In this document: positions 1 through 64,000 of the stretch, one piece after another | Layout of the letters: each line of letters begins with the position of its first letter | How positions within the stretch are numbered: the first letter of the stretch is position 1 | Assembly: GCF_023973145.1 (NCBI RefSeq) | Contig: NZ_CP099546.1 | Coordinates: 1,240,001 to 1,304,000, forward strand | Origin: Natronosalvus vescus | GTDB taxonomy: Archaea > Halobacteriota > Halobacteria > Halobacteriales > Natrialbaceae | Reading direction: 5' to 3' | DNA length: 64,000 nt | The notes under the pieces: generated by a model | Seen by the model: only the letters and a program-made list of their open reading frames with translations | What the model was told of the DNA's origin: nothing | Database searches by the model: none | Position numbers and translations under genes: made by a program

Positions 1-201
1 TGGCGCGACGAGGTCGGGATCCACGGATTCAACCTGAAGGAGGTGACGCGCCCAGGGACGCTCCAGAAATTCGTCGACCTCGTGGTACCGGTGCTCCGCG
101 AGCGCGGACTGATCAGGACGTCCTACGAGGGTTCGACGCTCCGGGAGAACCTGCACGGACAGCGACAATTGGCGGCGGATCACCCCGCGCGCCGGGAGTG
201 A
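1..201 (+). CDS. Luciferase-like FMN monooxygenase, C-terminal fragment
   Basis: The reading frame is open from the window edge to TGA at 199-201, giving the last 66 residues of a protein whose 5' part lies outside. The tail contains PGTLQKFVDLVVPVLRERGL followed by a YEGSTLRENL motif, which matches the C-terminal end of NtaA/SnaA/DszA-type flavin-dependent monooxygenases (bacterial luciferase superfamily). In that family the segment follows the TIM barrel and comes before a short variable tail. The substrate cannot be inferred. The gene reads toward gvpA but ends 360 nt before it, so it is probably not part of the gas vesicle operon. Confidence 0.75.
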   Translation, partial: WRDEVGIHGFNLKEVTRPGTLQKFVDLVVPVLRERGLIRTSYEGSTLRENLHGQRQLAADHPARRE

Positions 202-561
202 TCGGTCTTCGAACGCACTCCCTTACGACGAAACCGTATCCGGGCCGGTGACAGAGTGGGGTCGGTGCTCGTTGATCGTGCTGACGCTCCGTTGAACGGA
301 TCCTTTCGGAGCATGAAACGGAACGACTGCCGGTTGCGTGTACTCTGGTTGGTGAGACGCTTTCACTTTTTCGAGGATCAACTCTCGTTCGCTACGTCAC
401 GTATTTGCTCGAGTATCTGTACCGGTATTGCGGCGCTCTCGCGATTGGGGAACCCAATAGCGTGGATCCGGTAAGTCAGCGGTCGTCGGAAACAGAAACG
501 CGGCTTGCAGATGCAGCGCCAGTCCACAAACGGCTCCTTGCCCCAGTACCGATTGTTCGCT
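202..561. other. Non-coding gap upstream of gvpA
   Basis: I see no convincing gene here. A short inverted repeat (GCTCCG at 286-291 pairing with CGGAGC at 307-312) surrounds the small palindrome CCGTTGAACGG at 289-299. It could be a terminator hairpin for the preceding gene or an operator. The gvpA promoter must lie in this gap, but no clear TATA box stands at the usual distance before 562. The divergent gvpD/E/F-M block that flanks gvpA in well-studied haloarchaea is absent. Confidence 0.5.
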
Positions 562-849
562 ATGACATCACCACAACGCCGTCCTGACTCCTCGAGCCTC
601 GCAGAAGTCCTCGACCGAATCCTCGACAAAGGCGTCGTCATCGATATCTGGGCTCGCGTCTCGGTCGTCGGGATCGAACTCCTGACCATCGAGGCGCGTG
701 TCGTCGTCGCCTCGGTCGATACATTCCTCCACTACGCCGAGGAGATATCGAAGATAGAACGAGCAACGTCCGAGGGCGACCTCGAGGATCTCGAGGAACT
801 CGAGATCGAACAGCGACCCGAATCGTCCCCGCAATCGGCGGCAGAGTGA
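562..849 (+). CDS. gvpA: Gas vesicle structural protein GvpA
   Basis: This is the major wall protein that polymerises into the ribs of the gas vesicle. It has 95 residues. The core at 13-66 ([14 protein letters not shown], then [20 protein letters not shown], then [14 protein letters not shown]) carries the GvpA signature of a helix, an amphipathic beta hairpin and a second helix. The N-terminus is short and polar. After residue 66 comes an acidic tail of about 29 residues, making the protein longer than the roughly 76-residue GvpA of Halobacterium. I start at ATG 562 because the open frame upstream is unrelated to GvpA. gvpN follows after 9 nt, so the two are co-transcribed. GvpJ or GvpM paralogues are less likely given the near-canonical core. 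Confidence 0.93.
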
Positions 850-858
850 TCGTCTCGA

Positions 859-1923
859 ATGGGCCCTGATTCAGCCAGTCGCGACCGAAAAGTCCGCGGA
901 CGAAAGATCCGGAGCGACCGGAACGTCAAGGAACGGCGACGGGCGAAAAAGCGCCAGCAACAGGCGCGTTCAAACGGTGCCCAATCGAACGGAACGACCG
1001 GAAGCGCTCGCGAAATTCTTCGATCACCGGAAGACGTCATGCCCGACCCGTTCGTCACGACCGATGCCGTTTCCTCGCTGGCCGACCGAATCGATGGCTG
1101 GCTCGAGGCGGATCAGCCCGTCCACGTGATCGGCCCGACCGGCTGTGGAAAGACGGCCCTGGCGCTCGCCTCGGCCGCCCAGCGCGGTCGGCCAGTCGTC
1201 TGGATCGACGGCGACGAGGCCGTCGACACCGCGGCGCTCGTCGGCGATCACGCCGGCGGGGAGAAGTACCTCGAGGACGACCGGTACGTCAGCGGCGTCC
1301 ACAAGCGTACCGAAGTCGTTCGTGAACGGTGGGTCGACAACCCACTCTCGGTCGCCGCCCGGGAGGGCGCGACGCTCGTCTACAACGAGTTCTCGCGCAG
1401 CGATCCCGTCGCCCACAACGTCTTGTTGTCCGTGTTCGAGGAGGGCATCCTCGAGCGCCCCGGGAAGCGCGGCGACGACCGGAAGATCGACGTCCACCCC
1501 GAGTTCCGCGCGATCCTCACGTCGAACACCGCCGAGTACGCCGGCGTCCACGAACCGCAGGACGCCCTCCTCGATCGGATGGTCGGCGTCCACGTGGACT
1601 ACTACGATTTCGAGACGGAGTGCGAAATCGTCGCCGCCCACGTCGACGCTACTCGAGAACGGATCGAACACGTCGTCGAGGCGACTCGGCAGCTACGCGA
1701 GGAACTCGACATCGTCGTGGGTACTCGTGTCGCGATCACCGCTGCGAAGGGGCTCGCCGTCTTCGACGGTTCGGTGAGTGATGCCGACGCAGACGGCGAC
1801 GAAGTCGATCACGCGGTACTGACGAACGTCTTCACCGACGTGCTGTCGCCGAAAGTGGCTGGCAACGAGGACGGTGACCACGATGTCGCCAGCCTCGAGT
1901 CGACGGTCTCGAGTGCTCTCTAA
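859..1923 (+). CDS. gvpN: Gas vesicle AAA-type ATPase GvpN
   Basis: GvpN is a MoxR-like AAA+ ATPase that aids gas vesicle enlargement. The Walker A motif GPTGCGKT lies at residues 92-99, a Walker B-like LVYNEFSR at about 173-180 and a sensor ILTSNT at about 219-224. Residues 1-50 form a strongly basic, disordered extension (many Arg and Lys), unusual in an otherwise acidic proteome; this basic N-terminus may bind RNA or the acidic tails of GvpA and GvpO. The protein has 354 residues, close to the usual family size. It sits 9 nt after gvpA and 28 nt before gvpO in a clear operon. Confidence 0.93.
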   Translation: MGPDSASRDRKVRGRKIRSDRNVKERRRAKKRQQQARSNGAQSNGTTGSAREILRSPEDVMPDPFVTTDAVSSLADRIDGWLEADQPVHVIGPTGCGKTALALASAAQRGRPVVWIDGDEAVDTAALVGDHAGGEKYLEDDRYVSGVHKRTEVVRERWVDNPLSVAAREGATLVYNEFSRSDPVAHNVLLSVFEEGILERPGKRGDDRKIDVHPEFRAILTSNTAEYAGVHEPQDALLDRMVGVHVDYYDFETECEIVAAHVDATRERIEHVVEATRQLREELDIVVGTRVAITAAKGLAVFDGSVSDADADGDEVDHAVLTNVFTDVLSPKVAGNEDGDHDVASLESTVSSAL

Positions 1924-1951
1924 TCCACAGATCGAATCACCCATTCCAACG

Positions 1952-2566
1952 ATGGCCGAAGCACAATCACAAGCAACCGACCAATGCAAGGCGCTCACAG
2001 CGTCGGGTGAGCGCTGCTCGCGCCCGGCGAAGGAAGACGGATTCTGCCACCAGCACGACTCGAGTGACGAGACGATCGGCGAGGATCCCGATGACGACGC
2101 AATTGACGAGGCCGAGAACGACTCGGGCGACGACTCGAGCGAATCCAGCACAGACGATTCGGCGGGTGCCGACGCCGATCGTCGTGACGAACCCGCAGCC
2201 ACTGACACCACGGAGACACCAATGCAACAAGAAGAGGTAACCGAACCACAGGCTGTCGACGTCGACGACGTCGACCTCGAGGCAGCGGAGATCGAAGACG
2301 ACGACCTCGAGGGATTGCTCGCGATCCGAAAACGCATCGAACGAGCGGCCGACTCGATCATCGGCCACCCGCTCGACACCATCAGCGAGATCTCCCCGAC
2401 TGAGGAGGGGTGGATCGCAGTTGTCGACGTCATCGAACGACGGGCCGTGCCCGACACCCAGGACATCATCGGCCGGTACGAACTCACGCTCGAGGAAGAC
2501 GGCGCGATTCGAGGGTATCAGCGCCTCGATCGCTACCGCCGCGGTGATACGACCGCGTTCGAATAA
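1952..2566 (+). CDS. gvpO: Gas vesicle protein GvpO with N-terminal Cys/His cluster
   Basis: GvpO is needed for gas vesicle formation in haloarchaea; its mechanism is unclear. The C-terminal half (about residues 110-200, including IGHPLDTISEISPTEEGW and YELTLEEDGAIRGYQRLDRY) is the GvpO domain. The N-terminus holds C12, C22, C32 and H35 in QCKALTASGERCSRPAKEDG plus FCHQHD, which looks like a compact zinc-binding site. A very acidic, Ser/Thr/Asp-rich linker of about 70 residues joins the two. ATG 1952 is chosen because it begins directly before the Cys cluster; an upstream extension would overlap gvpN. The gene closes the gvpA-N-O unit. Confidence 0.9.
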   Translation: MAEAQSQATDQCKALTASGERCSRPAKEDGFCHQHDSSDETIGEDPDDDAIDEAENDSGDDSSESSTDDSAGADADRRDEPAATDTTETPMQQEEVTEPQAVDVDDVDLEAAEIEDDDLEGLLAIRKRIERAADSIIGHPLDTISEISPTEEGWIAVVDVIERRAVPDTQDIIGRYELTLEEDGAIRGYQRLDRYRRGDTTAFE

Positions 2567-2606
2567 CTCCGCCACACTCACCATCCCTCGGGTCGTCGCC
2601 TCGAGC

Positions 2607-3011
2607 GTGTGTGCCCACGACGAGCGTCACGTCCACGTCCGTGATAACAACCCTCACGTCCACGTCCACGTTCGAGGCGTCGACGTCGACTCCGAAACCC
2701 GTTGTGCCCACTACAACAGCGAACGGGATGTCGTCGCGTTTCGATTCGACTGCTGTGACACCTACTACCCCTGCCACCGGTGTCACGACACCGTAGCCGA
2801 TCATCGCCCCGTTCCCTGGCCTCGTGACCGGTTCGACGAACCGTCCGTCCTGTGTGGCGTCTGTGATCGACGGTTGACGGTTCCCGAGTACCTCGAGTCC
2901 GGGAACGTCTGCCCCTTTTGTGATGCGTCGTTCAACCCCGGTTGTGAGGCACACTATCATTATTACTTCGAGCAATCGGAATCGGACGTGTCTACGGCGG
3001 ATGGTTCGTAA
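2607..3011 (+). CDS. CHY-type zinc finger protein
   Basis: The protein has 134 residues if GTG at 2607 is the start; the only ATG upstream in frame lies inside gvpO. It has the CHY zinc finger pattern: VCAHDERH at the start, RCAHY, then CCDTYYPCHRCHD, LCGVC, CPFCDASFNPGC and a closing H-x-H with aromatic residues. This fold binds three zinc ions and is found alone or in RING-type proteins, where it mediates protein contacts. An odd feature is the alternating His-Val stretch near residues 8-21. It lies 40 nt after gvpO and could be read through from the gas vesicle operon, but a role there is speculation. Confidence 0.8.
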   Translation: MCAHDERHVHVRDNNPHVHVHVRGVDVDSETRCAHYNSERDVVAFRFDCCDTYYPCHRCHDTVADHRPVPWPRDRFDEPSVLCGVCDRRLTVPEYLESGNVCPFCDASFNPGCEAHYHYYFEQSESDVSTADGS

Positions 3012-3121
3012 CGGGTGATGGTTCGTAACTGATGTCAGTATGGCGGGCGACCGGACTCGAGTTGGGTGAATTAGGAATCTCTCGTAAGGTGCGCTGTAGC
3101 GATGCTCCGACACACGCTCGA

Positions 3122-3802
3122 TCAGCGGACGCCGGCAATCCCCATCGCGAGGAAAAACAGGCCGAATCCGGCGAGGACGACGCCACTGAGCAGCGCAACG
3201 GCGGGGGCGAACGCGTCGACTCGGCGGCCGGCTCGAGCGAGCGCTGCGGGGTAGCCGGTGATCCAGACGGCGATGCCGACGAAGAAACCGACCAGCAGTG
3301 CAAGACTCCCGGTCTCGACGATGACGGTACCGCCGAGCGTCTCTCCGAGTGCGGGTACGTGTGCGAACACGTCGAGCGTCCCCGGTTTGATCAACCCGAT
3401 GCCGATGGTGAGCCAGAACCCGATCTGGAGCGGGTTGGTCAACGAGAGGGCGAACGCTTTTTGGAATCCCGTCGCACCGGCCTCGAGGTCGCCGGTGAAC
3501 GACGCCGTCGAGCGAACCTCTTGCCAGGCGCCGACGGCGAAGACGAGCATGAGAACGCCACCGAGCAGGTACAGTGCAGACTGGAGGGTGGCGTACCGGT
3601 CGACGACGGCGACGGCCCCGCCCAGGGCGAGGAAGAAAAAGAGGACGTCCGCGAGCATCGCCCCGAGGCCCGCTTTGAACCCGGCGTTCCAGCCACGGAG
3701 GACGCTCTCCTCGGCGATGATGGCGTTCATCGGGCCGGGTGGGGCAGCGAGTGCGAGTCCGAAGACCACGCCGGCAACCAGCGATGTGAGTGTAGGCGAC
3801 AC
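3122..3802 (-). CDS. LysE/RhtB family exporter
   Basis: A 226-residue integral membrane protein with about six hydrophobic segments. The N-terminus has the LysE/RhtB family hallmark GLALAAPPGPMNAII in the first membrane helix, and SLTNPLQIGFWLTIG matches the second conserved NP motif. Family members export basic amino acids, homoserine or threonine; the substrate of this one is not predictable. The gene is transcribed away from the SDR gene and convergent with the CHY zinc-finger gene. The start at 3802 places the first helix properly at the N-terminus. Confidence 0.85.
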   Translation of the reverse strand: MSPTLTSLVAGVVFGLALAAPPGPMNAIIAEESVLRGWNAGFKAGLGAMLADVLFFFLALGGAVAVVDRYATLQSALYLLGGVLMLVFAVGAWQEVRSTASFTGDLEAGATGFQKAFALSLTNPLQIGFWLTIGIGLIKPGTLDVFAHVPALGETLGGTVIVETGSLALLVGFFVGIAVWITGYPAALARAGRRVDAFAPAVALLSGVVLAGFGLFFLAMGIAGVR

Positions 3803-3900
3803 GACTGTTAGCTGGTTATCGGATTGGGGCGCTCAAAAGATCATCGGAGGCGGAAACCGGCCCTCGTTCGTACTCGAGCGATGCTGGATGGGTGGGGCTC

Positions 3901-3982
3901 ATAGGGATCGTTGTGACAATGTACCGTCGTTTGCTCACCCCAGAGCCAGCAAACGACGGTACGTGACTCCAACGATCCCTAT
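3901..3982. repeat. 82-bp near-palindromic repeat, copy 1
   Basis: The outer arms ATAGGGATCGTTG and CAACGATCCCTAT are exact reverse complements, and the inner arms TACCGTCGTTTGCT and AGCAAACGACGGTA pair around a loop of about ten bases. A second copy of the same length lies at 25994-26075. It occupies the gap between divergent lysE and the SDR gene and has no coding potential. It looks like a mobile palindromic (REP/MITE-like) element or a folded RNA or operator site. Confidence 0.85.
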
Positions 3983-4072
3983 CACTCGAGCATCCCTCTC
4001 GTTCGTACCTCGCCGTCCAGTGAGCGAGACAAACCGTCGATACTTAGGCCCCTACCCCCGAATCACACTCCC

Positions 4073-5197
4073 ATGACTCAGGGAGCGGCCGACGATGCCG
4101 ATGCCGATGCCGCGGCGACGGATGCGGCGGATCCAGCGACCGATGGGACGGCACACGACCGAGACGCGAGTGATGTGACGAACGGGACGGAATCGACCGC
4201 TAACTCGTCTGAGACGGCGTCCTCGAGATCCGAACCCACGTCCTCGAGGTCTGAGACGGCGTCCTCAGGCGGGGAGCCTGGATACTCGACGATGGATTCG
4301 GGTGGCGTCGACGCCGAGACGACGGACTCCGATGGGGAGTCTGTCGAAGCATCGACGACAACTGACGACCGCTACACGCGAAAGCGGTGCGTTCTCGTCA
4401 CCGATTGTGACTCGCCGGTCGGGGCGGCAACCGCCCGCGCGTTTCTGGCCGAGGACTGGCTCGTGGTCGCCGCAGCACACGATCGCGAGTCGATCGCCGA
4501 CCTCGCCGACGCGGGCTGTGAGACGGTCGAACTCGACGTGACCGATCCCGCCCAGGTGGGCCGCGCCGTCGAGCGAACGGTCGAGATCGGTGATGCGATC
4601 GACTGCCTCGTCACCAACGCCGGCTACGCCCAGTTGGGGCCGATCGAAGACGTCTCGACGGCGTCGCTCCAGCGCCAGTTCGACGTCAACGTCTACGGCC
4701 CACACCGTTTGACGCGGGCAGCCCTCCCGCACATGCGCGCCCAGGGCGAAGGCCGTATCATCAACGTCTCATCGATACTCGGTCGCCTCTCGTTCGCGGG
4801 AACGGGCCCCTACGCCGGCTCGAAGCACGCGCTCGAGGCGATGAGCGACGCGCTTCGGGCGGAGGTCGAGGAGTTCGGGCTCGAGGTCGTCGTCGTCGAA
4901 CCGGGTCCGATCGAGACGGCGATCCCCGACGGCGTCGACGAGGAGGTACCCACTGAACGGACGCCCGCCTACGAGTCGCTGTACGAGCTGTTCGACGAGG
5001 CAGAACTGGTGGGCGGGGAGGGCCCGTTGGCCGTCGATCCGGAGGACGTCGCCGCCGCCATCCTCCACGCCGGTACGTGTCCGGAACCGCCCGCCCGCTA
5101 TCCCGTCGGGCCGGTCGCCGAGTACGGACTGTACGCCCGATTCCTGCCGGATCGGCTACGCGACGCTGTGTACGGGCTGCTCCGGCGTCTCGTCTGA
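4073..5197 (+). CDS. Short-chain dehydrogenase/reductase with acidic N-terminal extension
   Basis: An NAD(P)-dependent oxidoreductase of the SDR superfamily. The Rossmann core begins near residue 104 with RCVLVTDCDSPVGAATA, an altered form of the usual TGxxxGxG nucleotide loop (TDCDSPVG). TNAG is at 181-184, the catalytic Ser at 233/234 and YAGSK at 247-251. Before this sit about 100 residues rich in Asp, Ser, Thr and Glu, with short repeats such as ETASSRSEPTSSRSETASS; typical SDRs lack this. Start ATG 4073 is supported by a TATA-like box about 27-30 nt upstream. An internal ATG near residue 74 would remove most of the extension. Substrate unknown. Confidence 0.82.
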   Translation: MTQGAADDADADAAATDAADPATDGTAHDRDASDVTNGTESTANSSETASSRSEPTSSRSETASSGGEPGYSTMDSGGVDAETTDSDGESVEASTTTDDRYTRKRCVLVTDCDSPVGAATARAFLAEDWLVVAAAHDRESIADLADAGCETVELDVTDPAQVGRAVERTVEIGDAIDCLVTNAGYAQLGPIEDVSTASLQRQFDVNVYGPHRLTRAALPHMRAQGEGRIINVSSILGRLSFAGTGPYAGSKHALEAMSDALRAEVEEFGLEVVVVEPGPIETAIPDGVDEEVPTERTPAYESLYELFDEAELVGGEGPLAVDPEDVAAAILHAGTCPEPPARYPVGPVAEYGLYARFLPDRLRDAVYGLLRRLV

Positions 5198-5244
5198 TCG
5201 CTACTCCCTCTTCGCCACTCTCTCAGTACCACTCGCTCGCCACC

Positions 5245-6687
5245 ATGTTCCACAACCGAGCTACCCACGCCACGACGCCTGCTCGAGAGACCGCCCTCGA
5301 GTGTCTCGAGGCCGGTATCCGAGCGACAGTTCCGGAACGGGTCGTCCCGGACACGGTCTCGCTCGAGGACGAGAGACTCTCCATCGACGGCTCCGCGTAC
5401 GACCTGTCCGGCGTCGATCGCGTCATCGTCATCGGTGGCGGCAAAGCCTCGACTGGGGTGGCCAGGGCGCTCGAGTCGATCCTCGAACCCGCCCTCGCCG
5501 ACGGCCGTATCGACGCGCTCGAGGGAGCCGTCGTCTCCCGATCAACGGGTGAAACGTCCCCCGTACAAACGTCCCACGTACAGGTGCTCGAGGGCGATCA
5601 CCCGATCCCTAGCCAGCGAAACCGCGAGGCGACGGCCAGCGTACTCGAGTACGCAGCGGACGCGGCATCCGCTGATCTCGTCCTCGCAACGATCACGGGC
5701 GGGGCCAGCGCGCTGTTGACCGCACCGGCAGCGGATATCTCGGTCGAGGCGCTGCGGGAGACGACCGACGCCCTGCTCGAGTCGGGGGCGTCGATCGACG
5801 AGATCAACGCCGTACGCAAACACTGCTCCACGATCAAAGGTGGGCACTTAGCCCGGACGGCGGCCCCGGCGAGGGTCGTGACCCTCGCCATCAGCGACGT
5901 CGTCGGGGATGACCCCTCGGTGATCGGTAGCGGGCCGACGGTAGCTGACCCGTCGACGTTTTCGGATGCGCTCGCCGTCTGTCGTCGGTACGGCCTCGCG
6001 GAGACGCTCCCGGATTCGATACGCCGTCGACTCGAGTCGGGCGCGAACGGCGACCTCGAGGAGACGCCCGACCCGGACGATCCCGCGGTCGCCGCGGCGG
6101 ACTGGCACTGTCTCGCTGGCACGCGGACGGCCATCGACGCCGCCGAAGCCGTCGCTAGAGAGCGGGGGTATCGGACGCTCGTGCTCTCGAGTCGATTTCG
6201 CGGCGAAGCGGCCGACGTCGGGAGTGTACACGCAGCAATCGTCGAGGAGATGCTCGTCCGTGGTGATCCGGTGGAGCCACCCGCAGTGGTGCTCTCGGGT
6301 GGCGAGGTGACCGTGACGGTTCGTGATGCTTCGCGGGCGGCTGCGGACGGAGACGCGGGTGGAGGCGAAGGCGTGCATCCGGCCGGCGTCGGCGGGCCAA
6401 ACCAGGAACTCGCCTTGGCGAGTGCCCTCGAGTTCGCCCAGTCGGGGGTTGATTCGGCCGTCCTCGCGTCGATCGACACCGACGGCATCGACGGCCCAAC
6501 CGAGGCCTGTGGGGCCATCGTCGACGGCGGAACGCTTCCCGATTCGGAGGCCGTCGATGCGGGGCGTAACGCTCTCGATGCTCACGCCGTGACATCGTTT
6601 CTCGAGGAACTGGATTCCATCCTCGAAACGGGGCCGACGGGGACGAACGTGAACGACCTTCGCGTCGTTGTCGTCGACCCGTCGTAG
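5245..6687 (+). CDS. Glycerate 2-kinase (MOFRL/DUF4147 family)
   Basis: Phosphorylates D-glycerate to 2-phosphoglycerate with ATP, feeding lower glycolysis; in archaea it belongs to the non-phosphorylative or semi-phosphorylative sugar and glycerate routes. The 480-residue protein shows the family motifs: VIGGGKAS near residue 65, TITGGASALL, EINAVRKHCSTIKGG, SDVVGDDPSVIGSGP, and a C-terminal MOFRL domain with GGPNQELALASAL and DTDGIDGPTEACGA. ATG 5245 is preferred over upstream frame because homology begins there. It lies 47 nt after the SDR gene in the same direction, so co-transcription is possible, and ends one base before the convergent DUF3267 gene. Confidence 0.9.
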   Translation: MFHNRATHATTPARETALECLEAGIRATVPERVVPDTVSLEDERLSIDGSAYDLSGVDRVIVIGGGKASTGVARALESILEPALADGRIDALEGAVVSRSTGETSPVQTSHVQVLEGDHPIPSQRNREATASVLEYAADAASADLVLATITGGASALLTAPAADISVEALRETTDALLESGASIDEINAVRKHCSTIKGGHLARTAAPARVVTLAISDVVGDDPSVIGSGPTVADPSTFSDALAVCRRYGLAETLPDSIRRRLESGANGDLEETPDPDDPAVAAADWHCLAGTRTAIDAAEAVARERGYRTLVLSSRFRGEAADVGSVHAAIVEEMLVRGDPVEPPAVVLSGGEVTVTVRDASRAAADGDAGGGEGVHPAGVGGPNQELALASALEFAQSGVDSAVLASIDTDGIDGPTEACGAIVDGGTLPDSEAVDAGRNALDAHAVTSFLEELDSILETGPTGTNVNDLRVVVVDPS

Positions 6688-6688
6688 G

Positions 6689-7573
6689 TCACCCTTCTAC
6701 AGTCGTCAACGCGGCCCACAGCATTCCTCCAGTGACAGAAAGCGCCGCGATGAGTCCTTCGCCCACTTCGATCACTGCTCCCTCGCCAGGGAGCAGTTCG
6801 TGACGAAAGAGCAGCCAGCCGTCGGAGGTACCCAGCACGACCGCGCCGGTGTCGAACCCGAGCGAGAGAAACACCAGCGCAACGAACCCGGCTACGAGGC
6901 TGGCGAACGTCCCGACGGCACCGACGACTGCACCGAGCACGACCGCGGGAAGTGGCCCTGTCCGAGTGGGGACGTCGGATCGACCGTACACACCGAGTGC
7001 GCCTTCGTCGGCTGGTGGCGGCCCGACGCGAACGGTCGAGGGGTATCGGAGCAACCGAAGCGCCGTCCAGAGGTCGCCGACGGAGCCGGCAGCGTTGGCG
7101 GCGACGAAAAAGAGCGGCCAAGTCGCCTCGAGGCCGAGCGCGAGCAGGACGCCGAGGCTCGAGATGACGACGAACGGCGTCACCAGGATGACGAGCATCG
7201 TGTTTCGTTCGTAGGTCGCGTCGCTCTCTGCGTAGGCGTACGGGAAGACGAATCGCGCCAGTTGGACGCCGTACCGAGCGTCACCGTTGTATCGGTGCAT
7301 CGCGACGCCGTGTAACAGTTCGTGGGGCACGGCGACCAATACGAGTGTCCCCACGAGGAGCGCAACGGCCTCGATTGCGTTCGGCAGGGATGACGGGGTG
7401 ATGACGATCGGCTCGAAGGATTGGCCGAGGAGGAGTCCGTGAAGCCGAACGAACGCGTAACCGAAGCCGAGAAAGGCGACAACGGAGAGCAGCGCCCAGC
7501 GGCCGGCGACGGCCCGCGTGGATCGGAGACTCTCGAGGTGCTGATAGCTGGCGTGGTGGTCGGTCGCGGTCAC
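6689..7573 (-). CDS. DUF3267 integral membrane protein (putative zinc peptidase)
   Basis: A 294-residue membrane protein. Helices are predicted near residues 25-45 and 68-88, with several more in the C-terminal half. HELLHG at 84-89 is the HExxH zinc-peptidase-type motif in a membrane helix, as in DUF3267 proteins, which are distantly related to site-2 protease-like families. The downstream stretch PYAYAESDATYERNTMLVI fits the family. Activity is unproven. The stop is adjacent to that of glycerate kinase (convergent). Confidence 0.8.
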   Translation of the reverse strand: MTATDHHASYQHLESLRSTRAVAGRWALLSVVAFLGFGYAFVRLHGLLLGQSFEPIVITPSSLPNAIEAVALLVGTLVLVAVPHELLHGVAMHRYNGDARYGVQLARFVFPYAYAESDATYERNTMLVILVTPFVVISSLGVLLALGLEATWPLFFVAANAAGSVGDLWTALRLLRYPSTVRVGPPPADEGALGVYGRSDVPTRTGPLPAVVLGAVVGAVGTFASLVAGFVALVFLSLGFDTGAVVLGTSDGWLLFRHELLPGEGAVIEVGEGLIAALSVTGGMLWAALTTVEG

Positions 7574-7651
7574 GGCAACAGGTTGGCCTTCGTGACCAGC
7601 GAGTTATCGGTGTCGTTTCCGAACCGGTACGCGTTCCCACCCTGCTGTCGC

Positions 7652-8263
7652 TTACGACTGATCTGGCGCTCGGATCTCGAGGTCGCCGCGTTTGCCCCAA
7701 CTCGCGTGGATTGCACAGACGTATTCGGCCATCGCGGGACTCGCTTCGATGGTGAGCGACTGGGAGTCGCCCTCGACGTCCATTGGTTCGGTCGCGTAGT
7801 CGCCGACGACCGTTTCGTCGTCGTTCCAGACCTCGATATTGTGAGCGTGGCCGTCGGCGTTTCTCCACGTGAGCGTGTACTCCTCGCCCTCGGTGAGGAC
7901 GAGTGTGGGGTTTTCCTCGTCGGCTATCACCGCTGGTTCCACGCCGGTGAAGCCGGACGAGCGGGCATCGAAGACGAACTCGTCGACGCCCCACGAGTCG
8001 GTTTCGTCCTGCTCGTTCGATTCGTTGGTTCCACTGTCATCGGCCCCACTGTCGCTGTCGCTCGATTCCTCATCAGGCGTCTTATTTTCCTCTTCGTTCG
8101 CATCAGTGTCGTCTTCGGGGTTCGATTCCGTGTCGGTCTCGTTGCTGGTCGGATCCGCGTCCCGATCAGCGAGACACCCCGACACCAGCCCGACACCGGC
8201 GACAACCCCGAGCGCCGACAGGAGTCGTCGGCGCGAGACGTGGTCGAGATCTGTCCGAGTCAT
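7652..8263 (-). CDS. Blue-copper (halocyanin-like) Tat lipoprotein lacking axial Met
   Basis: A 203-residue exported protein. The signal has RRR at 11-13, a hydrophobic stretch and lipobox VSGC with Cys30, so it is a Tat-exported lipoprotein. A roughly 60-residue Asp/Glu/Ser/Asn linker leads to a cupredoxin domain (95-203). The plastocyanin-type ligands are visible: His139 or His141 in GHAHNIEVW, then Cys183 and His186 in YVCAIHASWGKRGDLEI. The methionine that normally follows the second His is missing; Lys and Arg stand there instead. It may be an electron carrier with altered potential or a non-redox copper binder. ATG 8263 is chosen because it directly precedes the signal peptide. Confidence 0.82.
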   Translation of the reverse strand: MTRTDLDHVSRRRLLSALGVVAGVGLVSGCLADRDADPTSNETDTESNPEDDTDANEEENKTPDEESSDSDSGADDSGTNESNEQDETDSWGVDEFVFDARSSGFTGVEPAVIADEENPTLVLTEGEEYTLTWRNADGHAHNIEVWNDDETVVGDYATEPMDVEGDSQSLTIEASPAMAEYVCAIHASWGKRGDLEIRAPDQS

Positions 8264-8416
8264 CGACCGACACCTCGAGGAACGGGTGAAAAAGTATGGG
8301 TTCCGTACTGTCCGTAACGAGTGATTGTCATCGATTTCGACGTGTCCGTTGTCACGCGGGGCGACCGCTCGTGGGGAATCGACAGGTTCCAATCACCCCA
8401 ACGAGAATCCTTCGAC

Positions 8417-8731
8417 ATGACCGAGGAACCTGTGAACGGATCTAACGACGTAACCGACACGGCTCGGAAAGCCGAAGCGAACGGCATCACCGCGACGTAC
8501 ACCGAAACCGATGCTGAACGCCTCCTCGAGTTCGAACGCGAGGGAATCACGGCCGCCATCGCTCAGAATCTCGACGGATACGCCATGCTCAAGGTTCGGA
8601 CGTCGGAAACGGGCGAGGAACTCGAGCGCTACTACGGATTCGACATGGCGCTCGACCACGTCGGCGAGCGACTCGGCGTCTCGCCACACGACCTGCCGGT
8701 TCCCGAAGCGGCCGCGGACATGGGAATGTGA
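8417..8731 (+). CDS. Conserved haloarchaeal hypothetical protein
   Basis: A 104-residue soluble acidic protein with no membrane segment or metal motif that I recognise. Visible features are a strongly alternating N-terminal half (ITATYTETDAERLLEFEREG), a central GYAMLKVRTSETGEELERYYG and a proline-containing end PHDLPVPEAAADMGM. It resembles small haloarchaea-only families of unknown function. ATG 8417 is preferred because the upstream frame overlaps the divergent lipoprotein promoter area and has non-conserved composition. No function is proposed. Confidence 0.7.
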   Translation: MTEEPVNGSNDVTDTARKAEANGITATYTETDAERLLEFEREGITAAIAQNLDGYAMLKVRTSETGEELERYYGFDMALDHVGERLGVSPHDLPVPEAAADMGM

Positions 8732-8819
8732 GCGCAACCACTCGAGGGAGGCTCGACCATCGCGGGGTCGTCCCGACGAGGCGAAATCTTCAGGGGGACG
8801 ACCCTCGAAGTAGCGGTCG

Positions 8820-9491
8820 ATGGCTGCGTACGATGCGGTGTGTTTCGATCTCGACAGTACGCTCTGTGAGCCCTGCCGGGAGCCTGACGAGCGTCTCGAG
8901 GCGACGTTCTCCCACGCCGGCGTCGATCCGTTCTGTACGCCCGCCGACCTTCGGATAGCCTCGACATGCGTCCCGACCGCCGAAACCGACCGCGAATTTT
9001 TCGAGTGTCTCTTCGAGGCGGCTGCTCGCCAGGCGGATATCGATCCCGCCGTTGCACCCGATCTGGCCAGGTCGCATCTCGAGTTTGCCGATCCCTCCGA
9101 CGTTCGGTTTCGACCTGGTGCCAAACGCGCCCTTCGTCGGGCGCGGGAGAACGGCCCGGTCGGCCTCATCACCAACGGCGGATGCGAGACACAGACGCAG
9201 AAACTCGAGGCGCTCGACCTCCTGGACGCGGTCGACGTGTCCGTGTTCACCGATCCACGGAATGGCGTCCCGCCGAAACCAGATCCGACCCCGTTCGAGC
9301 GGGCACTATCCGGCCTCGACACGACGGCGGATGCGGCGATCCACGTCGGCGATTCGCTCCACGCCGACATCGGTGGGGCGAACGCGATGGGGATGGACTC
9401 CGCCTGGATCGATCCGGGAATCGAAACGCCCGGGGATCACGAGCCGACCTACGAACTGGCCTCGCTCGAGGAGCTGGACGCGCTGTTGTGA
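8820..9491 (+). CDS. HAD-superfamily hydrolase
   Basis: A 223-residue HAD-IA phosphatase. Motif I FDLDST gives nucleophile Asp10 and acid Asp12; motif II is LITNGG; motif III Lys is in PPKPDP; motif IV HVGDSLHADIGGANAMGM binds magnesium. The helical cap (about residues 20-90) fits small phosphoester substrates such as phosphoglycolate or sugar phosphates. The substrate is not predictable from sequence. It follows the hypothetical gene at 8417 after 88 nt and may have its own promoter. Confidence 0.88.
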   Translation: MAAYDAVCFDLDSTLCEPCREPDERLEATFSHAGVDPFCTPADLRIASTCVPTAETDREFFECLFEAAARQADIDPAVAPDLARSHLEFADPSDVRFRPGAKRALRRARENGPVGLITNGGCETQTQKLEALDLLDAVDVSVFTDPRNGVPPKPDPTPFERALSGLDTTADAAIHVGDSLHADIGGANAMGMDSAWIDPGIETPGDHEPTYELASLEELDALL

Positions 9492-9521
9492 CGACGGCCC
9501 CTCGGCCGACGGCGTGGTTTT

Positions 9522-9776
9522 TCACGTGCGCACAGTACCAGCGTAGAGGACGATCACGAATAGCCCGAACAGTGCCGCACCAAGTAGCTGCCTGTCGAGG
9601 AGGATCGTTCCGGCGAACATGGCCACGAACACCGCTCCGCCCCAGCGTGCCGGCTGATCGACGTCGTTGGATCTGGCATCGAGTGCGACGGCACCGCCAA
9701 CGATGGCGTATGCGACGAGCACCACCAACGACGCCAGCCAGACAGTCGGTTCGGCCACGACCTGGAGTGGGTTCAT
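9522..9776 (-). CDS. Small membrane protein of unknown function
   Basis: An 84-residue protein with three hydrophobic segments (about 12-32, 45-60 and 63-82) separated by a short polar loop containing ARSNDVDQPARW. Halophile-like amino acid usage and its clean position between the HAD gene and the alpha/beta hydrolase support it as real. No family recognised; function unknown. It is co-directional with the hydrolase gene upstream of it, separated by about 65 nt. Confidence 0.6.
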   Translation of the reverse strand: MNPLQVVAEPTVWLASLVVLVAYAIVGGAVALDARSNDVDQPARWGGAVFVAMFAGTILLDRQLLGAALFGLFVIVLYAGTVRT

Positions 9777-9841
9777 CTCAGTCCTATCGTCCGTCTCTCT
9801 CGAAAATTGTATCGGTTCGCCGCTGAACCCGGCGCTTTCGG

Positions 9842-10774
9842 TCAGGAGTCGGCTCGTGGCAACTCCGCCTCGACGTACTCGAGGAACCGCTCGGGATGTT
9901 CGGCGTGGGGCAACTGCGTCGCGTAATCGACCACGACCAGATCCAGGTCGGCCGCGTCGGCGAGTTCGCGCCCGTCGCGCAACGGCACGAGTTTGGCGTC
10001 TCGCCCCCAGATCAGGGTGGTCGGTACCTCGAGCGCGGCCAGTTCCGTGGCGAGGTCGATATCGGGATCGAGTGTGCCGGCGACGAAGGAGGCGGGAGCG
10101 TACCGCCCACCGGGCTGATGAGCGCTCTTCCAGGCGTACTCGATCGCCTCTCGATCGATCCGGCTTGGATCGTAGTAGCCGTCGCGTTCGTAGAAGTACC
10201 GGATGGATGGCTTACTCGCGAGGATGTTGAACAGCGTCGTTCCCAGGATCGGCGTGCGAAGCACTGTTCGCATCCAGGGTCGACGCGCACCGGTGTCGGT
10301 GAGCGGGCAGATCAACACCAGTCGTTCCCACTCGCTGTCCCCGGCGGCCTCGACGGCGAACGCACCCGAGAGCGAGGAAGCGATTACGATCGGCTCGTCG
10401 GTCGTATCGCGGGTGATGTCCTGGAGGAACTCCGCGTACAGTCCCGGCGAGTAAACGAGCGGCGGCCGATCCGAGCGGCCGAACCCCGGGAGGTCGATGA
10501 CGGTTACCCGATACGATTCGGCGAGATCTTCGACGATGCGACTAAACTCGTGGCCGCTCGCGCCGGCGTGGATGCTGTGGACGAGCACTACGTCGGGAGC
10601 GTCGGGCTCGCCTGAGACGGTATAGGTGACATCCATCCCGCGCCAGCGATACGTTCGTTCGACGCCTGCAAACGGATTGTCGAGCGACCCAGCACGGGTT
10701 CTGAGTGCCCGGTTGCCGAGTACGACGCCACCGATCACGCCGACTGTCGCTCCGAGGAGGGTTCGCAATTTCAT
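9842..10774 (-). CDS. Alpha/beta hydrolase
   Basis: A 310-residue alpha/beta-fold hydrolase with an N-terminal hydrophobic segment (residues 5-22) that may anchor it in the membrane. The order of motifs is VVLVHSIHAGASGHEFSRI (oxyanion region), VIDLPGFGRSDRP, the nucleophile elbow IASSLSGAFA with Ser134, TTLIWGRDAKLVP (acid) and QLPHAEHPERF (catalytic His). The elbow reads A-S-S-L-S rather than G-x-S-x-G, a shift seen in some esterase relatives. ATG 10774 is used because the upstream frame is low-quality. Substrate unknown. Confidence 0.83.
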   Translation of the reverse strand: MKLRTLLGATVGVIGGVVLGNRALRTRAGSLDNPFAGVERTYRWRGMDVTYTVSGEPDAPDVVLVHSIHAGASGHEFSRIVEDLAESYRVTVIDLPGFGRSDRPPLVYSPGLYAEFLQDITRDTTDEPIVIASSLSGAFAVEAAGDSEWERLVLICPLTDTGARRPWMRTVLRTPILGTTLFNILASKPSIRYFYERDGYYDPSRIDREAIEYAWKSAHQPGGRYAPASFVAGTLDPDIDLATELAALEVPTTLIWGRDAKLVPLRDGRELADAADLDLVVVDYATQLPHAEHPERFLEYVEAELPRADS

Positions 10775-10987
10775 AGGCGTCCATACGACAGGCGAACCCT
10801 TAGCGGTGCGGCTTGTTTTCACGGTCGACCGTCATGGGACGCGATAGAACCGATACCCGTTGATGTCCTCACCTGAGCCGGTCTCGTAGCCGACGCGGAT
10901 CTGCGAGGAAGGGATTCACACGGCAAAAAACTGAGTCGCACAGTGGGGCATCCATCTGAGGTACCCATCTGGTGGTTTGCTCGAGCG

Positions 10988-11563
10988 TTACAACTCGAGG
11001 GGGAGGAGGACGCTGTCGATGACGTGGATGATCCCGTTGCTCGCGGAGATGTCGGCATCGACGATAGTGGCGGTGTTCCCGACCGCGGTGATCGCCCCCT
11101 CCGCGTTCACCGTGAAACGTGCTCCGTCCAGCAAGGTCTCGATGCGTCGCTCACCACGTGGTGGCACGACGCTGTTCGATGCGCGCCGACCGGTGGTGAC
11201 GTGGTAGGAGACGACCGCCTCGACGGTTCCCGCTCCGAGGGCCTCGTCTATGTCTGCAAACGACTCCAGCTCAATCGCTTCGAGCAACGCCGTGAAGGCG
11301 TCGTCAGTTGGGGCGAACACGGTGTACTGCTCGTCGTTCAGCAAGCCAGCAACCAGTTCGCTGTCCGGGTTGGTTTCCGCGATGTAGTCGACGGCTGCAA
11401 GGAGGAGATCGAACCCAGCAGCGTCGGCGATCTCGGCTATTGTCTCCTCCCCGGGTGCCACGCCCTTCCCCGGGCCGTTGGCGGCGCCGACACCGGTGCC
11501 GAAGACGGTCGCCACACCGGCGATACCAATTCCTTTGAGTACTATTCGTCTGTTCAGAGTCAT
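10988..11563 (-). CDS. Exported fasciclin-domain protein
   Basis: A 191-residue secreted protein. The N-terminus MTLNRRIVLKGIGIAG is a twin-arginine-like signal without a lipobox. Residues about 40-190 form one FAS1 domain: the H1-type motif YTVFAPTDDAFTALL, a YH motif in VVSYHVTTGR, and the closing ASNGIIHVIDSVLLP. FAS1 domains mediate cell-surface adhesion or matrix contacts. It stands alone between an alpha/beta hydrolase and meaB. Confidence 0.9.
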   Translation of the reverse strand: MTLNRRIVLKGIGIAGVATVFGTGVGAANGPGKGVAPGEETIAEIADAAGFDLLLAAVDYIAETNPDSELVAGLLNDEQYTVFAPTDDAFTALLEAIELESFADIDEALGAGTVEAVVSYHVTTGRRASNSVVPPRGERRIETLLDGARFTVNAEGAITAVGNTATIVDADISASNGIIHVIDSVLLPLEL

Positions 11564-11694
11564 GTTACCACGTACTACAGGAGGCCTCGCGAGGGAATCG
11601 CCTGGTCTCCTAACCAGTAAGGGGAGTTCTTCGACTGGCGGTCGGAAAAGCGAGCCACGGGCGTCGATCGATCCTCAACCTTGGCACGAACCGG

Positions 11695-12780
11695 TTACCG
11701 CGAGTTCGACGCCGCCTCGAGGTGCTCGAACTCGAGTTCCTCGAGGCAGGTTTCGATCGGGTCGAGGGCGTCGTCGGCAATGGTGTAGGGATCGGTTTCT
11801 CCACGGCGAACGGCTTCAGCGAGCGCGTCGACCCCGCCGGCACGCTCGAGTTCGCCCTGCAAGAGGGTGTGAACGTCTTCCCTGAGGAGCGTCCTGATCT
11901 CCTCGGCGTAGCGCATCCGCGTTCGGTCGGCGAGCGTGCCGGAGTCCTCGAGGTACTGGCGGTGTCCGCCGAGTTCGTCGATGAGGGATCCGACGCCCTC
12001 GCCTTTGGTCGCGACGGTTTCGACGACCGGTGGCCGCCACGCCGACTCGGTTTTGTCGGTGTCTATGTCGTCATCATCGGCTATCGCGCCAGCCCCGTGG
12101 TGGCCGGCACCGGCGCTCGCGAACCCGCTTCCCTCGCCGAGGTCGATCATCTCGAGGAGTTCCTGCACCGTCCGGTCGGCACCCGAGCGATCGGCCTTGT
12201 TAACGACGAAGACGTCGGCGATCTCGAGGATTCCTGCTTTGAGCGTCTGGACGGAGTCGCCCGACCCGGGCGGGACGAGAACGGCGACCGTGTCGGCGGT
12301 TCGAACGATGTCGATCTCGTTCTGGCCTGCTCCGACGGTCTCGATGATGATCTTGTCCTTGCCGAACGCGTCCATGGCCTTGACGGCGTCTGCGGTCGCC
12401 GTCGAGAGCCCGCCGAGGGTGCCACGGGCGCTCATCGATCGAACGAATACGTCCATGTCGCCGACGGTGGATGCCATTCGGATACGATCCCCGAGGACGG
12501 CCCCGCCGGTAAAGGGCGAGGAGGGGTCGATGGCGATGATGCCGACAGTTTCACCGCGCTCGCGGTAGGTCTCAGCGAGTTTATCGACGAGCGTCGACTT
12601 GCCGGCACCCGGACTGCCGGTGATGCCGATGACCGATGCGTTCCCCGTGTGGGCGTACAGCTCGGAGACGAGGTCGCGATAACCTGGCGCGCGGTTCTCG
12701 ATCTTCGAGATGACGCGAGCGAGCGCTCGGTGTTCGCCGGCGAGGAGCGACTCGAGGAGTGCATCGTGTTCCGCACTCAT
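11695..12780 (-). CDS. meaB: Methylmalonyl-CoA mutase-associated GTPase MeaB
   Basis: A G3E-type P-loop GTPase (ArgK/MeaB) that gates adenosylcobalamin delivery to and protection of methylmalonyl-CoA mutase. The 361-residue protein has Walker A GSPGAGKS at 55-62, DPSSPFTGGAVLGDRIRM, ETVGAGQNE (switch) and NKAD (G4). A short Gly/His/Asp-rich insertion lies near residues 215-240 (SAGAGHHGAGA then acidic residues), probably a halophilic loop. It overlaps the upstream B12-binding gene by 4 nt (ATGA), so the two are translationally coupled and act in one complex. Confidence 0.95.
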   Translation of the reverse strand: MSAEHDALLESLLAGEHRALARVISKIENRAPGYRDLVSELYAHTGNASVIGITGSPGAGKSTLVDKLAETYRERGETVGIIAIDPSSPFTGGAVLGDRIRMASTVGDMDVFVRSMSARGTLGGLSTATADAVKAMDAFGKDKIIIETVGAGQNEIDIVRTADTVAVLVPPGSGDSVQTLKAGILEIADVFVVNKADRSGADRTVQELLEMIDLGEGSGFASAGAGHHGAGAIADDDDIDTDKTESAWRPPVVETVATKGEGVGSLIDELGGHRQYLEDSGTLADRTRMRYAEEIRTLLREDVHTLLQGELERAGGVDALAEAVRRGETDPYTIADDALDPIETCLEELEFEHLEAASNSR

Positions 12781-13190
12781 CGGTCAGGAGCGTTCTCACG
12801 GACGAACTCGATCGTCTCCTCGATAGACGTCCCCGGGCCGAAGACTGCGGCCACGCCCTCGTCCTTGAGGACGGCTTTGTCCTCGTCCGGAATGACGCCG
12901 CCGACGAGCACCAGCGTATCGTCTTTAGCATCGTACTCCTCGAGGCCGTCCATGATCTTCGGGACGAGCGTCTTGTGAGCGCCGGAGAGAATCGAGATGC
13001 CCAGTACGTCCACGTCCTCCTGTACCGCCGCCTGGACGATCTCTTCGGGGGCTTTGTGCAGTCCCGAGTAGATCACTTCGAATCCTGCGTCGCGGAACGC
13101 TCGTGCGATCACGTGTGCGCCGCGGTCGTGACCGTCGAGGCCGACCTTCGCGACGAGACACCTGATCGACTGCCCTTGCTGTTGGCTCAT
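12777..13190 (-). CDS. Methylmalonyl-CoA mutase B12-binding subunit
   Basis: A stand-alone 137-residue cobalamin-binding domain, the C-terminal part of methylmalonyl-CoA mutase encoded separately, as is normal in archaea. The base-off B12 motif D-x-H-x-x-G is seen as LDGHDRG (Asp19, His21, Gly24), followed by GISILSGAH and LVGGVIPDEDK. The catalytic large subunit is not in this window. It converts (R)-methylmalonyl-CoA and succinyl-CoA, linking propionate/odd-chain or methylaspartate metabolism to the TCA cycle. The 3' end overlaps meaB. Confidence 0.94.
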   Translation of the reverse strand: MSQQQGQSIRCLVAKVGLDGHDRGAHVIARAFRDAGFEVIYSGLHKAPEEIVQAAVQEDVDVLGISILSGAHKTLVPKIMDGLEEYDAKDDTLVLVGGVIPDEDKAVLKDEGVAAVFGPGTSIEETIEFVRENAPDR

Positions 13191-13317
13191 GGCTCACTCT
13201 TTCCCGCCGGAGCGTTTGACTCTAACGGAAATTGGTGATCGTCTTCGAACTGTAGTCGGCGTCCACCGGCAGTTTGAATCGATGCGTCCAAACCCCTGGG
13301 TAGCGAGCGGGCTACCA

Positions 13318-13752
13318 ATGAGCGAGCCCACGACGGCGTTTCCCACACCCGACGACGCCTTCTCGGTCGACGTACAGGTGCGCTACCAGGATCTCGACAC
13401 CCTCGAGCACGTCAATAACGCCGTCTACGTCACCTACTTCGAACACGCACGAACGACCTATCTCGAAACGGTCGCCGATCTCGACCTCGAGACGTACTCG
13501 TTCGTCGTCGCCGACCTGCAGGTGACGTTCGAACGCCCCATCACCATGGGAGAATCAGTGGTTGCTGCCGTCGAAACCACGGGACTGGGCGACTCGAGCT
13601 GGACGATGACGTACGCCGTCTACGCGGACGGCGAACGGGCGGCAACGGGAGAGACGACGCTCGTGAACCTCGACCCGGAAACGAATCGGTCGGCACCAGT
13701 TCCCAGTACGATACGCCACCGAATTGCAGAGTACGAGGGGCTCGAGGCGTAA
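13318..13752 (+). CDS. Acyl-CoA thioesterase (4HBT hot-dog family)
   Basis: A 144-residue hot-dog-fold protein. VQVRYQDLDTLEHVNNAVYV with the following YFEHARTTYL is the 4-hydroxybenzoyl-CoA thioesterase family signature, with the catalytic Asp in RYQDLD. Proteins of this kind hydrolyse medium to long acyl-CoA. The start at ATG 13318 is set by homology; the earlier frame overlaps the divergent promoter of the B12-binding gene. Chain-length preference cannot be read from the sequence. Confidence 0.88.
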   Translation: MSEPTTAFPTPDDAFSVDVQVRYQDLDTLEHVNNAVYVTYFEHARTTYLETVADLDLETYSFVVADLQVTFERPITMGESVVAAVETTGLGDSSWTMTYAVYADGERAATGETTLVNLDPETNRSAPVPSTIRHRIAEYEGLEA

Positions 13753-13808
13753 CGTTCGGCCGCGGCGTCTCACCGCTCTCGAGCGGATCCGAGCAGCGAC
13801 CACTATCC

Positions 13809-14489
13809 TCAGTCGATCCGTCCGCCGGTCAAGCGAACGACGCCGCCGACCGAGGTCTCGTGAGCGACCGCGCTCGAGCGGTCGCGAAGGCGATCGTGCG
13901 CCGTTCGAATCCGCCGATCGAGTCGAGCGGTGAGGTCGTCGTCGTACCGGAGCGTCGTCGTCGGCGGTGTCGACAGGACGACGACGGCTCGAAAGAGGAC
14001 GTTTACCGGCGGCCCGTACCACGCGTCGCTGCGCGCGGCGTTCACGAGGACGAGGTGACCGCCGGGTGCGAGCAGGTCACACCAGTCGTCGACCGCCCCC
14101 GCCGGATCGTCGAGCATCCCAACGACGAACGTGGCGAGGATAGCGTCGATCGGGCCGTCTATCGGCGTCGTCGTCGCATCGCCGCGGACGACGTGGACGT
14201 TCTCGTGGCCTTCGGTCAACCGGTGCGCCCGTTCGAGGACTGGTGCCGTGAAGTCGATCCCGATGACGGATCCCTCCGGGCCGACCTGTTCGCGTAGAAA
14301 CGGCAAGTTCGCGCCCGTTCCACAGCCCATTTCGACGACGGTGTCGCCGGGCTCGAGCCGGCAGGCCATCGCGGCCCGCCGTCGGAGGCTGACGATGCCG
14401 GGGGTGCGTCTGGCGAGCAGGTCGTACAGGCTTGCCCAGCGCCCGTAGAACGACTGGGCGTCCTCGTCGGCGGTCATCGTCTTCGTCAT
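13809..14489 (-). CDS. Class I SAM-dependent methyltransferase
   Basis: A 226-residue Rossmann-fold methyltransferase. Motif I VVEMGCGTGANLPFL (residues 51-65) binds S-adenosylmethionine, followed by GSVIGIDFTAPVLERA (acidic ribose contact) and LLAPGGHLVLVNA (motif III region). The overall pattern is UbiE/Methyltransf_11-like. ATG 14489 lies 10 nt after the stop of the ThiR-like gene, so they form a transcription unit. Acceptor substrate unknown. Confidence 0.85.
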   Translation of the reverse strand: MTKTMTADEDAQSFYGRWASLYDLLARRTPGIVSLRRRAAMACRLEPGDTVVEMGCGTGANLPFLREQVGPEGSVIGIDFTAPVLERAHRLTEGHENVHVVRGDATTTPIDGPIDAILATFVVGMLDDPAGAVDDWCDLLAPGGHLVLVNAARSDAWYGPPVNVLFRAVVVLSTPPTTTLRYDDDLTARLDRRIRTAHDRLRDRSSAVAHETSVGGVVRLTGGRID

Positions 14490-14499
14490 TGTAATCGTC

Positions 14500-15399
14500 T
14501 CAGAGCAACTCCCGAATCGAGTGCGCGACGGTCTCCGCGTCAGACCCGAGGACGTACGTGATGGGTTCGATCCCCTCACCGCCGGTCTGATAGAGGACGG
14601 TCGCCTCCGGCGTGGCTTCGATCGCCGCCCCGACGCTGGCTTCGATGTCGCCCGTTTCGTCGAACTCCGCGAGTTCGTGGCCACGCTCGGACAACTCGGC
14701 GAGCAGCGTTGGGTCGTAGGTGATGTTCACGGCCGCAGAGACCTCGCTCCCGTGGCGTCTCGCCGCGAGCAGGACGGTCGCGACGTGTTCGGAGACGCCG
14801 AACTCGGGTTCACCCGGCACCGTCGCTCGTCCCTTGACGTCGAATATCCGGCCGGGGACGCCCGCGACGTCGTCGACGTCTGCGGCGTCGGGCACGCAGG
14901 CGACGAGGTTCGAGCCGACAGCGGGGATCAGCCGGGCGAAGCCGCTCGCGTTCTCGAGAATGCGCAGTCCCCGCCGAAGCGACGAGCGCACGCGTTCGCT
15001 CGAGCGCAGGGCGCTCTCGGGGTCGTGGACACGAAAGCTCGCGTCGTACTCGGACAGTTCCGGGACGGCTTCTTCGTGGAGCGTCGCCAGCAGATCGCCC
15101 GGGCTTTCGAGGTCGCGCACGAGCACTTCGATCTCGACTAAGGCCTGGACGGGAGTCATGTCCCCCGCGGCGAGGCCATCGGTGAGCCGTTCGACCAGCG
15201 CCTGGACGCGGTCGTCAGCGGCGATCCGGTCGTTCGTCGCGACGTCGCCGTGGGCGTACTTCGAGACCGCGCTCTGGCTGATCCCGAGCACCTGGGCAAC
15301 GTCGCTCTGGGTCAGCCCCCGCTCGCGGAGTTCACCGGCGAGCAGTGAGCGGATCGTCGGCAGAAACTCCTCGACCACGAGTTCTTCGACGAATTTCAT
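14500..15399 (-). CDS. ThiR-like transcriptional regulator (HTH-ThiN)
   Basis: A 299-residue two-domain protein. Residues about 15-55 form an XRE-type helix-turn-helix (LRERGLTQSDVAQVLGISQS then AVSKYAHGD). The C-terminal half is a ThiN domain: LIPAVGSNLVACVPDAADVD, GVPGRIFDVKG, EFGVSEHVATVLL and AAVNITYD. ThiN makes thiamine phosphate when fused to ThiD, but fused to an HTH it is the archaeal thiamine-responsive repressor ThiR, sensing a thiamine phosphate. No thiamine biosynthesis gene lies nearby, so targets would be distant. A TATA-like element lies about 28 nt before the start. Confidence 0.88.
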   Translation of the reverse strand: MKFVEELVVEEFLPTIRSLLAGELRERGLTQSDVAQVLGISQSAVSKYAHGDVATNDRIAADDRVQALVERLTDGLAAGDMTPVQALVEIEVLVRDLESPGDLLATLHEEAVPELSEYDASFRVHDPESALRSSERVRSSLRRGLRILENASGFARLIPAVGSNLVACVPDAADVDDVAGVPGRIFDVKGRATVPGEPEFGVSEHVATVLLAARRHGSEVSAAVNITYDPTLLAELSERGHELAEFDETGDIEASVGAAIEATPEATVLYQTGGEGIEPITYVLGSDAETVAHSIRELL

Positions 15400-15527
15400 C
15401 TACCTGCCACTAGGAAGGCCGTTGAAATAACTGTAGGGATCGGTTCGAGGGGTTCAGCGGATCGTGGATCGACTAATCGAATCCCCACTCGACAGTGGCC
15501 ACGCTCGAGTGCGGAACTGTTCTCCGT

Positions 15528-16133
15528 TCACTCCCCGCCGCGCTCGAGTTGGTCGCCGCCGAACTCGTCGTCGCGTTGGATGCGGGAGGCCTGCGGCCCG
15601 TCCTGATCCTGGTACTTCGAGCCGCGCTCGCTCCCGTAGGGTCGCTCCGCTGGCGTCTTCAACTCGGTGAACGTGAGCTGTGAAATGCGCATTCCGGGAG
15701 TGAGCGCGACCGGTGCCGTCCCGAGGTTCGACAGCTCGAGGGTGATCTGACCGCGATAGCCTGGATCGCACAGGCCCGCCGTGGCGTGGACGACGACCGC
15801 GAGTCGACCGAGCGAGGAGCGGCCCTCCACGTGGGCGATCAGATCGGCTGGAATCTCGACGCGCTCGTGGGTCGTCCCCAGGACGAAGTCGCCGGGGTGG
15901 AGGATGAAGTCCTGTTCCTCCTCGACGACCGTCTCGGTGACGTACTCGTCGACTTCGTGTTCTTCGTTCGGGTGGATACAGGGGATGTTCGTCCGCTGGA
16001 ACTCGAGGAAGCGGTTGCCAAGACGGAGGTCGACGCTCGCGGGCTGAATCTGCAGGTCGTAGTCGTCGATCGGATCGACGACGAGGTCGCCCGCCTCGAG
16101 TCGGTCGAGAATGTCCGCGTCGGAGAGGATCAT
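15528..16133 (-). CDS. dcd: dCTP deaminase
   Basis: Deaminates dCTP to dUTP, feeding dTMP synthesis. The 201-residue protein matches the Dcd trimer family: an N-terminal [33 protein letters not shown], and the active-site loop [20 protein letters not shown] with the catalytic Glu later in [10 protein letters not shown]. Length is normal, with an acidic, Gln-rich tail. No dUTPase domain fusion is visible. The start has a TATA-like sequence about 28 nt upstream. Confidence 0.95.
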
Positions 16134-16226
16134 GTACGGTGACTCGAGCGGGGGTGCGTAAATAGTTGCGATCCGTGCTGGTCGGCTGGCGTCAGCGATT
16201 TCGCCTCGTCACGTGTCACAACGGGT

Positions 16227-16877
16227 TCAATCGCCGTCGGCGAGTGCCTCGTCGATCGCTGCCACGATCGACGGTACACTCGTCTCGACGCGGTCGCCGT
16301 CGACGATGACCCACGGCGTCCCCTCGACGCCTTGCCGTTCGCCGTACGCTCGCTCGGCCTCGAGCCCCTCCTTGTAGGAAATCTCTTCGGCGTCGGTGCG
16401 TACCTGCTCTCCGTCGAATCCGAGGTCGGTTGCGACTTCTTCGATGACCTCGTACGAGTACTGCCCGTGGTAGGTGTAGATCTCGTTGGTGAACGCGAAG
16501 AACGCGTCGTCGCCTTCGTGCTCGTGTACCGAGCGGGCGGCACTTGCGACGGCCTCCGACCAGGGTTCCTGAACCGGGATCGGGAAATCGCGGTGTTCGT
16601 ATCGGATCTGTCCCGGTTCGATGTATGCCTCCTCGATATCCGGAAACATCCGCGTCTTGTACTGGGCACAGCCACCGCAACCGAAGTCTTCGAAGACGGT
16701 CACCGTCACGTCGGCATCCGGATCGCCGGCGACGGGAATCTCGAGGAGCGCGTCCTCGTCGATGCCGTCGCCATCTCCGTTCCCGTTCCCGCCTGAATCG
16801 TCGCCGCCGAGACACCCGGCGAGGCCGAGGGTGGTACCCGCCGTGAGCGCCGCGAAGCGTCGGCGTGTCAAACTCAT
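16227..16877 (-). CDS. DsbA-like thiol oxidoreductase lipoprotein
   Basis: A 216-residue exported thioredoxin-fold protein. The signal MSLTRRRFAALTAGTTLGL ends in lipobox LAGC with Cys22, suggesting Tat export and a lipid anchor. A Gly/Asn/Asp linker follows (29-40). The redox motif is CGGC at 67-70 within VFEDFGCGGCAQY, and the cis-Pro loop is GVEGTPWVIVDG. Domain content fits DsbA/thioredoxin_4 proteins that oxidise or isomerise disulfides at the cell surface. It is divergent from pth2, with 130 nt between the start codons. Confidence 0.9.
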   Translation of the reverse strand: MSLTRRRFAALTAGTTLGLAGCLGGDDSGGNGNGDGDGIDEDALLEIPVAGDPDADVTVTVFEDFGCGGCAQYKTRMFPDIEEAYIEPGQIRYEHRDFPIPVQEPWSEAVASAARSVHEHEGDDAFFAFTNEIYTYHGQYSYEVIEEVATDLGFDGEQVRTDAEEISYKEGLEAERAYGERQGVEGTPWVIVDGDRVETSVPSIVAAIDEALADGD

Positions 16878-17007
16878 GGTCTTTCCTATTGGAGCGGAGC
16901 GCAAATAGGTGTCGCAGTTGGCAGCGCACTCGGACAGCGACCGTCCCACCGCCGAGGACTCCGATTTGGATCGGCGGGATTTTACCATCCGTGCCCGTGT
17001 TCCCGGT

Positions 17008-17346
17008 ATGAAACAAGCGATCGTCGCCCGAACGGACATCGGGATGGGAACCGGAAAACTCGCTGCACAGGTTGCACACGCCTCCCTTTCGGCGTACGAG
17101 AAGGCCGACGACCGTTCCCGCAAGCAGTGGAAAAACGGCGGCCAGAAGAAGGTCGTGCTCAAGGGCTCGAGCGAGCGCGAACTCTACGAACTGAGCGAGA
17201 TTGCCGATCAGGAAGGGCTGCCAAACGCCGTCGTTCGGGACGCCGGTCACACCCAGCTCGAGCCGGGAACGGTGACCACGCTGGCGGTCGGTCCCGCCGA
17301 TGACGACCTCGTCGATCGGGTGACCGGCGAACTGTCGCTGTTTTAA
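17008..17346 (+). CDS. pth2: Peptidyl-tRNA hydrolase Pth2
   Basis: Releases peptides from prematurely dropped peptidyl-tRNA. The 112-residue protein is a typical archaeal Pth2: [41 protein letters not shown], and the C-terminal [20 protein letters not shown] with the conserved Asp-Ala-Gly-x-Thr. ATG 17008 is preferred over frame-open upstream codons because family homology begins there and a TATA-like box (GATTTTACC) ends about 22 nt before it. A poly-T stretch directly follows the stop. Confidence 0.95.
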
Positions 17347-17472
17347 GTTTTTGACGAACGACTCGCGCGGATCTGCACCTACGCCTCGAGCGGTCTCAGC
17401 GTGGCCACCTCGACCCGCGTCTGTCTCGCCGCCTCGCGAATCCCTTTGCGTCTCGAGCGCCTCTCTCCTGAT

Positions 17473-18114
17473 ATGAGTACTGACCCCCACCAGAACCAGC
17501 CGGTCGAGACGGGAGGCGCCCCGCTCGAGGACGCAGCGGCCGCAGTCGTCCTCGTTCACGGCCGGGGCGCGCGAGCGTCGGGAATGCTCGAACTGGCTGC
17601 GGAGATCGACCCCGACGACGTGGCTTACCTCGCTCCACAGGCCGTTCGGGGTACCTGGTACCCGCAGTCGTTTCTCGCACCCATCGACTCGAACGAGCCC
17701 TCCCTGTCCTCGGCGCTCGAGTTGCTCGAATCGACGCTCGAGACAGTTCGAGAGGACGTCCCCCTCGAGCGAACGGTGCTCTGTGGCTTCTCACAGGGTG
17801 GCTGTCTCGCCAGCGAGTTCGCCGCCCGCAATGCCCGACGGTATGGCGGCGTTGTCGCCTTCTCCGGCGGTCTCATCGGCCCCGAGGGGACGCCCCGGGA
17901 GTACGAGGGATCGCTCGAGGGAACGCCGGCGTTTTTCGGCTGCAGCGACCGTGACCCACACATCCCACTCGAGCGCGTCCACGAGTCCGTGGAGGTGTAC
18001 GAGGAACTCGAGGCCGACGTGACCGAACGGATTTACGAGGGGATGGGCCACACCGTGAATCAGGACGAACTCGATGCGTTCGCGGAGATCGTCGTCGATG
18101 CTGCTGAGCGCTGA
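17473..18114 (+). CDS. Phospholipase/carboxylesterase family hydrolase
   Basis: A 213-residue alpha/beta hydrolase of the abhydrolase_2 family. VVLVHGRGARASGM carries the oxyanion-hole HG, LCGFSQGGCLASEF the G-x-S-x-G nucleophile, FFGCSDRDPHIPL the catalytic Asp, and YEGMGHTVNQDEL the catalytic His. Such enzymes cleave short acyl esters or lysophospholipids. ATG 17473 gives the usual N-terminus. The gene is followed closely by the convergent flippase gene. Confidence 0.9.
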   Translation: MSTDPHQNQPVETGGAPLEDAAAAVVLVHGRGARASGMLELAAEIDPDDVAYLAPQAVRGTWYPQSFLAPIDSNEPSLSSALELLESTLETVREDVPLERTVLCGFSQGGCLASEFAARNARRYGGVVAFSGGLIGPEGTPREYEGSLEGTPAFFGCSDRDPHIPLERVHESVEVYEELEADVTERIYEGMGHTVNQDELDAFAEIVVDAAER

Positions 18115-18136
18115 AGCCGTACAAGAGACGGCGGAT

Positions 18137-19606
18137 TCAGCCCAGCACCGTTCGCACGTCCTGGGGATCGAGCAGGCCACTTGCCAGTGCCAGACCGGCC
18201 CACGTCACTACACCGACGAGAATGATCGCCCCGAGCATCACCAGACTGGAGACGAGCGGCGTCACTGCGAGGACGATCACCGCCATCCCGCCGGTGATCA
18301 CGACGATTTTGCCGATGCTCGAGACGAGGGTCTTGACCCGAAGCGAGAGTTCGACGTGGACGACGTAGAGGTTCACGGCGACGTAGATCGAGTGGGTGAT
18401 GACCGTCGCAATCGCCGCGCCGACGACGCCGATCGTCGGAATCAGCACGATGTTGAGCCCGAAGTTTGCCATCGCGGTTCCACCCTTGGCGATCGCTCGC
18501 TCGCGGGCGCGCCCGAGGTAGTCGAGACTGTCGCTCGTCAGGTTCGTTATCGCCTGCAAGACCACGAACAGGCAGAGCACCTGTAACACGGGGATCGCGC
18601 CAGCGTAATCTCCACCGAAGACCAGTGTCACGAACGGCCCGGCGACGATCGCCAGCCCGGCGGCTGCCGGGATGTAGAGCAACAGCGTGTTCGTCAGCGC
18701 CGTTTCGTAGAGTGTTCGAGCGCGCTCGAGGTTTCCGCCCGCTTTCTCCTCGCCGAAGTTCGGCGAAATGGTGAAGCCGAGGGACTCGGCGGGGGCGAGA
18801 ACGAAGTCGACGATCTGTTTCGCGAGGGTGTAGAAGGCGACGGCCGGATTCGTCAGGAATACCCCGACGAGGACGATGTCGATCTGTTTGTCGACGACGT
18901 TCGCGCTCCGGGTCGCCGTCAGCGGGACGCTGTACTCGAGCAGCCGTCTGGGGAGTCCTGGTTCGAACGAGGGGGCGCGCTCGTAAGCGCGGTAAAACTG
19001 GAGGTAGAGGACGGTGACACCGAAGACGGCTGCGACAGCGTAGCCGACGATGTAGCCGAAGAAGGCCCCGAGCGCGCCGAAGCCCGCGAGCACGAACACG
19101 ACGGCGAAAACGAGCCGTGCGACGCCGCCGATCGCCTGGACGGCCGCGCTGTACACTAGGTTGTTGAACCCCTGGAAGGCGACCTGGGTGAAGCCGTTGA
19201 ACGAATTGACGAGGAGGTAGACCGCTCCCGCGGCCAGGAACGGGGCGACCGTCGGGTCGCCGAGCAGAACCGCGATCTGTTCGTAAAAGAGGAGCAACGC
19301 GCCCGTGACGAGTGCGATACACACCAGCTTGACCGCGATTGTCAACTCGATCAGGTGCGGGATCTGGCCGGGATCTTTCTCGCGATAGACCGCGAAGTAT
19401 CGGGCGGCCGACTTCCCGAGGCCGACGTCGGCGAGCAACTGGACGACGCTCAGGATGCCGATCGCCCAGAACAGGGTGCCGTAGCCGTCCGGGTCGAGGA
19501 GATACCGGGCCAGCACGATCATCAACGCCGCACTCGAGAGCATGAAGATGGCTCGAGCGACGAGCGTTGCTTTGAATCCGCGAACGATGTGATCGAGTGA
19601 ACTCAT
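18137..19606 (-). CDS. Oligosaccharide flippase family protein (MATE/MOP type)
   Basis: A 489-residue polytopic membrane protein with about 12-14 hydrophobic helices over its whole length. The N-terminal arrangement (an amphipathic start, then ARAIFMLSSAALMIVLARYL and DPDGYGTLFWAIGILSVVQL) and the FNNLVYSAA region match Wzx-like polysaccharide flippases. In haloarchaea such proteins move lipid-linked glycans for surface protein glycosylation (AglR-type). No glycosyltransferase gene is adjacent, so the exact cargo is open. Confidence 0.85.
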   Translation of the reverse strand: MSSLDHIVRGFKATLVARAIFMLSSAALMIVLARYLLDPDGYGTLFWAIGILSVVQLLADVGLGKSAARYFAVYREKDPGQIPHLIELTIAVKLVCIALVTGALLLFYEQIAVLLGDPTVAPFLAAGAVYLLVNSFNGFTQVAFQGFNNLVYSAAVQAIGGVARLVFAVVFVLAGFGALGAFFGYIVGYAVAAVFGVTVLYLQFYRAYERAPSFEPGLPRRLLEYSVPLTATRSANVVDKQIDIVLVGVFLTNPAVAFYTLAKQIVDFVLAPAESLGFTISPNFGEEKAGGNLERARTLYETALTNTLLLYIPAAAGLAIVAGPFVTLVFGGDYAGAIPVLQVLCLFVVLQAITNLTSDSLDYLGRARERAIAKGGTAMANFGLNIVLIPTIGVVGAAIATVITHSIYVAVNLYVVHVELSLRVKTLVSSIGKIVVITGGMAVIVLAVTPLVSSLVMLGAIILVGVVTWAGLALASGLLDPQDVRTVLG

Positions 19607-20173
19607 GTGGTGAAACGGAGGCTGGCGGCTGTCGAACCGCCCCGGAGTGGTTCTCGCGCCTGATCGGGTCGTCGCGTCCGATCAGGTCGACCGGTCGGCC
19701 GTGGCCGTCGCCACGCCCGAGTGGTGATGAAACCCGTGATGTCGACTCACTCGTGGGGAGAACGGGGACGTGATTTGTAATGTGGCTCGTTCGTGACCGA
19801 ACGAGCGGACTACAGTCACGGGACTCGACAGGACGAGCGGGATCCTCGGTGGTAGTGGTTTACCGGCGCTCGAGTCGATCAAACGGGTCGGCCTGTGAGG
19901 TTGAACCCAATGAGAACGAGGACGTCGATCAACGGGTATTCCCTGTAACCGGATCGTACAGGGGTGTACGGTGGCATTGACCGATTCCTTTCGATGATAG
20001 TCGGATTTTCCGACGTACCACGTGAACGGGATTAATTCGTCTAGCAGAGTACCACATGGTCTCGAAGAATAGCGTCGTTCGACGATTCGACAGCCGGTTG
20101 CACGAATCGGTTGCGCTTCACCGACCAGCGTCCCGATTCGAGTCGACGTCGAGAACTGGTTCCGAGTCAGCGT
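19607..20173. other. 567-nt intergenic region, no gene seen
   Basis: Open frames here have poor codon usage and no recognisable protein. The only structural signal is a perfect hairpin at 19785-19806 (GCTCGTTCG, loop TGAC, CGAACGAGC), in the region upstream of the flippase gene. The right end, around 20030-20055, is slightly richer in A and T. The gap lies between the flippase start and the stop of the GNAT gene, both on the minus strand. Confidence 0.5.
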
Positions 20174-20932
20174 TCACAGGTACGAGGCGTCCCAGCGTGT
20201 CGCCTTCCGCTTGTTTCCACACTCGTTACAGACGACCCGTCCCATCGAGTCCATCGCCACGTCGGTGGCGTCACAGTTCCCACAGAACCAGCCGTAGCGC
20301 TCGTCGGCGTCCGCGTCCTCGTAGACCGTGTAGAACGGTGCCTTCGAACCGCGTGCGGGTTCGCCGTAACTCACGTACAGCGTTCCCCCGGCGGCATCGA
20401 TCGCCTCGAGCGCGCGCCACGCTTCACTCGACTCGAGCTCGCCTTCGCTCTCGATGTAGACGTTCTCGGTGTGGGTTTCCGAGCCGACCTCGAGGTCGCG
20501 AGAGCCGCTCAGTTCGAACCCGTGGGCGACGTAGAACTCGTTGCCGAACTCGTTCCCGGCGAGGACGGCACCCTGGAGCTGTTCTGCGCCGGCGTCGAGC
20601 AGCGCGTCCCGCGTGCGCACGAGCAGCCTGACACCGAGCCCGTTACCACGGTGTGCCGGGTCGACGTGGATCCACTGAATACGGCCGATTCCCTGGGTCT
20701 CATCGAGCCACTCGCTCTGGGAGAAGCCGATGATCTCGCCGTCGTCCTCGGCGACGAGAACCACCGTCTCGTCGTGCTCGAGTTCGTCCCCGAGGTCGTC
20801 GCCGTACCAGTTGTCGACGGCCTCGTCGATGATCTCCTCGTCGAGGAAGTGGGTGTACGACTCGGAGAGCGAGTGGTGTGCGACTGAACGGATCGCCTCA
20901 CTGTCGTCGGCAGTGGCTTCACGGATCTCCAT
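20174..20932 (-). CDS. GNAT acetyltransferase with C-terminal zinc ribbon (DUF5816)
   Basis: A 252-residue fusion. Residues 1-150 are a GCN5-related N-acetyltransferase: IREATADDSEAIRSVAHHSL at the start and the acetyl-CoA loop HVDPAHRGNGLGVRLL. Residues about 185-252 hold a domain ending in a zinc ribbon with two Cys pairs (FCGNC and VVCNECGN) and the conserved tail KATRWDASYL, matching DUF5816. The ribbon may direct the acetylase to a nucleic acid or protein partner. ATG 20932 begins at the GNAT domain; an earlier start adds five residues. Confidence 0.87.
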   Translation of the reverse strand: MEIREATADDSEAIRSVAHHSLSESYTHFLDEEIIDEAVDNWYGDDLGDELEHDETVVLVAEDDGEIIGFSQSEWLDETQGIGRIQWIHVDPAHRGNGLGVRLLVRTRDALLDAGAEQLQGAVLAGNEFGNEFYVAHGFELSGSRDLEVGSETHTENVYIESEGELESSEAWRALEAIDAAGGTLYVSYGEPARGSKAPFYTVYEDADADERYGWFCGNCDATDVAMDSMGRVVCNECGNKRKATRWDASYL

Positions 20933-21143
20933 GCGCCGACCTACCACGGCCTGTTAGAAAACATCTTCCTCGCGTGCCGGATTTCGAAAGCGGTCGGTTG
21001 AACGGTGGTCTCGGGTGGGATGTAAGGTGGGGCGACGGGTTCTGAGCGAGGCGCAGGCGGTCGATCGCGAGCGAGACGCAGGTGGACGCCATAGCCGTTC
21101 GTCGATGACACGAGTTATACCGGTGCCGGTGTATGGCTCGAGT

Positions 21144-22226
21144 ATGAGCGAGGAGACCGCCATCTCGAGAGACGAGGATGGCGACGAACTCGGCCCCGAC
21201 GTCTTCACGTACAACGGTGGTCGGGTCGATCCGGGCGAGTCCGCGAACATTCGGTACGGCATCAGCGAAACTTACCTCGGCGATCCGGTTCGGATCCCGG
21301 TGACGGTGATCAACGGCGAGCACCCCGGCCCGACGGTGTTCCTGTCGGCGGCCGCCCACGGCGACGAACTCAACGGAATCGAAGTCGTCCGCGAGGTCGC
21401 CCACGACTGGGATCACTCGAATCTCCACGGAACCCTGGTCTGCCTCCCTGTGATGAACGTTCCTGGCTTTCTCGCCCAAGAACGATACCTGCCGATCTAC
21501 GACCGGGATCTGAACCGCTCGTTCCCCGGGCGTGAGGGGTCGACGAGCGCCCAGCGGATGGCCCACCGAATCTTCACCAACTTCATCGAACCCTGTGACC
21601 TCGGGATCGACTTTCACACGTCGACGCGTGGCCGAACGAACATGCTCCACGTTCGGGCAAACATGGAGGATCCGACGATCGAACGACTCGCGAACGCGTT
21701 CAGTTCGAACGTGATCATCGCGGGTGAAGGCCCGTCCGGCACGCTCCGACGGGAGGCCAGCGACGCCGGCATTCCGACGATCACCGTCGAGATGGGCGAA
21801 GCCCACCGGTTTCAACGTCGGCTTATCGACCGTTCGCTCACCGGTGTCGCCAGTGTCCTGGCCGAGTTCGGCCTGCATCCCCACTCTTCGGTTCACTGGC
21901 CTGGGTGGCGGGTCAACATCGACGACGCTGGCGAGAAGACGTGGCTCCGGGCCGACGCGGGCGGGATCGTTGACATGAAACACTCGAGCGGTGAGCTGGT
22001 TCGGGAGGGTGAGACGATCTGTGCGATCACGAACCCGTTCAAAGAGGAAGACGACATCGTCACCGTCGATGCGCCGTTCACGGGGTTGCTGGTCGGCGTC
22101 CTCGAGAACCCGGTCGTCTACCCGGGGAACCCGCTCTGTCACCTGGTTGGTTTGAGCGACCCAATCCTGACCGCCCTCGAGCGCGAACTCGAGCACCAGG
22201 ATCCGTTCCTCGAGACGCTCGAGTAG
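21144..22226 (+). CDS. Succinylglutamate desuccinylase/aspartoacylase family protein
   Basis: A 360-residue zinc-dependent M14-type amidohydrolase. Zinc ligands are visible in [13 protein letters not shown] (His and Glu) and in [12 protein letters not shown] (His); the catalytic Glu is in [11 protein letters not shown]. The C-terminal portion ([18 protein letters not shown]) resembles the beta-sandwich of family members. These enzymes deacylate N-acyl amino acids or related amides. The substrate is unknown. It lies upstream of sdhC in the same direction but about 200 nt away, so it is probably a separate unit. Confidence 0.87.
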
Positions 22227-22422
22227 TCTTCCGATCACTGGGGTGCCACCGGATACGCCGCTGCCACCGGAAAACGTACACGGTGAAATCGATAGCGAAC
22301 GTGTTCGCCTCGCTTGGAGAACACGCCTCTCGAGGTGGGCGCAGATCCAAATCGCTGGCGGAAAACCAGGCAGGATAAAAGTAACTTCTATACCCCCACA
22401 GTCCAACCCTCCGCATGAGCGT

Positions 22423-22818
22423 ATGAGTCAGTCTTACAATCGTGGCCTTATCGAGGACTTCGGGCGGTGGAAGGAGTTCTCGGCCGGGATGTGGGCGTGG
22501 ATCTTCCACAAGTTCACCGGGTGGATCCTGATCGGCTACCTGTTTACCCACATCGCGGTGTTGAGTACCGCCATCTCGGGAGAGCAAGCGTACACGAACA
22601 CCTTGCAGGGACTCGAAGCCCTGTTCGTCGTCCGACTGCTCGAGGTCGGCTTGCTGGCAGTCGCCGTGTTCCACATCCTGAACGGAATCAGGCTACTGAT
22701 GGTCGACCTGAATATCGGGCTCGAGGCACAGGACAAAACGTTCTACCTCTCGTTGCTCATCACGGGTGCGATTACCGTGGCGAGCGTACCGACGTTCATG
22801 ACGGAGGTGGGCTTCTAA
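22423..22818 (+). CDS. sdhC: Succinate dehydrogenase cytochrome b556 subunit SdhC
   Basis: Membrane anchor subunit of complex II. It has 131 residues with three hydrophobic helices (about 25-48, 65-90, 105-125). [20 protein letters not shown] and THIAV carry conserved Ser/His positions used for haem b and quinone binding. A TATA-like stretch lies about 30-45 nt upstream. A tiny ATG-AGC-GTA-TGA frame just before the start is a likely coincidence. The stop overlaps the sdhD start by one base (TAATG), so the genes are translationally coupled. Confidence 0.93.
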
Positions 22819-23183
22819 TGGCAGAACGCTACTCCTCGTTCGCCCCCGGCGGAACCGCGTGGCTGCTCCAGCGCATTACGGCCGCGTTCCTGATCATCGT
22901 GTTAGCGTTTCACTTCTTCCTCCTGCACTTCGTCACTCACGCCTGGGAGATTACCTTCGATGGCACCGCGGCCCGGATGGAGAACCTCGGCTACTTCATC
23001 ACGATGATCCTGTTCCTGATCACGGCGACGTTCCACGGCGTCAACGGCGTCTACAACGCGCTGATCAATCAGGGACTCAGCGGCACGCCGAAGAAGATCG
23101 TCCTCGCCATCCTCGTCATCGCCGGCGGGGCGTTGATCGCCCAGGGCATCTGGGTCGCACTCGTCTGGCGGGGGGTCATGTAA
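22818..23183 (+). CDS. sdhD: Succinate dehydrogenase hydrophobic subunit SdhD
   Basis: Second membrane anchor of complex II, 121 residues, three predicted helices. FAPGGTAWLLQRITAAFLII and FHFFLLHFVTHAW hold conserved Arg and His residues near the haem/quinone site; FHGVNGVYNALI is the second His-containing helix. It begins within the sdhC stop codon and ends 1 nt before sdhB. Order C-D-B-A is the standard haloarchaeal arrangement. Confidence 0.93.
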   Translation: MAERYSSFAPGGTAWLLQRITAAFLIIVLAFHFFLLHFVTHAWEITFDGTAARMENLGYFITMILFLITATFHGVNGVYNALINQGLSGTPKKIVLAILVIAGGALIAQGIWVALVWRGVM

Positions 23184-23184
23184 C

Positions 23185-24081
23185 ATGAGCACGCAACAAG
23201 AACAACAGACCGAACCCGAGGAACCGGAGACCCAGGAAGCACCTGCCGACCAGGAGATGAGCGGGCTCGCCTCCCCACAACAACAACGCCTCCAGCGAAA
23301 GGAGGCCGGCCGCCTCGAGCGCGAGCGCGCCGCGGCCGAAGACGACCTCGAGGAGGAGACGGTTCACCTCAAGGTGTTCCGCTTCGATCCGGAGGTCGAG
23401 GCCAAACAGGAGCCACGGTTCGACGACTTTCACGTCCCGTTCGAACGCGGGATGACCGTCCTCGACGCGCTCATCTTCGCACGAGACGAGTTCGACTCGT
23501 CATTGACGTTCCGTCACTCCTGTCGGCAGGCGATCTGTGGGTCGGACGCGTTCTTCGTCAACGGGCGTCAGCGCCTCGGCTGTAAGACGCAGATTTCCGA
23601 ACTCGACCAGCCCGTTCGCGTCGAGCCCCTGCCACACCAGGAGGTCGTGAAGGATCTGGTCGTCGAGATGGAACACTTCTACGACCAGATGCACGCGGTC
23701 GAGCCGTACATGCAACAGGAGGATCTCCCCGAGGGCGACCTTGAGGAGATGCGCCAGTCACGGGAGAACCGTGAGAAGATCAAGATGTCTACGCGCTGTA
23801 TCTGGTGTGGCGCGTGTATGTCCTCGTGTAACATCGCCGCTGGCGACAACCAGTATCTCGGCCCGGCCGCGATCAACAAGGCCTACCGGTTCGCGATGGA
23901 CGACCGCGAGGACGAGGAGATCAAAGAGCACCGACTGCGCATCATCGAGCAGGAACACGGCGTCTGGCGCTGCCAGACGCAGTTCTCCTGTACCGAGGTG
24001 TGTCCGAAGGACATCCCCCTCACCGAGCACATTCAGGAGCTCAAGCGTGAGGCGGTCAAGAAGAACCTGAAATTCTGGTAA
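23185..24081 (+). CDS. sdhB: Succinate dehydrogenase iron-sulfur subunit SdhB
   Basis: Electron-transfer subunit of complex II, 298 residues. The 2Fe-2S ligands lie in SCRQAICGSDAFF and RLGC, where Asp takes the third position as in E. coli SdhB. The 4Fe-4S/3Fe-4S domain has CIWCGACMSSC and the closing CTEVCPKDIP. The first 60 residues form a Gln/Glu-rich acidic extension typical of halophiles. It starts 1 nt after sdhD and ends 2 nt before sdhA. Confidence 0.95.
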   Translation: MSTQQEQQTEPEEPETQEAPADQEMSGLASPQQQRLQRKEAGRLERERAAAEDDLEEETVHLKVFRFDPEVEAKQEPRFDDFHVPFERGMTVLDALIFARDEFDSSLTFRHSCRQAICGSDAFFVNGRQRLGCKTQISELDQPVRVEPLPHQEVVKDLVVEMEHFYDQMHAVEPYMQQEDLPEGDLEEMRQSRENREKIKMSTRCIWCGACMSSCNIAAGDNQYLGPAAINKAYRFAMDDREDEEIKEHRLRIIEQEHGVWRCQTQFSCTEVCPKDIPLTEHIQELKREAVKKNLKFW

Positions 24082-24083
24082 CC

Positions 24084-25934
24084 ATGTACGAACACGACGT
24101 CATCGTGGTCGGCGGCGGCGGAGCCGGCCTCCGCGCCGCGATCGCGGCACACGAAGCGGGAGCGGACGTAGCGATCGTTACGAAACTCCATCCGGTGCGC
24201 AGCCACACCGGTGCCGCGGAGGGCGGCATCAACGCCGCTCTCCGCGAGGGCGACGACTGGGAACTCCACGCCTACGACACGATGAAGGGGTCGGACTACC
24301 TCGGCGACGCCCCTGCGATCGAGACGCTGGCGAAAGACGCCCCAGAGGACACGATCACCCTCGAGCACTGGGGGATGCCCTTTTCGCGCGAGGAAGATGG
24401 GACGGTCTCCCAGCGCCCCTTTGGCGGCCTGTCGTTCCCCCGAACGACGTACGCCGGTGCGGAGACGGGTCATCACCTGCTGCACGTCCTCTACGAACAG
24501 GTCGTCAAACGCGGCGTTCAGATCTACGACGAGTGGTTCGTGATGAACCTCGCCGTCACGGACGAACCCGATCCGAACGACCGAACGTGCCACGGCGTCG
24601 TCGCCTACGACGTCCAGTCGGGCAAGATCGAGGGGTTCAAGGCCCGAAACGGGGTCATCATCACGACCGGCGGCCCCGGTCAGGCGTTCGATCACACCAC
24701 CAACGCCGTCTCCTGTACCGGCGACGGCCAGGCGATGGCCTACCGGGCGGGCGTCCCGCTCGAGGACATGGAGTTCGTCCAGTTCCACCCGACGACGCTG
24801 CCGAGCACTGGCGTGCTCATTTCGGAAGGTGTCCGCGGCGAGGGTGGCATCCTCTACAACGAGGACGGCGAACGGTTCATGTTCGAACACGGTTACGCGA
24901 ACAACGCCGGCGAACTCGCGAGCCGTGACGTCGTCTCCCGCGCCGAGTTGACCGAGGTTAACGAGGGCCGCGGGGTCGAAGACGAGTACGTCCACCTCGA
25001 CATGCGCCACCTGGGTGCCGAACGAATCCTCGACCGGCTCGAGAACATTCTCCACCTCGCGGAGGACTTCGAGGGCGTCGACGGCCTCGTCGAGCCCATG
25101 CCGGTCAAACCCGGCCAGCACTACGAGATGGGTGGTATCGAGACCGACGAGAACGGCAAGACGTGTATCGACGGCCTCTACGCCGCCGGCGAGTGTGCCT
25201 GCGTCTCTGTCCACGGGGCGAACCGGCTGGGCGGCAACGCACTCCCGGAACTGGTCGTCTTCGGTAAACGCGCGGGCTATCACGCTGCCGGACGAGATCT
25301 CGGCGAGGCCGAAATCGAGACCGGCTACACGGCGGGCGTGGAGGAGGAAACGGACGCCGACCTCCCTGTCACGCCCGGTGAGGCTGGGATCGACGCCAGC
25401 GAACCGAGCGCGGACGTCGCCACGGACGGCTCCGGACAGATCGTCGACGCGGATGCGCTCCTCGAGCGGGCCGTCGAGGCCGAACGCGAACGCGTCGCCC
25501 ACCTGATGGGGCGAGACGACGGCGTCAAACACGCCGACATCCGGGCGAAACTCCAGCAGGCGATGACCCAGGACGTCAACGTCTTCCGCGAGGAGGAAGG
25601 GCTCAAACGCGCGCTCAGAGCGATCAAGGAGTGTCGCGAGATGTACCAGGACGTCTACGTCGAGGATCCCTCGCGAACGTTCAACACCGACCTGCAGATG
25701 ACCTACGAGACCCGGAACCTGATCGACGTCGCCGAGACGATCACCCTCGGCGCGCTCGTGCGAAACGAGTTCCGCGGTGCCCACTGGCGTCTCGAGAATC
25801 AGGAGCGTGACGACGAAAATTGGCTCAAACACACGCTCATCTCCTGGAACGCCGGCAAGCCGTCGATCTGGTACCGACCGGTCATCCTCGAGGGCGAGGA
25901 CAAGACTTACGAGCCGAAGATTCGCAGCTACTAA
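24084..25934 (+). CDS. sdhA: Succinate dehydrogenase flavoprotein subunit SdhA
   Basis: Catalytic subunit oxidising succinate to fumarate, 616 residues. The FAD-binding GGGGAGLRAAI lies at residues 10-20, and the covalent-flavin region RSHTGAAEGG follows at about 38-47. Substrate-site elements are EFVQFHPTTLPSTGVL, the ANRLGGNALPEL motif and the catalytic Arg in SRDVVSRA. The C-terminal helical domain is normal. It ends the sdhCDBA operon and is followed by a poly-T stretch. Confidence 0.96.
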   Translation: MYEHDVIVVGGGGAGLRAAIAAHEAGADVAIVTKLHPVRSHTGAAEGGINAALREGDDWELHAYDTMKGSDYLGDAPAIETLAKDAPEDTITLEHWGMPFSREEDGTVSQRPFGGLSFPRTTYAGAETGHHLLHVLYEQVVKRGVQIYDEWFVMNLAVTDEPDPNDRTCHGVVAYDVQSGKIEGFKARNGVIITTGGPGQAFDHTTNAVSCTGDGQAMAYRAGVPLEDMEFVQFHPTTLPSTGVLISEGVRGEGGILYNEDGERFMFEHGYANNAGELASRDVVSRAELTEVNEGRGVEDEYVHLDMRHLGAERILDRLENILHLAEDFEGVDGLVEPMPVKPGQHYEMGGIETDENGKTCIDGLYAAGECACVSVHGANRLGGNALPELVVFGKRAGYHAAGRDLGEAEIETGYTAGVEEETDADLPVTPGEAGIDASEPSADVATDGSGQIVDADALLERAVEAERERVAHLMGRDDGVKHADIRAKLQQAMTQDVNVFREEEGLKRALRAIKECREMYQDVYVEDPSRTFNTDLQMTYETRNLIDVAETITLGALVRNEFRGAHWRLENQERDDENWLKHTLISWNAGKPSIWYRPVILEGEDKTYEPKIRSY

Positions 25935-25949
25935 CCTCCTCGCTCGAAC

Positions 25950-25969
25950 GGTTTTTCGACCCTTTTTTG
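25950..25969 (+). terminator. Poly-T terminator after sdhA
   Basis: Two T runs (five and six T) occur within 20 nt, starting 16 nt after the sdhA stop in otherwise GC-rich DNA. Archaeal RNA polymerase terminates on such oligo-T stretches without needing a hairpin. Confidence 0.6.
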
Positions 25970-25993
25970 GCGGCTATCTGAAGCGTGACTGTC

Positions 25994-26075
25994 ATAGGGA
26001 ACGCTGGAACATGTACCGCCGTTTGCCCACCACAGGGTCGGCAAACGGAGGTACGTGACCTACAACGATCCCTAT
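25994..26075. repeat. 82-bp near-palindromic repeat, copy 2
   Basis: Same length and order as copy 1: ATAGGGAACG at the left, TACCGCCGTTTGCC and GGCAAACGGAGGTAC in the inner arms, and the right end CAACGATCCCTAT identical to copy 1. Relative to copy 1, one base is missing on the left arm and one added on the right, and several inner changes keep or nearly keep pairing (for example GTCGTTTG to GCCGTTTG). Confidence 0.85.
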
Positions 26076-26236
26076 CAGTGGTGGTTCGCAGCCTCTTTAG
26101 CTATCGGTCACCAGGCCACGTCCATGAACGCGGCCACCTCCGACGTCGAGAATCACTGTGCCGATCCCATCCGTCACCCTCGAGTCAGCACCTCCTCGAA
26201 CCCCCACGACAATACTCGTCTCCGGGTGGGTCGCTG

Positions 26237-26437
26237 ATGGCGCGACCACGTCGAAGTGCGCTCGATTCCGAGTCGCTGCGCCGGATGAAGGTTGGATTCG
26301 TGTTGCTGGTCGGGCTTTCGGGAGGGATGATGGCGCTCCAGGGCGGAGCCTCACTCCTGGTAATCGGGCTGGCGACACTCACCGGATTGGTCGCTGGTGG
26401 GGCGCTTCTGTGGTATCTGACGTGGGTGGCTCGGTAA
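26237..26437 (+). CDS. Small two-helix membrane protein
   Basis: A 66-residue protein: a basic N-terminus (MARPRRSALDSESLRRMK) followed by two hydrophobic helices (about 19-40 and 43-62) joined by a short Gly turn. Composition and the positive-inside start look like a real haloarchaeal small membrane protein. Family and function unknown. ATG 26237 is chosen because the earlier frame crosses the palindromic repeat. Confidence 0.65.
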   Translation: MARPRRSALDSESLRRMKVGFVLLVGLSGGMMALQGGASLLVIGLATLTGLVAGGALLWYLTWVAR

Positions 26438-26485
26438 GGGATGACTCTCGAGGACGGTCGTCCCTCCCTTCAGAATGATCGCCGC

Positions 26486-27169
26486 TCACCAGGGGTCGCC
26501 AGAAGCGAGGTCGATCTCGCTGTCTCCTTTCTCCGACGGACAGATGTCGGCGAGTACGCAGGCCTCACAGTCGGCGGATCGAGCCGAACAGACCGCCCGC
26601 CCGTGGTCGATACAGAGGTGGGTGAACTGCTGCCAGGACTCCTCGGGGACGATCTCGAGGAGATCCTGTTCGATCTTTTCGGGGGTGTGCTCGTCAGTCA
26701 GGCCCAGACGGCGCGACAGTCGCTGGACGTGCGTGTCGACGACGATTCCCTCGACGATGTCGTGGCCGTGCTGGAGGACGACGTTGGCCGTCTTTCGCCC
26801 AACACCTGGGAGGTCGGTGAGTTCGCTCATCGTGTCCGGAACCTCACTATCGTGCTCCTCGACGATCCTGGCACACGCGTTGCGGATATACTTCGCCTTG
26901 TTGTTGAAGTAGGTGATCGAGTTGAGCGCTTCGGCGAGTTCCTCCTGGGGCGCCGCGGCGTAGTCTTCGGGCGTCTCGTAGGTCTCGAAGAGCGCTTTCG
27001 TCTCTTTGTTGACCCGTTCGTCGGTACACTGCGCGGAAAGGATCACGGCGATCAGGAGTTCGAGGCGATTCGAGTAGCGGAGCGAGATCGTCGAGTCGGG
27101 GTACTCGTGTTCGAGTCGATCGACGACTTCGGCCGCCTGCTGTTCGGGCGTCTCGAGTGGGGTTCCCAT
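26486..27169 (-). CDS. nth: Endonuclease III
   Basis: A bifunctional DNA glycosylase/AP lyase that removes oxidised pyrimidines. The 227-residue protein contains the helix-hairpin-helix LPGVGRKTANVVL with the catalytic Lys, the catalytic Asp in IVVDTHVQRLSRRLG, and a C-terminal 4Fe-4S loop with four Cys (C-x6-C-x2-C-x5-C in CSARSADCEACVLADIC). Length is normal. The gene is divergent from the coiled-coil gene, with a repeat array between. Confidence 0.95.
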   Translation of the reverse strand: MGTPLETPEQQAAEVVDRLEHEYPDSTISLRYSNRLELLIAVILSAQCTDERVNKETKALFETYETPEDYAAAPQEELAEALNSITYFNNKAKYIRNACARIVEEHDSEVPDTMSELTDLPGVGRKTANVVLQHGHDIVEGIVVDTHVQRLSRRLGLTDEHTPEKIEQDLLEIVPEESWQQFTHLCIDHGRAVCSARSADCEACVLADICPSEKGDSEIDLASGDPW

Positions 27170-27585
27170 TGGGAGTGCGTTTCGAGAGCGACCATTTCAG
27201 GAATTCGGTTCGTCCATTCGGCGATTCACCAGTTCAGCGGATCAGTGATTCACCAGCTCAGTTGATCGTCGGTTCGACGGTTCGACGGTTTGGCGGATCG
27301 ACGGTTTGGCGGTTCCGCGGATCGACGGTTCGCCAGTTTGGCGATTCGATGGATCGGCGGTCGGTAGTTCCGCGGATCGGTCGTACTACAGATCGACCCA
27401 CCGAATCGAACGCACGCCATTCCGTCTCGAGTTAGCACGTGGCATTCTGTCAACCTCGTTTCCTTATTTCGGGTGTTTGGATACAATTATTACCGTCAAT
27501 GTGGAGGGTTCGGAAAACGCTCCAGGAAAGCGGACGGGAACCGCGCCCGGCCTGGACGTAGCCGAGGGAGCCCGATCACCCACTC
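27170..27585. other. 416-nt intergenic region with tandem repeat
   Basis: The left two thirds are taken up by the 24-bp repeat array. The right third contains an A/T-rich patch (ATACAATTATTACC at about 27481-27494) that could be a promoter for the coiled-coil gene, at 27586, with a long leader. No gene is supported. Confidence 0.55.
27223..27366. repeat. Imperfect 24-bp tandem repeat, about six units
   Basis: Six consecutive 24-nt units begin at 27223, 27247, 27271, 27295, 27319 and 27343. Units 1-2 start GATTCACCAG and units 3-6 start with a GGTTCGACGG/GGATCGACGG-like segment. Inside the units an 8-10 nt submotif (CGACGGTTYG) recurs. Degenerate partial units may extend on both sides (about 27200-27390). 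It has the form of a diverged minisatellite. Confidence 0.8.
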
Positions 27586-28752
27586 ATGACCACACAGAAC
27601 GAACCACTCACGAGACCGCACGAATCACACAACCGGTTCGACGATGCCGTACTGGATGCATTACTCGCCGAACTCAGAACCGACGAAGGCGGTGCCAAAC
27701 GGGACGCGCTCAGGCGCGCGCTGAACATCGACGCCAGCACCAGCAACGAAGTACGACTCGACACTGTCGAGTCGACGCTGCTCGAACTCGAATCCTACAC
27801 CGACGCACTGGCCGACTTCCTGGATGAGAACGGGACGGCAGAGACCGTCCTCGCCGACGTTCAGGACGGGCTCGAGGAAACGACCGCGGCGATCGACGTG
27901 CTTCGCGAGGCAACGGACGACCTCGAGTCCACGGACGAGACGCTCGCGATTCGAATCGACACGCTCGGGGAGACGGTAGCCGAGGTCGGATCGACGCTCG
28001 ACCCGCTCGAGGACGCGGTTGCCGACCTGCGATCGGCGTTCGACACGGTACGTGACGAGGTCGGGGCGTCGATCGACGACGTTGACGCTACAATCGAGAC
28101 GCTTGCTGACGATCTGCAGGAGACGACCGAACGGCTGGAACAGGTCGAACGCGATCAGGCGGCGATCGACGATCGGATCGACCTCGTCGACGACCGGAGA
28201 GCAGCCGACCGGGCGGAACTCGAAGCCCAACTCAATGCGCGTGTGGCGGACGTCACCGATCGCCTCGATGGACTCGAGGCTGACCTCCACTCACATCTCG
28301 ATCTCCGGCTCAGCGAGTTTCGCCAGGAAGTCCGTGCGGAACTCGCCGACCAGGAGGCGTTGCTCGCGAACGATCTCGAGGAAACGGTCGAGACCCGTGT
28401 CGAGAAACGAGTCGAGGAGACGGAGACCACACTCGAGCAACAGCTGGCAGAAACCGAGGCCGACCTCCACGACCGCGTCGACGATACCGGCGACCGGCTA
28501 CAGTCGGTCGTCGACGACCTCGAGGCGGACTTCCAGCACGAGATTGAGACCGTCGTGGATGACTTCGAGGGTGACCTGGAAACCGTCGAAGCGGATCTCG
28601 AGGACACAGTGGACGACCGACTCGAGGCGGTCGATGCCACCCTGGACGATGAAACCGAGGCGCTCGATGAGCGGATCGCCGACCTCGAGGCGGCGAAAGC
28701 CGAGGCCGAGGCGTGGCGGTCGTCGTTGCAGTCGGCCTTCGGTTCCGAGTGA
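27586..28752 (+). CDS. Long coiled-coil protein of unknown function
   Basis: A 388-residue, very acidic protein that is almost entirely heptad repeat. After an N-terminal segment of about 50 residues (FDDAVLDALLAELRTDEGG, then KRDALRRALNID), residues about 55-380 show continuous hydrophobic spacing in patterns such as RLDTVESTLLELE, VVDDLEADFQHEIE and LETVEADLEDTV. No ATPase head, membrane segment or signal is present, which argues against a whole SMC protein. It may form a rod or scaffold. No family recognised. It stands alone between a tandem repeat and mvaD. Confidence 0.8.
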   Translation: MTTQNEPLTRPHESHNRFDDAVLDALLAELRTDEGGAKRDALRRALNIDASTSNEVRLDTVESTLLELESYTDALADFLDENGTAETVLADVQDGLEETTAAIDVLREATDDLESTDETLAIRIDTLGETVAEVGSTLDPLEDAVADLRSAFDTVRDEVGASIDDVDATIETLADDLQETTERLEQVERDQAAIDDRIDLVDDRRAADRAELEAQLNARVADVTDRLDGLEADLHSHLDLRLSEFRQEVRAELADQEALLANDLEETVETRVEKRVEETETTLEQQLAETEADLHDRVDDTGDRLQSVVDDLEADFQHEIETVVDDFEGDLETVEADLEDTVDDRLEAVDATLDDETEALDERIADLEAAKAEAEAWRSSLQSAFGSE

Positions 28753-28790
28753 ACGCGAGCCACACGGCCGCCCACTCCGATGCCGTGACC

Positions 28791-28796
28791 TTTAAG
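28791..28796 (+). promoter_or_regulatory. TATA box of mvaD
   Basis: TTTAAG is centred 27 nt before the mvaD ATG, with purines in front (GACC), consistent with a leaderless transcript. It lies directly after the end of the coiled-coil gene. Confidence 0.6.
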
Positions 28797-28820
28797 CGGT
28801 CGTCACACACCTGTGGGGGT

Positions 28821-29807
28821 ATGAAAGCGACGGCGATGGCCCACCCGATCCAGGGTCTCATCAAGTACCACGGGATGCGCGACGACATCGAGCGACTCCC
28901 GTATCACGACAGCATCAGCGTCTGCACCGCGCCGAGTCACACCCGCACCACCGTCGAGTTCTCGATGGACTACGACGAGGACGTCTACGTCGTCGACGGC
29001 GAGGAACTCGAGGGTCGCGGCTTCGAGCGCCTCGAGGCGGTCGTCGACAAGGCGCGCAACATGTCCGACGCGGCTCACACCGTCTACCCCGTCCGCATCG
29101 AGAGCGAGAACAGCTTCCCTTCGAACGTCGGCCTCGGCTCGTCGTCGTCCGGCTTCGCGGCGGCCGCTAGAGCCCTCGCGGAGGCCGCGGAACTCGACGC
29201 CTCCCTCCAGGACATCTCGACCATCGCCCGCGTCGGCTCGGCGTCGGCCGCGCGTTCGGTGACCGGGGCGTTCTCCCAGCTGTACACCGGCCTGAACGAC
29301 GAGGACTGTCGGTCCCGACGCGTCCCGAGCAACCTCCACGAGGAGCTGAAGATCGTCGTCGGCCTCGTTCCGTACCACAAGGAGACCGAGGACGCCCACG
29401 ACGAGGCCGCGGACAGCCACATGTTCCAGGCGCGAAACGCCCACATCCACGGCCAGATCGCGAAGATGCGCGACGCCCTCCGCAACGACGACTTCGACCG
29501 GGCGTTCGAACTCGCGGAACACGATTCGCTGTCGCTGGCGGCGACGACGATGACCGGCCCCGAGGGCTGGGTGTACTGGCAACCCGCCACGCTGGCCATC
29601 TTCAACAAGGTTCGCGAACTCCGCGAGGAAGAAGACATCCCGGCGTACTTCTCGACAGATACCGGTGCCAGCGTCTACGTCAACACCACCGAGGAACACG
29701 CCGAAACGGTCGAGGAGGCCATCGCCGAGACCGGCGTCTCGACCACCACGTGGGGCGTCGGCGGCCCAGCGCGGTTACTCGAGGACGAGGACGACCACCT
29801 GTTCTAG
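28821..29807 (+). CDS. mvaD: Phosphomevalonate/diphosphomevalonate decarboxylase
   Basis: A GHMP-fold decarboxylase of the mevalonate pathway, 328 residues. The family's ATP loop is FPSNVGLGSSSSGFAAAA and the catalytic Asp lies in FSTDTGASVYV. The N-terminal motif that reads KYWGKRD in classical enzymes is KYHGMRD here, so the second Lys is Met. In Haloferax volcanii the homologue acts on mevalonate 5-phosphate, giving isopentenyl phosphate; this one may do the same. Start ATG 28821 agrees with the TATA spacing. Product feeds archaeal isoprenoid lipids. Confidence 0.9.
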   Translation: MKATAMAHPIQGLIKYHGMRDDIERLPYHDSISVCTAPSHTRTTVEFSMDYDEDVYVVDGEELEGRGFERLEAVVDKARNMSDAAHTVYPVRIESENSFPSNVGLGSSSSGFAAAARALAEAAELDASLQDISTIARVGSASAARSVTGAFSQLYTGLNDEDCRSRRVPSNLHEELKIVVGLVPYHKETEDAHDEAADSHMFQARNAHIHGQIAKMRDALRNDDFDRAFELAEHDSLSLAATTMTGPEGWVYWQPATLAIFNKVRELREEEDIPAYFSTDTGASVYVNTTEEHAETVEEAIAETGVSTTTWGVGGPARLLEDEDDHLF

Positions 29808-29811
29808 AACC

Positions 29812-30044
29812 CACCTTTTGCACTGTCGTCCGGAAGACGCGACGCGTCTTCCGTGATCACGAGACGGCTGCGCCGTCTCGAACGACGTTCTGGCTCACCA
29901 CCGGCAGCGTTGCTGCCGTACGGATCGCCGTCACTCGGCAAAAGCTGGACCAAAAGCATTCCTCGCTCCCGGTGGTCGCTCGTCAGCACGCTCATTCACT
30001 GCGTTCATTCGCGGTGAAAGTCGGTGTACTTTCCTGCCCTTCCC
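29812..30044 (+). repeat. Dispersed structured intergenic element, copy A
   Basis: It begins 4 nt after the mvaD stop with CACCTTTTGC. Three hairpins follow: 29832-29852 (GGAAGACGCG arm), 29860-29880 (CGAGACGGC, loop TGC) and 29902-29918 (CGGCAGC, loop GTT). Then come a 35-nt core at 29936-29970 (CGGCAAAAGCTGGACC, then AAAAGCATTCCTCGCTCCC), a TCGCGGTGAAAGTCGG block at 30009-30024 and CCTGCCCTTCCC at 30033-30044. The same ordered blocks occur at 57292-57520. It may be a 3' RNA element, an RNA gene or a mobile repeat. Confidence 0.75.
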
Positions 30045-30194
30045 TGGGTCGCGAACCGTCGCCAGCGGGGGCGACGGTTCACTCCCGGCCACCACTGCGG
30101 CTGCTGTTTCGTTTCCGGTCAGTGCCGTTTGTACGATTCGGTTTCCTCCAGCCTCGAGCAACTCACCACCGCCGTCACTCGAGCACACTGGAAC

Positions 30195-30198
30195 TTTA
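30195..30198 (+). promoter_or_regulatory. TATA box of NDH-2-like gene
   Basis: CTTTACC is centred about 26 nt before ATG 30222, supporting that start and a leaderless transcript. Confidence 0.5.
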
Positions 30199-30221
30199 CC
30201 CCTCGCGTCCCAACCACCGGT

Positions 30222-31439
30222 ATGGACGTCCTCGTACTCGGCGCAGGATACGCCGGGCTGACACTCACGCGGCTCCTCGAGCGTGAGATTCCGGACGACG
30301 TCGACATTACCCTGGTCGATGAGTCCCCAGCCCATCTGATCCAGCACGAACTCCACCGAGCGATCCGCCGACCTGATGTGGCAGACGAGATCACGATCCC
30401 ACTGGCGGACGCGGTCGACCGAGCGGCCGTCCGAACTGCTCGCGTCGAGAGTGTTGACACGGACGACCGATCTGTCCACCTCGAGTCCACGGACGAAACG
30501 CTCGAATACGACGTGTGTGCCATCTGTCTCGGCGCCGAAACCGCCTTCCACGGCCTCGAGACCGTCCGCGAGCACGCGATCCCGCTGAAACGACTCCATC
30601 ACGCCGAAATGATTCGGGAGCGAACGCTCGAGTCTCTGGAACGATATCACGCGGGTGAAACCGCCCACCTCGTCGTCGGCGGTGCCGGTCTCTCCGGGAT
30701 CCAGGTCGCCGGCGAACTCGCCGCCGTGCTCGAGGAGGACGGAATCGATCTCGCATCCACCGACCGGGCATCGGTCACGCTCCTGGAACAGTTCGACACC
30801 GTTGCCCCGTCGTTCCCGCCCGAATTCCAGCGCGCGGTAACTGACACGCTCGAAGGCCAGGGTGTCACCCTTCGACCGAATGCGACCGTGATTGGGGCGG
30901 ATGCGAGATCAGTCACTGTCGAGCTATCAGGTGATGGGAGGCAGTCGGAGACGCTGCCGGCAGACGTCCTCGTCTGGACTGGGGGCATCCGCGGCCCGGC
31001 GGCCCTCGACGGCGAGCGACCGGTCGTCAGACGCGACCTTCGTCTCGAAGATCGCACGTTCGTCGTCGGTGACGCCGCACGCGTCGTCGACACCCACGGT
31101 GAAGCTGTCCCGGCGAGCGCCCAATCGGCGGTCAGGGAGGCCCGCGCCGTCGCGGAAAACGTCGCCCGACTCGTCGACTACGAGCGCGAAGGCGGCCTGT
31201 TCGAGCCGCGACTCGAAGGCTTTCGATTCGAGTCTCCCGGCTGGCTCGTCTCGGTGGGTGACGACGCGGTCGCCCAGGTTGGCCCATCGGTGTTCACCGG
31301 CAACGCGGCGAAGGCCCTCAAAACGACCGTCGGCGTCGGTTACCTCTCCTCGGTCGGTGCGATCCGGGAGGCAGTCGACCTCGTCCAGCGGGAGTTCGTC
31401 GAGGACGCCGAGCGGGGCGACTCTTCCTCGAGACGGTAA
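30222..31439 (+). CDS. FAD-dependent NADH dehydrogenase-like oxidoreductase (NDH-2 family)
   Basis: A 405-residue pyridine nucleotide-disulfide oxidoreductase-type protein. The FAD Rossmann motif is LVLGAGYAGLTLT at the N-terminus, a second nucleotide site VVGGAGLSGIQVAGELA lies near residue 150, and TFVVGDAARV is the second FAD contact. The C-terminus (GNAAKALKTTVGVGYLSSVG) resembles membrane-associated type II NADH dehydrogenases. It probably passes electrons from NAD(P)H to quinone. The substrate is inferred from family only. Confidence 0.85.
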   Translation: MDVLVLGAGYAGLTLTRLLEREIPDDVDITLVDESPAHLIQHELHRAIRRPDVADEITIPLADAVDRAAVRTARVESVDTDDRSVHLESTDETLEYDVCAICLGAETAFHGLETVREHAIPLKRLHHAEMIRERTLESLERYHAGETAHLVVGGAGLSGIQVAGELAAVLEEDGIDLASTDRASVTLLEQFDTVAPSFPPEFQRAVTDTLEGQGVTLRPNATVIGADARSVTVELSGDGRQSETLPADVLVWTGGIRGPAALDGERPVVRRDLRLEDRTFVVGDAARVVDTHGEAVPASAQSAVREARAVAENVARLVDYEREGGLFEPRLEGFRFESPGWLVSVGDDAVAQVGPSVFTGNAAKALKTTVGVGYLSSVGAIREAVDLVQREFVEDAERGDSSSRR

Positions 31440-31445
31440 AAAATT
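31437..31445 (-). terminator. Oligo-T terminator of fen
   Basis: A run of A on the plus strand gives six T downstream of the fen stop (31466) on the minus strand. It overlaps the stop codon of the convergent oxidoreductase gene. Confidence 0.45.
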
Positions 31446-31465
31446 CGACGGACGGATCTACGGTC

Positions 31466-32443
31466 TCACGTCCACTTGTCCAGTCCGGTCTGGACGACGC
31501 TCGCTTCGATCCGCTCGAAGCCGCGCTCGACCTCACCTTCGTCGACCCCCCACTCGTCGACGACGTAGGCACGGGCGGCCTCGAGATCCGGTTCCATCGT
31601 CGTCTCGTACTCGTAGTCGTCGGTGACGTTCGGGTTACGAAACAGCTGACGGACGCGGTCGGCGTGCTCGACGTGCTCGCCGCGGGCCTCGAGGACGCTC
31701 CAGAGATCGCCGTGTTCGGCGATGGCCGAGAGCGCCGTCTTCGGGCCGATGCCGTGGACGCCCTCGTTGAAGTCCGTCCCGATCAGGATGGCCGCGTCGA
31801 TCAGTTGTTCGAGGGTGAGGTCGTGGGTGGCGAGAGTTGCTGCGAGATCCATCAGTTCGGGATCGCCCTTGCTCGTGAGCTGTCGGAGCGTGTAGGGCGC
31901 GCCAAAGAGGAGCGCGTCGTAGTCCTCCGAGCCGACGTAGTCGACATCCCCTCGTCGGGCCATGTGTGCCGCCTGCGCTTCACCCTCTGCGGGTGCCTCG
32001 ACGATCGGCACGTCGAGCAGCCGAAAGAGTTCCCGGCTGGTCTCCTGGATCGTCGGCGTCAGCCGCTGAGTTCGTGATTCGAGTTGGGCAATTGCAACCG
32101 CATCCCCCTCCTCGCGCGCGCGCTCGAGCTGTGCCTCGTAGCTCTCGCGTTGTTCGCGGCGCGATTCGATTTCGTCTGCTTTCAGCTCCGAGGGGCCGCC
32201 GTCGAAGACCATCACGGGGACGATGTCGTGTTCGAAGAACTTGGGGAGTCCCTGGATGATCCCGATCAGGTTGGCGACCTCCGTCCCGTCCGCGGTCGTG
32301 TACTTCTCGCTCGAGGTCCACTTGACCGTCGTGGTCAGATACCGGTAGAGCCAGTTGTGGGTGTCGACGGCGACGACGCCCTCGACGTCGTCGAACGGCA
32401 CGTCCTCGATGACGGCGATGTCGCGTAAGGCTGCGTTTCCCAT
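31466..32443 (-). CDS. fen: Flap endonuclease 1
   Basis: A structure-specific 5' nuclease that processes Okazaki fragments and repair flaps. The 325-residue protein has the N-terminal and internal nuclease regions: [40 protein letters not shown] and [15 protein letters not shown] with the metal-binding acidic residues, then the H3[19 protein letters not shown]. The C-terminus QTGLDKWT is a PCNA-interacting PIP box. All key residues are present and length is normal. Confidence 0.96.
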
Positions 32444-32556
32444 TGGGTCGTCTTTCGCAGGAGAGGGATTTGAAACGTTCCCTCCTCGGTGGCGCTTGGG
32501 CCGCTTGGCCTGGGTGTGCTATGGCCGTTCGCTCTCGCTGACGCTCTCGTCTCCGG

Positions 32557-33237
32557 CTAACTCGTATTAACGTCGTACGGCCGCCCGGGTGGCCCGTCCT
32601 CGAGTCGCCGCTCCAGAAACGATCGTTCGCCGTCGGTGAGGTCGCGTTCTGCAAATCGCTCGAGGCCGCGCCGATAGATCCCTTCTGCTGACTCGCTGGG
32701 GTAGGCGAGGACGAGTTCGGCGAGGCCGGTCGTCTCCCCGGTGAAACCGAATCCGGCCTTCCAGAGGGCATCGTAGGCGTATGGGTTGTTCACTGCAATT
32801 TTCAGCCCGTCGTAGCCGCGCTCGAGCGCGGCGTCACGGACGAACGCAATCAATCGAGGCCCGAGTCCTCGTCCGCGCGCGTTACGGTCGACGGTGACGT
32901 ATCGGAGCCAGAGTGTCGAGGGATCGGTTCGATCCTCGTTGAACGCGACTGCCCCAACGACATCGCGTTGATAGGGCAAGTCGGTCGCCGTACCTGCGGG
33001 ATCGCGTTCGCCCGCCGGGTGGTCGACATCGATCGCCGTCGGATCAGACACGCGGGCTACCGCTTTCCCCGTGTTCGACATGACGAACTTCCCCGCGTAG
33101 CTGAAGCGTTCGTGGTGGAGTCGCAGGCGCGGCCCGTTCGGTGGCCAGCCACAAATCTCGAGCGTGACGTCCAGACTGTTCGACACGGGTGTTCGAGCCG
33201 TGTTTGGTTGGCTTCGCGTGAAAGGGTCTCGGTTCAT
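32557..33237 (-). CDS. GNAT family N-acetyltransferase
   Basis: A 226-residue acetyltransferase. The acetyl-CoA region is WLRYVTVDRNARGRGLGPRL, followed by YDGLKIAVNNPYAYDALWKAG and the C-terminal RRGLERFAERDLTDGERSFL. An additional N-terminal part (LEICGWPPNGPRLRLHHERF) precedes the fold and looks conserved, so it is kept. ATG 33237 is used; a GTG at 33249 in the same frame is the alternative. The acceptor substrate is unknown. Confidence 0.8.
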   Translation of the reverse strand: MNRDPFTRSQPNTARTPVSNSLDVTLEICGWPPNGPRLRLHHERFSYAGKFVMSNTGKAVARVSDPTAIDVDHPAGERDPAGTATDLPYQRDVVGAVAFNEDRTDPSTLWLRYVTVDRNARGRGLGPRLIAFVRDAALERGYDGLKIAVNNPYAYDALWKAGFGFTGETTGLAELVLAYPSESAEGIYRRGLERFAERDLTDGERSFLERRLEDGPPGRPYDVNTS

Positions 33238-33310
33238 CCCACTGGACACCCCTGAGGGTAGGTGATCGATGGGTGTCGGAAAGCGACAGGCGCGTCTGCC
33301 AACCCATCAC

Positions 33311-33315
33311 TTTTA
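33311..33315 (+). promoter_or_regulatory. TATA box of membrane protein gene
   Basis: CTTTTACC stands about 27 nt before ATG 33340 and supports that start with a leaderless transcript. Confidence 0.5.
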
Positions 33316-33339
33316 CCATCGACCGTGGTAGCACCGGCC

Positions 33340-33894
33340 ATGAGTAGCGATACGGACACCACAACGGAGGTCGGTATCGACGGTCGTCTTGGCTGGCCAA
33401 TCAGCGGTGCAATAGGTGGCGCTATCGGCGCGCTTGCCTTTGGACTGCTCGTCTGGCTGGTCGATCCCGCGGTCATCGAGACGACGATCCCCGGTGCCTA
33501 CGGCCTCGAGTCCACGGGCCTCGTCGGCTGGGCGATCCAGCTGGTTCACGGTGTCGTTCTGGGCTTGCTCTTTGCCTTCGTCGTCACCCGTCAGTCGATA
33601 CTGGGCGTGCTTCGGACGTCCGTCGAGACGGACGTCCTCGCCCGGACGAGTTTGGCGGCTCGACTGGCCGCGGCGGGGTTCGTCTTCGGCCTCGCTGTCT
33701 GGGCAGTGCTCCCCGTCATCTTGTTACCCGTCGTTGCCGGCGTTATTGGTGCCGAACAGGCCGCGGAGTTCCCCGGTCTCGCGGCTGAAGGGCTCGTCGG
33801 ACACCTGCTGTTCGGTACCGTCCTGGGGGTCGTCTTCGCGCTCACGACTGATCTCTCCGGACGAACCTCGAAAGACGTGCTCGAGGACTCCTGA
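33340..33894 (+). CDS. Four-helix membrane protein of unknown function
   Basis: A 184-residue protein with four hydrophobic segments (about 22-42, 65-88, 108-133 and 155-170) arranged as two similar pairs. Glycine-rich GAIGGAIGALAFGLLVW and GLVGHLLFGTVLGVVFAL suggest an internal repeat. The N- and C-termini are polar and acidic. I do not recognise a characterised family. Function unknown. Confidence 0.7.
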   Translation: MSSDTDTTTEVGIDGRLGWPISGAIGGAIGALAFGLLVWLVDPAVIETTIPGAYGLESTGLVGWAIQLVHGVVLGLLFAFVVTRQSILGVLRTSVETDVLARTSLAARLAAAGFVFGLAVWAVLPVILLPVVAGVIGAEQAAEFPGLAAEGLVGHLLFGTVLGVVFALTTDLSGRTSKDVLEDS

Positions 33895-33993
33895 TCGGGC
33901 TACACCCGAATACGTGAGCCGAACGTGCTCAGCGACACTCGAGGGTGTGATGCCGTCACATTCTGACACTCGAGCGCGTCAGACTGATCTCGC

Positions 33994-35076
33994 TCAGTCG
34001 AGTGACTCGAGCGTGACCGACTTCGTCTCGTAATCCTCGACGAACGCGCCTTCGCCACCCAGCGTGACGATCTGGCCACCGTCTTCGTTCTCGTCTGTCT
34101 CCTGGTCGTCCGGTATCTCGACGATCAGCGCGTTCTCGACGGCGAACGTATCCCGCGTCGGCTCGAGGAGACTCTGTCGCACTCCGACGAGTTGCCCCTC
34201 GATGGTTGCGTAGTCGTCCGTTCTAACTGGCCGGGCCTCCGCCCGAATCGCCACTTCGTTACCGGCCTCGAGGTGGAGCGTCGCCTCCAGCACGGCGTGG
34301 CGGAAGTCGGTGTAGGTCTGCGGGAGCGTGGACGGTTCGGTGACGTACACCTGCTCGGCCATCGGCCAGTAGTTCCCGAAGAACGAGCCGACGATGATCG
34401 GCACGAGCTGGGCCTGCGAGATTGCGATCCCCTGCTTGCCGGAGTTCGATCGGAGGAGCATCTCCCCAGGAGCGAACAGGCCGAGTCGTCGATCCGTGGT
34501 GGCGATCATCGGCGCGTTCTCTCCCCAGACCCGAACGACGCTCGCTATGCCCTCGAATCGTTCGGCAGGGAGCGTATCGTTGCCACTGACGAGCAAGATG
34601 ACGAGAACCCCACGGTCGACCGTCTCGCGTAGCTCGTCTTCGATCTCCTCGAGTAGCGACGCCGGCACCGACAGCGTCACCTCCTCGTTGGCCCGCTCGA
34701 GGAGTTCGGTGATTCGCTTCATGATCGTGGTGCGGGTCTTGATGACCTCGAACTCCCGTTCCTGTTCGGTGACGTTTCCGTACCGGGTGGTCAGTTCCGG
34801 CTCGAGTGACTGCAGGTCGTTCGTGAGCGAGGCGACGACCTCCTCGGGCGGGTTCGCCCTGATCGTCGTCGGTACGACGTGATCGATGACGTCGACGAAT
34901 CCCCGCTCGTCGAGCTTCTCGCTGACGCTGTAGACGTAGCGTTTCGAGACGCCGGCGTCGTCGGCGACCGTGCTCGCTTTGGCTTCCCCGTGTTCGAGAA
35001 TAGTGAGATACGTATCGACTTCCTTCTCCGAGAGACCGAGTTGTCGGAGATGAGCCGCTAACGTCGCGTCGTCCAT
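33994..35076 (-). CDS. TrmB-family sugar-responsive transcriptional regulator
   Basis: A 360-residue TrmB-type regulator. Residues 1-75 form the winged HTH (LRQLGLSEKEVDTYLTILEH, VSKRYVYSVSEKLDERGFV). The rest is the TrmB C-terminal sugar-binding domain, starting near residue 105 with FEVIKTRTTIMKRITELLER and containing GLFAPGEMLLRSNSGKQGIA and IVGSFFGNYWPMAEQVYV. TrmB binds maltose or glucose-type sugars and controls transporter and sugar-metabolism genes. Its place 51 nt after the GH13 amylase gene on the same strand makes it the likely local regulator of the glucan island. Confidence 0.92.
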   Translation of the reverse strand: MDDATLAAHLRQLGLSEKEVDTYLTILEHGEAKASTVADDAGVSKRYVYSVSEKLDERGFVDVIDHVVPTTIRANPPEEVVASLTNDLQSLEPELTTRYGNVTEQEREFEVIKTRTTIMKRITELLERANEEVTLSVPASLLEEIEDELRETVDRGVLVILLVSGNDTLPAERFEGIASVVRVWGENAPMIATTDRRLGLFAPGEMLLRSNSGKQGIAISQAQLVPIIVGSFFGNYWPMAEQVYVTEPSTLPQTYTDFRHAVLEATLHLEAGNEVAIRAEARPVRTDDYATIEGQLVGVRQSLLEPTRDTFAVENALIVEIPDDQETDENEDGGQIVTLGGEGAFVEDYETKSVTLESLD

Positions 35077-35127
35077 AGGGTGTGTACGCAGGTCAGGTAC
35101 AATGAGTGTTCTGTCATCCGATGGGAA

Positions 35128-37293
35128 TTACGTCCGTTCGGCTTCGCTCGAACTGTCAGTCTCCGTCGAGACGCGTGCGTCCTCGACCGGTTCGGCAATC
35201 TCGAGGACGCAGACGTCGTCGACGCGCATCGTTGTCCCCTCACGGTCGGTCTCGAGGGTAACCGGTTCGCCAGTGACGAGATCAGTCGTCTCGAGCACGC
35301 TGTCGACGGTGACGGTCGCCGTCCCGTCACCAAAGTGAAGGAAGACGGCGAGACGTTGCTCGTCGGTTTCCCGTGTGAAGGCAACGGCGGCGTCGGTGTC
35401 GGCGTCGTACGTGAGGTCGTCGAGGTCGCCACGGGAGAGCGCCGGGTTGGTGCGACGCGCAGCGACGAGACGGCGGTGAAACGCCGTCGATTCGCCGTCC
35501 CCTTCCCAGGGCATCGGCTGGCGGTAGTCGGTCGCGCCTCGTTCTTGCCCGTAGTAGATCATTGGCACCCCGGGGAGAGTGAGCACGGCCGCGGCGGCCG
35601 CCCGCTGGGCGTCGGAACCACAGACGTCGAGATAGCGCGGTTCGTCGTGGTTCTCGATGTAGCGCATGTGGAGCGACCAGTCGGGAAACGCCTCCTGCGC
35701 TGGCGTGCGTACCGCTTCGAGGATCGCATCGGCCGGCGTTTCTCCCTTGCCGACCTCGAGCAGTGTCCAGTACAGCGTCGTGTCGTAGTGGACGTCGAAC
35801 TCGGCTTCGGCGTAAGCCGGGTCGCGTGGAATCGTCTCGTCGAGCAGGAGAAACTCGCTGTCTCGGGCGTTGAGGCGGTCGGACACTTCCTTCCAGAAGC
35901 CGTGTGGGACGCCCCAGGCGACGTCACACCGGTAGCCGTCGACGACGTCGGCCCACTCGTCGATGACCTCGAGCATGAACGCGCGTGCCGAGAGCGAGTC
36001 GTAGTTGACGTTCGGGATGCCGTGCCAGTTGAAGTAATACTGCGCGACCTCCGTCCCGTCGTCGGGGAGGTACCGGTGTGGCGGGCCGTCCGCGTCGCGT
36101 CCACCCTCGAGATCCGGTTCACTCAGGTGGCTCCCCGCGAGCGACTCCCAGACGTACCAGTCGGCGTATCCCTCGACGCCCGCCGCGCTCAGGTCGAAGT
36201 GGGCGTGCTCGCGGGCGGTGTGGTTGATCACCAGGTCGAAGACGACCTTGATGCCGGCCTCGTGACAGCGGTCGACGAACGACTCGAACGCCTCTCGCGA
36301 GCCGAGATCCGACGCGGTATCGAAGTAGTCCGTCGTGTGATAGCCGTGGGTCGTCGGACTCTCGATGATGGGCGTCAGCCAGAGGCAGTCGACGCCGAGT
36401 GACTCAAGGTAAGGTACGCGTCGCTCGAACGACTCGAACGTCGCCTCGTCGGTGAACGAGCGGACGAACACCTCGTAGACGACGGCGTCTCGAATCCACT
36501 CGGGCGGGTCGTTCACTCGGTCGACCGCGCCGTCGGGGCCGACGGCCACACAGTCGGCGACGCTGTGACGTTCGCCGACGGCGACGGCGTGTACGCGAAC
36601 GGGCTCGCTGATGGCGTCGAGCGTCGTGAGCGATAGCCTGGCGGTCGTTCCCTCGACCTCGAGTGCAGTGTCCGAGAGGGTGTCTCGGTCGTCGACGTAG
36701 AACTCGACGGCCAGTTCGTCGTCGCCATAGTCGCTATCGGTACCTGCCTCCGTCGCTGCCGTGATCACGACCGCGTCGTCCTCGACGCCGCCATCGAGGT
36801 GGATTCGCGGTCGGCCAGGTCCCGGAACTGTCCTGTTCGTCCAGACGTCGCCCTCGCTGCCCTCGTCGCGGATGAACCCGTGGCGATGGTCTCCGGGTGG
36901 GAGGTCGACGTCGTACACGTAGGTTCCGTCCTCGAGTTGTGGTCGATCGCGGCCGGCGAGGTGGTCGTTGAACGGGCCGATGATCGACACGTCCTCGGGG
37001 TCGTGTTCCGGGAGTTCGTCGCGATCCAGTTCGAATGTCGTCTGTCGACGGACATCCGGGAAGACGCGGAGGCGCTGGGAGGCGGATCCGGCCGGCCCCT
37101 CGAGTTCGAAGCGATAGATGCCCGGTGCGTCGGGTTCGACGTGCCCGACCGGCCCCACTGGCGCTTCGAGTGTGCTGTCTGCCGGTTTCTCGAGGAGAGA
37201 CCACCGGTACGTTGCCGCCGGATCTGGGGTGCGAGGCGCGAGTTCGACCGTCTCGCCGACGGCAGCGAACCGCGGTGGCCCGGGATGGTGCAT
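35128..37293 (-). CDS. GH13 alpha-amylase family glucanohydrolase
   Basis: A 721-residue GH13 enzyme. The N-terminal 260 residues form beta domains, one resembling a starch-binding or E-set (VGETVELAPRTPDPAATYRW) and one an AMPK-CBM-like segment (SIIGPFNDHLAG). The TIM barrel follows from WIRDAVVYEVFVRSFTDE. Catalytic residues are the nucleophile Asp457 (GYRCDVAWG), acid Glu486 (LLLDETIP) and Asp550 (ENHDEPR). No signal peptide is visible, so it is probably cytoplasmic and acts on imported dextrins. ATG 37293 is chosen; another ATG lies five codons upstream. It is divergent from glucoamylase. Confidence 0.9.
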   Translation of the reverse strand: MHHPGPPRFAAVGETVELAPRTPDPAATYRWSLLEKPADSTLEAPVGPVGHVEPDAPGIYRFELEGPAGSASQRLRVFPDVRRQTTFELDRDELPEHDPEDVSIIGPFNDHLAGRDRPQLEDGTYVYDVDLPPGDHRHGFIRDEGSEGDVWTNRTVPGPGRPRIHLDGGVEDDAVVITAATEAGTDSDYGDDELAVEFYVDDRDTLSDTALEVEGTTARLSLTTLDAISEPVRVHAVAVGERHSVADCVAVGPDGAVDRVNDPPEWIRDAVVYEVFVRSFTDEATFESFERRVPYLESLGVDCLWLTPIIESPTTHGYHTTDYFDTASDLGSREAFESFVDRCHEAGIKVVFDLVINHTAREHAHFDLSAAGVEGYADWYVWESLAGSHLSEPDLEGGRDADGPPHRYLPDDGTEVAQYYFNWHGIPNVNYDSLSARAFMLEVIDEWADVVDGYRCDVAWGVPHGFWKEVSDRLNARDSEFLLLDETIPRDPAYAEAEFDVHYDTTLYWTLLEVGKGETPADAILEAVRTPAQEAFPDWSLHMRYIENHDEPRYLDVCGSDAQRAAAAAVLTLPGVPMIYYGQERGATDYRQPMPWEGDGESTAFHRRLVAARRTNPALSRGDLDDLTYDADTDAAVAFTRETDEQRLAVFLHFGDGTATVTVDSVLETTDLVTGEPVTLETDREGTTMRVDDVCVLEIAEPVEDARVSTETDSSSEAERT

Positions 37294-37376
37294 ACGTAGC
37301 CATTTCACCCTCGACGCTTACGCCTTAGGACTCCGGGAAGCGTTCTCGAACCGGCCGATGAGGTGTGAACTAATTT

Positions 37377-37393
37377 TACAACAAATTTTTGTA
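37377..37393. promoter_or_regulatory. Inverted repeat between amylase and glucoamylase genes
   Basis: TACAACAAATTTTTGTA is an inverted repeat with perfect 5-bp arms (TACAA/TTGTA) and a 7-bp A/T spacer, in a short A/T-rich patch of the divergent promoter region. It is a candidate operator, possibly for the neighbouring TrmB protein, or an overlapping TATA/BRE element. Confidence 0.5.
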
Positions 37394-37416
37394 CCCACGC
37401 TTCCTCGTGTGCGTCA

Positions 37417-39432
37417 ATGACGCTGCGCGCTGCGCTCGATGATTTCAAACGACACCAGGGGTCGCCGACGGTCTTTCCAGGCGAACGCCGGACGACGACG
37501 GGGCGGTTTTCGGGACTCTCGGGCCGAACGGTACACGTCGGTCGCGACGGCTCCCTGCGGGACTTTTCCTACCCACTCACTGGTTGCTACGGGATCGACC
37601 GCTCCCGGTTTGGGGTTCGCCTCGATGGCGAGATTACCTGGCTCGAGTCCGTCGAGACGACTGGCCAGGCCTACGTCGGGGACACCGCCCTGATCGAGAC
37701 GACGTTCGCCGGCGACGGGTTCGAACTCGAGCGCCTGGATCTGACGCTCGAGAATCACCACTTCACGCACGTGACCGTCACCGAGGGGAGGGTAGACGAC
37801 CTGGCAGTCTTCGTCTCGTTCGCCCCCGGCGGTCGGGACGAACGGATCGGTCAACTCGTCTACGACGAGCCGGGCGTCGTCGAAGTGTACCACCGCGACG
37901 AACACGACTTTCTGACGAGTGCCCCCTCCTTCGAGAGCGTCGCGGGACAGCTTCCAGAACGCCTCCACGACGTACTCGACCCCGAGCCAGCGGTGTATCC
38001 GAACGGCGACGAAACGGGCCAGTACGAAGACGGTCGGCTCGGCGGCTACGTTCTCGGGTTCGTCCCGTTCGACGACGGAAGCGCGACCGTGCTCTCGTCG
38101 CTCGAGGATCGCCCCGATTCAGCTGCCGTCGTCGACGACCTCGCCGATACCGTCGTCGAGTGCAGCGATGCCGCCGCACTCCGTGAAGCCGCACCATCGA
38201 TTTCGCGCTCCCCGGCCGACAGTGCGCCCGACACCGTCGTCGAGGATCTTCGCGTCCTGGGTGTTCTCTCGAGCGAACGCGGGAGCCGGATGGCCGGCCC
38301 CGACTTCGATCCTCACTACGAGTACTCCGGCGGCTACGGCTACACCTGGTTCCGCGACGACGCCGAAATCGCCCGATTCCTCCTCGAGAGCGAACCGATT
38401 CTCGACCTCGACCTCGAGACGACCCACGAGCAAAGCGCTGCCTTCTACGCCGACGTCCAGTGTGACGACGGCACCTGGCCACACCGCGTCTGGCCCGACG
38501 ACGGAACGCTCGCACCGGGGTGGGCGAACGACCGGATCGGCGGCAGCGGGGTCGACTATCAGGCCGATCAGACCGCGAGCGTCCTCTCGTATCTGGCGGG
38601 CTACGCGGCCACCAGCGACGATCGGGCGAACGAGGTCGAACCCGTCATCGAGCGCGCTCTCGACGGTCTCGACGATACGCTGGCCGAGGACGGGCTCCCG
38701 ATCACGTGCCAGAACGCCTGGGAGAACATGGCCGGGCGGTTTACCCACACTTCGGCGACGTTCTTACACGCCTACTCGGTCGTCGCGACCGCGCCGGTCG
38801 ACACCGACCTTCGCGATCGAAGCGCCGACCACGCCCGGGCCGTCTATCGCGGTCTCGACCGTCTCTGGGACGACGACCGTGGGGTGTTCGCGCTCCGCGA
38901 ACACACGGATGCTGACGGGACGGTGCGCCTCGATGCGCGCCTCGACTCGAGCACCTTCGCCCTCGTCGACGCACACGAGGCGTTCGCCGAGATCGGGACA
39001 GTCGACGAGCAACGGCGCGACCGCCTTCGCCAGCACGTCGACGCCACCCTCGAGGGACTCTTTCGGGAGACTGACGCGATCGCGGGCCTGATCCGGTTCG
39101 AGGGTGACGACTGGCGCACCCGTACACAGTCGGCGGAGAAAGTCTGGACGGTCTCGACGGCGTGGGGTGCCAACGCCGCGGTCGCCGCCGCGCAGTTCTT
39201 CGAGGACGACGACTACTTCGAGGCGGGTCGAGAACTCCTCGCGGAACTACTCCCCGGTGGCAGTCTGTGTCTCGAGTCGGGCTATCTCCCCGAGCAGGTA
39301 TTCGACGACGGAACGCCAGACAGCGCGACGCCGCTCGGGTGGCCCCACGCGATTCGACTGGCGACGGTCGCGCAGTTACTCGAGGCCGGAGAGTACGATG
39401 CCGTCTCGCAGGTTCGAGCGATGTCCGACTGA
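37417..39432 (+). CDS. GH15 glucoamylase
   Basis: Releases glucose from non-reducing ends of malto-oligosaccharides. The 671-residue protein has an N-terminal beta-sandwich (about 1-260, including GSLRDFSYPLTGCYGIDRSR) and an alpha/alpha-barrel domain from about 285. GGYGYTWFRDDAE is the substrate-binding region. Catalytic acid Glu436 lies in NAWENMAGRF and base Glu626 in SGYLPEQVF. No signal sequence is visible, so it is probably intracellular. It is divergent from the GH13 gene and shares the A/T-rich promoter with it. Confidence 0.93.
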   Translation: MTLRAALDDFKRHQGSPTVFPGERRTTTGRFSGLSGRTVHVGRDGSLRDFSYPLTGCYGIDRSRFGVRLDGEITWLESVETTGQAYVGDTALIETTFAGDGFELERLDLTLENHHFTHVTVTEGRVDDLAVFVSFAPGGRDERIGQLVYDEPGVVEVYHRDEHDFLTSAPSFESVAGQLPERLHDVLDPEPAVYPNGDETGQYEDGRLGGYVLGFVPFDDGSATVLSSLEDRPDSAAVVDDLADTVVECSDAAALREAAPSISRSPADSAPDTVVEDLRVLGVLSSERGSRMAGPDFDPHYEYSGGYGYTWFRDDAEIARFLLESEPILDLDLETTHEQSAAFYADVQCDDGTWPHRVWPDDGTLAPGWANDRIGGSGVDYQADQTASVLSYLAGYAATSDDRANEVEPVIERALDGLDDTLAEDGLPITCQNAWENMAGRFTHTSATFLHAYSVVATAPVDTDLRDRSADHARAVYRGLDRLWDDDRGVFALREHTDADGTVRLDARLDSSTFALVDAHEAFAEIGTVDEQRRDRLRQHVDATLEGLFRETDAIAGLIRFEGDDWRTRTQSAEKVWTVSTAWGANAAVAAAQFFEDDDYFEAGRELLAELLPGGSLCLESGYLPEQVFDDGTPDSATPLGWPHAIRLATVAQLLEAGEYDAVSQVRAMSD

Positions 39433-39554
39433 GCGCACGGGGACTCGATACCGATCGCCGTACTCCCGACGGATAGGACGGAAACCATCAGTGAATTGAG
39501 CGCCTCAGCGGCGTTCTGTTGGTGTCTTCCTGCCCAACGCTCGATCGGTGAGGC

Positions 39555-39559
39555 TTTAT
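39555..39559 (+). promoter_or_regulatory. TATA box of HPP gene
   Basis: GCTTTATC is centred about 26 nt before ATG 39583, which supports that start and suggests separate transcription from glucoamylase. Confidence 0.5.
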
Positions 39560-39582
39560 CGGTTCCGTGGCGAGCGTCACCA

Positions 39583-40089
39583 ATGAGACGGCGCGTTGGC
39601 ACCAGCCTGTATGCTGGGCTGTTGTTCACCGTCCTCGGGGCCGTCGCGTGGATCAGCGGCCAGCCGTTCATCTTCCCGAGTCTCGGCCCATCGGCGTTCA
39701 TCCTCGCGTTCGACCGTCGCAGCGAGCGCACGCGGACGTACCGCATCGTCGGCAGTCACCTCATCGGTGGGGTCGCCGGATTGCTCGCGTTCACACTGCT
39801 CGCGAACGGCGTGTCGATCACGCAGACCCCACCAGCGTACTCGCCGGAGGGGTTCTGGCTCACTACGAGCGCCGTCGTCTCAATCGTGCTCACCACCTGG
39901 GCGATGATCGCGACCGATACGATTCATCCACCCGCCTGTGCTACGACACTGATCGTCTCGCTCGGCTTGCTCTCGACACCGACACAGGTCGCCATCATCG
40001 TCGTGAGTATCGTGATCCTCGTCGAGTTCCACGCGGCCGTCCTCGCCGTCTTCAAATCGTTCGTTGACGACGAGCCACCACACTACTGA
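39583..40089 (+). CDS. HPP family membrane protein
   Basis: A 168-residue protein with four hydrophobic helices. The family motifs are FIFPSLGPSAFIL in the first loop and DTIHPPACATTLIVSLG, which contains the HPP motif. HPP proteins include nitrite transporters in cyanobacteria and chloroplasts, and others of unknown cargo. It lies within the sugar island but has its own promoter, so a sugar role is not implied. Confidence 0.85.
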   Translation: MRRRVGTSLYAGLLFTVLGAVAWISGQPFIFPSLGPSAFILAFDRRSERTRTYRIVGSHLIGGVAGLLAFTLLANGVSITQTPPAYSPEGFWLTTSAVVSIVLTTWAMIATDTIHPPACATTLIVSLGLLSTPTQVAIIVVSIVILVEFHAAVLAVFKSFVDDEPPHY

Positions 40090-40233
40090 TTCTCGTCGCT
40101 CGTGGCGTGCCGGAGGGGAACACATTGTGCGGATCGCTCTGCGACTGAGTGCGAGAGTGGAAATAGAGCGAGAACGTGACCGGAAAGAGAGTAAGAACGA
40201 GAGCGAGAATACCGCTCGCAGAGAGCCGATCGA

Positions 40234-41364
40234 TTACGCTTCCGGGGGCGTGATCGTCTGATCGCTGTGGTGGAGCAACGATTCGCCTGTTTCGACGTCG
40301 AACAACCGGATCTTCGACTCGTCGAACGTGATTTCGATCCGCTCGCCGACGTTCGGTTTGATGTCGGCGTTGACGCGAGCGATGAACCCCTCCTGAATCT
40401 CGAGGTAGAGGTAGTTGTCGCTGCCGACCGGTTCGAGGACGTCCACGGCCGTTTCGATGCCGTCGGAACCGGGGTCGGCCACGTAGACGTCCTCGGGTCG
40501 AATGCCCATGGTAACCGTCTGGCCGTCCGCAACGTCGAGGTCGTTCGCGTACGCCTGTGAAAGCGAGTACCGGAAGTCCTCCCCGTCGGTCAGCACGATC
40601 GAGTTGCCCGATGGTCGAGCAGCGAGCTCGAGGAAGTTCATCGACGGCGAGCCGACGAAGCCGCCAACGAACTCGTTCGCGGGCTTGTCGTAGACCTCGG
40701 TCGGCGCGCCGATCTGTTGGAGTTCGCCGTCGCGCAGGATGACGATTTTATCGCCCATCGTCATCGCCTCCTCCTGGTCGTGGGTCACGTAGACGGCGGT
40801 GATCCCGAGTTCGTCCTGGAGCCGCTGAATCTCGGCGCGCATCGTCGTCCGCAGCTTCGCGTCGAGGTTACTCAGTGGCTCGTCGAACAGGAAGAGTTTG
40901 GGTTCACGAACGATCGCCCGACCGAGGGCAACCCGTTGTTTCTGCCCGCCCGACAGCTCGTCGGGTTTCTGCTCGAGCAGTTCCTCGATGCCCATCATCT
41001 CGGCCGCCCACTGCACTTTCTCCTTTCGCTTCGCTTTGGAGAGGTTCGTACTCATTCGGAGGCCGAACTCCATGTTCTGGAAGACCGTCTTGTGCGGGTA
41101 CAGCGCGTAATTCTGGAACACCATTGCGATGTCCCGATCCCGGGCGCTCTGTTTGGTCACGTCTTCGTCGCCGAGGTAGATCGACCCCTGGGTCGGTTTT
41201 TCGAGACCGGCGATCATCCGCAAGGTCGTCGTTTTTCCACACCCCGACGGCCCAACGACGGTAACGAACTCGCCGTCCTCGACCTCGAGATTGACGTCGT
41301 CGACTGCGACGATCGTTCCGCGATCGAACTCCTTTCGGAGATTCTCTACTCTCAGACTCGCCAT
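40234..41364 (-). CDS. MalK-like ABC transporter ATPase
   Basis: The ATP-hydrolysing subunit of a carbohydrate ABC importer, 376 residues. Walker A is GPSGCGKTT, the signature LSGGQKQRVALGRAI and Walker B LFLFDEPLSNLDAKL, with the switch His in VYVTHDQEEAM. Residues about 240-376 form the MalK-type OB-fold (MGIRPEDVYVADPG). It is divergent from the binding-protein/permease operon and surely works with it. The TATA box lies at 41389-41394. Unlike bacterial MalK I see no evidence of a regulator-binding extension. Confidence 0.93.
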   Translation of the reverse strand: MASLRVENLRKEFDRGTIVAVDDVNLEVEDGEFVTVVGPSGCGKTTTLRMIAGLEKPTQGSIYLGDEDVTKQSARDRDIAMVFQNYALYPHKTVFQNMEFGLRMSTNLSKAKRKEKVQWAAEMMGIEELLEQKPDELSGGQKQRVALGRAIVREPKLFLFDEPLSNLDAKLRTTMRAEIQRLQDELGITAVYVTHDQEEAMTMGDKIVILRDGELQQIGAPTEVYDKPANEFVGGFVGSPSMNFLELAARPSGNSIVLTDGEDFRYSLSQAYANDLDVADGQTVTMGIRPEDVYVADPGSDGIETAVDVLEPVGSDNYLYLEIQEGFIARVNADIKPNVGERIEITFDESKIRLFDVETGESLLHHSDQTITPPEA

Positions 41365-41388
41365 TTCCTAGGTGTGGGCGAATCGTAC

Positions 41389-41394
41389 ATATAA
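41389..41394 (-). promoter_or_regulatory. TATA box of malK-like gene
   Basis: On the minus strand the sequence reads AATTATATG, centred 28 nt before the ATG at 41364. This is one of the clearest TATA boxes in the window. Confidence 0.65.
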
Positions 41395-41542
41395 TTCTTT
41401 TCCTCGATTACGAACGATTGATGCACTATTTCGTAGTACTTTTATCAGGGACGATGAGACGGATGGCATAATCAAAGTGAAACGGACATGGGGCCTCGAC
41501 GTGGTTGCGTTCCGTTTCCTGCCTCGTGTCGCAGTACGCGTC

Positions 41543-41586
41543 GTACACACGTATGGAATAGTACACCGTATGACACGTATGTGTAC
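41543..41586. promoter_or_regulatory. Clustered ACACGTATG repeats, candidate operator
   Basis: Three related motifs occur in 44 nt: GTACACACGTATG (41543), GTACACCGTATG (41561) and ACACGTATGTGTAC (41573). The first and last also pair as an inverted repeat (GTACACA with TGTGTAC). The cluster lies midway in the control region between the divergent transporter genes. Confidence 0.45.
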
Positions 41587-41805
41587 CTCTCCACGATGGT
41601 GGACGGTGCGAGTATCCGGGGTCGTCGCGAACGGCCTCCGCGGTCGAGAATCTAGTTCGCGGTGAACTCTCGAGGAAGATACCTGGCTCCCGTTTTCAGC
41701 GCTCTCCTTGCTACAAACCGACAGCCATACCCAGGTTGGCCGAGTAGCATCTTCCCCATCAGAACTGCCTCATTACGGTAGTGGTTCACACACACATCCA
41801 AAGGA

Positions 41806-41813
41806 CTAAATAG
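41806..41813 (+). promoter_or_regulatory. TATA-like box of binding-protein gene
   Basis: CTAAATAG is about 33 nt before the ATG at 41843. A second A/T patch, TTATAA within a dyad (GTGAAGTTATAATTCATCAC, 41814-41833), sits between it and the start and could bind a regulator. Confidence 0.45.
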
Positions 41814-41842
41814 GTGAAGTTATAATTCATCACGTATTCACC

Positions 41843-43165
41843 ATGGCAATGGATAGGAGAACGTTGGTGAAGTACCTGGCAGGCGCATCGGCGGCCGGTG
41901 CCCTCGCAGGATGTATCAGCACCGAAGAGCCCGACGACGGCAACGGCAACGGGAACGGGAACGGAGACGACGGGAACGGTGGCTCCGAAGACTACGAGGA
42001 GGACGAGGACTGGCCGACCGTCGAGCCCCAGGAAGGCGTCGACGGCGAGGCCGACATTTACCACTCCCTCTCGGAAGGTGAACGGGACGACTTCGAGGGG
42101 AACATCGACTCCTTTAACGACAGCTACGAAGCGACCATCCGACCGAACGAGGTCGCCGAGCTCGAGGAGACCATCACGGCCGACATCCCAGCGGGTGAAG
42201 GTCCGGAGATCCACCTGTGGGCACACGATTGGGTCGGCCGCGACTACGAGGCCGGCTTCCTCAGCGACCAGACCGATCGACTACAGATCGATCTCGACGA
42301 GTACTTCGTCCCAGGGGCAGCGGACTCTGTTCAGTACGATGGGGCGATCGTCGGACTCCCACACGCTGCCGAGACCGTCAGCCTGATCTACAACAAAGAG
42401 TACGTGGACGAAGCGCCGGAAACGTTCGAGGAGATGCGCGAGATCATGGACGAACACCACGACCCTGGCGGAGAGGGGACGTACGGGCTCTCGTACCCGC
42501 TCGACCCGTACTTCTACAGCTCGTGGGTGCACGGGTTCGGCGGCTACTACTACGACGACGACAGCGGCGAACTCGGCCTGACCAACGACGAGAGTGTCGA
42601 AGGCTTCGAGTTCATTAAGGAGGAGCTGTACGATCAGTACATGGCCGCTGACTGGGAGTACGACGCGCAGGCGGCGGTGTTCATGGAAGGGAACGCACCG
42701 TTCGCGTTCAACGGCCCGTGGTTCGTCGGTGACGTCGACTTCGAAGTCGGCGTGGCTCCGTGGCCCGAAGTCGATGGCCACACCCCGAGCCCGTACACCG
42801 GCATTCAGGTACTGTACTTCACGGCCGAAATGGAGGAAGATGACGACCGGGCGGACGCTGCAACCGCCTTCGCCGAGTGGTACACGACGAACACGTCGAT
42901 CGTGTCCCAGATGGCCGATCAGCACGGCTACATCCCCGTTCACAATGCCTTCGTCCAGGACGACGAGGAGGCCGACGAACTGCCCGAGAACGTGCAGGGC
43001 TTCGCCCAGGCCGTCGAACAGGGTGTCCCGATGCCGACCAGTCCCGAGATGAACCAGGTCTGGGAGCCGGTCGAAGAGGAGTTCATCGCCGTTCTCAACG
43101 AGAACAAGTCGGCGGCTGAGGCAATGGCCGATGCCGAAGAGCGTATCCGAGACGCCTGGGACTGA
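41843..43165 (+). CDS. Sugar ABC transporter substrate-binding lipoprotein
   Basis: A 440-residue extracellular binding protein for the importer. The N-terminus MAMDRRTLVKYLAGASAAG ends in lipobox LAGC with Cys24, a likely Tat lipoprotein. A Gly/Asn/Asp/Glu linker (30-60) follows. The mature part matches the MalE-like cluster-1 fold: PEIHLWAHDWVGRDYEAGF, IVGLPHAAETVSLIYNKEYV, AAVFMEGNAPFAFNGPWFV and NQVWEPVEEE. Context with amylases suggests malto-oligosaccharides or cyclodextrin as ligand. The permease gene follows after 14 nt. Confidence 0.92.
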   Translation: MAMDRRTLVKYLAGASAAGALAGCISTEEPDDGNGNGNGNGDDGNGGSEDYEEDEDWPTVEPQEGVDGEADIYHSLSEGERDDFEGNIDSFNDSYEATIRPNEVAELEETITADIPAGEGPEIHLWAHDWVGRDYEAGFLSDQTDRLQIDLDEYFVPGAADSVQYDGAIVGLPHAAETVSLIYNKEYVDEAPETFEEMREIMDEHHDPGGEGTYGLSYPLDPYFYSSWVHGFGGYYYDDDSGELGLTNDESVEGFEFIKEELYDQYMAADWEYDAQAAVFMEGNAPFAFNGPWFVGDVDFEVGVAPWPEVDGHTPSPYTGIQVLYFTAEMEEDDDRADAATAFAEWYTTNTSIVSQMADQHGYIPVHNAFVQDDEEADELPENVQGFAQAVEQGVPMPTSPEMNQVWEPVEEEFIAVLNENKSAAEAMADAEERIRDAWD

Positions 43166-43179
43166 AAACCACCTGACCA

Positions 43180-44178
43180 ATGAGTCTTTCTTCAGCCGGA
43201 GAACGGTCGCGTGAGCGCTACCAGGAGGTAGTGCCGACGAACGTGCAAGCGTGGATCGACCGCAACGGCGCTGCGTTACTGGTACTGCCGGGACTGTTGC
43301 TGTTCTCCACGTTCATGTTTTTCCCCCTGCTGTATACGGTCTACCTGTCGCTGACGGACGCGACTCCGATGAACGTCTTCGCCGGCGATGGACTCCGCGG
43401 GGAAGAACAGTTCGTGTACACTGACATCCTCGGACTGCAACTGCCGCTCGGGAACTACGTCGAGGTGCTCGCGGATCCGGTGTTCTGGAACTCGATTGGT
43501 GTGACCTGGCTGTTCGTCGGCTTCAGCGTCCTGTTGAAAGTCGCCTTTGGGATCGCACTCGCGATGGTGTTGACGAGCGACCGCATCCGTGGCAAGCGCT
43601 ACTTGCGTTCGATCGTCATCATCCCGTGGGCGCTCCCGCCGATTTTCACCATCACGATCTGGAGCGGTGTCTTTAGCTCAGCGCGATTCGGGCTGGCGAA
43701 CCAGTTTCTCATCTGGCTCGGCTTCGAACACCAGGCGTTCTTCCAGGATCGATGGCTGGCGTTTACGACGTACCTCATCACCGAAATGTGGCTCGCGTAT
43801 CCGTTCATGGTCATCATCACGGTAAGCGCGCTCCAGGCCGTTCCGGACGAACTCATTGATGCCGCAAAAGTCGACGGTGCTGGGTTCTTCCACCGATTCC
43901 TGAACGTCACCGCGCCAGCGATCAAGCGACCGGTGATGTTCGCGTCGATCCTGACGGCCGCCGCGTCCTTCCAGCAGTTCCTCATCCCGTACGTGTTCAA
44001 CCGTGGCGGGCCCGGACGTGACAACGAACTCATTATCCTCTATGGCTACCGCGAAGCGTTCAGCTTCAACGAGTACGGGGCCGGAGCGGCGATTATGCTC
44101 ACAGCTGTCGTGTTCATCGCGATATTCATGCTGATCGCCGTCTGGAAGGGCAACCTCGCCGAGGGGGTGAACAACTAA
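43180..44178 (+). CDS. Sugar ABC transporter permease, MalF-like
   Basis: A 332-residue membrane permease with about six transmembrane helices. The EAA-like loop that docks onto the ATPase is DELIDAAKVDGAGFFHRFL. The N-terminal helix begins at AALLVLPGLLLFSTFMFF after a soluble stretch of about 28 residues. The large periplasmic domain of E. coli MalF is absent. The stop overlaps the next permease start (TAATG). Confidence 0.92.
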   Translation: MSLSSAGERSRERYQEVVPTNVQAWIDRNGAALLVLPGLLLFSTFMFFPLLYTVYLSLTDATPMNVFAGDGLRGEEQFVYTDILGLQLPLGNYVEVLADPVFWNSIGVTWLFVGFSVLLKVAFGIALAMVLTSDRIRGKRYLRSIVIIPWALPPIFTITIWSGVFSSARFGLANQFLIWLGFEHQAFFQDRWLAFTTYLITEMWLAYPFMVIITVSALQAVPDELIDAAKVDGAGFFHRFLNVTAPAIKRPVMFASILTAAASFQQFLIPYVFNRGGPGRDNELIILYGYREAFSFNEYGAGAAIMLTAVVFIAIFMLIAVWKGNLAEGVNN

Positions 44179-45251
44179 TGTTAGGAGATATCGTCGGCAA
44201 GCGAATCCGCAACGACCTCGAGACAGCACTCAGCAAGCCCGCCGAGTTCCGTGCGGAAGTCGAGTACACGATCGACGGGGTGCGACGAGGGATCATCGAT
44301 CCGAGAGACGTCGCCAAGACGGTACTCTCGACGATGGCCGTCCTGGCGTTCGTCTTCGTTCTCTTGCTCCCCGTTTACTGGATCCTGATCATCGCCCTGC
44401 AGGGCGAAGGAGCGACGCTGTACTCCACGGACAGTGCTGGACTCATCCCGCAGGAGTTCAACCTCGAGGCGTTCATCTGGGTGATCGGCGACATCGCCAT
44501 CCCGGGTGCCGTCGTCAGCATCAGCCTGCCCTTCATCGACACGATCTACCTCTCGTGGCCGCGTATCGTGTTCTTCGACTCGAGCCCGTACGTCGACACG
44601 ACGTCTGACTTCCCACGGTACTTCAGAAACAGCATGGTGGTCGGCGCGGCGACCGTCATCATCGCGCTGTCGGTCGTCGTTCCGGCGTCGTACGCACTCT
44701 CCCGACGCAAGTTCGTGGGACGGATGAAGCTGCTGTACGGGTACATCCTGTTCACACAGGTCGGTGGCGGCCTCGGAATCGCCGCACTCATCGCGCTGTA
44801 CACGATCTTCGTCAGCTTCGGCGTCGCGAACAATCGGCTGATACTGGCGATCTACTACGCCGCGATGGCAGTCCCGTTCAACACCTGGCTGTTGAAGACG
44901 TACATGGACTCGATCCCGGTCTCCTACGAGGAGGCGGCGATCATGGACGGGGCTTCCCCGTTCCGCGTCGCCTGGGAGGTCGTCCTCCCGCTCGCGAAAC
45001 CGGGCCTGGCGACGATCTTCATCTTCATCTTCCTCACCGGGTGGATGGAGTTCATCGTCGCCCAGCTGGTGTTGAGTCCCGAGAACTACACCCTGCCCGT
45101 CGGCCTGTTCATGCTGGTCGACACCTACTCGGTGCCGTGGGGTCGGTTCTCGGCGTTCGCGCTGGTGTACGCCTCGCCGATCGTCTTCATCTATCTCTTC
45201 GCCCAGCGCTACATCGAGGCCGGCCTCTCCTTCGGCGGCGTCGAAGGTTAA
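44178..45251 (+). CDS. Sugar ABC transporter permease, MalG-like
   Basis: A 357-residue permease. After an N-terminal cytoplasmic segment of about 45 residues, the first helix is VLAFVFVLLLPVYWILIIAL. An extra external loop of about 85 residues (about 75-155) containing a hydrophobic patch (IPGAVVSISLPFIDT) separates it from the next helix; this is longer than usual for MalG. The EAA motif is YEEAAIMDGASPFRVAWEV. It starts inside the MalF-like stop codon. Confidence 0.92.
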   Translation: MLGDIVGKRIRNDLETALSKPAEFRAEVEYTIDGVRRGIIDPRDVAKTVLSTMAVLAFVFVLLLPVYWILIIALQGEGATLYSTDSAGLIPQEFNLEAFIWVIGDIAIPGAVVSISLPFIDTIYLSWPRIVFFDSSPYVDTTSDFPRYFRNSMVVGAATVIIALSVVVPASYALSRRKFVGRMKLLYGYILFTQVGGGLGIAALIALYTIFVSFGVANNRLILAIYYAAMAVPFNTWLLKTYMDSIPVSYEEAAIMDGASPFRVAWEVVLPLAKPGLATIFIFIFLTGWMEFIVAQLVLSPENYTLPVGLFMLVDTYSVPWGRFSAFALVYASPIVFIYLFAQRYIEAGLSFGGVEG

Positions 45252-45269
45252 CCGGCTCACGCGCTCCCG

Positions 45270-45274
45270 TTTTT
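45270..45274 (+). terminator. Oligo-T after the permease operon
   Basis: A CCCGTTTTTC stretch 19 nt after the stop of the MalG-like gene and before the next gene's TATA box suggests termination between the two. Confidence 0.4.
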
Positions 45275-45311
45275 CACTCACTACTCAGTTCCGTCCTCGA
45301 GTATCCAACAG

Positions 45312-45317
45312 ATATAA
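45312..45317 (+). promoter_or_regulatory. TATA box of the neopullulanase-type gene
   Basis: GATATAACG is centred about 29 nt before ATG 45344, so the enzyme gene has its own promoter and is probably leaderless. Confidence 0.6.
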
Positions 45318-45343
45318 CGTTCAGTTGGTCGTCGTCCCAGGTG

Positions 45344-47110
45344 ATGACTATCTCTCGAGCGGCCGTCCATCACCGGCCGAAGAGCAATTACGCCTACGCG
45401 TACGACGAATCGACCGTACACGTTCGGCTGCGTACGAAGCGCGGCGATGTCGACCGCTGTACGCTCCTCCACGGGGACAAGTTCGACTGGCCCGGAACCG
45501 CCTCCAGGACGCCCATGGAGCGCCTCGGAAGCGACGAACGTTTCGACTACTGGCAGGTCGCCGTGCAGCCGCCGTACCGACGCCTTTGTTATGCCTTCAG
45601 GCTCGAGGACGACGAGGAGGCGCTGTGGCTCACCGAGTGGGGGCTCGAGTCGGTCGACGAGAATGACTTTCCCACTGCTGGCGAACAGCGACCGTTGCAC
45701 TACTTCGAGTTCCCGTTCGTGAACCCGGTCGACGTTCACGACCCCCCGGAGTGGGCCAAAGACGCCGTCTTCTACCAGCTCTTTCCCGAACGGTTCGCTA
45801 ACGGTGATCCCGAGCGCAGCCCGAACAACGTTGAGGAGTGGGGCGGCCAGCCGAAACGGGACAACTTCTTCGGCGGCGACCTCCAGGGAATCATCGACAA
45901 CCTCGACTATATAGCGAACCTCGGGGTGACCGCACTGTATCTGACGCCGGTGTTCGAATCGACGTCGAATCACAAGTACAACACGACCGACTACCTGCGG
46001 ATCGACCCCCACTTCGGTGACGAGGAGACGCTGTGTCGGCTGGTAGATGAAGCCCACGACCGTGACATCCGCGTCATGCTGGACGCCGTGTTCAACCACT
46101 GTGGCCGGCAGTTCGAGCCGTTCCAGGACGTCTTGGAACACGGCGAGGAATCGGAATACGCCGACTGGTTCCACATCAAGGAGTTCCCCATCGAATTCGA
46201 GCCTCGTCCGAACTACGACGCCTTCGCGTTCGAGCCGTACATGCCGAAACTCAACACCGAGAACCCCGAGGTCAAATCGCACCTCCTCGACGTCGCCACC
46301 TACTGGATCGAAACCGCCGACATCGACGGCTGGCGACTCGACGTCGCCAACGAGGTCGACCACGAGTTCTGGCGAGAGTTCCGACGGGAGGTCAAGGTGA
46401 TCAAACCCGAGACCTACATTCTCGGGGAAACGTGGCACGACTCGAGCGCCTGGCTGGAAGGTGACCAGTTCGACTCGGTGATGAACTACCCGTTCAGTTA
46501 CGCGACCTACGACTTTCTGGCGACCGACGACATCGATGCGACCACGTTCGCCGAGAAGAACACCGCCTTCACGTTCCGGTACTCCGAGCAGGTCACTGAC
46601 GTCCTCTTCAACCTCCTGAGCAGCCACGATACGCCGCGGATGCTTCACCGCTGTGACGGCGACGAAGACCGGCTCAGGTTGGCGTTTTTCCTCCAGTTGA
46701 CTTCGCCGGGCACGCCGTGTCTCTACTACGGCGACGAGGTGGGTATGACCGGCGGCCACGATCCGGACTGCCGTCGAACGACGATCTGGGACGAAGACGA
46801 GCAAAATCGGGAGCTTCGATCGTTCGTCTCGGAACTCATCGATCTTCGACACGACCACCGTCCGCTTCGACGTGGACGGCTTCGATTCGACGAAGCGCAG
46901 TGTGGTGACGACCTGCTCGTGTACCAACGAGTGGGATCCGAGGCGACGGCCACCGTTGCAATCAACCGTGGCGCGGACGCGCTCGAGGTGCGCGTTACGG
47001 ACGACGACGCGGAGTTGCTATTTACCGTCGGTGACACGTCTCTCGAGACCGAGAACGACACCTGGACGGTACCCGGTTCGTCGGGAGCCGTGTGGATCCA
47101 AAACGATTGA
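45344..47110 (+). CDS. GH13 cyclomaltodextrinase/neopullulanase-type amylase
   Basis: A 588-residue intracellular GH13 enzyme with an N-terminal CBM34-like beta domain (about 1-120, HHRPKSNYAYAYDESTVHVR and YWQVAVQPPYRRLCYAFRL). The barrel starts at WAKDAVFYQLFPERFANGD. DAVFNHCG is region I; Asp333 (GWRLDVANEVDH) is the nucleophile, Glu362 (ILGETWH) the acid and Asp429 (SSHDTPR) the stabiliser. The GWRLDVANEVDH signature is characteristic of subfamily GH13_20, which opens cyclodextrins and cleaves pullulan or maltodextrin. ATG 45344 agrees with its TATA box. It completes the import-and-hydrolysis island. Confidence 0.93.
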   Translation: MTISRAAVHHRPKSNYAYAYDESTVHVRLRTKRGDVDRCTLLHGDKFDWPGTASRTPMERLGSDERFDYWQVAVQPPYRRLCYAFRLEDDEEALWLTEWGLESVDENDFPTAGEQRPLHYFEFPFVNPVDVHDPPEWAKDAVFYQLFPERFANGDPERSPNNVEEWGGQPKRDNFFGGDLQGIIDNLDYIANLGVTALYLTPVFESTSNHKYNTTDYLRIDPHFGDEETLCRLVDEAHDRDIRVMLDAVFNHCGRQFEPFQDVLEHGEESEYADWFHIKEFPIEFEPRPNYDAFAFEPYMPKLNTENPEVKSHLLDVATYWIETADIDGWRLDVANEVDHEFWREFRREVKVIKPETYILGETWHDSSAWLEGDQFDSVMNYPFSYATYDFLATDDIDATTFAEKNTAFTFRYSEQVTDVLFNLLSSHDTPRMLHRCDGDEDRLRLAFFLQLTSPGTPCLYYGDEVGMTGGHDPDCRRTTIWDEDEQNRELRSFVSELIDLRHDHRPLRRGRLRFDEAQCGDDLLVYQRVGSEATATVAINRGADALEVRVTDDDAELLFTVGDTSLETENDTWTVPGSSGAVWIQND

Positions 47111-47265
47111 GTCGGTCGGCTCAGATCCAGCACCTTTCGAGATAGCCGATCGATGGGGTTCGAACCGCTCGAGCCACAGTTGTCGAGGGGACACGAATCT
47201 GCACACTCGAGGATGGATGCGTGTGCAAGTCCAGCATCTACTCGCGTCCTCGTGGAACGCCCGGT

Positions 47266-48222
47266 ATGGTTCAGTTCGGCTACACGCTCTCGAGTGAAGA
47301 ACACGGCCCCGATCGCCTCGTCGACCTCGCTGTCAGGGCCGAGGAGGCGGGCTTCGACTTCATATCTATCTCGGATCACTTCCACCCGTGGGTCTCCGCC
47401 CAGGGTGAATCGCCGTTCGTCTGGAGCACCCTTGGCGCAATTGCCCGCGAGACTGACGAGATCGAGATCGGCGTCGGCGTCACCTGTCCGATCATCCGGA
47501 TCCACCCGGTCAACGTCGCCCACGCCGTCGCGACGATACAGGTGATGGCCGACGGCCGGTTCACCTTCGGCGTCGGCACGGGCGAGAACCTGAACGAGCA
47601 CGTCACCGGCGAACGCTGGCCCGAACACCAGGTTCGCCTCGAGATGCTCGATGAGTCGATGCACGTCATGCGCGAACTCTGGACGGGCGAGAACGTCAGC
47701 TACCACGGCGAACACTACACCGTCGAGAACGCGAAACTGTTCACCGTCCCCGAGGAGATTCCGGCAATCGTCGTCTCGGCGTTCGGCCCGAAAACGGCCC
47801 GGATGGCCGCCGCGAAGGGCGACGGACTGTGGTGTTCCGGTCCGAAAGCGGACGTCGTCGAGGCGTACGAGGAGGCCGGCGGCGAGGGGCCGACGTACAC
47901 GCAACTGCATAACTGCTACGCCGAAACCGAGGAGGAGGCGATCGACACCGTCTACGAACTGTGGCCGAACGGGTCGATTCCGGGTGAACTCGGCCAGGAG
48001 CTCCCCTCACCGGCGCACTTCGAACAGGCCGCAGAACTGGTCGAACGGGAGGACGTCGTCGAGAGTGGAGCGGTCACCGGCCCGGATCCGGAGGCGCACG
48101 TCGAGAGCCTCCAGGCGGCGATCGACGCCGGCTACGACCACGTGTACGTCCACCAGATCGGTGACGAACAGGAGCGAGCGATCGCGTTCTACGAGGAGGT
48201 GATTCTTCCCGAGGTTCGGTGA
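47266..48222 (+). CDS. F420-dependent LLM class oxidoreductase (TIGR03557-type)
   Basis: A 318-residue luciferase-like TIM-barrel protein. The N-terminus FGYTLSSEEHGPDRLVDLAV and the block AGFDFISISDHFHPW, then VGTGENLNEHVTG, match the F420-dependent glucose-6-phosphate dehydrogenase-related branch. It would transfer hydride between coenzyme F420 and an organic substrate. The gene is near the sugar island, but a sugar substrate is not shown. ATG 47266 follows by homology. Confidence 0.88.
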   Translation: MVQFGYTLSSEEHGPDRLVDLAVRAEEAGFDFISISDHFHPWVSAQGESPFVWSTLGAIARETDEIEIGVGVTCPIIRIHPVNVAHAVATIQVMADGRFTFGVGTGENLNEHVTGERWPEHQVRLEMLDESMHVMRELWTGENVSYHGEHYTVENAKLFTVPEEIPAIVVSAFGPKTARMAAAKGDGLWCSGPKADVVEAYEEAGGEGPTYTQLHNCYAETEEEAIDTVYELWPNGSIPGELGQELPSPAHFEQAAELVEREDVVESGAVTGPDPEAHVESLQAAIDAGYDHVYVHQIGDEQERAIAFYEEVILPEVR

Positions 48223-48381
48223 CCGATCTGTGGTGAGGTCGATCTGATTCGGTCAGGGTTCCCTCAAGGAGACTGCAGCGGGTTCGAGGGACAGTTTTGC
48301 GATCGCCGGTAGAGACGAAGGATGCTCAGTACTCCTACTCTGCTCGAAATCAGGGTCGAAAACGCGACCCAGCGTCGGGTC

Positions 48382-49809
48382 TCAGACGCCCGCGAGTACG
48401 AGCGCGTCGACGAGGATCGCCACGAGGACTGCCCCGAGGAAGGCGTTTGAGGCGTGGAACGCCCGGAACGCCGCCCGTTCGGTCTGTTCGAAGTGGAGGT
48501 CGACGGCGAACCAGAGGAAGATCCCGCCGAAGAGGACGACCGTTCCGGCGTACACCATCCCGAGGTTCGTGAGCCAGACGAGCGCGACCGCACTGACGAG
48601 GGTCGCGCCGAGGTAGTAGAGGATGTGTTTTCGGGTGACGGTCTCCCCTCTGACGACGGGCATCATCGGAAAGCCGCCGCGAGCGTAATCGTCCTGATAG
48701 GCCAGCGCGAGGTTGTAGAAGTGGGCGGGCGTCCAGAGGAAGATCAACCCCGCAAGCGCGAGCGCCGGCAGGCCGATTTCGTTCGTGACGGCGGCCCAGC
48801 CGATGAGCGCCGGGAGCGCGCCCGCGAAACCGCCGATGACCGTGTTCTGTACCGTATTCGGTTTGAGTACGAGCGTGTAGATCACGCTGTAAAAGACGAT
48901 CGCAACCAGTCCGAGCGCCGCCGCCAGCACGTTGATCGTCAGGAAGACCGTCATCGACGCGGCGGTCAGGAATGCCCCGAACAACAACGCGTTCCGAACC
49001 GGGATCAACTCCGTCGCGAGCGGCCGATCAGCCGTTCGGGACATCTGCTGGTCGACGTCGCGCTCGAGCACGTGGTTGAACGTCCCGGACGCGCCGATGG
49101 CGAGCACGCCACCGGTCAACGTCGCGACGATCGTCGAGGGGGTGAGGGAGTCGCCTGCGGCCAGTGCCATTCCGGCAGCGGCGACCAGACAGAGCAGCCA
49201 CATGAGTCGGGGCTTCATCATCGTGAAGTACGCAAAGGCGGTGAGTTTCACACGCTCGAGTCCGTTCGTTGGAATCGTTCGTGTGGCGGCCGACTCGGTG
49301 GTATCTATCGGCTCGGGCGAGACGTCGATCTGGTCGTCCTCGGAACCGGTTCCGATCTCGAGATCCCAGGCGAGCGCGAGGACGATGGCACCAAAGATGA
49401 CGATTCCCAGGGCGAGGTGAAGGCCGGGGACGAGGGCCTGTGGGCCGAGCGTTGCGGTGAGCGCCCCGATCGCGACCTGTACCGCGAACAGGATAGTGGC
49501 GGCGACCAGGGTGCGTGTCACCCGACGGGTGGTGGATCCAAGGAGGGCGATAATCGTCGTGAACGCGAGCAACCCACCGACGAGTACCGCTGCGATTCGG
49601 TGGAGCCACGCGATCGCGAGATCGGTCTGACTGAGTGGATCGGCTGGAGCGGTACACGTCGGCCAGGTCGTACACGCGGTGGCCGCGTCGGTGAGGGAGG
49701 TGGTGGCGCCGACGATCAGTAGCAGGTAGACACCGAGAACCGTCGCTGTCAGCAGCGACGCAAAGCGCGATCTGGTTTCGATCGGACGCGGAAACGGCGG
49801 CGATGACAC
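48382..49809 (-). CDS. ctaB: CtaA-CtaB fusion: haem O synthase
   Basis: A 475-residue membrane protein. Residues about 1-150 are a half-length CtaA/COX15-like domain with four helices and His-containing helices (IAWLHRIAAVLVGG, VPGLHLALGIVIFG). An acidic linker (150-185) joins it to a complete protohaem IX farnesyltransferase from about 190: YFTMMKPRLMWLLCLVAA, the prenyl-diphosphate motif NHVLERDVDQQMSRTADRP and FLWTPAHFYNLAL. Farnesylation of haem B makes haem O for terminal oxidases. The CtaA half may dock haem A synthase or bind haem. This fusion is known in haloarchaea. Confidence 0.92.
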   Translation of the reverse strand: MSSPPFPRPIETRSRFASLLTATVLGVYLLLIVGATTSLTDAATACTTWPTCTAPADPLSQTDLAIAWLHRIAAVLVGGLLAFTTIIALLGSTTRRVTRTLVAATILFAVQVAIGALTATLGPQALVPGLHLALGIVIFGAIVLALAWDLEIGTGSEDDQIDVSPEPIDTTESAATRTIPTNGLERVKLTAFAYFTMMKPRLMWLLCLVAAAGMALAAGDSLTPSTIVATLTGGVLAIGASGTFNHVLERDVDQQMSRTADRPLATELIPVRNALLFGAFLTAASMTVFLTINVLAAALGLVAIVFYSVIYTLVLKPNTVQNTVIGGFAGALPALIGWAAVTNEIGLPALALAGLIFLWTPAHFYNLALAYQDDYARGGFPMMPVVRGETVTRKHILYYLGATLVSAVALVWLTNLGMVYAGTVVLFGGIFLWFAVDLHFEQTERAAFRAFHASNAFLGAVLVAILVDALVLAGV

Positions 49810-50083
49810 GGGTCTCTAGATGTGGGTTTGCCTCCGTGTACTTAGGAATCCCGTTTCGACGTTGGATCGGATTCGTCGGGACTCGAGGGCCCATCGCTGT
49901 CGAACCCCAGGAATGGTCGATTGTGTGTTGAGTGTCGTTCGATTACGGTACGATTTTCAGCGATGGATCCCTCACCATCACCAGATCCATGGCTGGTTCA
50001 CTACGGACGACGAGTGGGGTAAGTGGGCGAGTAGACGTCAGCCCAGGAAACGACGGCCAACGAACGGACTCGAGGTGCCCTCG

Positions 50084-50299
50084 ATGAGTTTGCTGGCGAT
50101 CGTCGGCGCTCTCCTCGTCGTCAGCGGACTCGCGGGAATTCGACTGGCTCCGCGAATGGTCGAGGTGCAAAAGGACCGCGGAATGGCACCGTACGAGACG
50201 GACGCAGTTACCGACGAGGATCGAGTCCGCGTGATGAAGGGCTCGGGCGTGTTGATCACGGTCGTCGGATTCGTCCTCATCGTCGTCTCGATCTTTTGA
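50084..50299 (+). CDS. Small two-helix membrane protein
   Basis: A 71-residue protein with helices at about 2-20 and 52-70 separated by a charged loop (APRMVEVQKDRGMAPYETDA). The spacing and composition look like a genuine haloarchaeal small membrane protein. No function is known. ATG 50084 is the only start giving a membrane helix at the N-terminus. Confidence 0.65.
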   Translation: MSLLAIVGALLVVSGLAGIRLAPRMVEVQKDRGMAPYETDAVTDEDRVRVMKGSGVLITVVGFVLIVVSIF

Positions 50300-50419
50300 C
50301 CGAGTTGTAGTTGGCGTCTGGACTCGAGAACCGAGACTCCACGTGTAGAACGTGTGTACCCTCCCGGTCGACACAGCAAAAACGGAGCCTATTCCTGTGA
50401 CGGTCACACACACGGAGAT

Positions 50420-51793
50420 GTGATTGCAATCGTCGAGAGTCGAGCCGACCGCGCCTCGACGCACATCTGTGAGCACCTCCTCGAACTAACCGACTGGGAC
50501 GAACGCGAGGACGACGACCGAGCCGACGGTGACGGCGGCGGCACCTACTATCGAACGGCCGGTGCCGAACTACGATCGTTCGACGACCTCCACCTCGAAC
50601 TCGAGCGGCCAGTCGACGCCTTCGCGGACGAACCCGACCTGCTGGTGTTCGCTTCGCGTCACTCCGGGAATACGGGCCCCCTGCTCACGGCCCACTGCAC
50701 CGGGAACTTCGGTTCCGCCGAGTTCGGCGGCGACGCCGACGCCGTTGCGGAGGCCTGCCCGAACGCACTGGCCGAACTCCTCGCTGCGTTCGACCGCTAC
50801 GCCCCTGACGGGTACGATGCCGGCCTCGAGTGTACCCACCACGGACCGACCGCGGTCGGCTGCCCGTCCCTGTTCGCCGAACTCGGCAGCGACGACGAGC
50901 AGTGGGACGACCCTGACGCCGCGCGTGCTGTCGCGCGAGCCGTTCTCGACCTCCGTGGCGTCTCACCCCACCGGGAACGACAGCTGGTCGGGTTCGGCGG
51001 CAACCACTACGTCCCCAGGTTCGAGCGTATCGTTCGCGAGACGCCGTGGGCGGTCGGTCACGTCGCAGCCGACTGGGCGCTGGAGGCGATGTCCGGCCCG
51101 ACCGACCATCGAGCGGTCATCGAACAGGCCTTCGCCGCCAGCAACGCAGAGCACGCCGTGATCGACGGCGAGTGGCCCGCCCTCGAGGTCGTGATAACCG
51201 ATCTGGGTTATCGCGTCGTGAGCGAAACCTGGGTTCGAACCGTCGCCGATCGCCCGCTCGAACTCGTGTCGGCCGTCGAGTCAGCCCTCGGATCCGTCGA
51301 CGGCGGCGTTCGGTTTGGATCCCAGCGTACCGACGGATTTGCGGTCGTCAATCTCCCGAGCGAGTTGTTCGAGGCCGCGGAGTCAGTCGATCCCGATGCC
51401 GTGTGGGAGGTCGTCGAACGGGTCGCGGTCGCGTTCGAGACCCGAAACGGCGGCAGTCGAATCGGAACGCGGGCGGCACTCCCGGCCTCGGTCGCTGACG
51501 CTTCTGCTGACGCCGACGGGGGCAGGGCGAAGACGGCGGCCGCACAGGTCGAGGCTGAAATCGTGTCGGTGGCCGCGTCCGTACTCGAGGAGCGGTACGA
51601 GACAGTCACCGTCACCGACGACGCCGTTATCGTCGAGGAGGCAGCATTCGACCCGTCGCTGGCCGACAGCGCTGGCGTCCCCGAGGGGCCGAAGTTCGGT
51701 CGGCTGGCAAACGGCGAAGCGGTAACCGTCGACGGCGACGTGATCACTCCTTCTGACGTGTGTCGGCGTCGAACGACGTCGTTCCCTCGATAA
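50420..51793 (+). CDS. dtdA: D-aminoacyl-tRNA deacylase DtdA
   Basis: Hydrolyses D-amino acids from mischarged tRNA; the archaeal/plant (GEK1) type. The 457-residue protein begins at GTG 50420 (VIAIVESRADRASTHICEHL, where the family N-terminus starts); no good ATG fits. The domain shows LLVFASRHSGNTG, ECTHHGPTAVGCPSLFAELG and GFGGNHYVPRFERIV with conserved His residues for zinc. The C-terminal half (about 280-457) is more divergent and acidic. It is followed by ftsZ1 after a 157-nt A/T-rich gap. Confidence 0.9.
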   Translation: MIAIVESRADRASTHICEHLLELTDWDEREDDDRADGDGGGTYYRTAGAELRSFDDLHLELERPVDAFADEPDLLVFASRHSGNTGPLLTAHCTGNFGSAEFGGDADAVAEACPNALAELLAAFDRYAPDGYDAGLECTHHGPTAVGCPSLFAELGSDDEQWDDPDAARAVARAVLDLRGVSPHRERQLVGFGGNHYVPRFERIVRETPWAVGHVAADWALEAMSGPTDHRAVIEQAFAASNAEHAVIDGEWPALEVVITDLGYRVVSETWVRTVADRPLELVSAVESALGSVDGGVRFGSQRTDGFAVVNLPSELFEAAESVDPDAVWEVVERVAVAFETRNGGSRIGTRAALPASVADASADADGGRAKTAAAQVEAEIVSVAASVLEERYETVTVTDDAVIVEEAAFDPSLADSAGVPEGPKFGRLANGEAVTVDGDVITPSDVCRRRTTSFPR

Positions 51794-51885
51794 ATATCAT
51801 CGATGGAGTACAATTACGTATTATATCGATACATCACGCTGTTTTCAACACATCTCTCCAGTGACCTGTAATATCCCCTTACTAT

Positions 51886-51903
51886 GTCAGACGGATGTCT
51901 GAC
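51886..51903. promoter_or_regulatory. Perfect 18-nt palindrome upstream of ftsZ1
   Basis: GTCAGACGGATGTCTGAC has 7-bp arms and a 4-nt centre, lying 47-64 nt before the ftsZ1 start. It could be a regulator-binding site or, in an mRNA leader, a hairpin. Confidence 0.5.
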
Positions 51904-51941
51904 TCATGGGGGAAAGATAATAATACTCCATCCGCTAGAAA

Positions 51942-51945
51942 GGAG
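51942..51945 (+). promoter_or_regulatory. Shine-Dalgarno site of ftsZ1
   Basis: AGGAG followed by CAAGA and then ATG gives a well-placed ribosome binding site, implying that ftsZ1 is translated from a leadered mRNA, unlike many genes in this window. Confidence 0.6.
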
Positions 51946-51950
51946 CAAGA

Positions 51951-53099
51951 ATGGACTCAATTGTCGAAAATGCCATCGACGAGGCCGAGGATGACTCGGC
52001 TGAGAGCTTCCCAGAGGGTGGCCAATCGCCACAGGGCGACGGTGCTACCGGCAGCCCCACGTCCGGGACGATGACTGACGATGAACTGCTCGACGTACTT
52101 GACGACCTCCAGACGAACATTACCGTCGTCGGCTGTGGCGGCGCAGGCGGCAACACCGTCGACCGAATGAACGAGGAGGGCATCCACGGCGCGAAACTGG
52201 TCGCGGCAAACACCGACGTTCAGCACCTGGTCGAAATCGACGCCGACACGAAGATCCTGATGGGCGAACAGAAGACCTCCGGCCGTGGTGCCGGATCGCT
52301 CCCACAGGTCGGCGAGGAAGCCGCCCTCGAGAGCCAGCAGGACATCTACGACGCCATCGACGGCGCCGACATGGTGTTCGTCACGGCGGGTCTCGGCGGC
52401 GGCACCGGTACCGGATCGGCTCCGGTCGTCGCGAAAGCCGCCCGCGAGTCGGGCGCGCTGACGATTTCGATCGTCACGACGCCGTTCACGGCGGAGGGCG
52501 AGGTTCGACGAACCAACGCCGAAGCCGGTCTCGAGCGCCTGCGCGACGTCAGCGACACCGTCATCGTCGTTCCGAACGACCGCCTGCTCGATTCGGTCGG
52601 CAAACTGCCGGTCAAACAGGCGTTCAAGGTCAGCGACGAAGTCCTCATGCGCTCGGTCAAGGGCATCACCGAACTCATCACCAAACCCGGCCTCGTCAAC
52701 CTGGACTTCGCCGACGTTCGCACTGTGATGGAACGGGGCGGCGTCGCCATGATCGGCCTCGGGGAGTCCGACTCGGAGGCGAAAGCCGAAGACTCCGTCA
52801 AGACAGCGCTCCGCTCGCCGTTGCTCGACGTCGACATCTCGGGCGCGAACTCCGCGCTTGTCAACGTCACCGGTGGCAACGACATGTCCATCGAGGAAGC
52901 CGAAGGCGTCGTCGAGGAGATCTACGACCGGATCGACCCCGACGCGCGCATCATCTGGGGTACCTCGATCGACGAGAGCCTCGAGGGTCGCATGCGGACG
53001 ATGATCGTCGTCACCGGCGTCGAATCGCCACAGATCTACGGTCGACCCGAAAGCGAGACCGTCCAGCCACAGGGCCAGGACATCGACTTCGTCGACTGA
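51951..53099 (+). CDS. ftsZ1: Cell division GTPase FtsZ1
   Basis: A tubulin-superfamily GTPase that assembles the division ring, 382 residues. The N-terminus [15 protein letters not shown] matches the FtsZ1 (not FtsZ2) type of haloarchaea, followed by an acidic linker of about 35 residues. GTP-binding elements are [12 protein letters not shown] and the tubulin signature [12 protein letters not shown]. The synergy-loop region [14 protein letters not shown] is intact. The C-terminus ([12 protein letters not shown]) is a short acidic tail. The start has a Shine-Dalgarno site. Confidence 0.96.
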
Positions 53100-53234
53100 T
53101 CGATCGAAGTCCGGAAGCAAGCAAGGAGTAGCGTTTTTGTTGCTATTCGTGAGTCTATAGTCGAACGAACCGCTCGAGGGAGGTCGGTTCACAGGATGGC
53201 ATCGACGAGACCCCTTTTCGTCTATTACCGTCGC

Positions 53235-53840
53235 TCACCCAGGACGTGGGTGTGCGGTCGTGTCGACGAGCCCGGCTACGTACACGAGACTACCGACTAA
53301 CACCATCACACCGACGGGCAATAGCCACGGGAGCACCATCAGCAGCGCCCCGCTGGCCTGTATGCCGAGAACGAGCAGTATCATTGGCGCACAGCATACC
53401 GATCCCGACAGCAGTGCGGGCACAGCCGCAGCAACTCCCGTACCGGCACCGATCCCGCAGGCTTTCGGTTGTACGAGAGCGAGGTACGCGAGCGCGAGGT
53501 TGACGCCGACCAGTCCCACGAGTATCGCTCCGATGGCGAGGTCGATCGGCGATACCAGCAGCGTCCCGATGCCGAACTCGATCAGAGCGATGGGTTCGAA
53601 CGAGAGCGCACTCCGTCGTTCGAGCGCCCGTGCAAACGGCTCGTCCACTATAGTGACTGAGACGGTGGCCCCGGATCGAAACCGCATGTGGTCGGTCGCC
53701 CAGAGATACGCCCCTAGATAGACGACGGCGGCGAGAACTGACACCGACGCGCCATCGACACGGGTGAACGCAAAACGAGTGACTCGAGTCGTCTGTGAGA
53801 GGCGGGCGGCGAATCGTGAGGTGAGTGTGGATGGTGTCAT
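53235..53840 (-). CDS. Multi-helix membrane protein with CC motif
   Basis: A 201-residue membrane protein with about five hydrophobic segments. A paired cysteine motif SGSVCCAPMILLVLGIQASG lies in a helix near residue 150, with another Cys at KACGIGAG. Paired Cys in a membrane helix recall metal (mercury/copper) transport proteins, but overall similarity is not clear and I assign no function. The start codon is immediately preceded by a run of 11 C on the coding strand. It lies 57 nt after the DUF3179 gene and probably shares its transcript. Confidence 0.7.
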   Translation of the reverse strand: MTPSTLTSRFAARLSQTTRVTRFAFTRVDGASVSVLAAVVYLGAYLWATDHMRFRSGATVSVTIVDEPFARALERRSALSFEPIALIEFGIGTLLVSPIDLAIGAILVGLVGVNLALAYLALVQPKACGIGAGTGVAAAVPALLSGSVCCAPMILLVLGIQASGALLMVLPWLLPVGVMVLVGSLVYVAGLVDTTAHPRPG

Positions 53841-53844
53841 CGGT

Positions 53845-53855
53845 GGGGGGGGGGG
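53845..53855. repeat. G11/C11 homopolymer in a translation leader
   Basis: Eleven consecutive G on the plus strand (C on the coding strand) lie 5-15 nt upstream of the start codon of the downstream minus-strand gene. No other homopolymer this long was noticed in the window. Confidence 0.8.
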
Positions 53856-53897
53856 TGTAGTCGTCGGTCGTGAGTGAGTACGAACAGAGGGACGGCG

Positions 53898-55139
53898 TCA
53901 GTCGACGACGGCGGTACTCGGATAAAAGCCGACCCAGGCGAACCACATCGCGTCGAAGGCGTAGACTGACTCGAGCGGGAGCTCGTCGGCTTCGAACTGG
54001 GTTCCCTCCGCGTCGTTGACGACAGTGCCTTCGTCGTGATCGTAGCTGTAGTCTGTACCATCCCCCAGGTAGAGGCGTCCAGCGTCGATCCGCTGGTCGT
54101 AGACAGCCAGAGAGGAAGACTCGGCTACGTCGCTGGTTTCGCTGGTCGTGTCTTCCTCGTGATCGTCCGCTGGATCGTCCGCCGCCGCGTCGTCGCCGTC
54201 ACCGGTCGTTTCGACCCCGACCGGCAGCAGGCCTTCGTCCGCGAGTCGCTCGATATCGATCGCGATCGGTCCCGCCGGTGGTCGCGCGCCGAGCACCATC
54301 CGCTTGTTCGGATGCCGGTCGTCGGTCGACAGGGACTGGAACATCGTCGGGCTGTCTTCCGCGTAGTATCCCTCGGGAGGGTTGTACGAGCCGTACGGAT
54401 CACGTCCGTAGTCTCGAACGTAGCCGGTCTCGTCGGTAAGAACGCGCGAGTCCGGATAGGCCTCACGCCACCGGCCCCAGGTCGACCAGTGAACGGGAAC
54501 CTCCTCGAGTGAGGCTCCAGCGAGCGGCCCGGCGATTGCGGTTCCGAGCATCTGTGGCCACCGGCTATCGCCCTCGCGATCGTACATGATGAGGTTGCTG
54601 TTGACCAGATCGCCCGAGACGCCAAACTCGACGTCACCGCGAGAGAACCCCATCGCGGTTCCCGTCAACGGACAGTAGGTGACCGCCACCGGTTCGCCAC
54701 CCACCTCGTCGTTGACGATTTCGTGATAGACGAGGATAGACTGCGGGTACGCCCGTGCGTCGCCGTCGATCACGACGCCAAAGACCGGGTCGCCGTCGTC
54801 GAGCCGGTCTCCGACGTCGTCGGCGGATTCGAACGACGGGCTATCGATCGACGGAATGCCGTTCTTCGGCACGCCGCCGTTGACCGCCTCATCCCGAAGC
54901 GACTCGAGGGAGTACTCGAGCGGCAACGACGTGTCGGCTATCGGGAGCGCTGTCTCCGCGATGGCCGATTCGTCGAGATTGGTTGCTGTAGAATCGTCGG
55001 GATCTGTGGTCGCGTTCGCGGCCTGGTCAGCCGAATCTTCTCCATCGTAGGATCCACTCCCTTCCCCGAGACAGCCGGCAGTGACGACGACGGTGACGGC
55101 CGTTGCCGTGAGTATCGCGCGCCTCGAGAGCCGAGTCAT
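53898..55139 (-). CDS. DUF3179 domain lipoprotein
   Basis: A 413-residue exported protein. The signal MTRLSRRAILTATAVTVVV ends in TAGC with Cys23 (Tat lipoprotein). An acidic linker of about 50 residues precedes the DUF3179 domain, marked by GIPSIDSPSFESADD, VYHEIVNDEVGGEPVAVTYC, PLTGTAMGF and SNLIMYDREGDSRWPQMLG. The conserved Cys in TYCPLTGTA is typical. An acidic insertion (about residues 325-350) interrupts the C-terminal part. DUF3179 function is unknown. It is paired with the membrane protein downstream. Confidence 0.88.
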   Translation of the reverse strand: MTRLSRRAILTATAVTVVVTAGCLGEGSGSYDGEDSADQAANATTDPDDSTATNLDESAIAETALPIADTSLPLEYSLESLRDEAVNGGVPKNGIPSIDSPSFESADDVGDRLDDGDPVFGVVIDGDARAYPQSILVYHEIVNDEVGGEPVAVTYCPLTGTAMGFSRGDVEFGVSGDLVNSNLIMYDREGDSRWPQMLGTAIAGPLAGASLEEVPVHWSTWGRWREAYPDSRVLTDETGYVRDYGRDPYGSYNPPEGYYAEDSPTMFQSLSTDDRHPNKRMVLGARPPAGPIAIDIERLADEGLLPVGVETTGDGDDAAADDPADDHEEDTTSETSDVAESSSLAVYDQRIDAGRLYLGDGTDYSYDHDEGTVVNDAEGTQFEADELPLESVYAFDAMWFAWVGFYPSTAVVD

Positions 55140-55418
55140 AGGGATATCTACCCACTCGAAGGATGAGTCCATAGCGTGGATGTGTGTTCTTGACACACGA
55201 CCGGAGAGAATAGTCGGAAATTGGTGTCTCACACGCGGTCAGTATCGGTTTGAGGGCAGGTTACCTGGTGTCACTCGAGGTCACTCGAACGAGTGGTGGC
55301 TGGATGTGTCGGCGACCGCGCCGGGGACAAGATTGGTACACTGCTTCGTGAACCGCCTCGGAGTCAAGCCCCGAGGATTCCCGTAGAATACACCGTTACC
55401 GGAGTCTGTAGACTTCGA

Positions 55419-55748
55419 CTAATCGTCCGCTGCCGTCGGCTCACTCCCGCCCTCGATGTCGGCCTCGATGCTCGGCGGATACTTGCCACGGTCGAGTTTC
55501 AGATCCGATTGCGGGCGCGCCATACAGGTCAATGCGTAGCGCTCGGCTTCCTCCTCGGTGAGCCCGCGGGCGGCCGGCTGGGTAACCTCGCCTTCGAGGA
55601 TCTCCGCAGAACAGGCTAGACACATCCCGACGCGACAGGAGTACTCCTGGGCGATTCCCTCCTCGAGACAGCGGCTGAGGATCGTTTGCTTGTCCGAGCA
55701 GGTGATGGTTTCGCCGGTGCCGACGAACTCCACGGTGTAGTCGGTCAT
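55419..55748 (-). CDS. Plant-type 2Fe-2S ferredoxin
   Basis: A 109-residue electron carrier. The cluster ligands are Cys38, Cys43, Cys46 and Cys75 in YSCRVGMCLACSAE and ALTCMARP (C-x4-C-x2-C-x28-C). It is shorter than the major halobacterial ferredoxin, which has an extra insertion domain, so it is a second type. A TATA box (TTTTAG, minus strand, 55772-55777) lies about 26 nt before the start. It is divergent from the geranylgeranyl reductase gene, to which it could supply electrons. Confidence 0.92.
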   Translation of the reverse strand: MTDYTVEFVGTGETITCSDKQTILSRCLEEGIAQEYSCRVGMCLACSAEILEGEVTQPAARGLTEEEAERYALTCMARPQSDLKLDRGKYPPSIEADIEGGSEPTAADD

Positions 55749-55771
55749 ACTGGCCGGTACGAAAGACCGTA

Positions 55772-55777
55772 CTAAAA
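55772..55777 (-). promoter_or_regulatory. TATA box of ferredoxin gene
   Basis: On the minus strand GAGTTTTAGTAC is centred about 26 nt before the ATG at 55748; the transcript should be leaderless. Confidence 0.55.
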
Positions 55778-55856
55778 CTCTTTATTCCCAATTTGTCGAT
55801 ACCGAAAGGACGAATTCCCCCGCGAGCCGCCCGACACCGCGAACGCACGAAAAACG

Positions 55857-55865
55857 TTTTCTTAC
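55857..55865 (+). promoter_or_regulatory. TATA-like box of geranylgeranyl reductase gene
   Basis: TTTTCTTAC lies about 26 nt before the ATG at 55887. Confidence 0.5.
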
Positions 55866-55886
55866 CTCGGTGAAGACACTCGGGTT

Positions 55887-57290
55887 ATGAGCAGTATGGA
55901 GCACTCCGCCACGGCGACGACCCAGCGAAACCAGTCACCGGACGTCGTCGTCGTCGGTGCCGGCACAGCAGGGTGTTACGCCGCGGCAACGATCGCCAGG
56001 GCGGGCTACGAGGTCGTCGTTCTCGAGCGAAAGACCGAGGAAGAAGCCGGGCACATCGCCTGCGGCGACGCCCTCAAGGGTGCCGACGCGTTCCCGGAAG
56101 CGATACCGAAATCCCAGCTCGAGCCGGCCTTTACCAACACTGACGTCGACCACGGCCGGTTCGAGATCCCACAGGAAGACACGGTGCTCGATATTCCCAT
56201 TCCGGGCGAACTCGCCGTCATCGACCGCTGGGAGTACGGCCGGCGGGTCATCGAGGGGGCGGCGAACGCCGGGGCCACCTTCCACTACGACACCGTCGTC
56301 CAGGACGTGATCCAGGACAACGGCCGAGTGACGGGCGTGACGGCGATGTCTCGAGGGAACGCGTTCACGTACGAGGCCGACCTCGTCGTCGACGGCGCGG
56401 GCTCGCTCTCGTTGCTCCAGGACAAAGTCGACTTCACGGACTCCACGTTCGACACGAACGTCAACTACTCGCAGTTCTGTTCGGCCTACCGCGAAATCGT
56501 CCACGTCGAGGAACCCGTCGAGTGGTCGGACGCCCTCGTCTTCAAACCGACCGAGCGCGCGGCGGGCTACCTCTGGTACTTCCCCCGCACCGACACCGAG
56601 ATCAACGCCGGCCTCGGCTTCCAGATGACCGAGGAGCCGATGAAACTCGTCGAGGATCTCAAGTACGACCTGCGCAACCGCCCCGAGTTCGCGGGCGCCC
56701 GCGTCGAGGACAAACTCGGTGCCGCCCTCCCCACACGCCGACCCTACGACTCCGCCGTTCATCCTGGATTCGTCGCCGTCGGCGACGCCGCCGGCCACGT
56801 CAACCCCACCACCGGCGGTGGCATCGCGGGGGCCGCCTACGCCGGCAAGTACGCCGGCGAACAGGCCATCGAAGCTCTCGAGACCGGCGACGTGAGCGAG
56901 GAGGTTCTCTGGCGATACAACGAGCGCGTGATGGATCACTACGGCGCTCGCTACGCCGCCCTGGACGTCTACAACATCCTCTCGACGGCCGTCGACGTCG
57001 ACGACCTCATGGGGCTGCTCGCGGCGATGCCCGGCGACAAACTCGCCGAAGCCCTCTACTCCGGGAGTACGGACATCGGCCTGAAGCTCAAACTCGAGGC
57101 GCTGCTCAAGAGTCGCGGCCACTGGGGCACCATCTGGAACCTCTACCAGACCAAGCGCCGCGCCGACGAGATTCTTGCCCACTACGAACAGTATCCCTCG
57201 AGTCCGGACGGCTTCGCGTCCTGGCAGGCCGAACGCGACTACCTCATGCAGAACGTCTACGAGACGACTGGGGCGGATCCGAAGTACTAG
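55887..57290 (+). CDS. Digeranylgeranylglycerophospholipid reductase-like flavoprotein
   Basis: Saturates the isoprenoid chains of archaeal membrane lipids. The 467-residue protein has an N-terminal FAD motif VVVVGAGTAGCYAAATIARAG, the AGHIACGDALKG active-site Cys region typical of geranylgeranyl reductases, and the second FAD contact FVAVGDAAGHVNPTTGGGIA. The C-terminal helices complete the family length. ATG 55887 is used; another ATG lies three codons later. The divergent ferredoxin gene is a plausible electron donor. Paralogues of this family have different lipid or quinone substrates, so exact specificity is open. Confidence 0.9.
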   Translation: MSSMEHSATATTQRNQSPDVVVVGAGTAGCYAAATIARAGYEVVVLERKTEEEAGHIACGDALKGADAFPEAIPKSQLEPAFTNTDVDHGRFEIPQEDTVLDIPIPGELAVIDRWEYGRRVIEGAANAGATFHYDTVVQDVIQDNGRVTGVTAMSRGNAFTYEADLVVDGAGSLSLLQDKVDFTDSTFDTNVNYSQFCSAYREIVHVEEPVEWSDALVFKPTERAAGYLWYFPRTDTEINAGLGFQMTEEPMKLVEDLKYDLRNRPEFAGARVEDKLGAALPTRRPYDSAVHPGFVAVGDAAGHVNPTTGGGIAGAAYAGKYAGEQAIEALETGDVSEEVLWRYNERVMDHYGARYAALDVYNILSTAVDVDDLMGLLAAMPGDKLAEALYSGSTDIGLKLKLEALLKSRGHWGTIWNLYQTKRRADEILAHYEQYPSSPDGFASWQAERDYLMQNVYETTGADPKY

Positions 57291-57665
57291 GCACCGACCT
57301 TTTGCGCTGCGCTCTGACACGCCAGCGCCAACAATGCTGGCGCATGGCGTGTCGACGCTCGGCAAAAGCTCGACCAAAAGCCTTCCTCCCTCCCCTACGG
57401 GTTGGTCGTCGGCCCGCTCGCTCACTGACTCACGGGCGTTGCCCGTTCGTCTATCCGCGGCGCTATGCGCCGCGCTTACGATCGCTCGCGGTGAACGTCG
57501 GCCAACGGCCTGCCCTTCCCCGACTCACGCGTCGCTCACTGACGTTCGCGTCGCGTTCGTGGCCATAGTTCGCTTGCTACAGGTCGCTTGCTACTACGAA
57601 CTGTCCGGTAGTATGCCTTGTTCGGGAAATCGGCACGGAAAACGCAAGAAGTCGAACTGGAGTGG
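57291..57665. other. 375-nt intergenic region holding repeat element B
   Basis: Most is the element described separately. To its right, 57521-57640 is moderately GC-rich with a direct repeat (TTCGCTTGCTAC, then GTCGCTTGCTAC, at about 57569-57595). No protein gene is supported. Confidence 0.6.
57292..57520 (+). repeat. Dispersed structured intergenic element, copy B
   Basis: It starts 1 nt after the reductase stop with CACCGACCTTTTGC. A long hairpin at 57316-57353 (GACACGCCA and GCGCCA arms pairing with TGGCGC and TGGCGTGTC) follows. The core at 57360-57394 (CGGCAAAAGCTCGACC, then AAAAGCCTTCCTCCCTCCC) matches copy A at 32 of 35 positions. Further hairpins lie at 57432-57446 (ACGGGC, GTT, GCCCGT) and 57456-57474 (CGCGGCGC, TAT, GCGCCGCG). 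TCGCGGTGAACGTCGG at 57486-57501 and CCTGCCCTTCCC at 57509-57520 close it. Confidence 0.8.
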
Positions 57666-58946
57666 TTACTCCGACGACTGCTCGAGACTCACCCGCTCGA
57701 TAGCGCCCGCGAGCACGTCTATTCCGTGGCGAAGACTCGCCTCGTCCACGTCGAACGTCGACGTGTGGTGGCCGCCCGGGTGATCCGTTCCGACCCCGAC
57801 ATAGCACGCGAGGCCACCGTTCTGTTGCACTTCTCGCATCAGGAACGTCGCATCCTCGCTCCCGCCGAGGTTATCGCGCTCGAGGATCTTCTCGACGCCG
57901 TCGACCCCACCAGCGACGTCGGCGACGACCGACACCAACGCCTGGTCGCTCGTCGCACTGGGGGCCTCCGATCCCGTTTCGATCTCGAGTTCACAGTCGT
58001 GCATCTCCGCGGCAGCCTTGAGCACTCGCTCGCTCTTTTCGCGCATGTACTCCATCAGTTCGGTCGTCTCACCCCGAACTTCTGCAACGAGTCGGGCCTC
58101 CTCGGCGATGATATTCGCCGCCGTTCCGCCTTCGATGACGCCAGCGTTGACGCGCGTGGGGCCATCGGAGTGGCGCGGAATGGCGTACAGGTTCTGGACG
58201 GCTGCCGCCAGCGCCTGATTCGCGTTTCGACCCTGTTCCGGGCGGCCGCCAGCGTGGGACGGCTCGCCGGTGAACGTCGCCTCGAGGTGGGCCACCGCGA
58301 GGAAGCCGTCGACGCCGGCAACGACCTCGCCGGTGGGGTGGTCGAGGCCGATGTGCACCGCCAGCAGGTAGTCGACGTCGGCGAGGTGGTCGCTCTTTGC
58401 CATCGACTTCCCGCCCCCGATGACCTCCTCGGCGGGCTGGAAGAACACCTTCAGCGTGCCCTGGAAGTCGCTGTTGGCGATGGCGTCGATGACGCCGATT
58501 CCAATGGTCGCGTGGGCGTCGTGCCCGCAGGCGTGCATCGCTCCCTCGTGTTCCGAACGGAACCCCTCCGCTGCCGGGGCATGGTCGTCGCCGTCGGCTT
58601 CCGGCTGTGGCAGGGCGTCGATGTCGACGCGGAGGCCGACCGTCGGCCCCGATCCCTGTTCGAGAACGGCAACAGCACCGGTGTACCCTCCCTCGAGCGA
58701 CTCGAGGACGTCGGGATCGACGTCGTATTCGGCTGCCTGCTCGTACCAGGAATCGATTTCGTCCCGATCCGGCAGGGCCAGTCGATGCTCGGTTGCGATG
58801 GCGTCCGGGCCGACGAACACGTCGAGATCGGCCTCGAGCGACTCGAGCGTCTCGACGACTTTGGCCGTGGTGTAGAATTCCCGCCAGGCGGGCTCTGGTT
58901 TTCGGTGTAGGTCTCGCCGTAGCGAGACGAGTGCCTCGTCGTCCAT
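57666..58946 (-). CDS. M20-family amidohydrolase (AbgB-like)
   Basis: A 426-residue metalloamidase. Metal ligands are in MHACGHDAHATIG (two His and Asp), FFQPAEEVIGGGKSM (Glu-Glu) and GGHHTSTFDVDEASL (His). The dimerisation/lid domain is inserted between about residues 200 and 320. It resembles p-aminobenzoyl-glutamate hydrolase subunit B and related N-acyl amino-acid amidohydrolases. No signal peptide is seen. ATG 58946 agrees with the family N-terminus. The natural substrate is unknown. Confidence 0.9.
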   Translation of the reverse strand: MDDEALVSLRRDLHRKPEPAWREFYTTAKVVETLESLEADLDVFVGPDAIATEHRLALPDRDEIDSWYEQAAEYDVDPDVLESLEGGYTGAVAVLEQGSGPTVGLRVDIDALPQPEADGDDHAPAAEGFRSEHEGAMHACGHDAHATIGIGVIDAIANSDFQGTLKVFFQPAEEVIGGGKSMAKSDHLADVDYLLAVHIGLDHPTGEVVAGVDGFLAVAHLEATFTGEPSHAGGRPEQGRNANQALAAAVQNLYAIPRHSDGPTRVNAGVIEGGTAANIIAEEARLVAEVRGETTELMEYMREKSERVLKAAAEMHDCELEIETGSEAPSATSDQALVSVVADVAGGVDGVEKILERDNLGGSEDATFLMREVQQNGGLACYVGVGTDHPGGHHTSTFDVDEASLRHGIDVLAGAIERVSLEQSSE

Positions 58947-59030
58947 ACGCCAGTGCAAGCAGAGCGCCCTCAAAGGCTTGCCGGAGGCGGTACTCCAATC
59001 CGGTACTCTCGACAGTCGTTCCCGACGCGA

Positions 59031-59456
59031 TCAGCCGCCGAGGCCGGGCGCAACGATGAAGATCGCCAGCAGGAACACGAGGACGGCGAGGGCGAGCGAG
59101 GCTTCGACCCAGGTGTTGTACTCTGGATCGCCGAACAGTCTGAGCCAATCGTCGGCGACGTCGTACAGGAGCGAGAGGCCGAATAGGGCGAACGCGACGA
59201 CGGCTATTGATAGAATCGCTCCCACGGGTTCGCTCTCGGGGGTCTCCGTCAGAATCGTCAGTACGGCGACCAGCAAGATGAGATACGAGAGTCCGAGCGT
59301 CGTCAGGGAGACGAACTTCCGGTAACTCCGTTCCATGGCGTCGACCCGCGGGACGAGTGCGGCGAGTCCGTACGCGAGTGCCGTCACGGTAAGCAACGCC
59401 AGCAACAACGAGGTGTCAGCGATGGCCATACCGACCGCTGTGTTCGCTGCCACCAT
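59031..59456 (-). CDS. Four-helix membrane protein of unknown function
   Basis: A 141-residue protein with four predicted helices (about 10-32, 45-68, 72-95 and 115-138) and a short polar loop DDWLRLFGDPEYNTW before the last. Start ATG 59456 is chosen by composition; ATG 59429 is an alternative. Codon use looks like a real gene. No family recognised. Confidence 0.65.
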   Translation of the reverse strand: MVAANTAVGMAIADTSLLLALLTVTALAYGLAALVPRVDAMERSYRKFVSLTTLGLSYLILLVAVLTILTETPESEPVGAILSIAVVAFALFGLSLLYDVADDWLRLFGDPEYNTWVEASLALAVLVFLLAIFIVAPGLGG

Positions 59457-59613
59457 AGTCGTTCGGTCGCCTGCTGTGTGGGATCCGCCGGACTGTCGCT
59501 CGAGTGTCCACCGACGGGGACTCGAGCGCGGCTGGCGTACGAACGGTCGTCTCCCCCTTCTAATACGAATTGTCAGCGTCTGCACTCGAGACAGAAATCC
59601 GAAAAGGTTCTCG

Positions 59614-59952
59614 TCAGTTACGTCCGCGCCCCATCCCGTGAATCTGCTCGACTTCGGCCTCGATGTGCACCGAGTCGGGGAAGTTCTGGGAGGCGATGTT
59701 GCGCGCGAGGTTGTCGTGGCCGTGGATCTCGAGTTCGCGGGTGAAGACGGTGTACGTCCAGGAGGCGTACTTCCGGTCGTCGTCGGCGTGCAATCGGCGG
59801 TGCTGTGGAACGGTGTGTTTCTCCGGTGGATGGGAGTGTGGCCCTTTCAGCGCAGCGCCTTTCTTCTCGGCGGTGGTCTTGATGTCGTCGACGATACCGT
59901 CGAGAGCGGCTCTGTCGCCGCTTTGGAGCGTGAGGCGGGTGACGAAGGTCAT
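59614..59952 (-). CDS. Ribosomal protein S10-like paralogue (uS10/mL48 family)
   Basis: A 112-residue protein with the uS10 fold: FVTRLTLQSGDRAALDGIVDD, AALKGPHSHPPE (the loop corresponding to the S10 P-loop region), and YTVFTRELEIHGHDNLARNI. It is not the normal S10 gene of the translation-factor operon; haloarchaea carry this extra copy as a separate gene. It may join ribosomes under particular conditions or act elsewhere. ATG 59952 begins at the beta strand; an earlier ATG would add seven residues. Confidence 0.82.
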   Translation of the reverse strand: MTFVTRLTLQSGDRAALDGIVDDIKTTAEKKGAALKGPHSHPPEKHTVPQHRRLHADDDRKYASWTYTVFTRELEIHGHDNLARNIASQNFPDSVHIEAEVEQIHGMGRGRN

Positions 59953-60054
59953 GGTGTACTGATCCACGGTCACGAGTGAAAAAGGTGCTGAGTTGCGTTC
60001 ATCGGAGACGAACAGTCCGATATTCTCTTAACGGACGGACTGCTATCTCGAGTA

Positions 60055-60492
60055 ATGGCAGTCGAAGCTACGAGCGCAGGTGCAATCCTCTTCCGCGATA
60101 CGCGGGGCCGGCGCGAGTATCTTCTACTCAAGAGCCGCCCGGGCGACTGGGAGTTTCCGAAGGGCGGTGTCGAAGGAGATGAAGAACTTCAGCAGACGGC
60201 TATCCGCGAAATCAAGGAAGAGGCAGGTATCGATCAGTTCAGACTACTCGACGGCTTTCGCGAGGACTACAGCTACGTCTTCGAAGCGAACGGCAACACG
60301 ATCCACAAGACCGTCCACCTGTTCGTCGCGAAATCCTACGAGGCGAGCGCGGAGCTCTCGAGAGAGCACCGCGATCTCCAGTGGCGGGATTACGAACAGG
60401 CGGTCAACACCGTCACGCAGGACGGGCCGCGCGAAATCTTAGAGCAGGCTCACGAGTACCTCAACGATCTCGAGGACGACGGCGAGATCTGA
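60055..60492 (+). CDS. Nudix hydrolase (bis(5'-nucleosyl)-tetraphosphatase type)
   Basis: A 145-residue hydrolase with the Nudix box GGVEGDEELQQTAIREIKEE then AGI at about residues 37-59, matching G-x5-E-x7-R-E-U-x-E-E-x-G-U. VEATSAGAILFRDTRGRREY is the first strand. Ap4A hydrolases of the archaeal/eukaryotic type have this short form. The leader shows a weak TATA-like CTTAAC about 24 nt upstream. A hairpin (ACGACGG/CCGTCGT) follows the gene at 60518-60533. Confidence 0.88.
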   Translation: MAVEATSAGAILFRDTRGRREYLLLKSRPGDWEFPKGGVEGDEELQQTAIREIKEEAGIDQFRLLDGFREDYSYVFEANGNTIHKTVHLFVAKSYEASAELSREHRDLQWRDYEQAVNTVTQDGPREILEQAHEYLNDLEDDGEI

Positions 60493-60517
60493 CGGCGACT
60501 CGAGTTGCCGTTTTCAG

Positions 60518-60533
60518 ACGACGGAGCCGTCGT
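60518..60533 (+). terminator. Hairpin after the Nudix gene
   Basis: ACGACGGAGCCGTCGT forms a tight stem 26 nt after the stop and is preceded by a TTTT run. It could assist 3' end formation; archaea usually do not need a hairpin. Confidence 0.35.
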
Positions 60534-60553
60534 GACGCGCAGTGATAACGCTA

Positions 60554-60661
60554 GTAGCCACTGAACGTCATTACCTTAGTAGCCTCTAGGAGCCACTGAA
60601 ATCACTGTACACCTTCGAAAGAGAGGCTACGATCTTGTGTGTAAACCGTTTCAGTGGCTAC
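60554..60661. repeat. Nested inverted-repeat element
   Basis: The ends GTAGCCACTGAA (60554-60565) and TTCAGTGGCTAC (60650-60661) are exact reverse complements. Inside, GTAGCCTCT (60579-60587) pairs with AGAGGCTAC (60622-60630), and AGCCACTGAA occurs again at 60591-60600. The element is 108 bp with no coding potential. It looks like a small non-autonomous element (MITE-like) or a folded RNA. Confidence 0.65.
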
Positions 60662-60741
60662 GAGAGGCCTAGTGCCTGTTCTCGAAGGTGGGTAAATCGT
60701 AGCACGTCTCCGTTCGGACGCCAACCCAACGTGAGAGAACG

Positions 60742-60750
60742 TTTTTTTAG
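60742..60750 (+). promoter_or_regulatory. TATA box of DUF5787 gene
   Basis: TTTTTTTAG is centred about 25 nt before the GTG at 60771, supporting that non-ATG start and a leaderless transcript. Confidence 0.55.
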
Positions 60751-60770
60751 CCCCTCTCCCAACTCAACCC

Positions 60771-61808
60771 GTGGCGCGCAGTGACAGTGAATTCCTGTTC
60801 GAACTCCGGTGTTGTCGATGGGCTGAACGTACCTGGCAACCCGACCACCCGGAAACGACGGTACTCGTGGCCCGCCAGCTGGGGACGAAACGCCGTCGTT
60901 GGGATACGATCGTCCTCGAGTGTGACCCTGCGGCCCTTCGACACCGCGCGAACTTCGGCCCGGATCGCCTCGGCAGTGATCTTTTGCACGTACTCCGAAA
61001 CGCCCCCGAGGAGTGGGCATACTACCGCGACTGCCTCCCTGACCCCGGCTACCCGTGGCGGTACGTCCGCGAGTCGATCCACGAAGCCGACGATCGAGGG
61101 ATCCTCGAGACGCGCCGGTACGGAAATCGGATCGAAATCCGGCGGAAGTGGCCCTATCGTGACTGGGTGAACCGGATCGTCGCCGTCGAGAACAAGCCAG
61201 ACCTCGACGCCAGCGCGGCACGCGACCTTCGGCCGCAACTCGAGTACGACGTCGCGATGGCGCTCGCCGACGAGGTGTGGGTGGCGACCCGCCGGACTGG
61301 CGAGCGCATCGAACCGGCCTTGCTCGAGCGATTGCCAGTCGAAGCGGGGATTCTCACGCTCGATCCGGACACGCTCGAGAGCGAGGTGGCGTGGTATCCG
61401 CGGTCGCTCGCCGTCACGGAGGCGGGAACGCGCATCCTCGAGCGGCCTGCCGGGGGCAGCCACGACGCCTCACCGGCAGAGTTCGAGTACGTCGACGCTG
61501 CGGAAAAGGCGAGGAAACGCCTCGAGATCGCCGAGCGCGCCTACGAACGCGGCTGGCGGTCGTTCGTCGACACGATGCGACCCGATTGTCGCCACTTCGA
61601 GTTACGATCTGAGGGTCAGTTCATGCCGTGGTGTGGCGCGAAGGGCCGCTGTCAGACGGCGTCGGAGTGTAGCAGCCGGTGTCCCGACGTCGAGCCTGAG
61701 CCGCCGGCCTGGCGCACCCGAGGGTGGCCCATCGAGGGTGGCCCCGGAAAACGGGTCACACAGTTGCTCGAGGAACGTCGCCGACGGCAGCGCCCAGGAT
61801 TGGAGTGA
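60771..61808 (+). CDS. DUF5787 family protein, candidate PD-(D/E)XK nuclease with Cys cluster
   Basis: A 345-residue haloarchaeal protein starting at GTG. Residues 136-175 contain RIVAVENKPDLDA and RDLRPQLEYDVAMALADEVW. Glu140-Asn141-Lys142 fits the ExK step of PD-(D/E)XK nucleases, preceded by a hydrophobic strand and followed by a Q-x-x-Y helix resembling the RecB-type QxxxY motif. Cysteines lie at 14 and 15 and at 273, 288, 294, 300 and 304, as in Cas4 or AddB where one N-terminal and three C-terminal Cys hold an iron-sulfur cluster. The nuclease reading is my inference; the family is officially uncharacterised. No cas gene is nearby. Confidence 0.78.
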   Translation: MARSDSEFLFELRCCRWAERTWQPDHPETTVLVARQLGTKRRRWDTIVLECDPAALRHRANFGPDRLGSDLLHVLRNAPEEWAYYRDCLPDPGYPWRYVRESIHEADDRGILETRRYGNRIEIRRKWPYRDWVNRIVAVENKPDLDASAARDLRPQLEYDVAMALADEVWVATRRTGERIEPALLERLPVEAGILTLDPDTLESEVAWYPRSLAVTEAGTRILERPAGGSHDASPAEFEYVDAAEKARKRLEIAERAYERGWRSFVDTMRPDCRHFELRSEGQFMPWCGAKGRCQTASECSSRCPDVEPEPPAWRTRGWPIEGGPGKRVTQLLEERRRRQRPGLE

Positions 61809-61853
61809 AACGGATCGGAGGGCGCACCCCGAGGGTCAGAATCCGACCCTGGC

Positions 61854-62996
61854 TTACAGCCCGAGTTCGCGTCCGATCACGAGATGCTGTATTTCGCTCG
61901 TCCCCTCACCGATCTCCATGAGTTTGGCGTCGCGATAGAACCGCTGTGGAGCGAAGTCGGTGGTGTAACCGTAGCCGCCGAGCACCTGCACGGCGTCCTC
62001 GGCGACCTTCCGGGCGGCTTCACTGGCGTCGAGTTTCGCCAGGGCCGACTCCTGGGTCACGGTTTGGCCGTTGTCGTAGCGACAGGCGGCTTTGTGGGTC
62101 AGCAGGCGGGCGCGTTCGGTCTTGCGGTGCATGTCGACGAGTTTGTCGCGAATGGCGTCGAACTTACAGATTGGCTTGCCGAACTGCTCGCGCTCTTTGC
62201 TGTAGGCGTGGGCGTGTTCGTAGGCACCCTGGGCCAGCCCCGTCGAAATTGCCGCGATGGAGATCCGACCGCCGTCGAGAGTCTTTTTCGTCTGCTCCCA
62301 GCCCTCGCCAACCTCGCCAAGCAGGCGATCCTCCGGAAGCCGGACGTCGTCGAGCGAAATTTCGCAGGTCGGGGAGGCGTTGAGCCCCATCTTGTCCCAG
62401 ACCGTCGTGACCTCGAATCCGTCGTCTTCGTCGGGGTCGACGATGAACGTGGAGATACCGTCGTAGCCCGCACCGGGGTCGGTGACGGCTTTCACGAGTA
62501 CCGAGCCCGCGACGTTCGCGTTCGTGATGAACTGCTTCGTGCCGTTGAGCACCCACTCGTCTCCATCCTGTTCTGCCCGGGTGTCCATATCGGAGGCGTC
62601 CGACCCGCTTCCCGGTTCGGTGAGCGCCCAGCCACCCAGGTACTCCCCCTCCGCGAGCGGGCGGAGCCAGCGCGCTTTCTGTTCCTCGGTGCCGAACAGC
62701 TCGAGTGGCTTCGATGCGAGCGAGGTGTGGGCAACGTACGAGAGCGCGACCGACCCGGAGACCCGCCCGAGTTCCTCGCCGACGATGGCGTACATGAGCG
62801 TATCGCCGCCGAGTCCGCCGTACGCCTCGTCGATCGGCACCCCCATCATGTCGAGGTCGCCGAGCTGGTCGAACACCTCCTCGGGGAAGCGGTGTTCCTC
62901 CTCGATCTCCTGGGCGATCGGTTCGATTTCCTCCTCGCAAAACTCCCTGACGGTGTCCCGGATCATCCGGTGTTCGTCGGGCAGGTCGAAGTCCAT
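61854..62996 (-). CDS. Acyl-CoA dehydrogenase
   Basis: A 380-residue FAD-dependent dehydrogenase of beta-oxidation or branched-chain degradation. It shows the N-terminal helical domain (FDLPDEHRMIRDTVREFCEE), the FAD/substrate motifs GGWALTEPGSGSDASDM and FITNANVAGSVLV, and the C-terminal LGGYGYTTDFAPQRFYRDAK followed by IGEGTSEIQ with the expected catalytic Glu position. Length is normal. ATG 62996 is used, with a TATA box at 63021-63026; an ATG three codons upstream is the alternative. Chain specificity is unknown. Confidence 0.92.
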   Translation of the reverse strand: MDFDLPDEHRMIRDTVREFCEEEIEPIAQEIEEEHRFPEEVFDQLGDLDMMGVPIDEAYGGLGGDTLMYAIVGEELGRVSGSVALSYVAHTSLASKPLELFGTEEQKARWLRPLAEGEYLGGWALTEPGSGSDASDMDTRAEQDGDEWVLNGTKQFITNANVAGSVLVKAVTDPGAGYDGISTFIVDPDEDDGFEVTTVWDKMGLNASPTCEISLDDVRLPEDRLLGEVGEGWEQTKKTLDGGRISIAAISTGLAQGAYEHAHAYSKEREQFGKPICKFDAIRDKLVDMHRKTERARLLTHKAACRYDNGQTVTQESALAKLDASEAARKVAEDAVQVLGGYGYTTDFAPQRFYRDAKLMEIGEGTSEIQHLVIGRELGL

Positions 62997-63020
62997 GCGC
63001 AACACTTGCCGACGGTCGAA

Positions 63021-63026
63021 ATAAAG
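63021..63026 (-). promoter_or_regulatory. TATA box of acyl-CoA dehydrogenase gene
   Basis: On the minus strand CTTTAT is centred about 27 nt before ATG 62996. Confidence 0.55.
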
Positions 63027-63154
63027 TCACCGAAGCGTCGTGCCTGTCCGTCACCTGGGCCTGGATTGCTGGCTCACTTGATCCTCGAGCGCTGGTTCGG
63101 TGCCGGAACGCTCATCGCTTTTTCGACGACGTGGACGAGGCGACGATCTACGCC

Positions 63155-64000
63155 TTACCAGCCCCGTCCGTCGTCTCGATCATCGTCGGGTTCCTCGTCA
63201 TCGTCGCGGTCGTCGTCCCAGTTGCTCGAGGTGTCCCAGCCCGTCCCTTCGTCGTGATCGTCCTGGCCCGTCTCCTCGTCACTGTCGTCGTCCCAGTGGT
63301 CACCGTCGCTCGGCTCCTCGGGGACGGAACCGACGCCACCGTCGTGTCGACGGACGGCCGCGCGTCGCTCGGGAATCAGATCAAGCTCCGGGTTCGTATC
63401 GCCGAGGAGCAAGAAGCCGTAGTACCGGAAGTAGGAGTCGATCGGCACCCGGATCAGCATGACGGCCAGCAAAACCGTGAGCAGGCCAAGCGCACCGACG
63501 GCGACGGCGAGATACAGAGCTGGCCCACCGACGACCACGAGTACCGCCACGGTGATGGCAAACGGGATCACGACGACGAGTGCAGCGATCACGGCCAGGA
63601 ACGCGAACCCGAAGTTCACGACGACCTGGAGGATCCAGACGAGAAGCACGTAGAGTCCGTACTCCGCGAGGTTCCCGCGGAGTGTGGGGAAAAACCGTTT
63701 CCAGGCACTCAACACGCCCCGATCCTCGAGCAGCATGACCTGGGTAACGAAGATAGTCGTGAACCGGCTGATGAGGACGTAGAGGAGCCCGAGAACGAGC
63801 GCGGTCAATGCGTAAATCCCGCCGAGAACGGCCAGTGTAACGGTGAATCCGTTGGCCGTGGAGATGACGTACCAGACGGGTACAGCGAGCGGGACGAGAA
63901 CGGCCAGGAAGAGGCCGATCCTGAACCCGAACAGCCTGAGCCCACGGCCGAGATTCTGGTTGAAATAGCGTCTGAGATGAACCGACTCTGACCGGAGCGA
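63155..64000 (-). CDS. Large membrane protein with acidic C-terminus, 5' end outside window
   Basis: The minus-strand frame is open from the window edge to the stop at 63155, giving 281 residues; the true start lies beyond 64000. At least five hydrophobic helices are visible, including one just inside the edge (GLFLAVLVPLAVPVWYVI), then ALVLGLLYVLISRF, LYVLLVWILQVVVNFGFAFL and FAITVAVLVVVGGPALYL. The last 70 residues are a very acidic Asp/Glu/Gly/Trp tail, probably cytoplasmic. It resembles haloarchaeal membrane proteins of unknown function. No role is assigned. Confidence 0.75.
   Translation of the reverse strand, partial: SLRSESVHLRRYFNQNLGRGLRLFGFRIGLFLAVLVPLAVPVWYVISTANGFTVTLAVLGGIYALTALVLGLLYVLISRFTTIFVTQVMLLEDRGVLSAWKRFFPTLRGNLAEYGLYVLLVWILQVVVNFGFAFLAVIAALVVVIPFAITVAVLVVVGGPALYLAVAVGALGLLTVLLAVMLIRVPIDSYFRYYGFLLLGDTNPELDLIPERRAAVRRHDGGVGSVPEEPSDGDHWDDDSDEETGQDDHDEGTGWDTSSNWDDDRDDDEEPDDDRDDGRGW

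Follow-up and report, generated by a model that had tools for sequence, protein, structure and literature searches.

The window, i.e. the entire stretch of 64,000 nucleotides of Natronosalvus vescus DNA analysed here, contains two copies of a dispersed, structured, non-coding element, both on the plus strand and directly behind a gene. The first copy follows the TAG stop codon (29805-29807) of mvaD (Pfam MVD-like_N) and covers at full length, from the first base after the stop codon to the motif CCGGCCAC, positions 29808-30092, as delimited by alignment with nine other loci. It opens with the 5' arm of the stem P1, CCACCTTTTGC (29811-29821), recognized by covariation, followed by a nested double hairpin (approximately 29825-29887; 29832-29852 and 29861-29879 linked by GTGATCAC) and an inner hairpin, CGGCAGC-GTT-GCTGCCG (29902-29918), apparent from sequence and fold. 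The core (29938-29957) consists of the P1 3' arm GCAAAAGCTGG (29938-29948) and ACCAAAAGC. Downstream lie a pyrimidine block, ATTCCTCGCTCC (29958-29969), conserved in the multi-copy alignment, the B block or hairpin GCTCGTCAGC...TCGCGGTGA (29978-30017), defined by alignment and mismatch counts, the block CGCGGTGA at 30010, the aligned block CCTGCCCTTCCC (30033-30044) and a terminal hairpin with the right-end motif (30050-30092), supported by alignment and fold. The second copy begins after the TAG stop codon (57288-57290) of a gene for an FAD-dependent oxidoreductase (55800-57290) and spans 57291-57566, the right end being approximate, as judged by alignment, shuffle test and fold; its P1 arms lie at 57295-57305 and 57362-57372, its core at 57362-57381 and its CCTGCCCTTCCC block at 57509-57520.

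An ordered set of blocks directly after mvaD, with a core recurring at 32 of 35 positions in a second element, had been described in the first-pass annotation of this DNA, and that description holds. The element starts at the very base following the TAG, 29808; the 35-nt cores (29934-29968 and 57358-57392) differ at exactly three positions, and 100 shuffled windows yielded zero core matches; the remaining blocks keep their order, with CGCGGTGA and CCTGCCCTTCCC downstream of the core in the first copy and CCTGCCCTTCCC also in the second, and the hairpins between the blocks are different in the two copies. The extent of 29812-30044 originally assigned does lie within the element, but is too short, as a further hairpin beyond 30044 leads to CCGGCCAC at 30092. 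In an alignment of ten copies, which belong to different genes and to several genera, about 280 bp show the same block order throughout, CNACCTTTTRC, a hairpin, GCAAAAGCTSGACCAAAAGC, ACTCCTC.CTCC, GTCGTCGGCCCGCTCGCTC..CTCGCGGTGA, CCTGCCCTYCCC, a last hairpin and CGGCCAC, so that the element reaches 30092 in the first and approximately 57566 in the second copy. A search pattern with a spacing of 25-55 misses the second copy by one base. A coding relic was discarded as an explanation, since a conserved reading frame is not apparent and length-variable hairpins part the blocks.

The nested double hairpin of the first copy is an insert which most copies lack. Plasmid BLAST with the first copy retrieved this double hairpin alone, on haloarchaeal plasmids with the rest of the element missing; the stems of the plasmid modules are of unrelated sequence. 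The module, stem-GTGATSAC-stem, is also present in L018, L056, L083, L111 and L117, either in the P1 loop or elsewhere. Another insert, AAAAGC-AC...ACTCCTCC, beginning with CGGAAGACGG, is located just after the core at two unrelated genes (L010 and L125). A scan of viral contigs with the core gave no match and, as plasmids show only the nested hairpin, a plasmid or virus as vehicle of the element was rejected.

Further copies in related genomes, for which a search had been proposed, were found in large numbers across Halobacteria with both the core and a model, and the element is a member of a class-wide haloarchaeal family that was previously undescribed. The core occurs five times in the host genome (at most two mismatches), in six of eight genomes of the genus and in 36 of 125 genomes of the family, and a GTDB-wide core scan retrieved some 60 stretches of haloarchaeal contigs, among them Haloferax, Halolamina, Halarchaeum, Haladaptatus and Halococcus. 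With a covariance model built on the left module, seven copies are identified in the host genome and 10-13 in five genomes of the genus; 47 of the 69 genomes examined for the class give matches, with up to 35 per genome, whereby these counts are minimum values (at least 7-35 in rich genomes) with 61-150 candidates scored per genome. An eighth copy in the host genome (L164), a diverged T5 subtype, stands behind the gene for the DNA polymerase II large subunit. At L103, the gene for this subunit matches LAGLIDADG/homing endonuclease sequences (intein-like). Rfam 15 holds no family that matches the element in the window, the single hit being a chance miRNA match elsewhere in L003; the core sequences were not found in the papers searched, nor was a publication describing the element.

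P1 is formed by CNACCTTTTRC and GYAAAAGCTNG of the core, which pair across hairpins of 20-116 nt, usually with 10 of 11 positions paired and a C.C mismatch kept at position 4 (113 distinct copies). Next come ACCAAAAGC and a second hairpin, after which the copies of Natrialbaceae have a third one. The stem covaries strongly, a point the first-pass annotation had put forward for verification: in an alignment of 63 sequences 98.4% of cells pair, compared to 92.1% when shuffled and 30-50% when slid, and at pair 17-99, 32 sequences have G-C and 31 have C-G. Behind the FAD-dependent oxidoreductase gene, the outer stem reads CGA/TCG, CGAA/TTCG, CAA/TTG, GCA/TGC or CGTA/TACG depending on the genome. 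Such compensatory-looking stems can alternatively originate from template switching or inter-copy conversion. The notion of conserved single-stranded blocks separated by sequence-free stems is supported in part: the stems keep their shape, but the best-conserved piece, P1 with the core, is itself paired rather than purely single-stranded. Folded as RNA, full-length copies reach a mean z of -3.1 on the plus and -3.9 on the minus strand (-6.0 and -3.6, respectively, for the first copy in the window), and both strands beat shuffled sequences. A subtype represented by L158, L161, L164 and L240 carries longer T/A runs, T5/A5/A5-6. The idea that the three A/T runs form a U.A-U triple helix was set aside; run lengths co-vary at a few loci, but 109 of 111 scored arrays are 4/4/4 and L221 is 5/5/4.

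The mismatches and the types of loop point to the antisense strand of the upstream gene as the one that folds, the case being clearest for single-stranded DNA. In DNA, GNA triloops and sheared GA pairs in tandem are unusually stable. In the hairpins right of the core, the plus strand shows 389 pyrimidine-pyrimidine versus 66 purine-purine mismatches, the by far commonest tandem mismatch is TC/TC (GA/GA on the minus strand) with 107 cases, and TNC triloops on plus, which are GNA on minus, number 107 versus 40 GNA on plus, all of these being counts over related rather than independent copies to which the GCTC-repeat composition contributes. Within the B block of the family, TC/TC on plus is equally tandem GA on minus. 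With DNA energies, P1 has a higher pairing probability on the minus strand in 103 of the 113 copies, with RNA energies in only 71 of 113. The folded RNA proposed initially is supported as far as a structured, dispersed and non-coding element is concerned; its RNA nature is not supported, the strand bias being clear with DNA and weak with RNA energies.

Neighbouring genes were called with a home-made gene caller for 58 Natrialbaceae and 55 other copies. The left neighbour reads into the element in 52 of the 58 Natrialbaceae copies, with a stop codon 1-8 nt before ACC in 43 of 58 (mode 5), and outside Natrialbaceae a stop codon is found 2-8 nt before ACC in 20 of 55. The upstream C-termini comprise 29 distinct ones, including those of mvaD, eIF-1A, ribosomal protein L10e/L16, the DNA polymerase II large subunit, TrkH, TbsP and AsnC-type regulators. 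Among the six Natrialbaceae exceptions, L020, L021, L025 and L163 have one common left flank, and the two of these four that were scanned, L020 and L163, lie 5-8 nt after the SRP RNA gene. Copies L068 and L086 follow a tRNA gene; the distance from the end of the SRP RNA or tRNA gene to the copy amounts to 2-8 nt. None of the 58 Natrialbaceae copies stands between divergent genes. Outside Natrialbaceae seven of 55 do, and several there are located just beyond a promoter, approximately 27-49 nt ahead of the start codon of a divergent gene. In eight 8-kb loci, two copies face each other at a distance of about 250-740 bp. On one strand, a run of T4-T5 follows the gene end at about 10 nt, and the opposite strand has two T runs.

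The element is also kept at orthologous sites. Behind mvaD it is present in several Natrialbaceae genera and missing in most others, and about 17 of 24 Natrialbaceae genomes and a few of other families carry it, in some cases in decayed form, behind the oxidoreductase gene. Most copies in the genus of the window are common to several species at the same gene, and at one orthologous gene the element persists across genera with compensatory changes. Behind the DUF5611 gene of the genus, either the T4 (L003, L009, L017) or the T5 subtype (L158, L161) is encountered, so that the position is kept while the sequence turns over. The alternative of a decayed transposon end, raised in the first-pass annotation, is weakened by this retention, while duplications of gene ends around some copies leave room for past mobility.

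On the basis of these sequence comparisons, we consider with middling confidence that the element represents an old, vertically inherited, REP-like, multi-hairpin extragenic family that has been maintained at the ends of transcripts, where it probably serves as a terminator or insulator in both directions. This predicted boundary role fits the placement behind coding as well as non-coding genes, the T runs on both strands, which with the hairpins would constitute the terminator or insulator, and the opposed pairs between convergent genes; the separation of transcripts would be the reason for which the element is kept. What evolution has recorded would at least partly be the folding of antisense single-stranded DNA, which suggests that a protein reading folded single-stranded DNA may have spread, or held, the family. 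In Haloferax volcanii, T runs are a confirmed terminator motif and one tested hairpin terminated 59% of transcripts (PMC7237163). Counting against a terminator, the motif tested there was T5C, compared to which the T4 of the element is short, and the copies between divergent genes outside Natrialbaceae are at sites where no terminator is needed, several of them directly before promoters. Together with the single-stranded-DNA features, unexpected for a pure terminator, copies between divergent promoters are not explained by the boundary role alone, but fit a REP-like origin. A less likely reading is a previously undescribed class of archaeal gene-boundary element, a multi-hairpin DNA site that would install itself exactly at gene 3' ends, its folded antisense single strand being read by a putative protein, and that would subsequently be kept as a transcript insulator.

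A non-autonomous mobile element, PATE- or MITE-like or a REP moved by a Y1 transposase on folded single-stranded DNA, which landed beside gene ends and was passively retained, is a plausible if rather doubtful alternative. Direct repeats of a gene end or part of a tRNA, 15-132 bp long and some perfect (47/47, 64/64), surround about 18 of 111 copies, although, regarded as target-site duplications, some of these are better explained as tandem duplication. In L023 and L097, part of the right hairpin of the element itself lies within the left repeat, so that at least some duplications are tandem; a retroposon-like insertion with fixed left end, variable right end and long duplications was rejected on the same observation. 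Duplicated gene 3' ends or half tRNAs flank L023, L041, L051, L075, L097, L105, L107, L124 and L126, L107 being a tandem array of three. The aminotransferase-type gene (named by eye from its C-terminal sequence) behind L075, L105 and L126 has the same junction in three genera, and its two copies are more alike within a genome, which suggests that one old event plus conversion may have produced it. The antisense hairpins have GNA triloops and tandem GA, as stable hairpins of single-stranded DNA do; this and the Y1 transposases encoded in all eight genomes of the genus would suit mobility, but in these genomes every element copy is more than 8 kb away from the nearest Y1 gene, the right end is not conserved, and terminal inverted repeats are missing, CNACCTTTTGC at the left and CCGGCCAC at the right end not being inverted copies. 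The sharing of copies at the same genes and the viral and plasmid searches equally speak against it.

A non-coding or cis-acting RNA, be it a structure in the 3' UTR of the gene upstream or of the convergent one or a small RNA in its own right, is quite improbable. The covarying stem, the ordered conserved blocks and fold z values of -3 to -6 speak for such an RNA, but the element has no Rfam match, its strand bias is strong with DNA and weak with RNA energies, and the copies, some standing after tRNA or SRP RNA genes and others between divergent genes, have no transcript context in common. Ribosome stalling has been reported for E. coli REPs located no more than 15 nt from a stop codon (PMC12306157), and the stop-codon spacing of the element is in the same range; a translational brake of this kind is nevertheless highly improbable, and ribosome stalling was dismissed as a general role, as the same spacing is observed behind the untranslated SRP RNA and tRNA genes.

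How transcripts terminate in haloarchaea and what happens at their 3' ends is poorly defined, and most intergenic repeats there lack annotation. An element that is found throughout the class, has a covarying structure, stands at a fixed distance from gene ends and is retained at orthologous sites provides a concrete, testable handle. It also prompts the question which factor in archaea acts on single-stranded DNA in its folded state while leaving no obvious transposase behind.

Among known systems, the element resembles bacterial REP/BIME sequences, which are extragenic and palindromic, close behind stop codons and sometimes arranged as opposed pairs. REP/BIME units, however, measure 20-40 bp and number hundreds, usually more than 100, per genome, whereas the element has 200-300 bp with several hairpins and occurs in tens (minimum counts); its conserved end, CNACCTTTTRC, shows no GTAG/CGTC tag in the alignments, no RAYT is in the neighbourhood (nearest Y1 more than 8 kb away in the genomes of the genus), and it is kept at orthologous sites. 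Integron attC sites likewise keep their structure while the sequence drifts, stand directly behind a gene and fold from one strand, but the conserved arms of the element lack RYYYAAC/GTTRRRY boxes and no cassette arrays were seen. It differs from MITEs in having no terminal inverted repeats. With the PATEs/SMRs of Haloquadratum (PMC3119063), it shares being a transposase-free haloarchaeal repeat with palindromes and nested repeats inserted into hairpins, yet no link to an IS605-type transposon was found, some copies are flanked by duplications and its sites are gene 3' ends, the distinction from PATEs being drawn from their published description. Finally, haloarchaeal T-run terminators (PMC7237163) and the element both have a T run, combined with the potential to form a hairpin, directly beyond the end of the gene, the element being set apart by its long conserved architecture, its closing stem, its T runs on both strands and its nature as a dispersed family.
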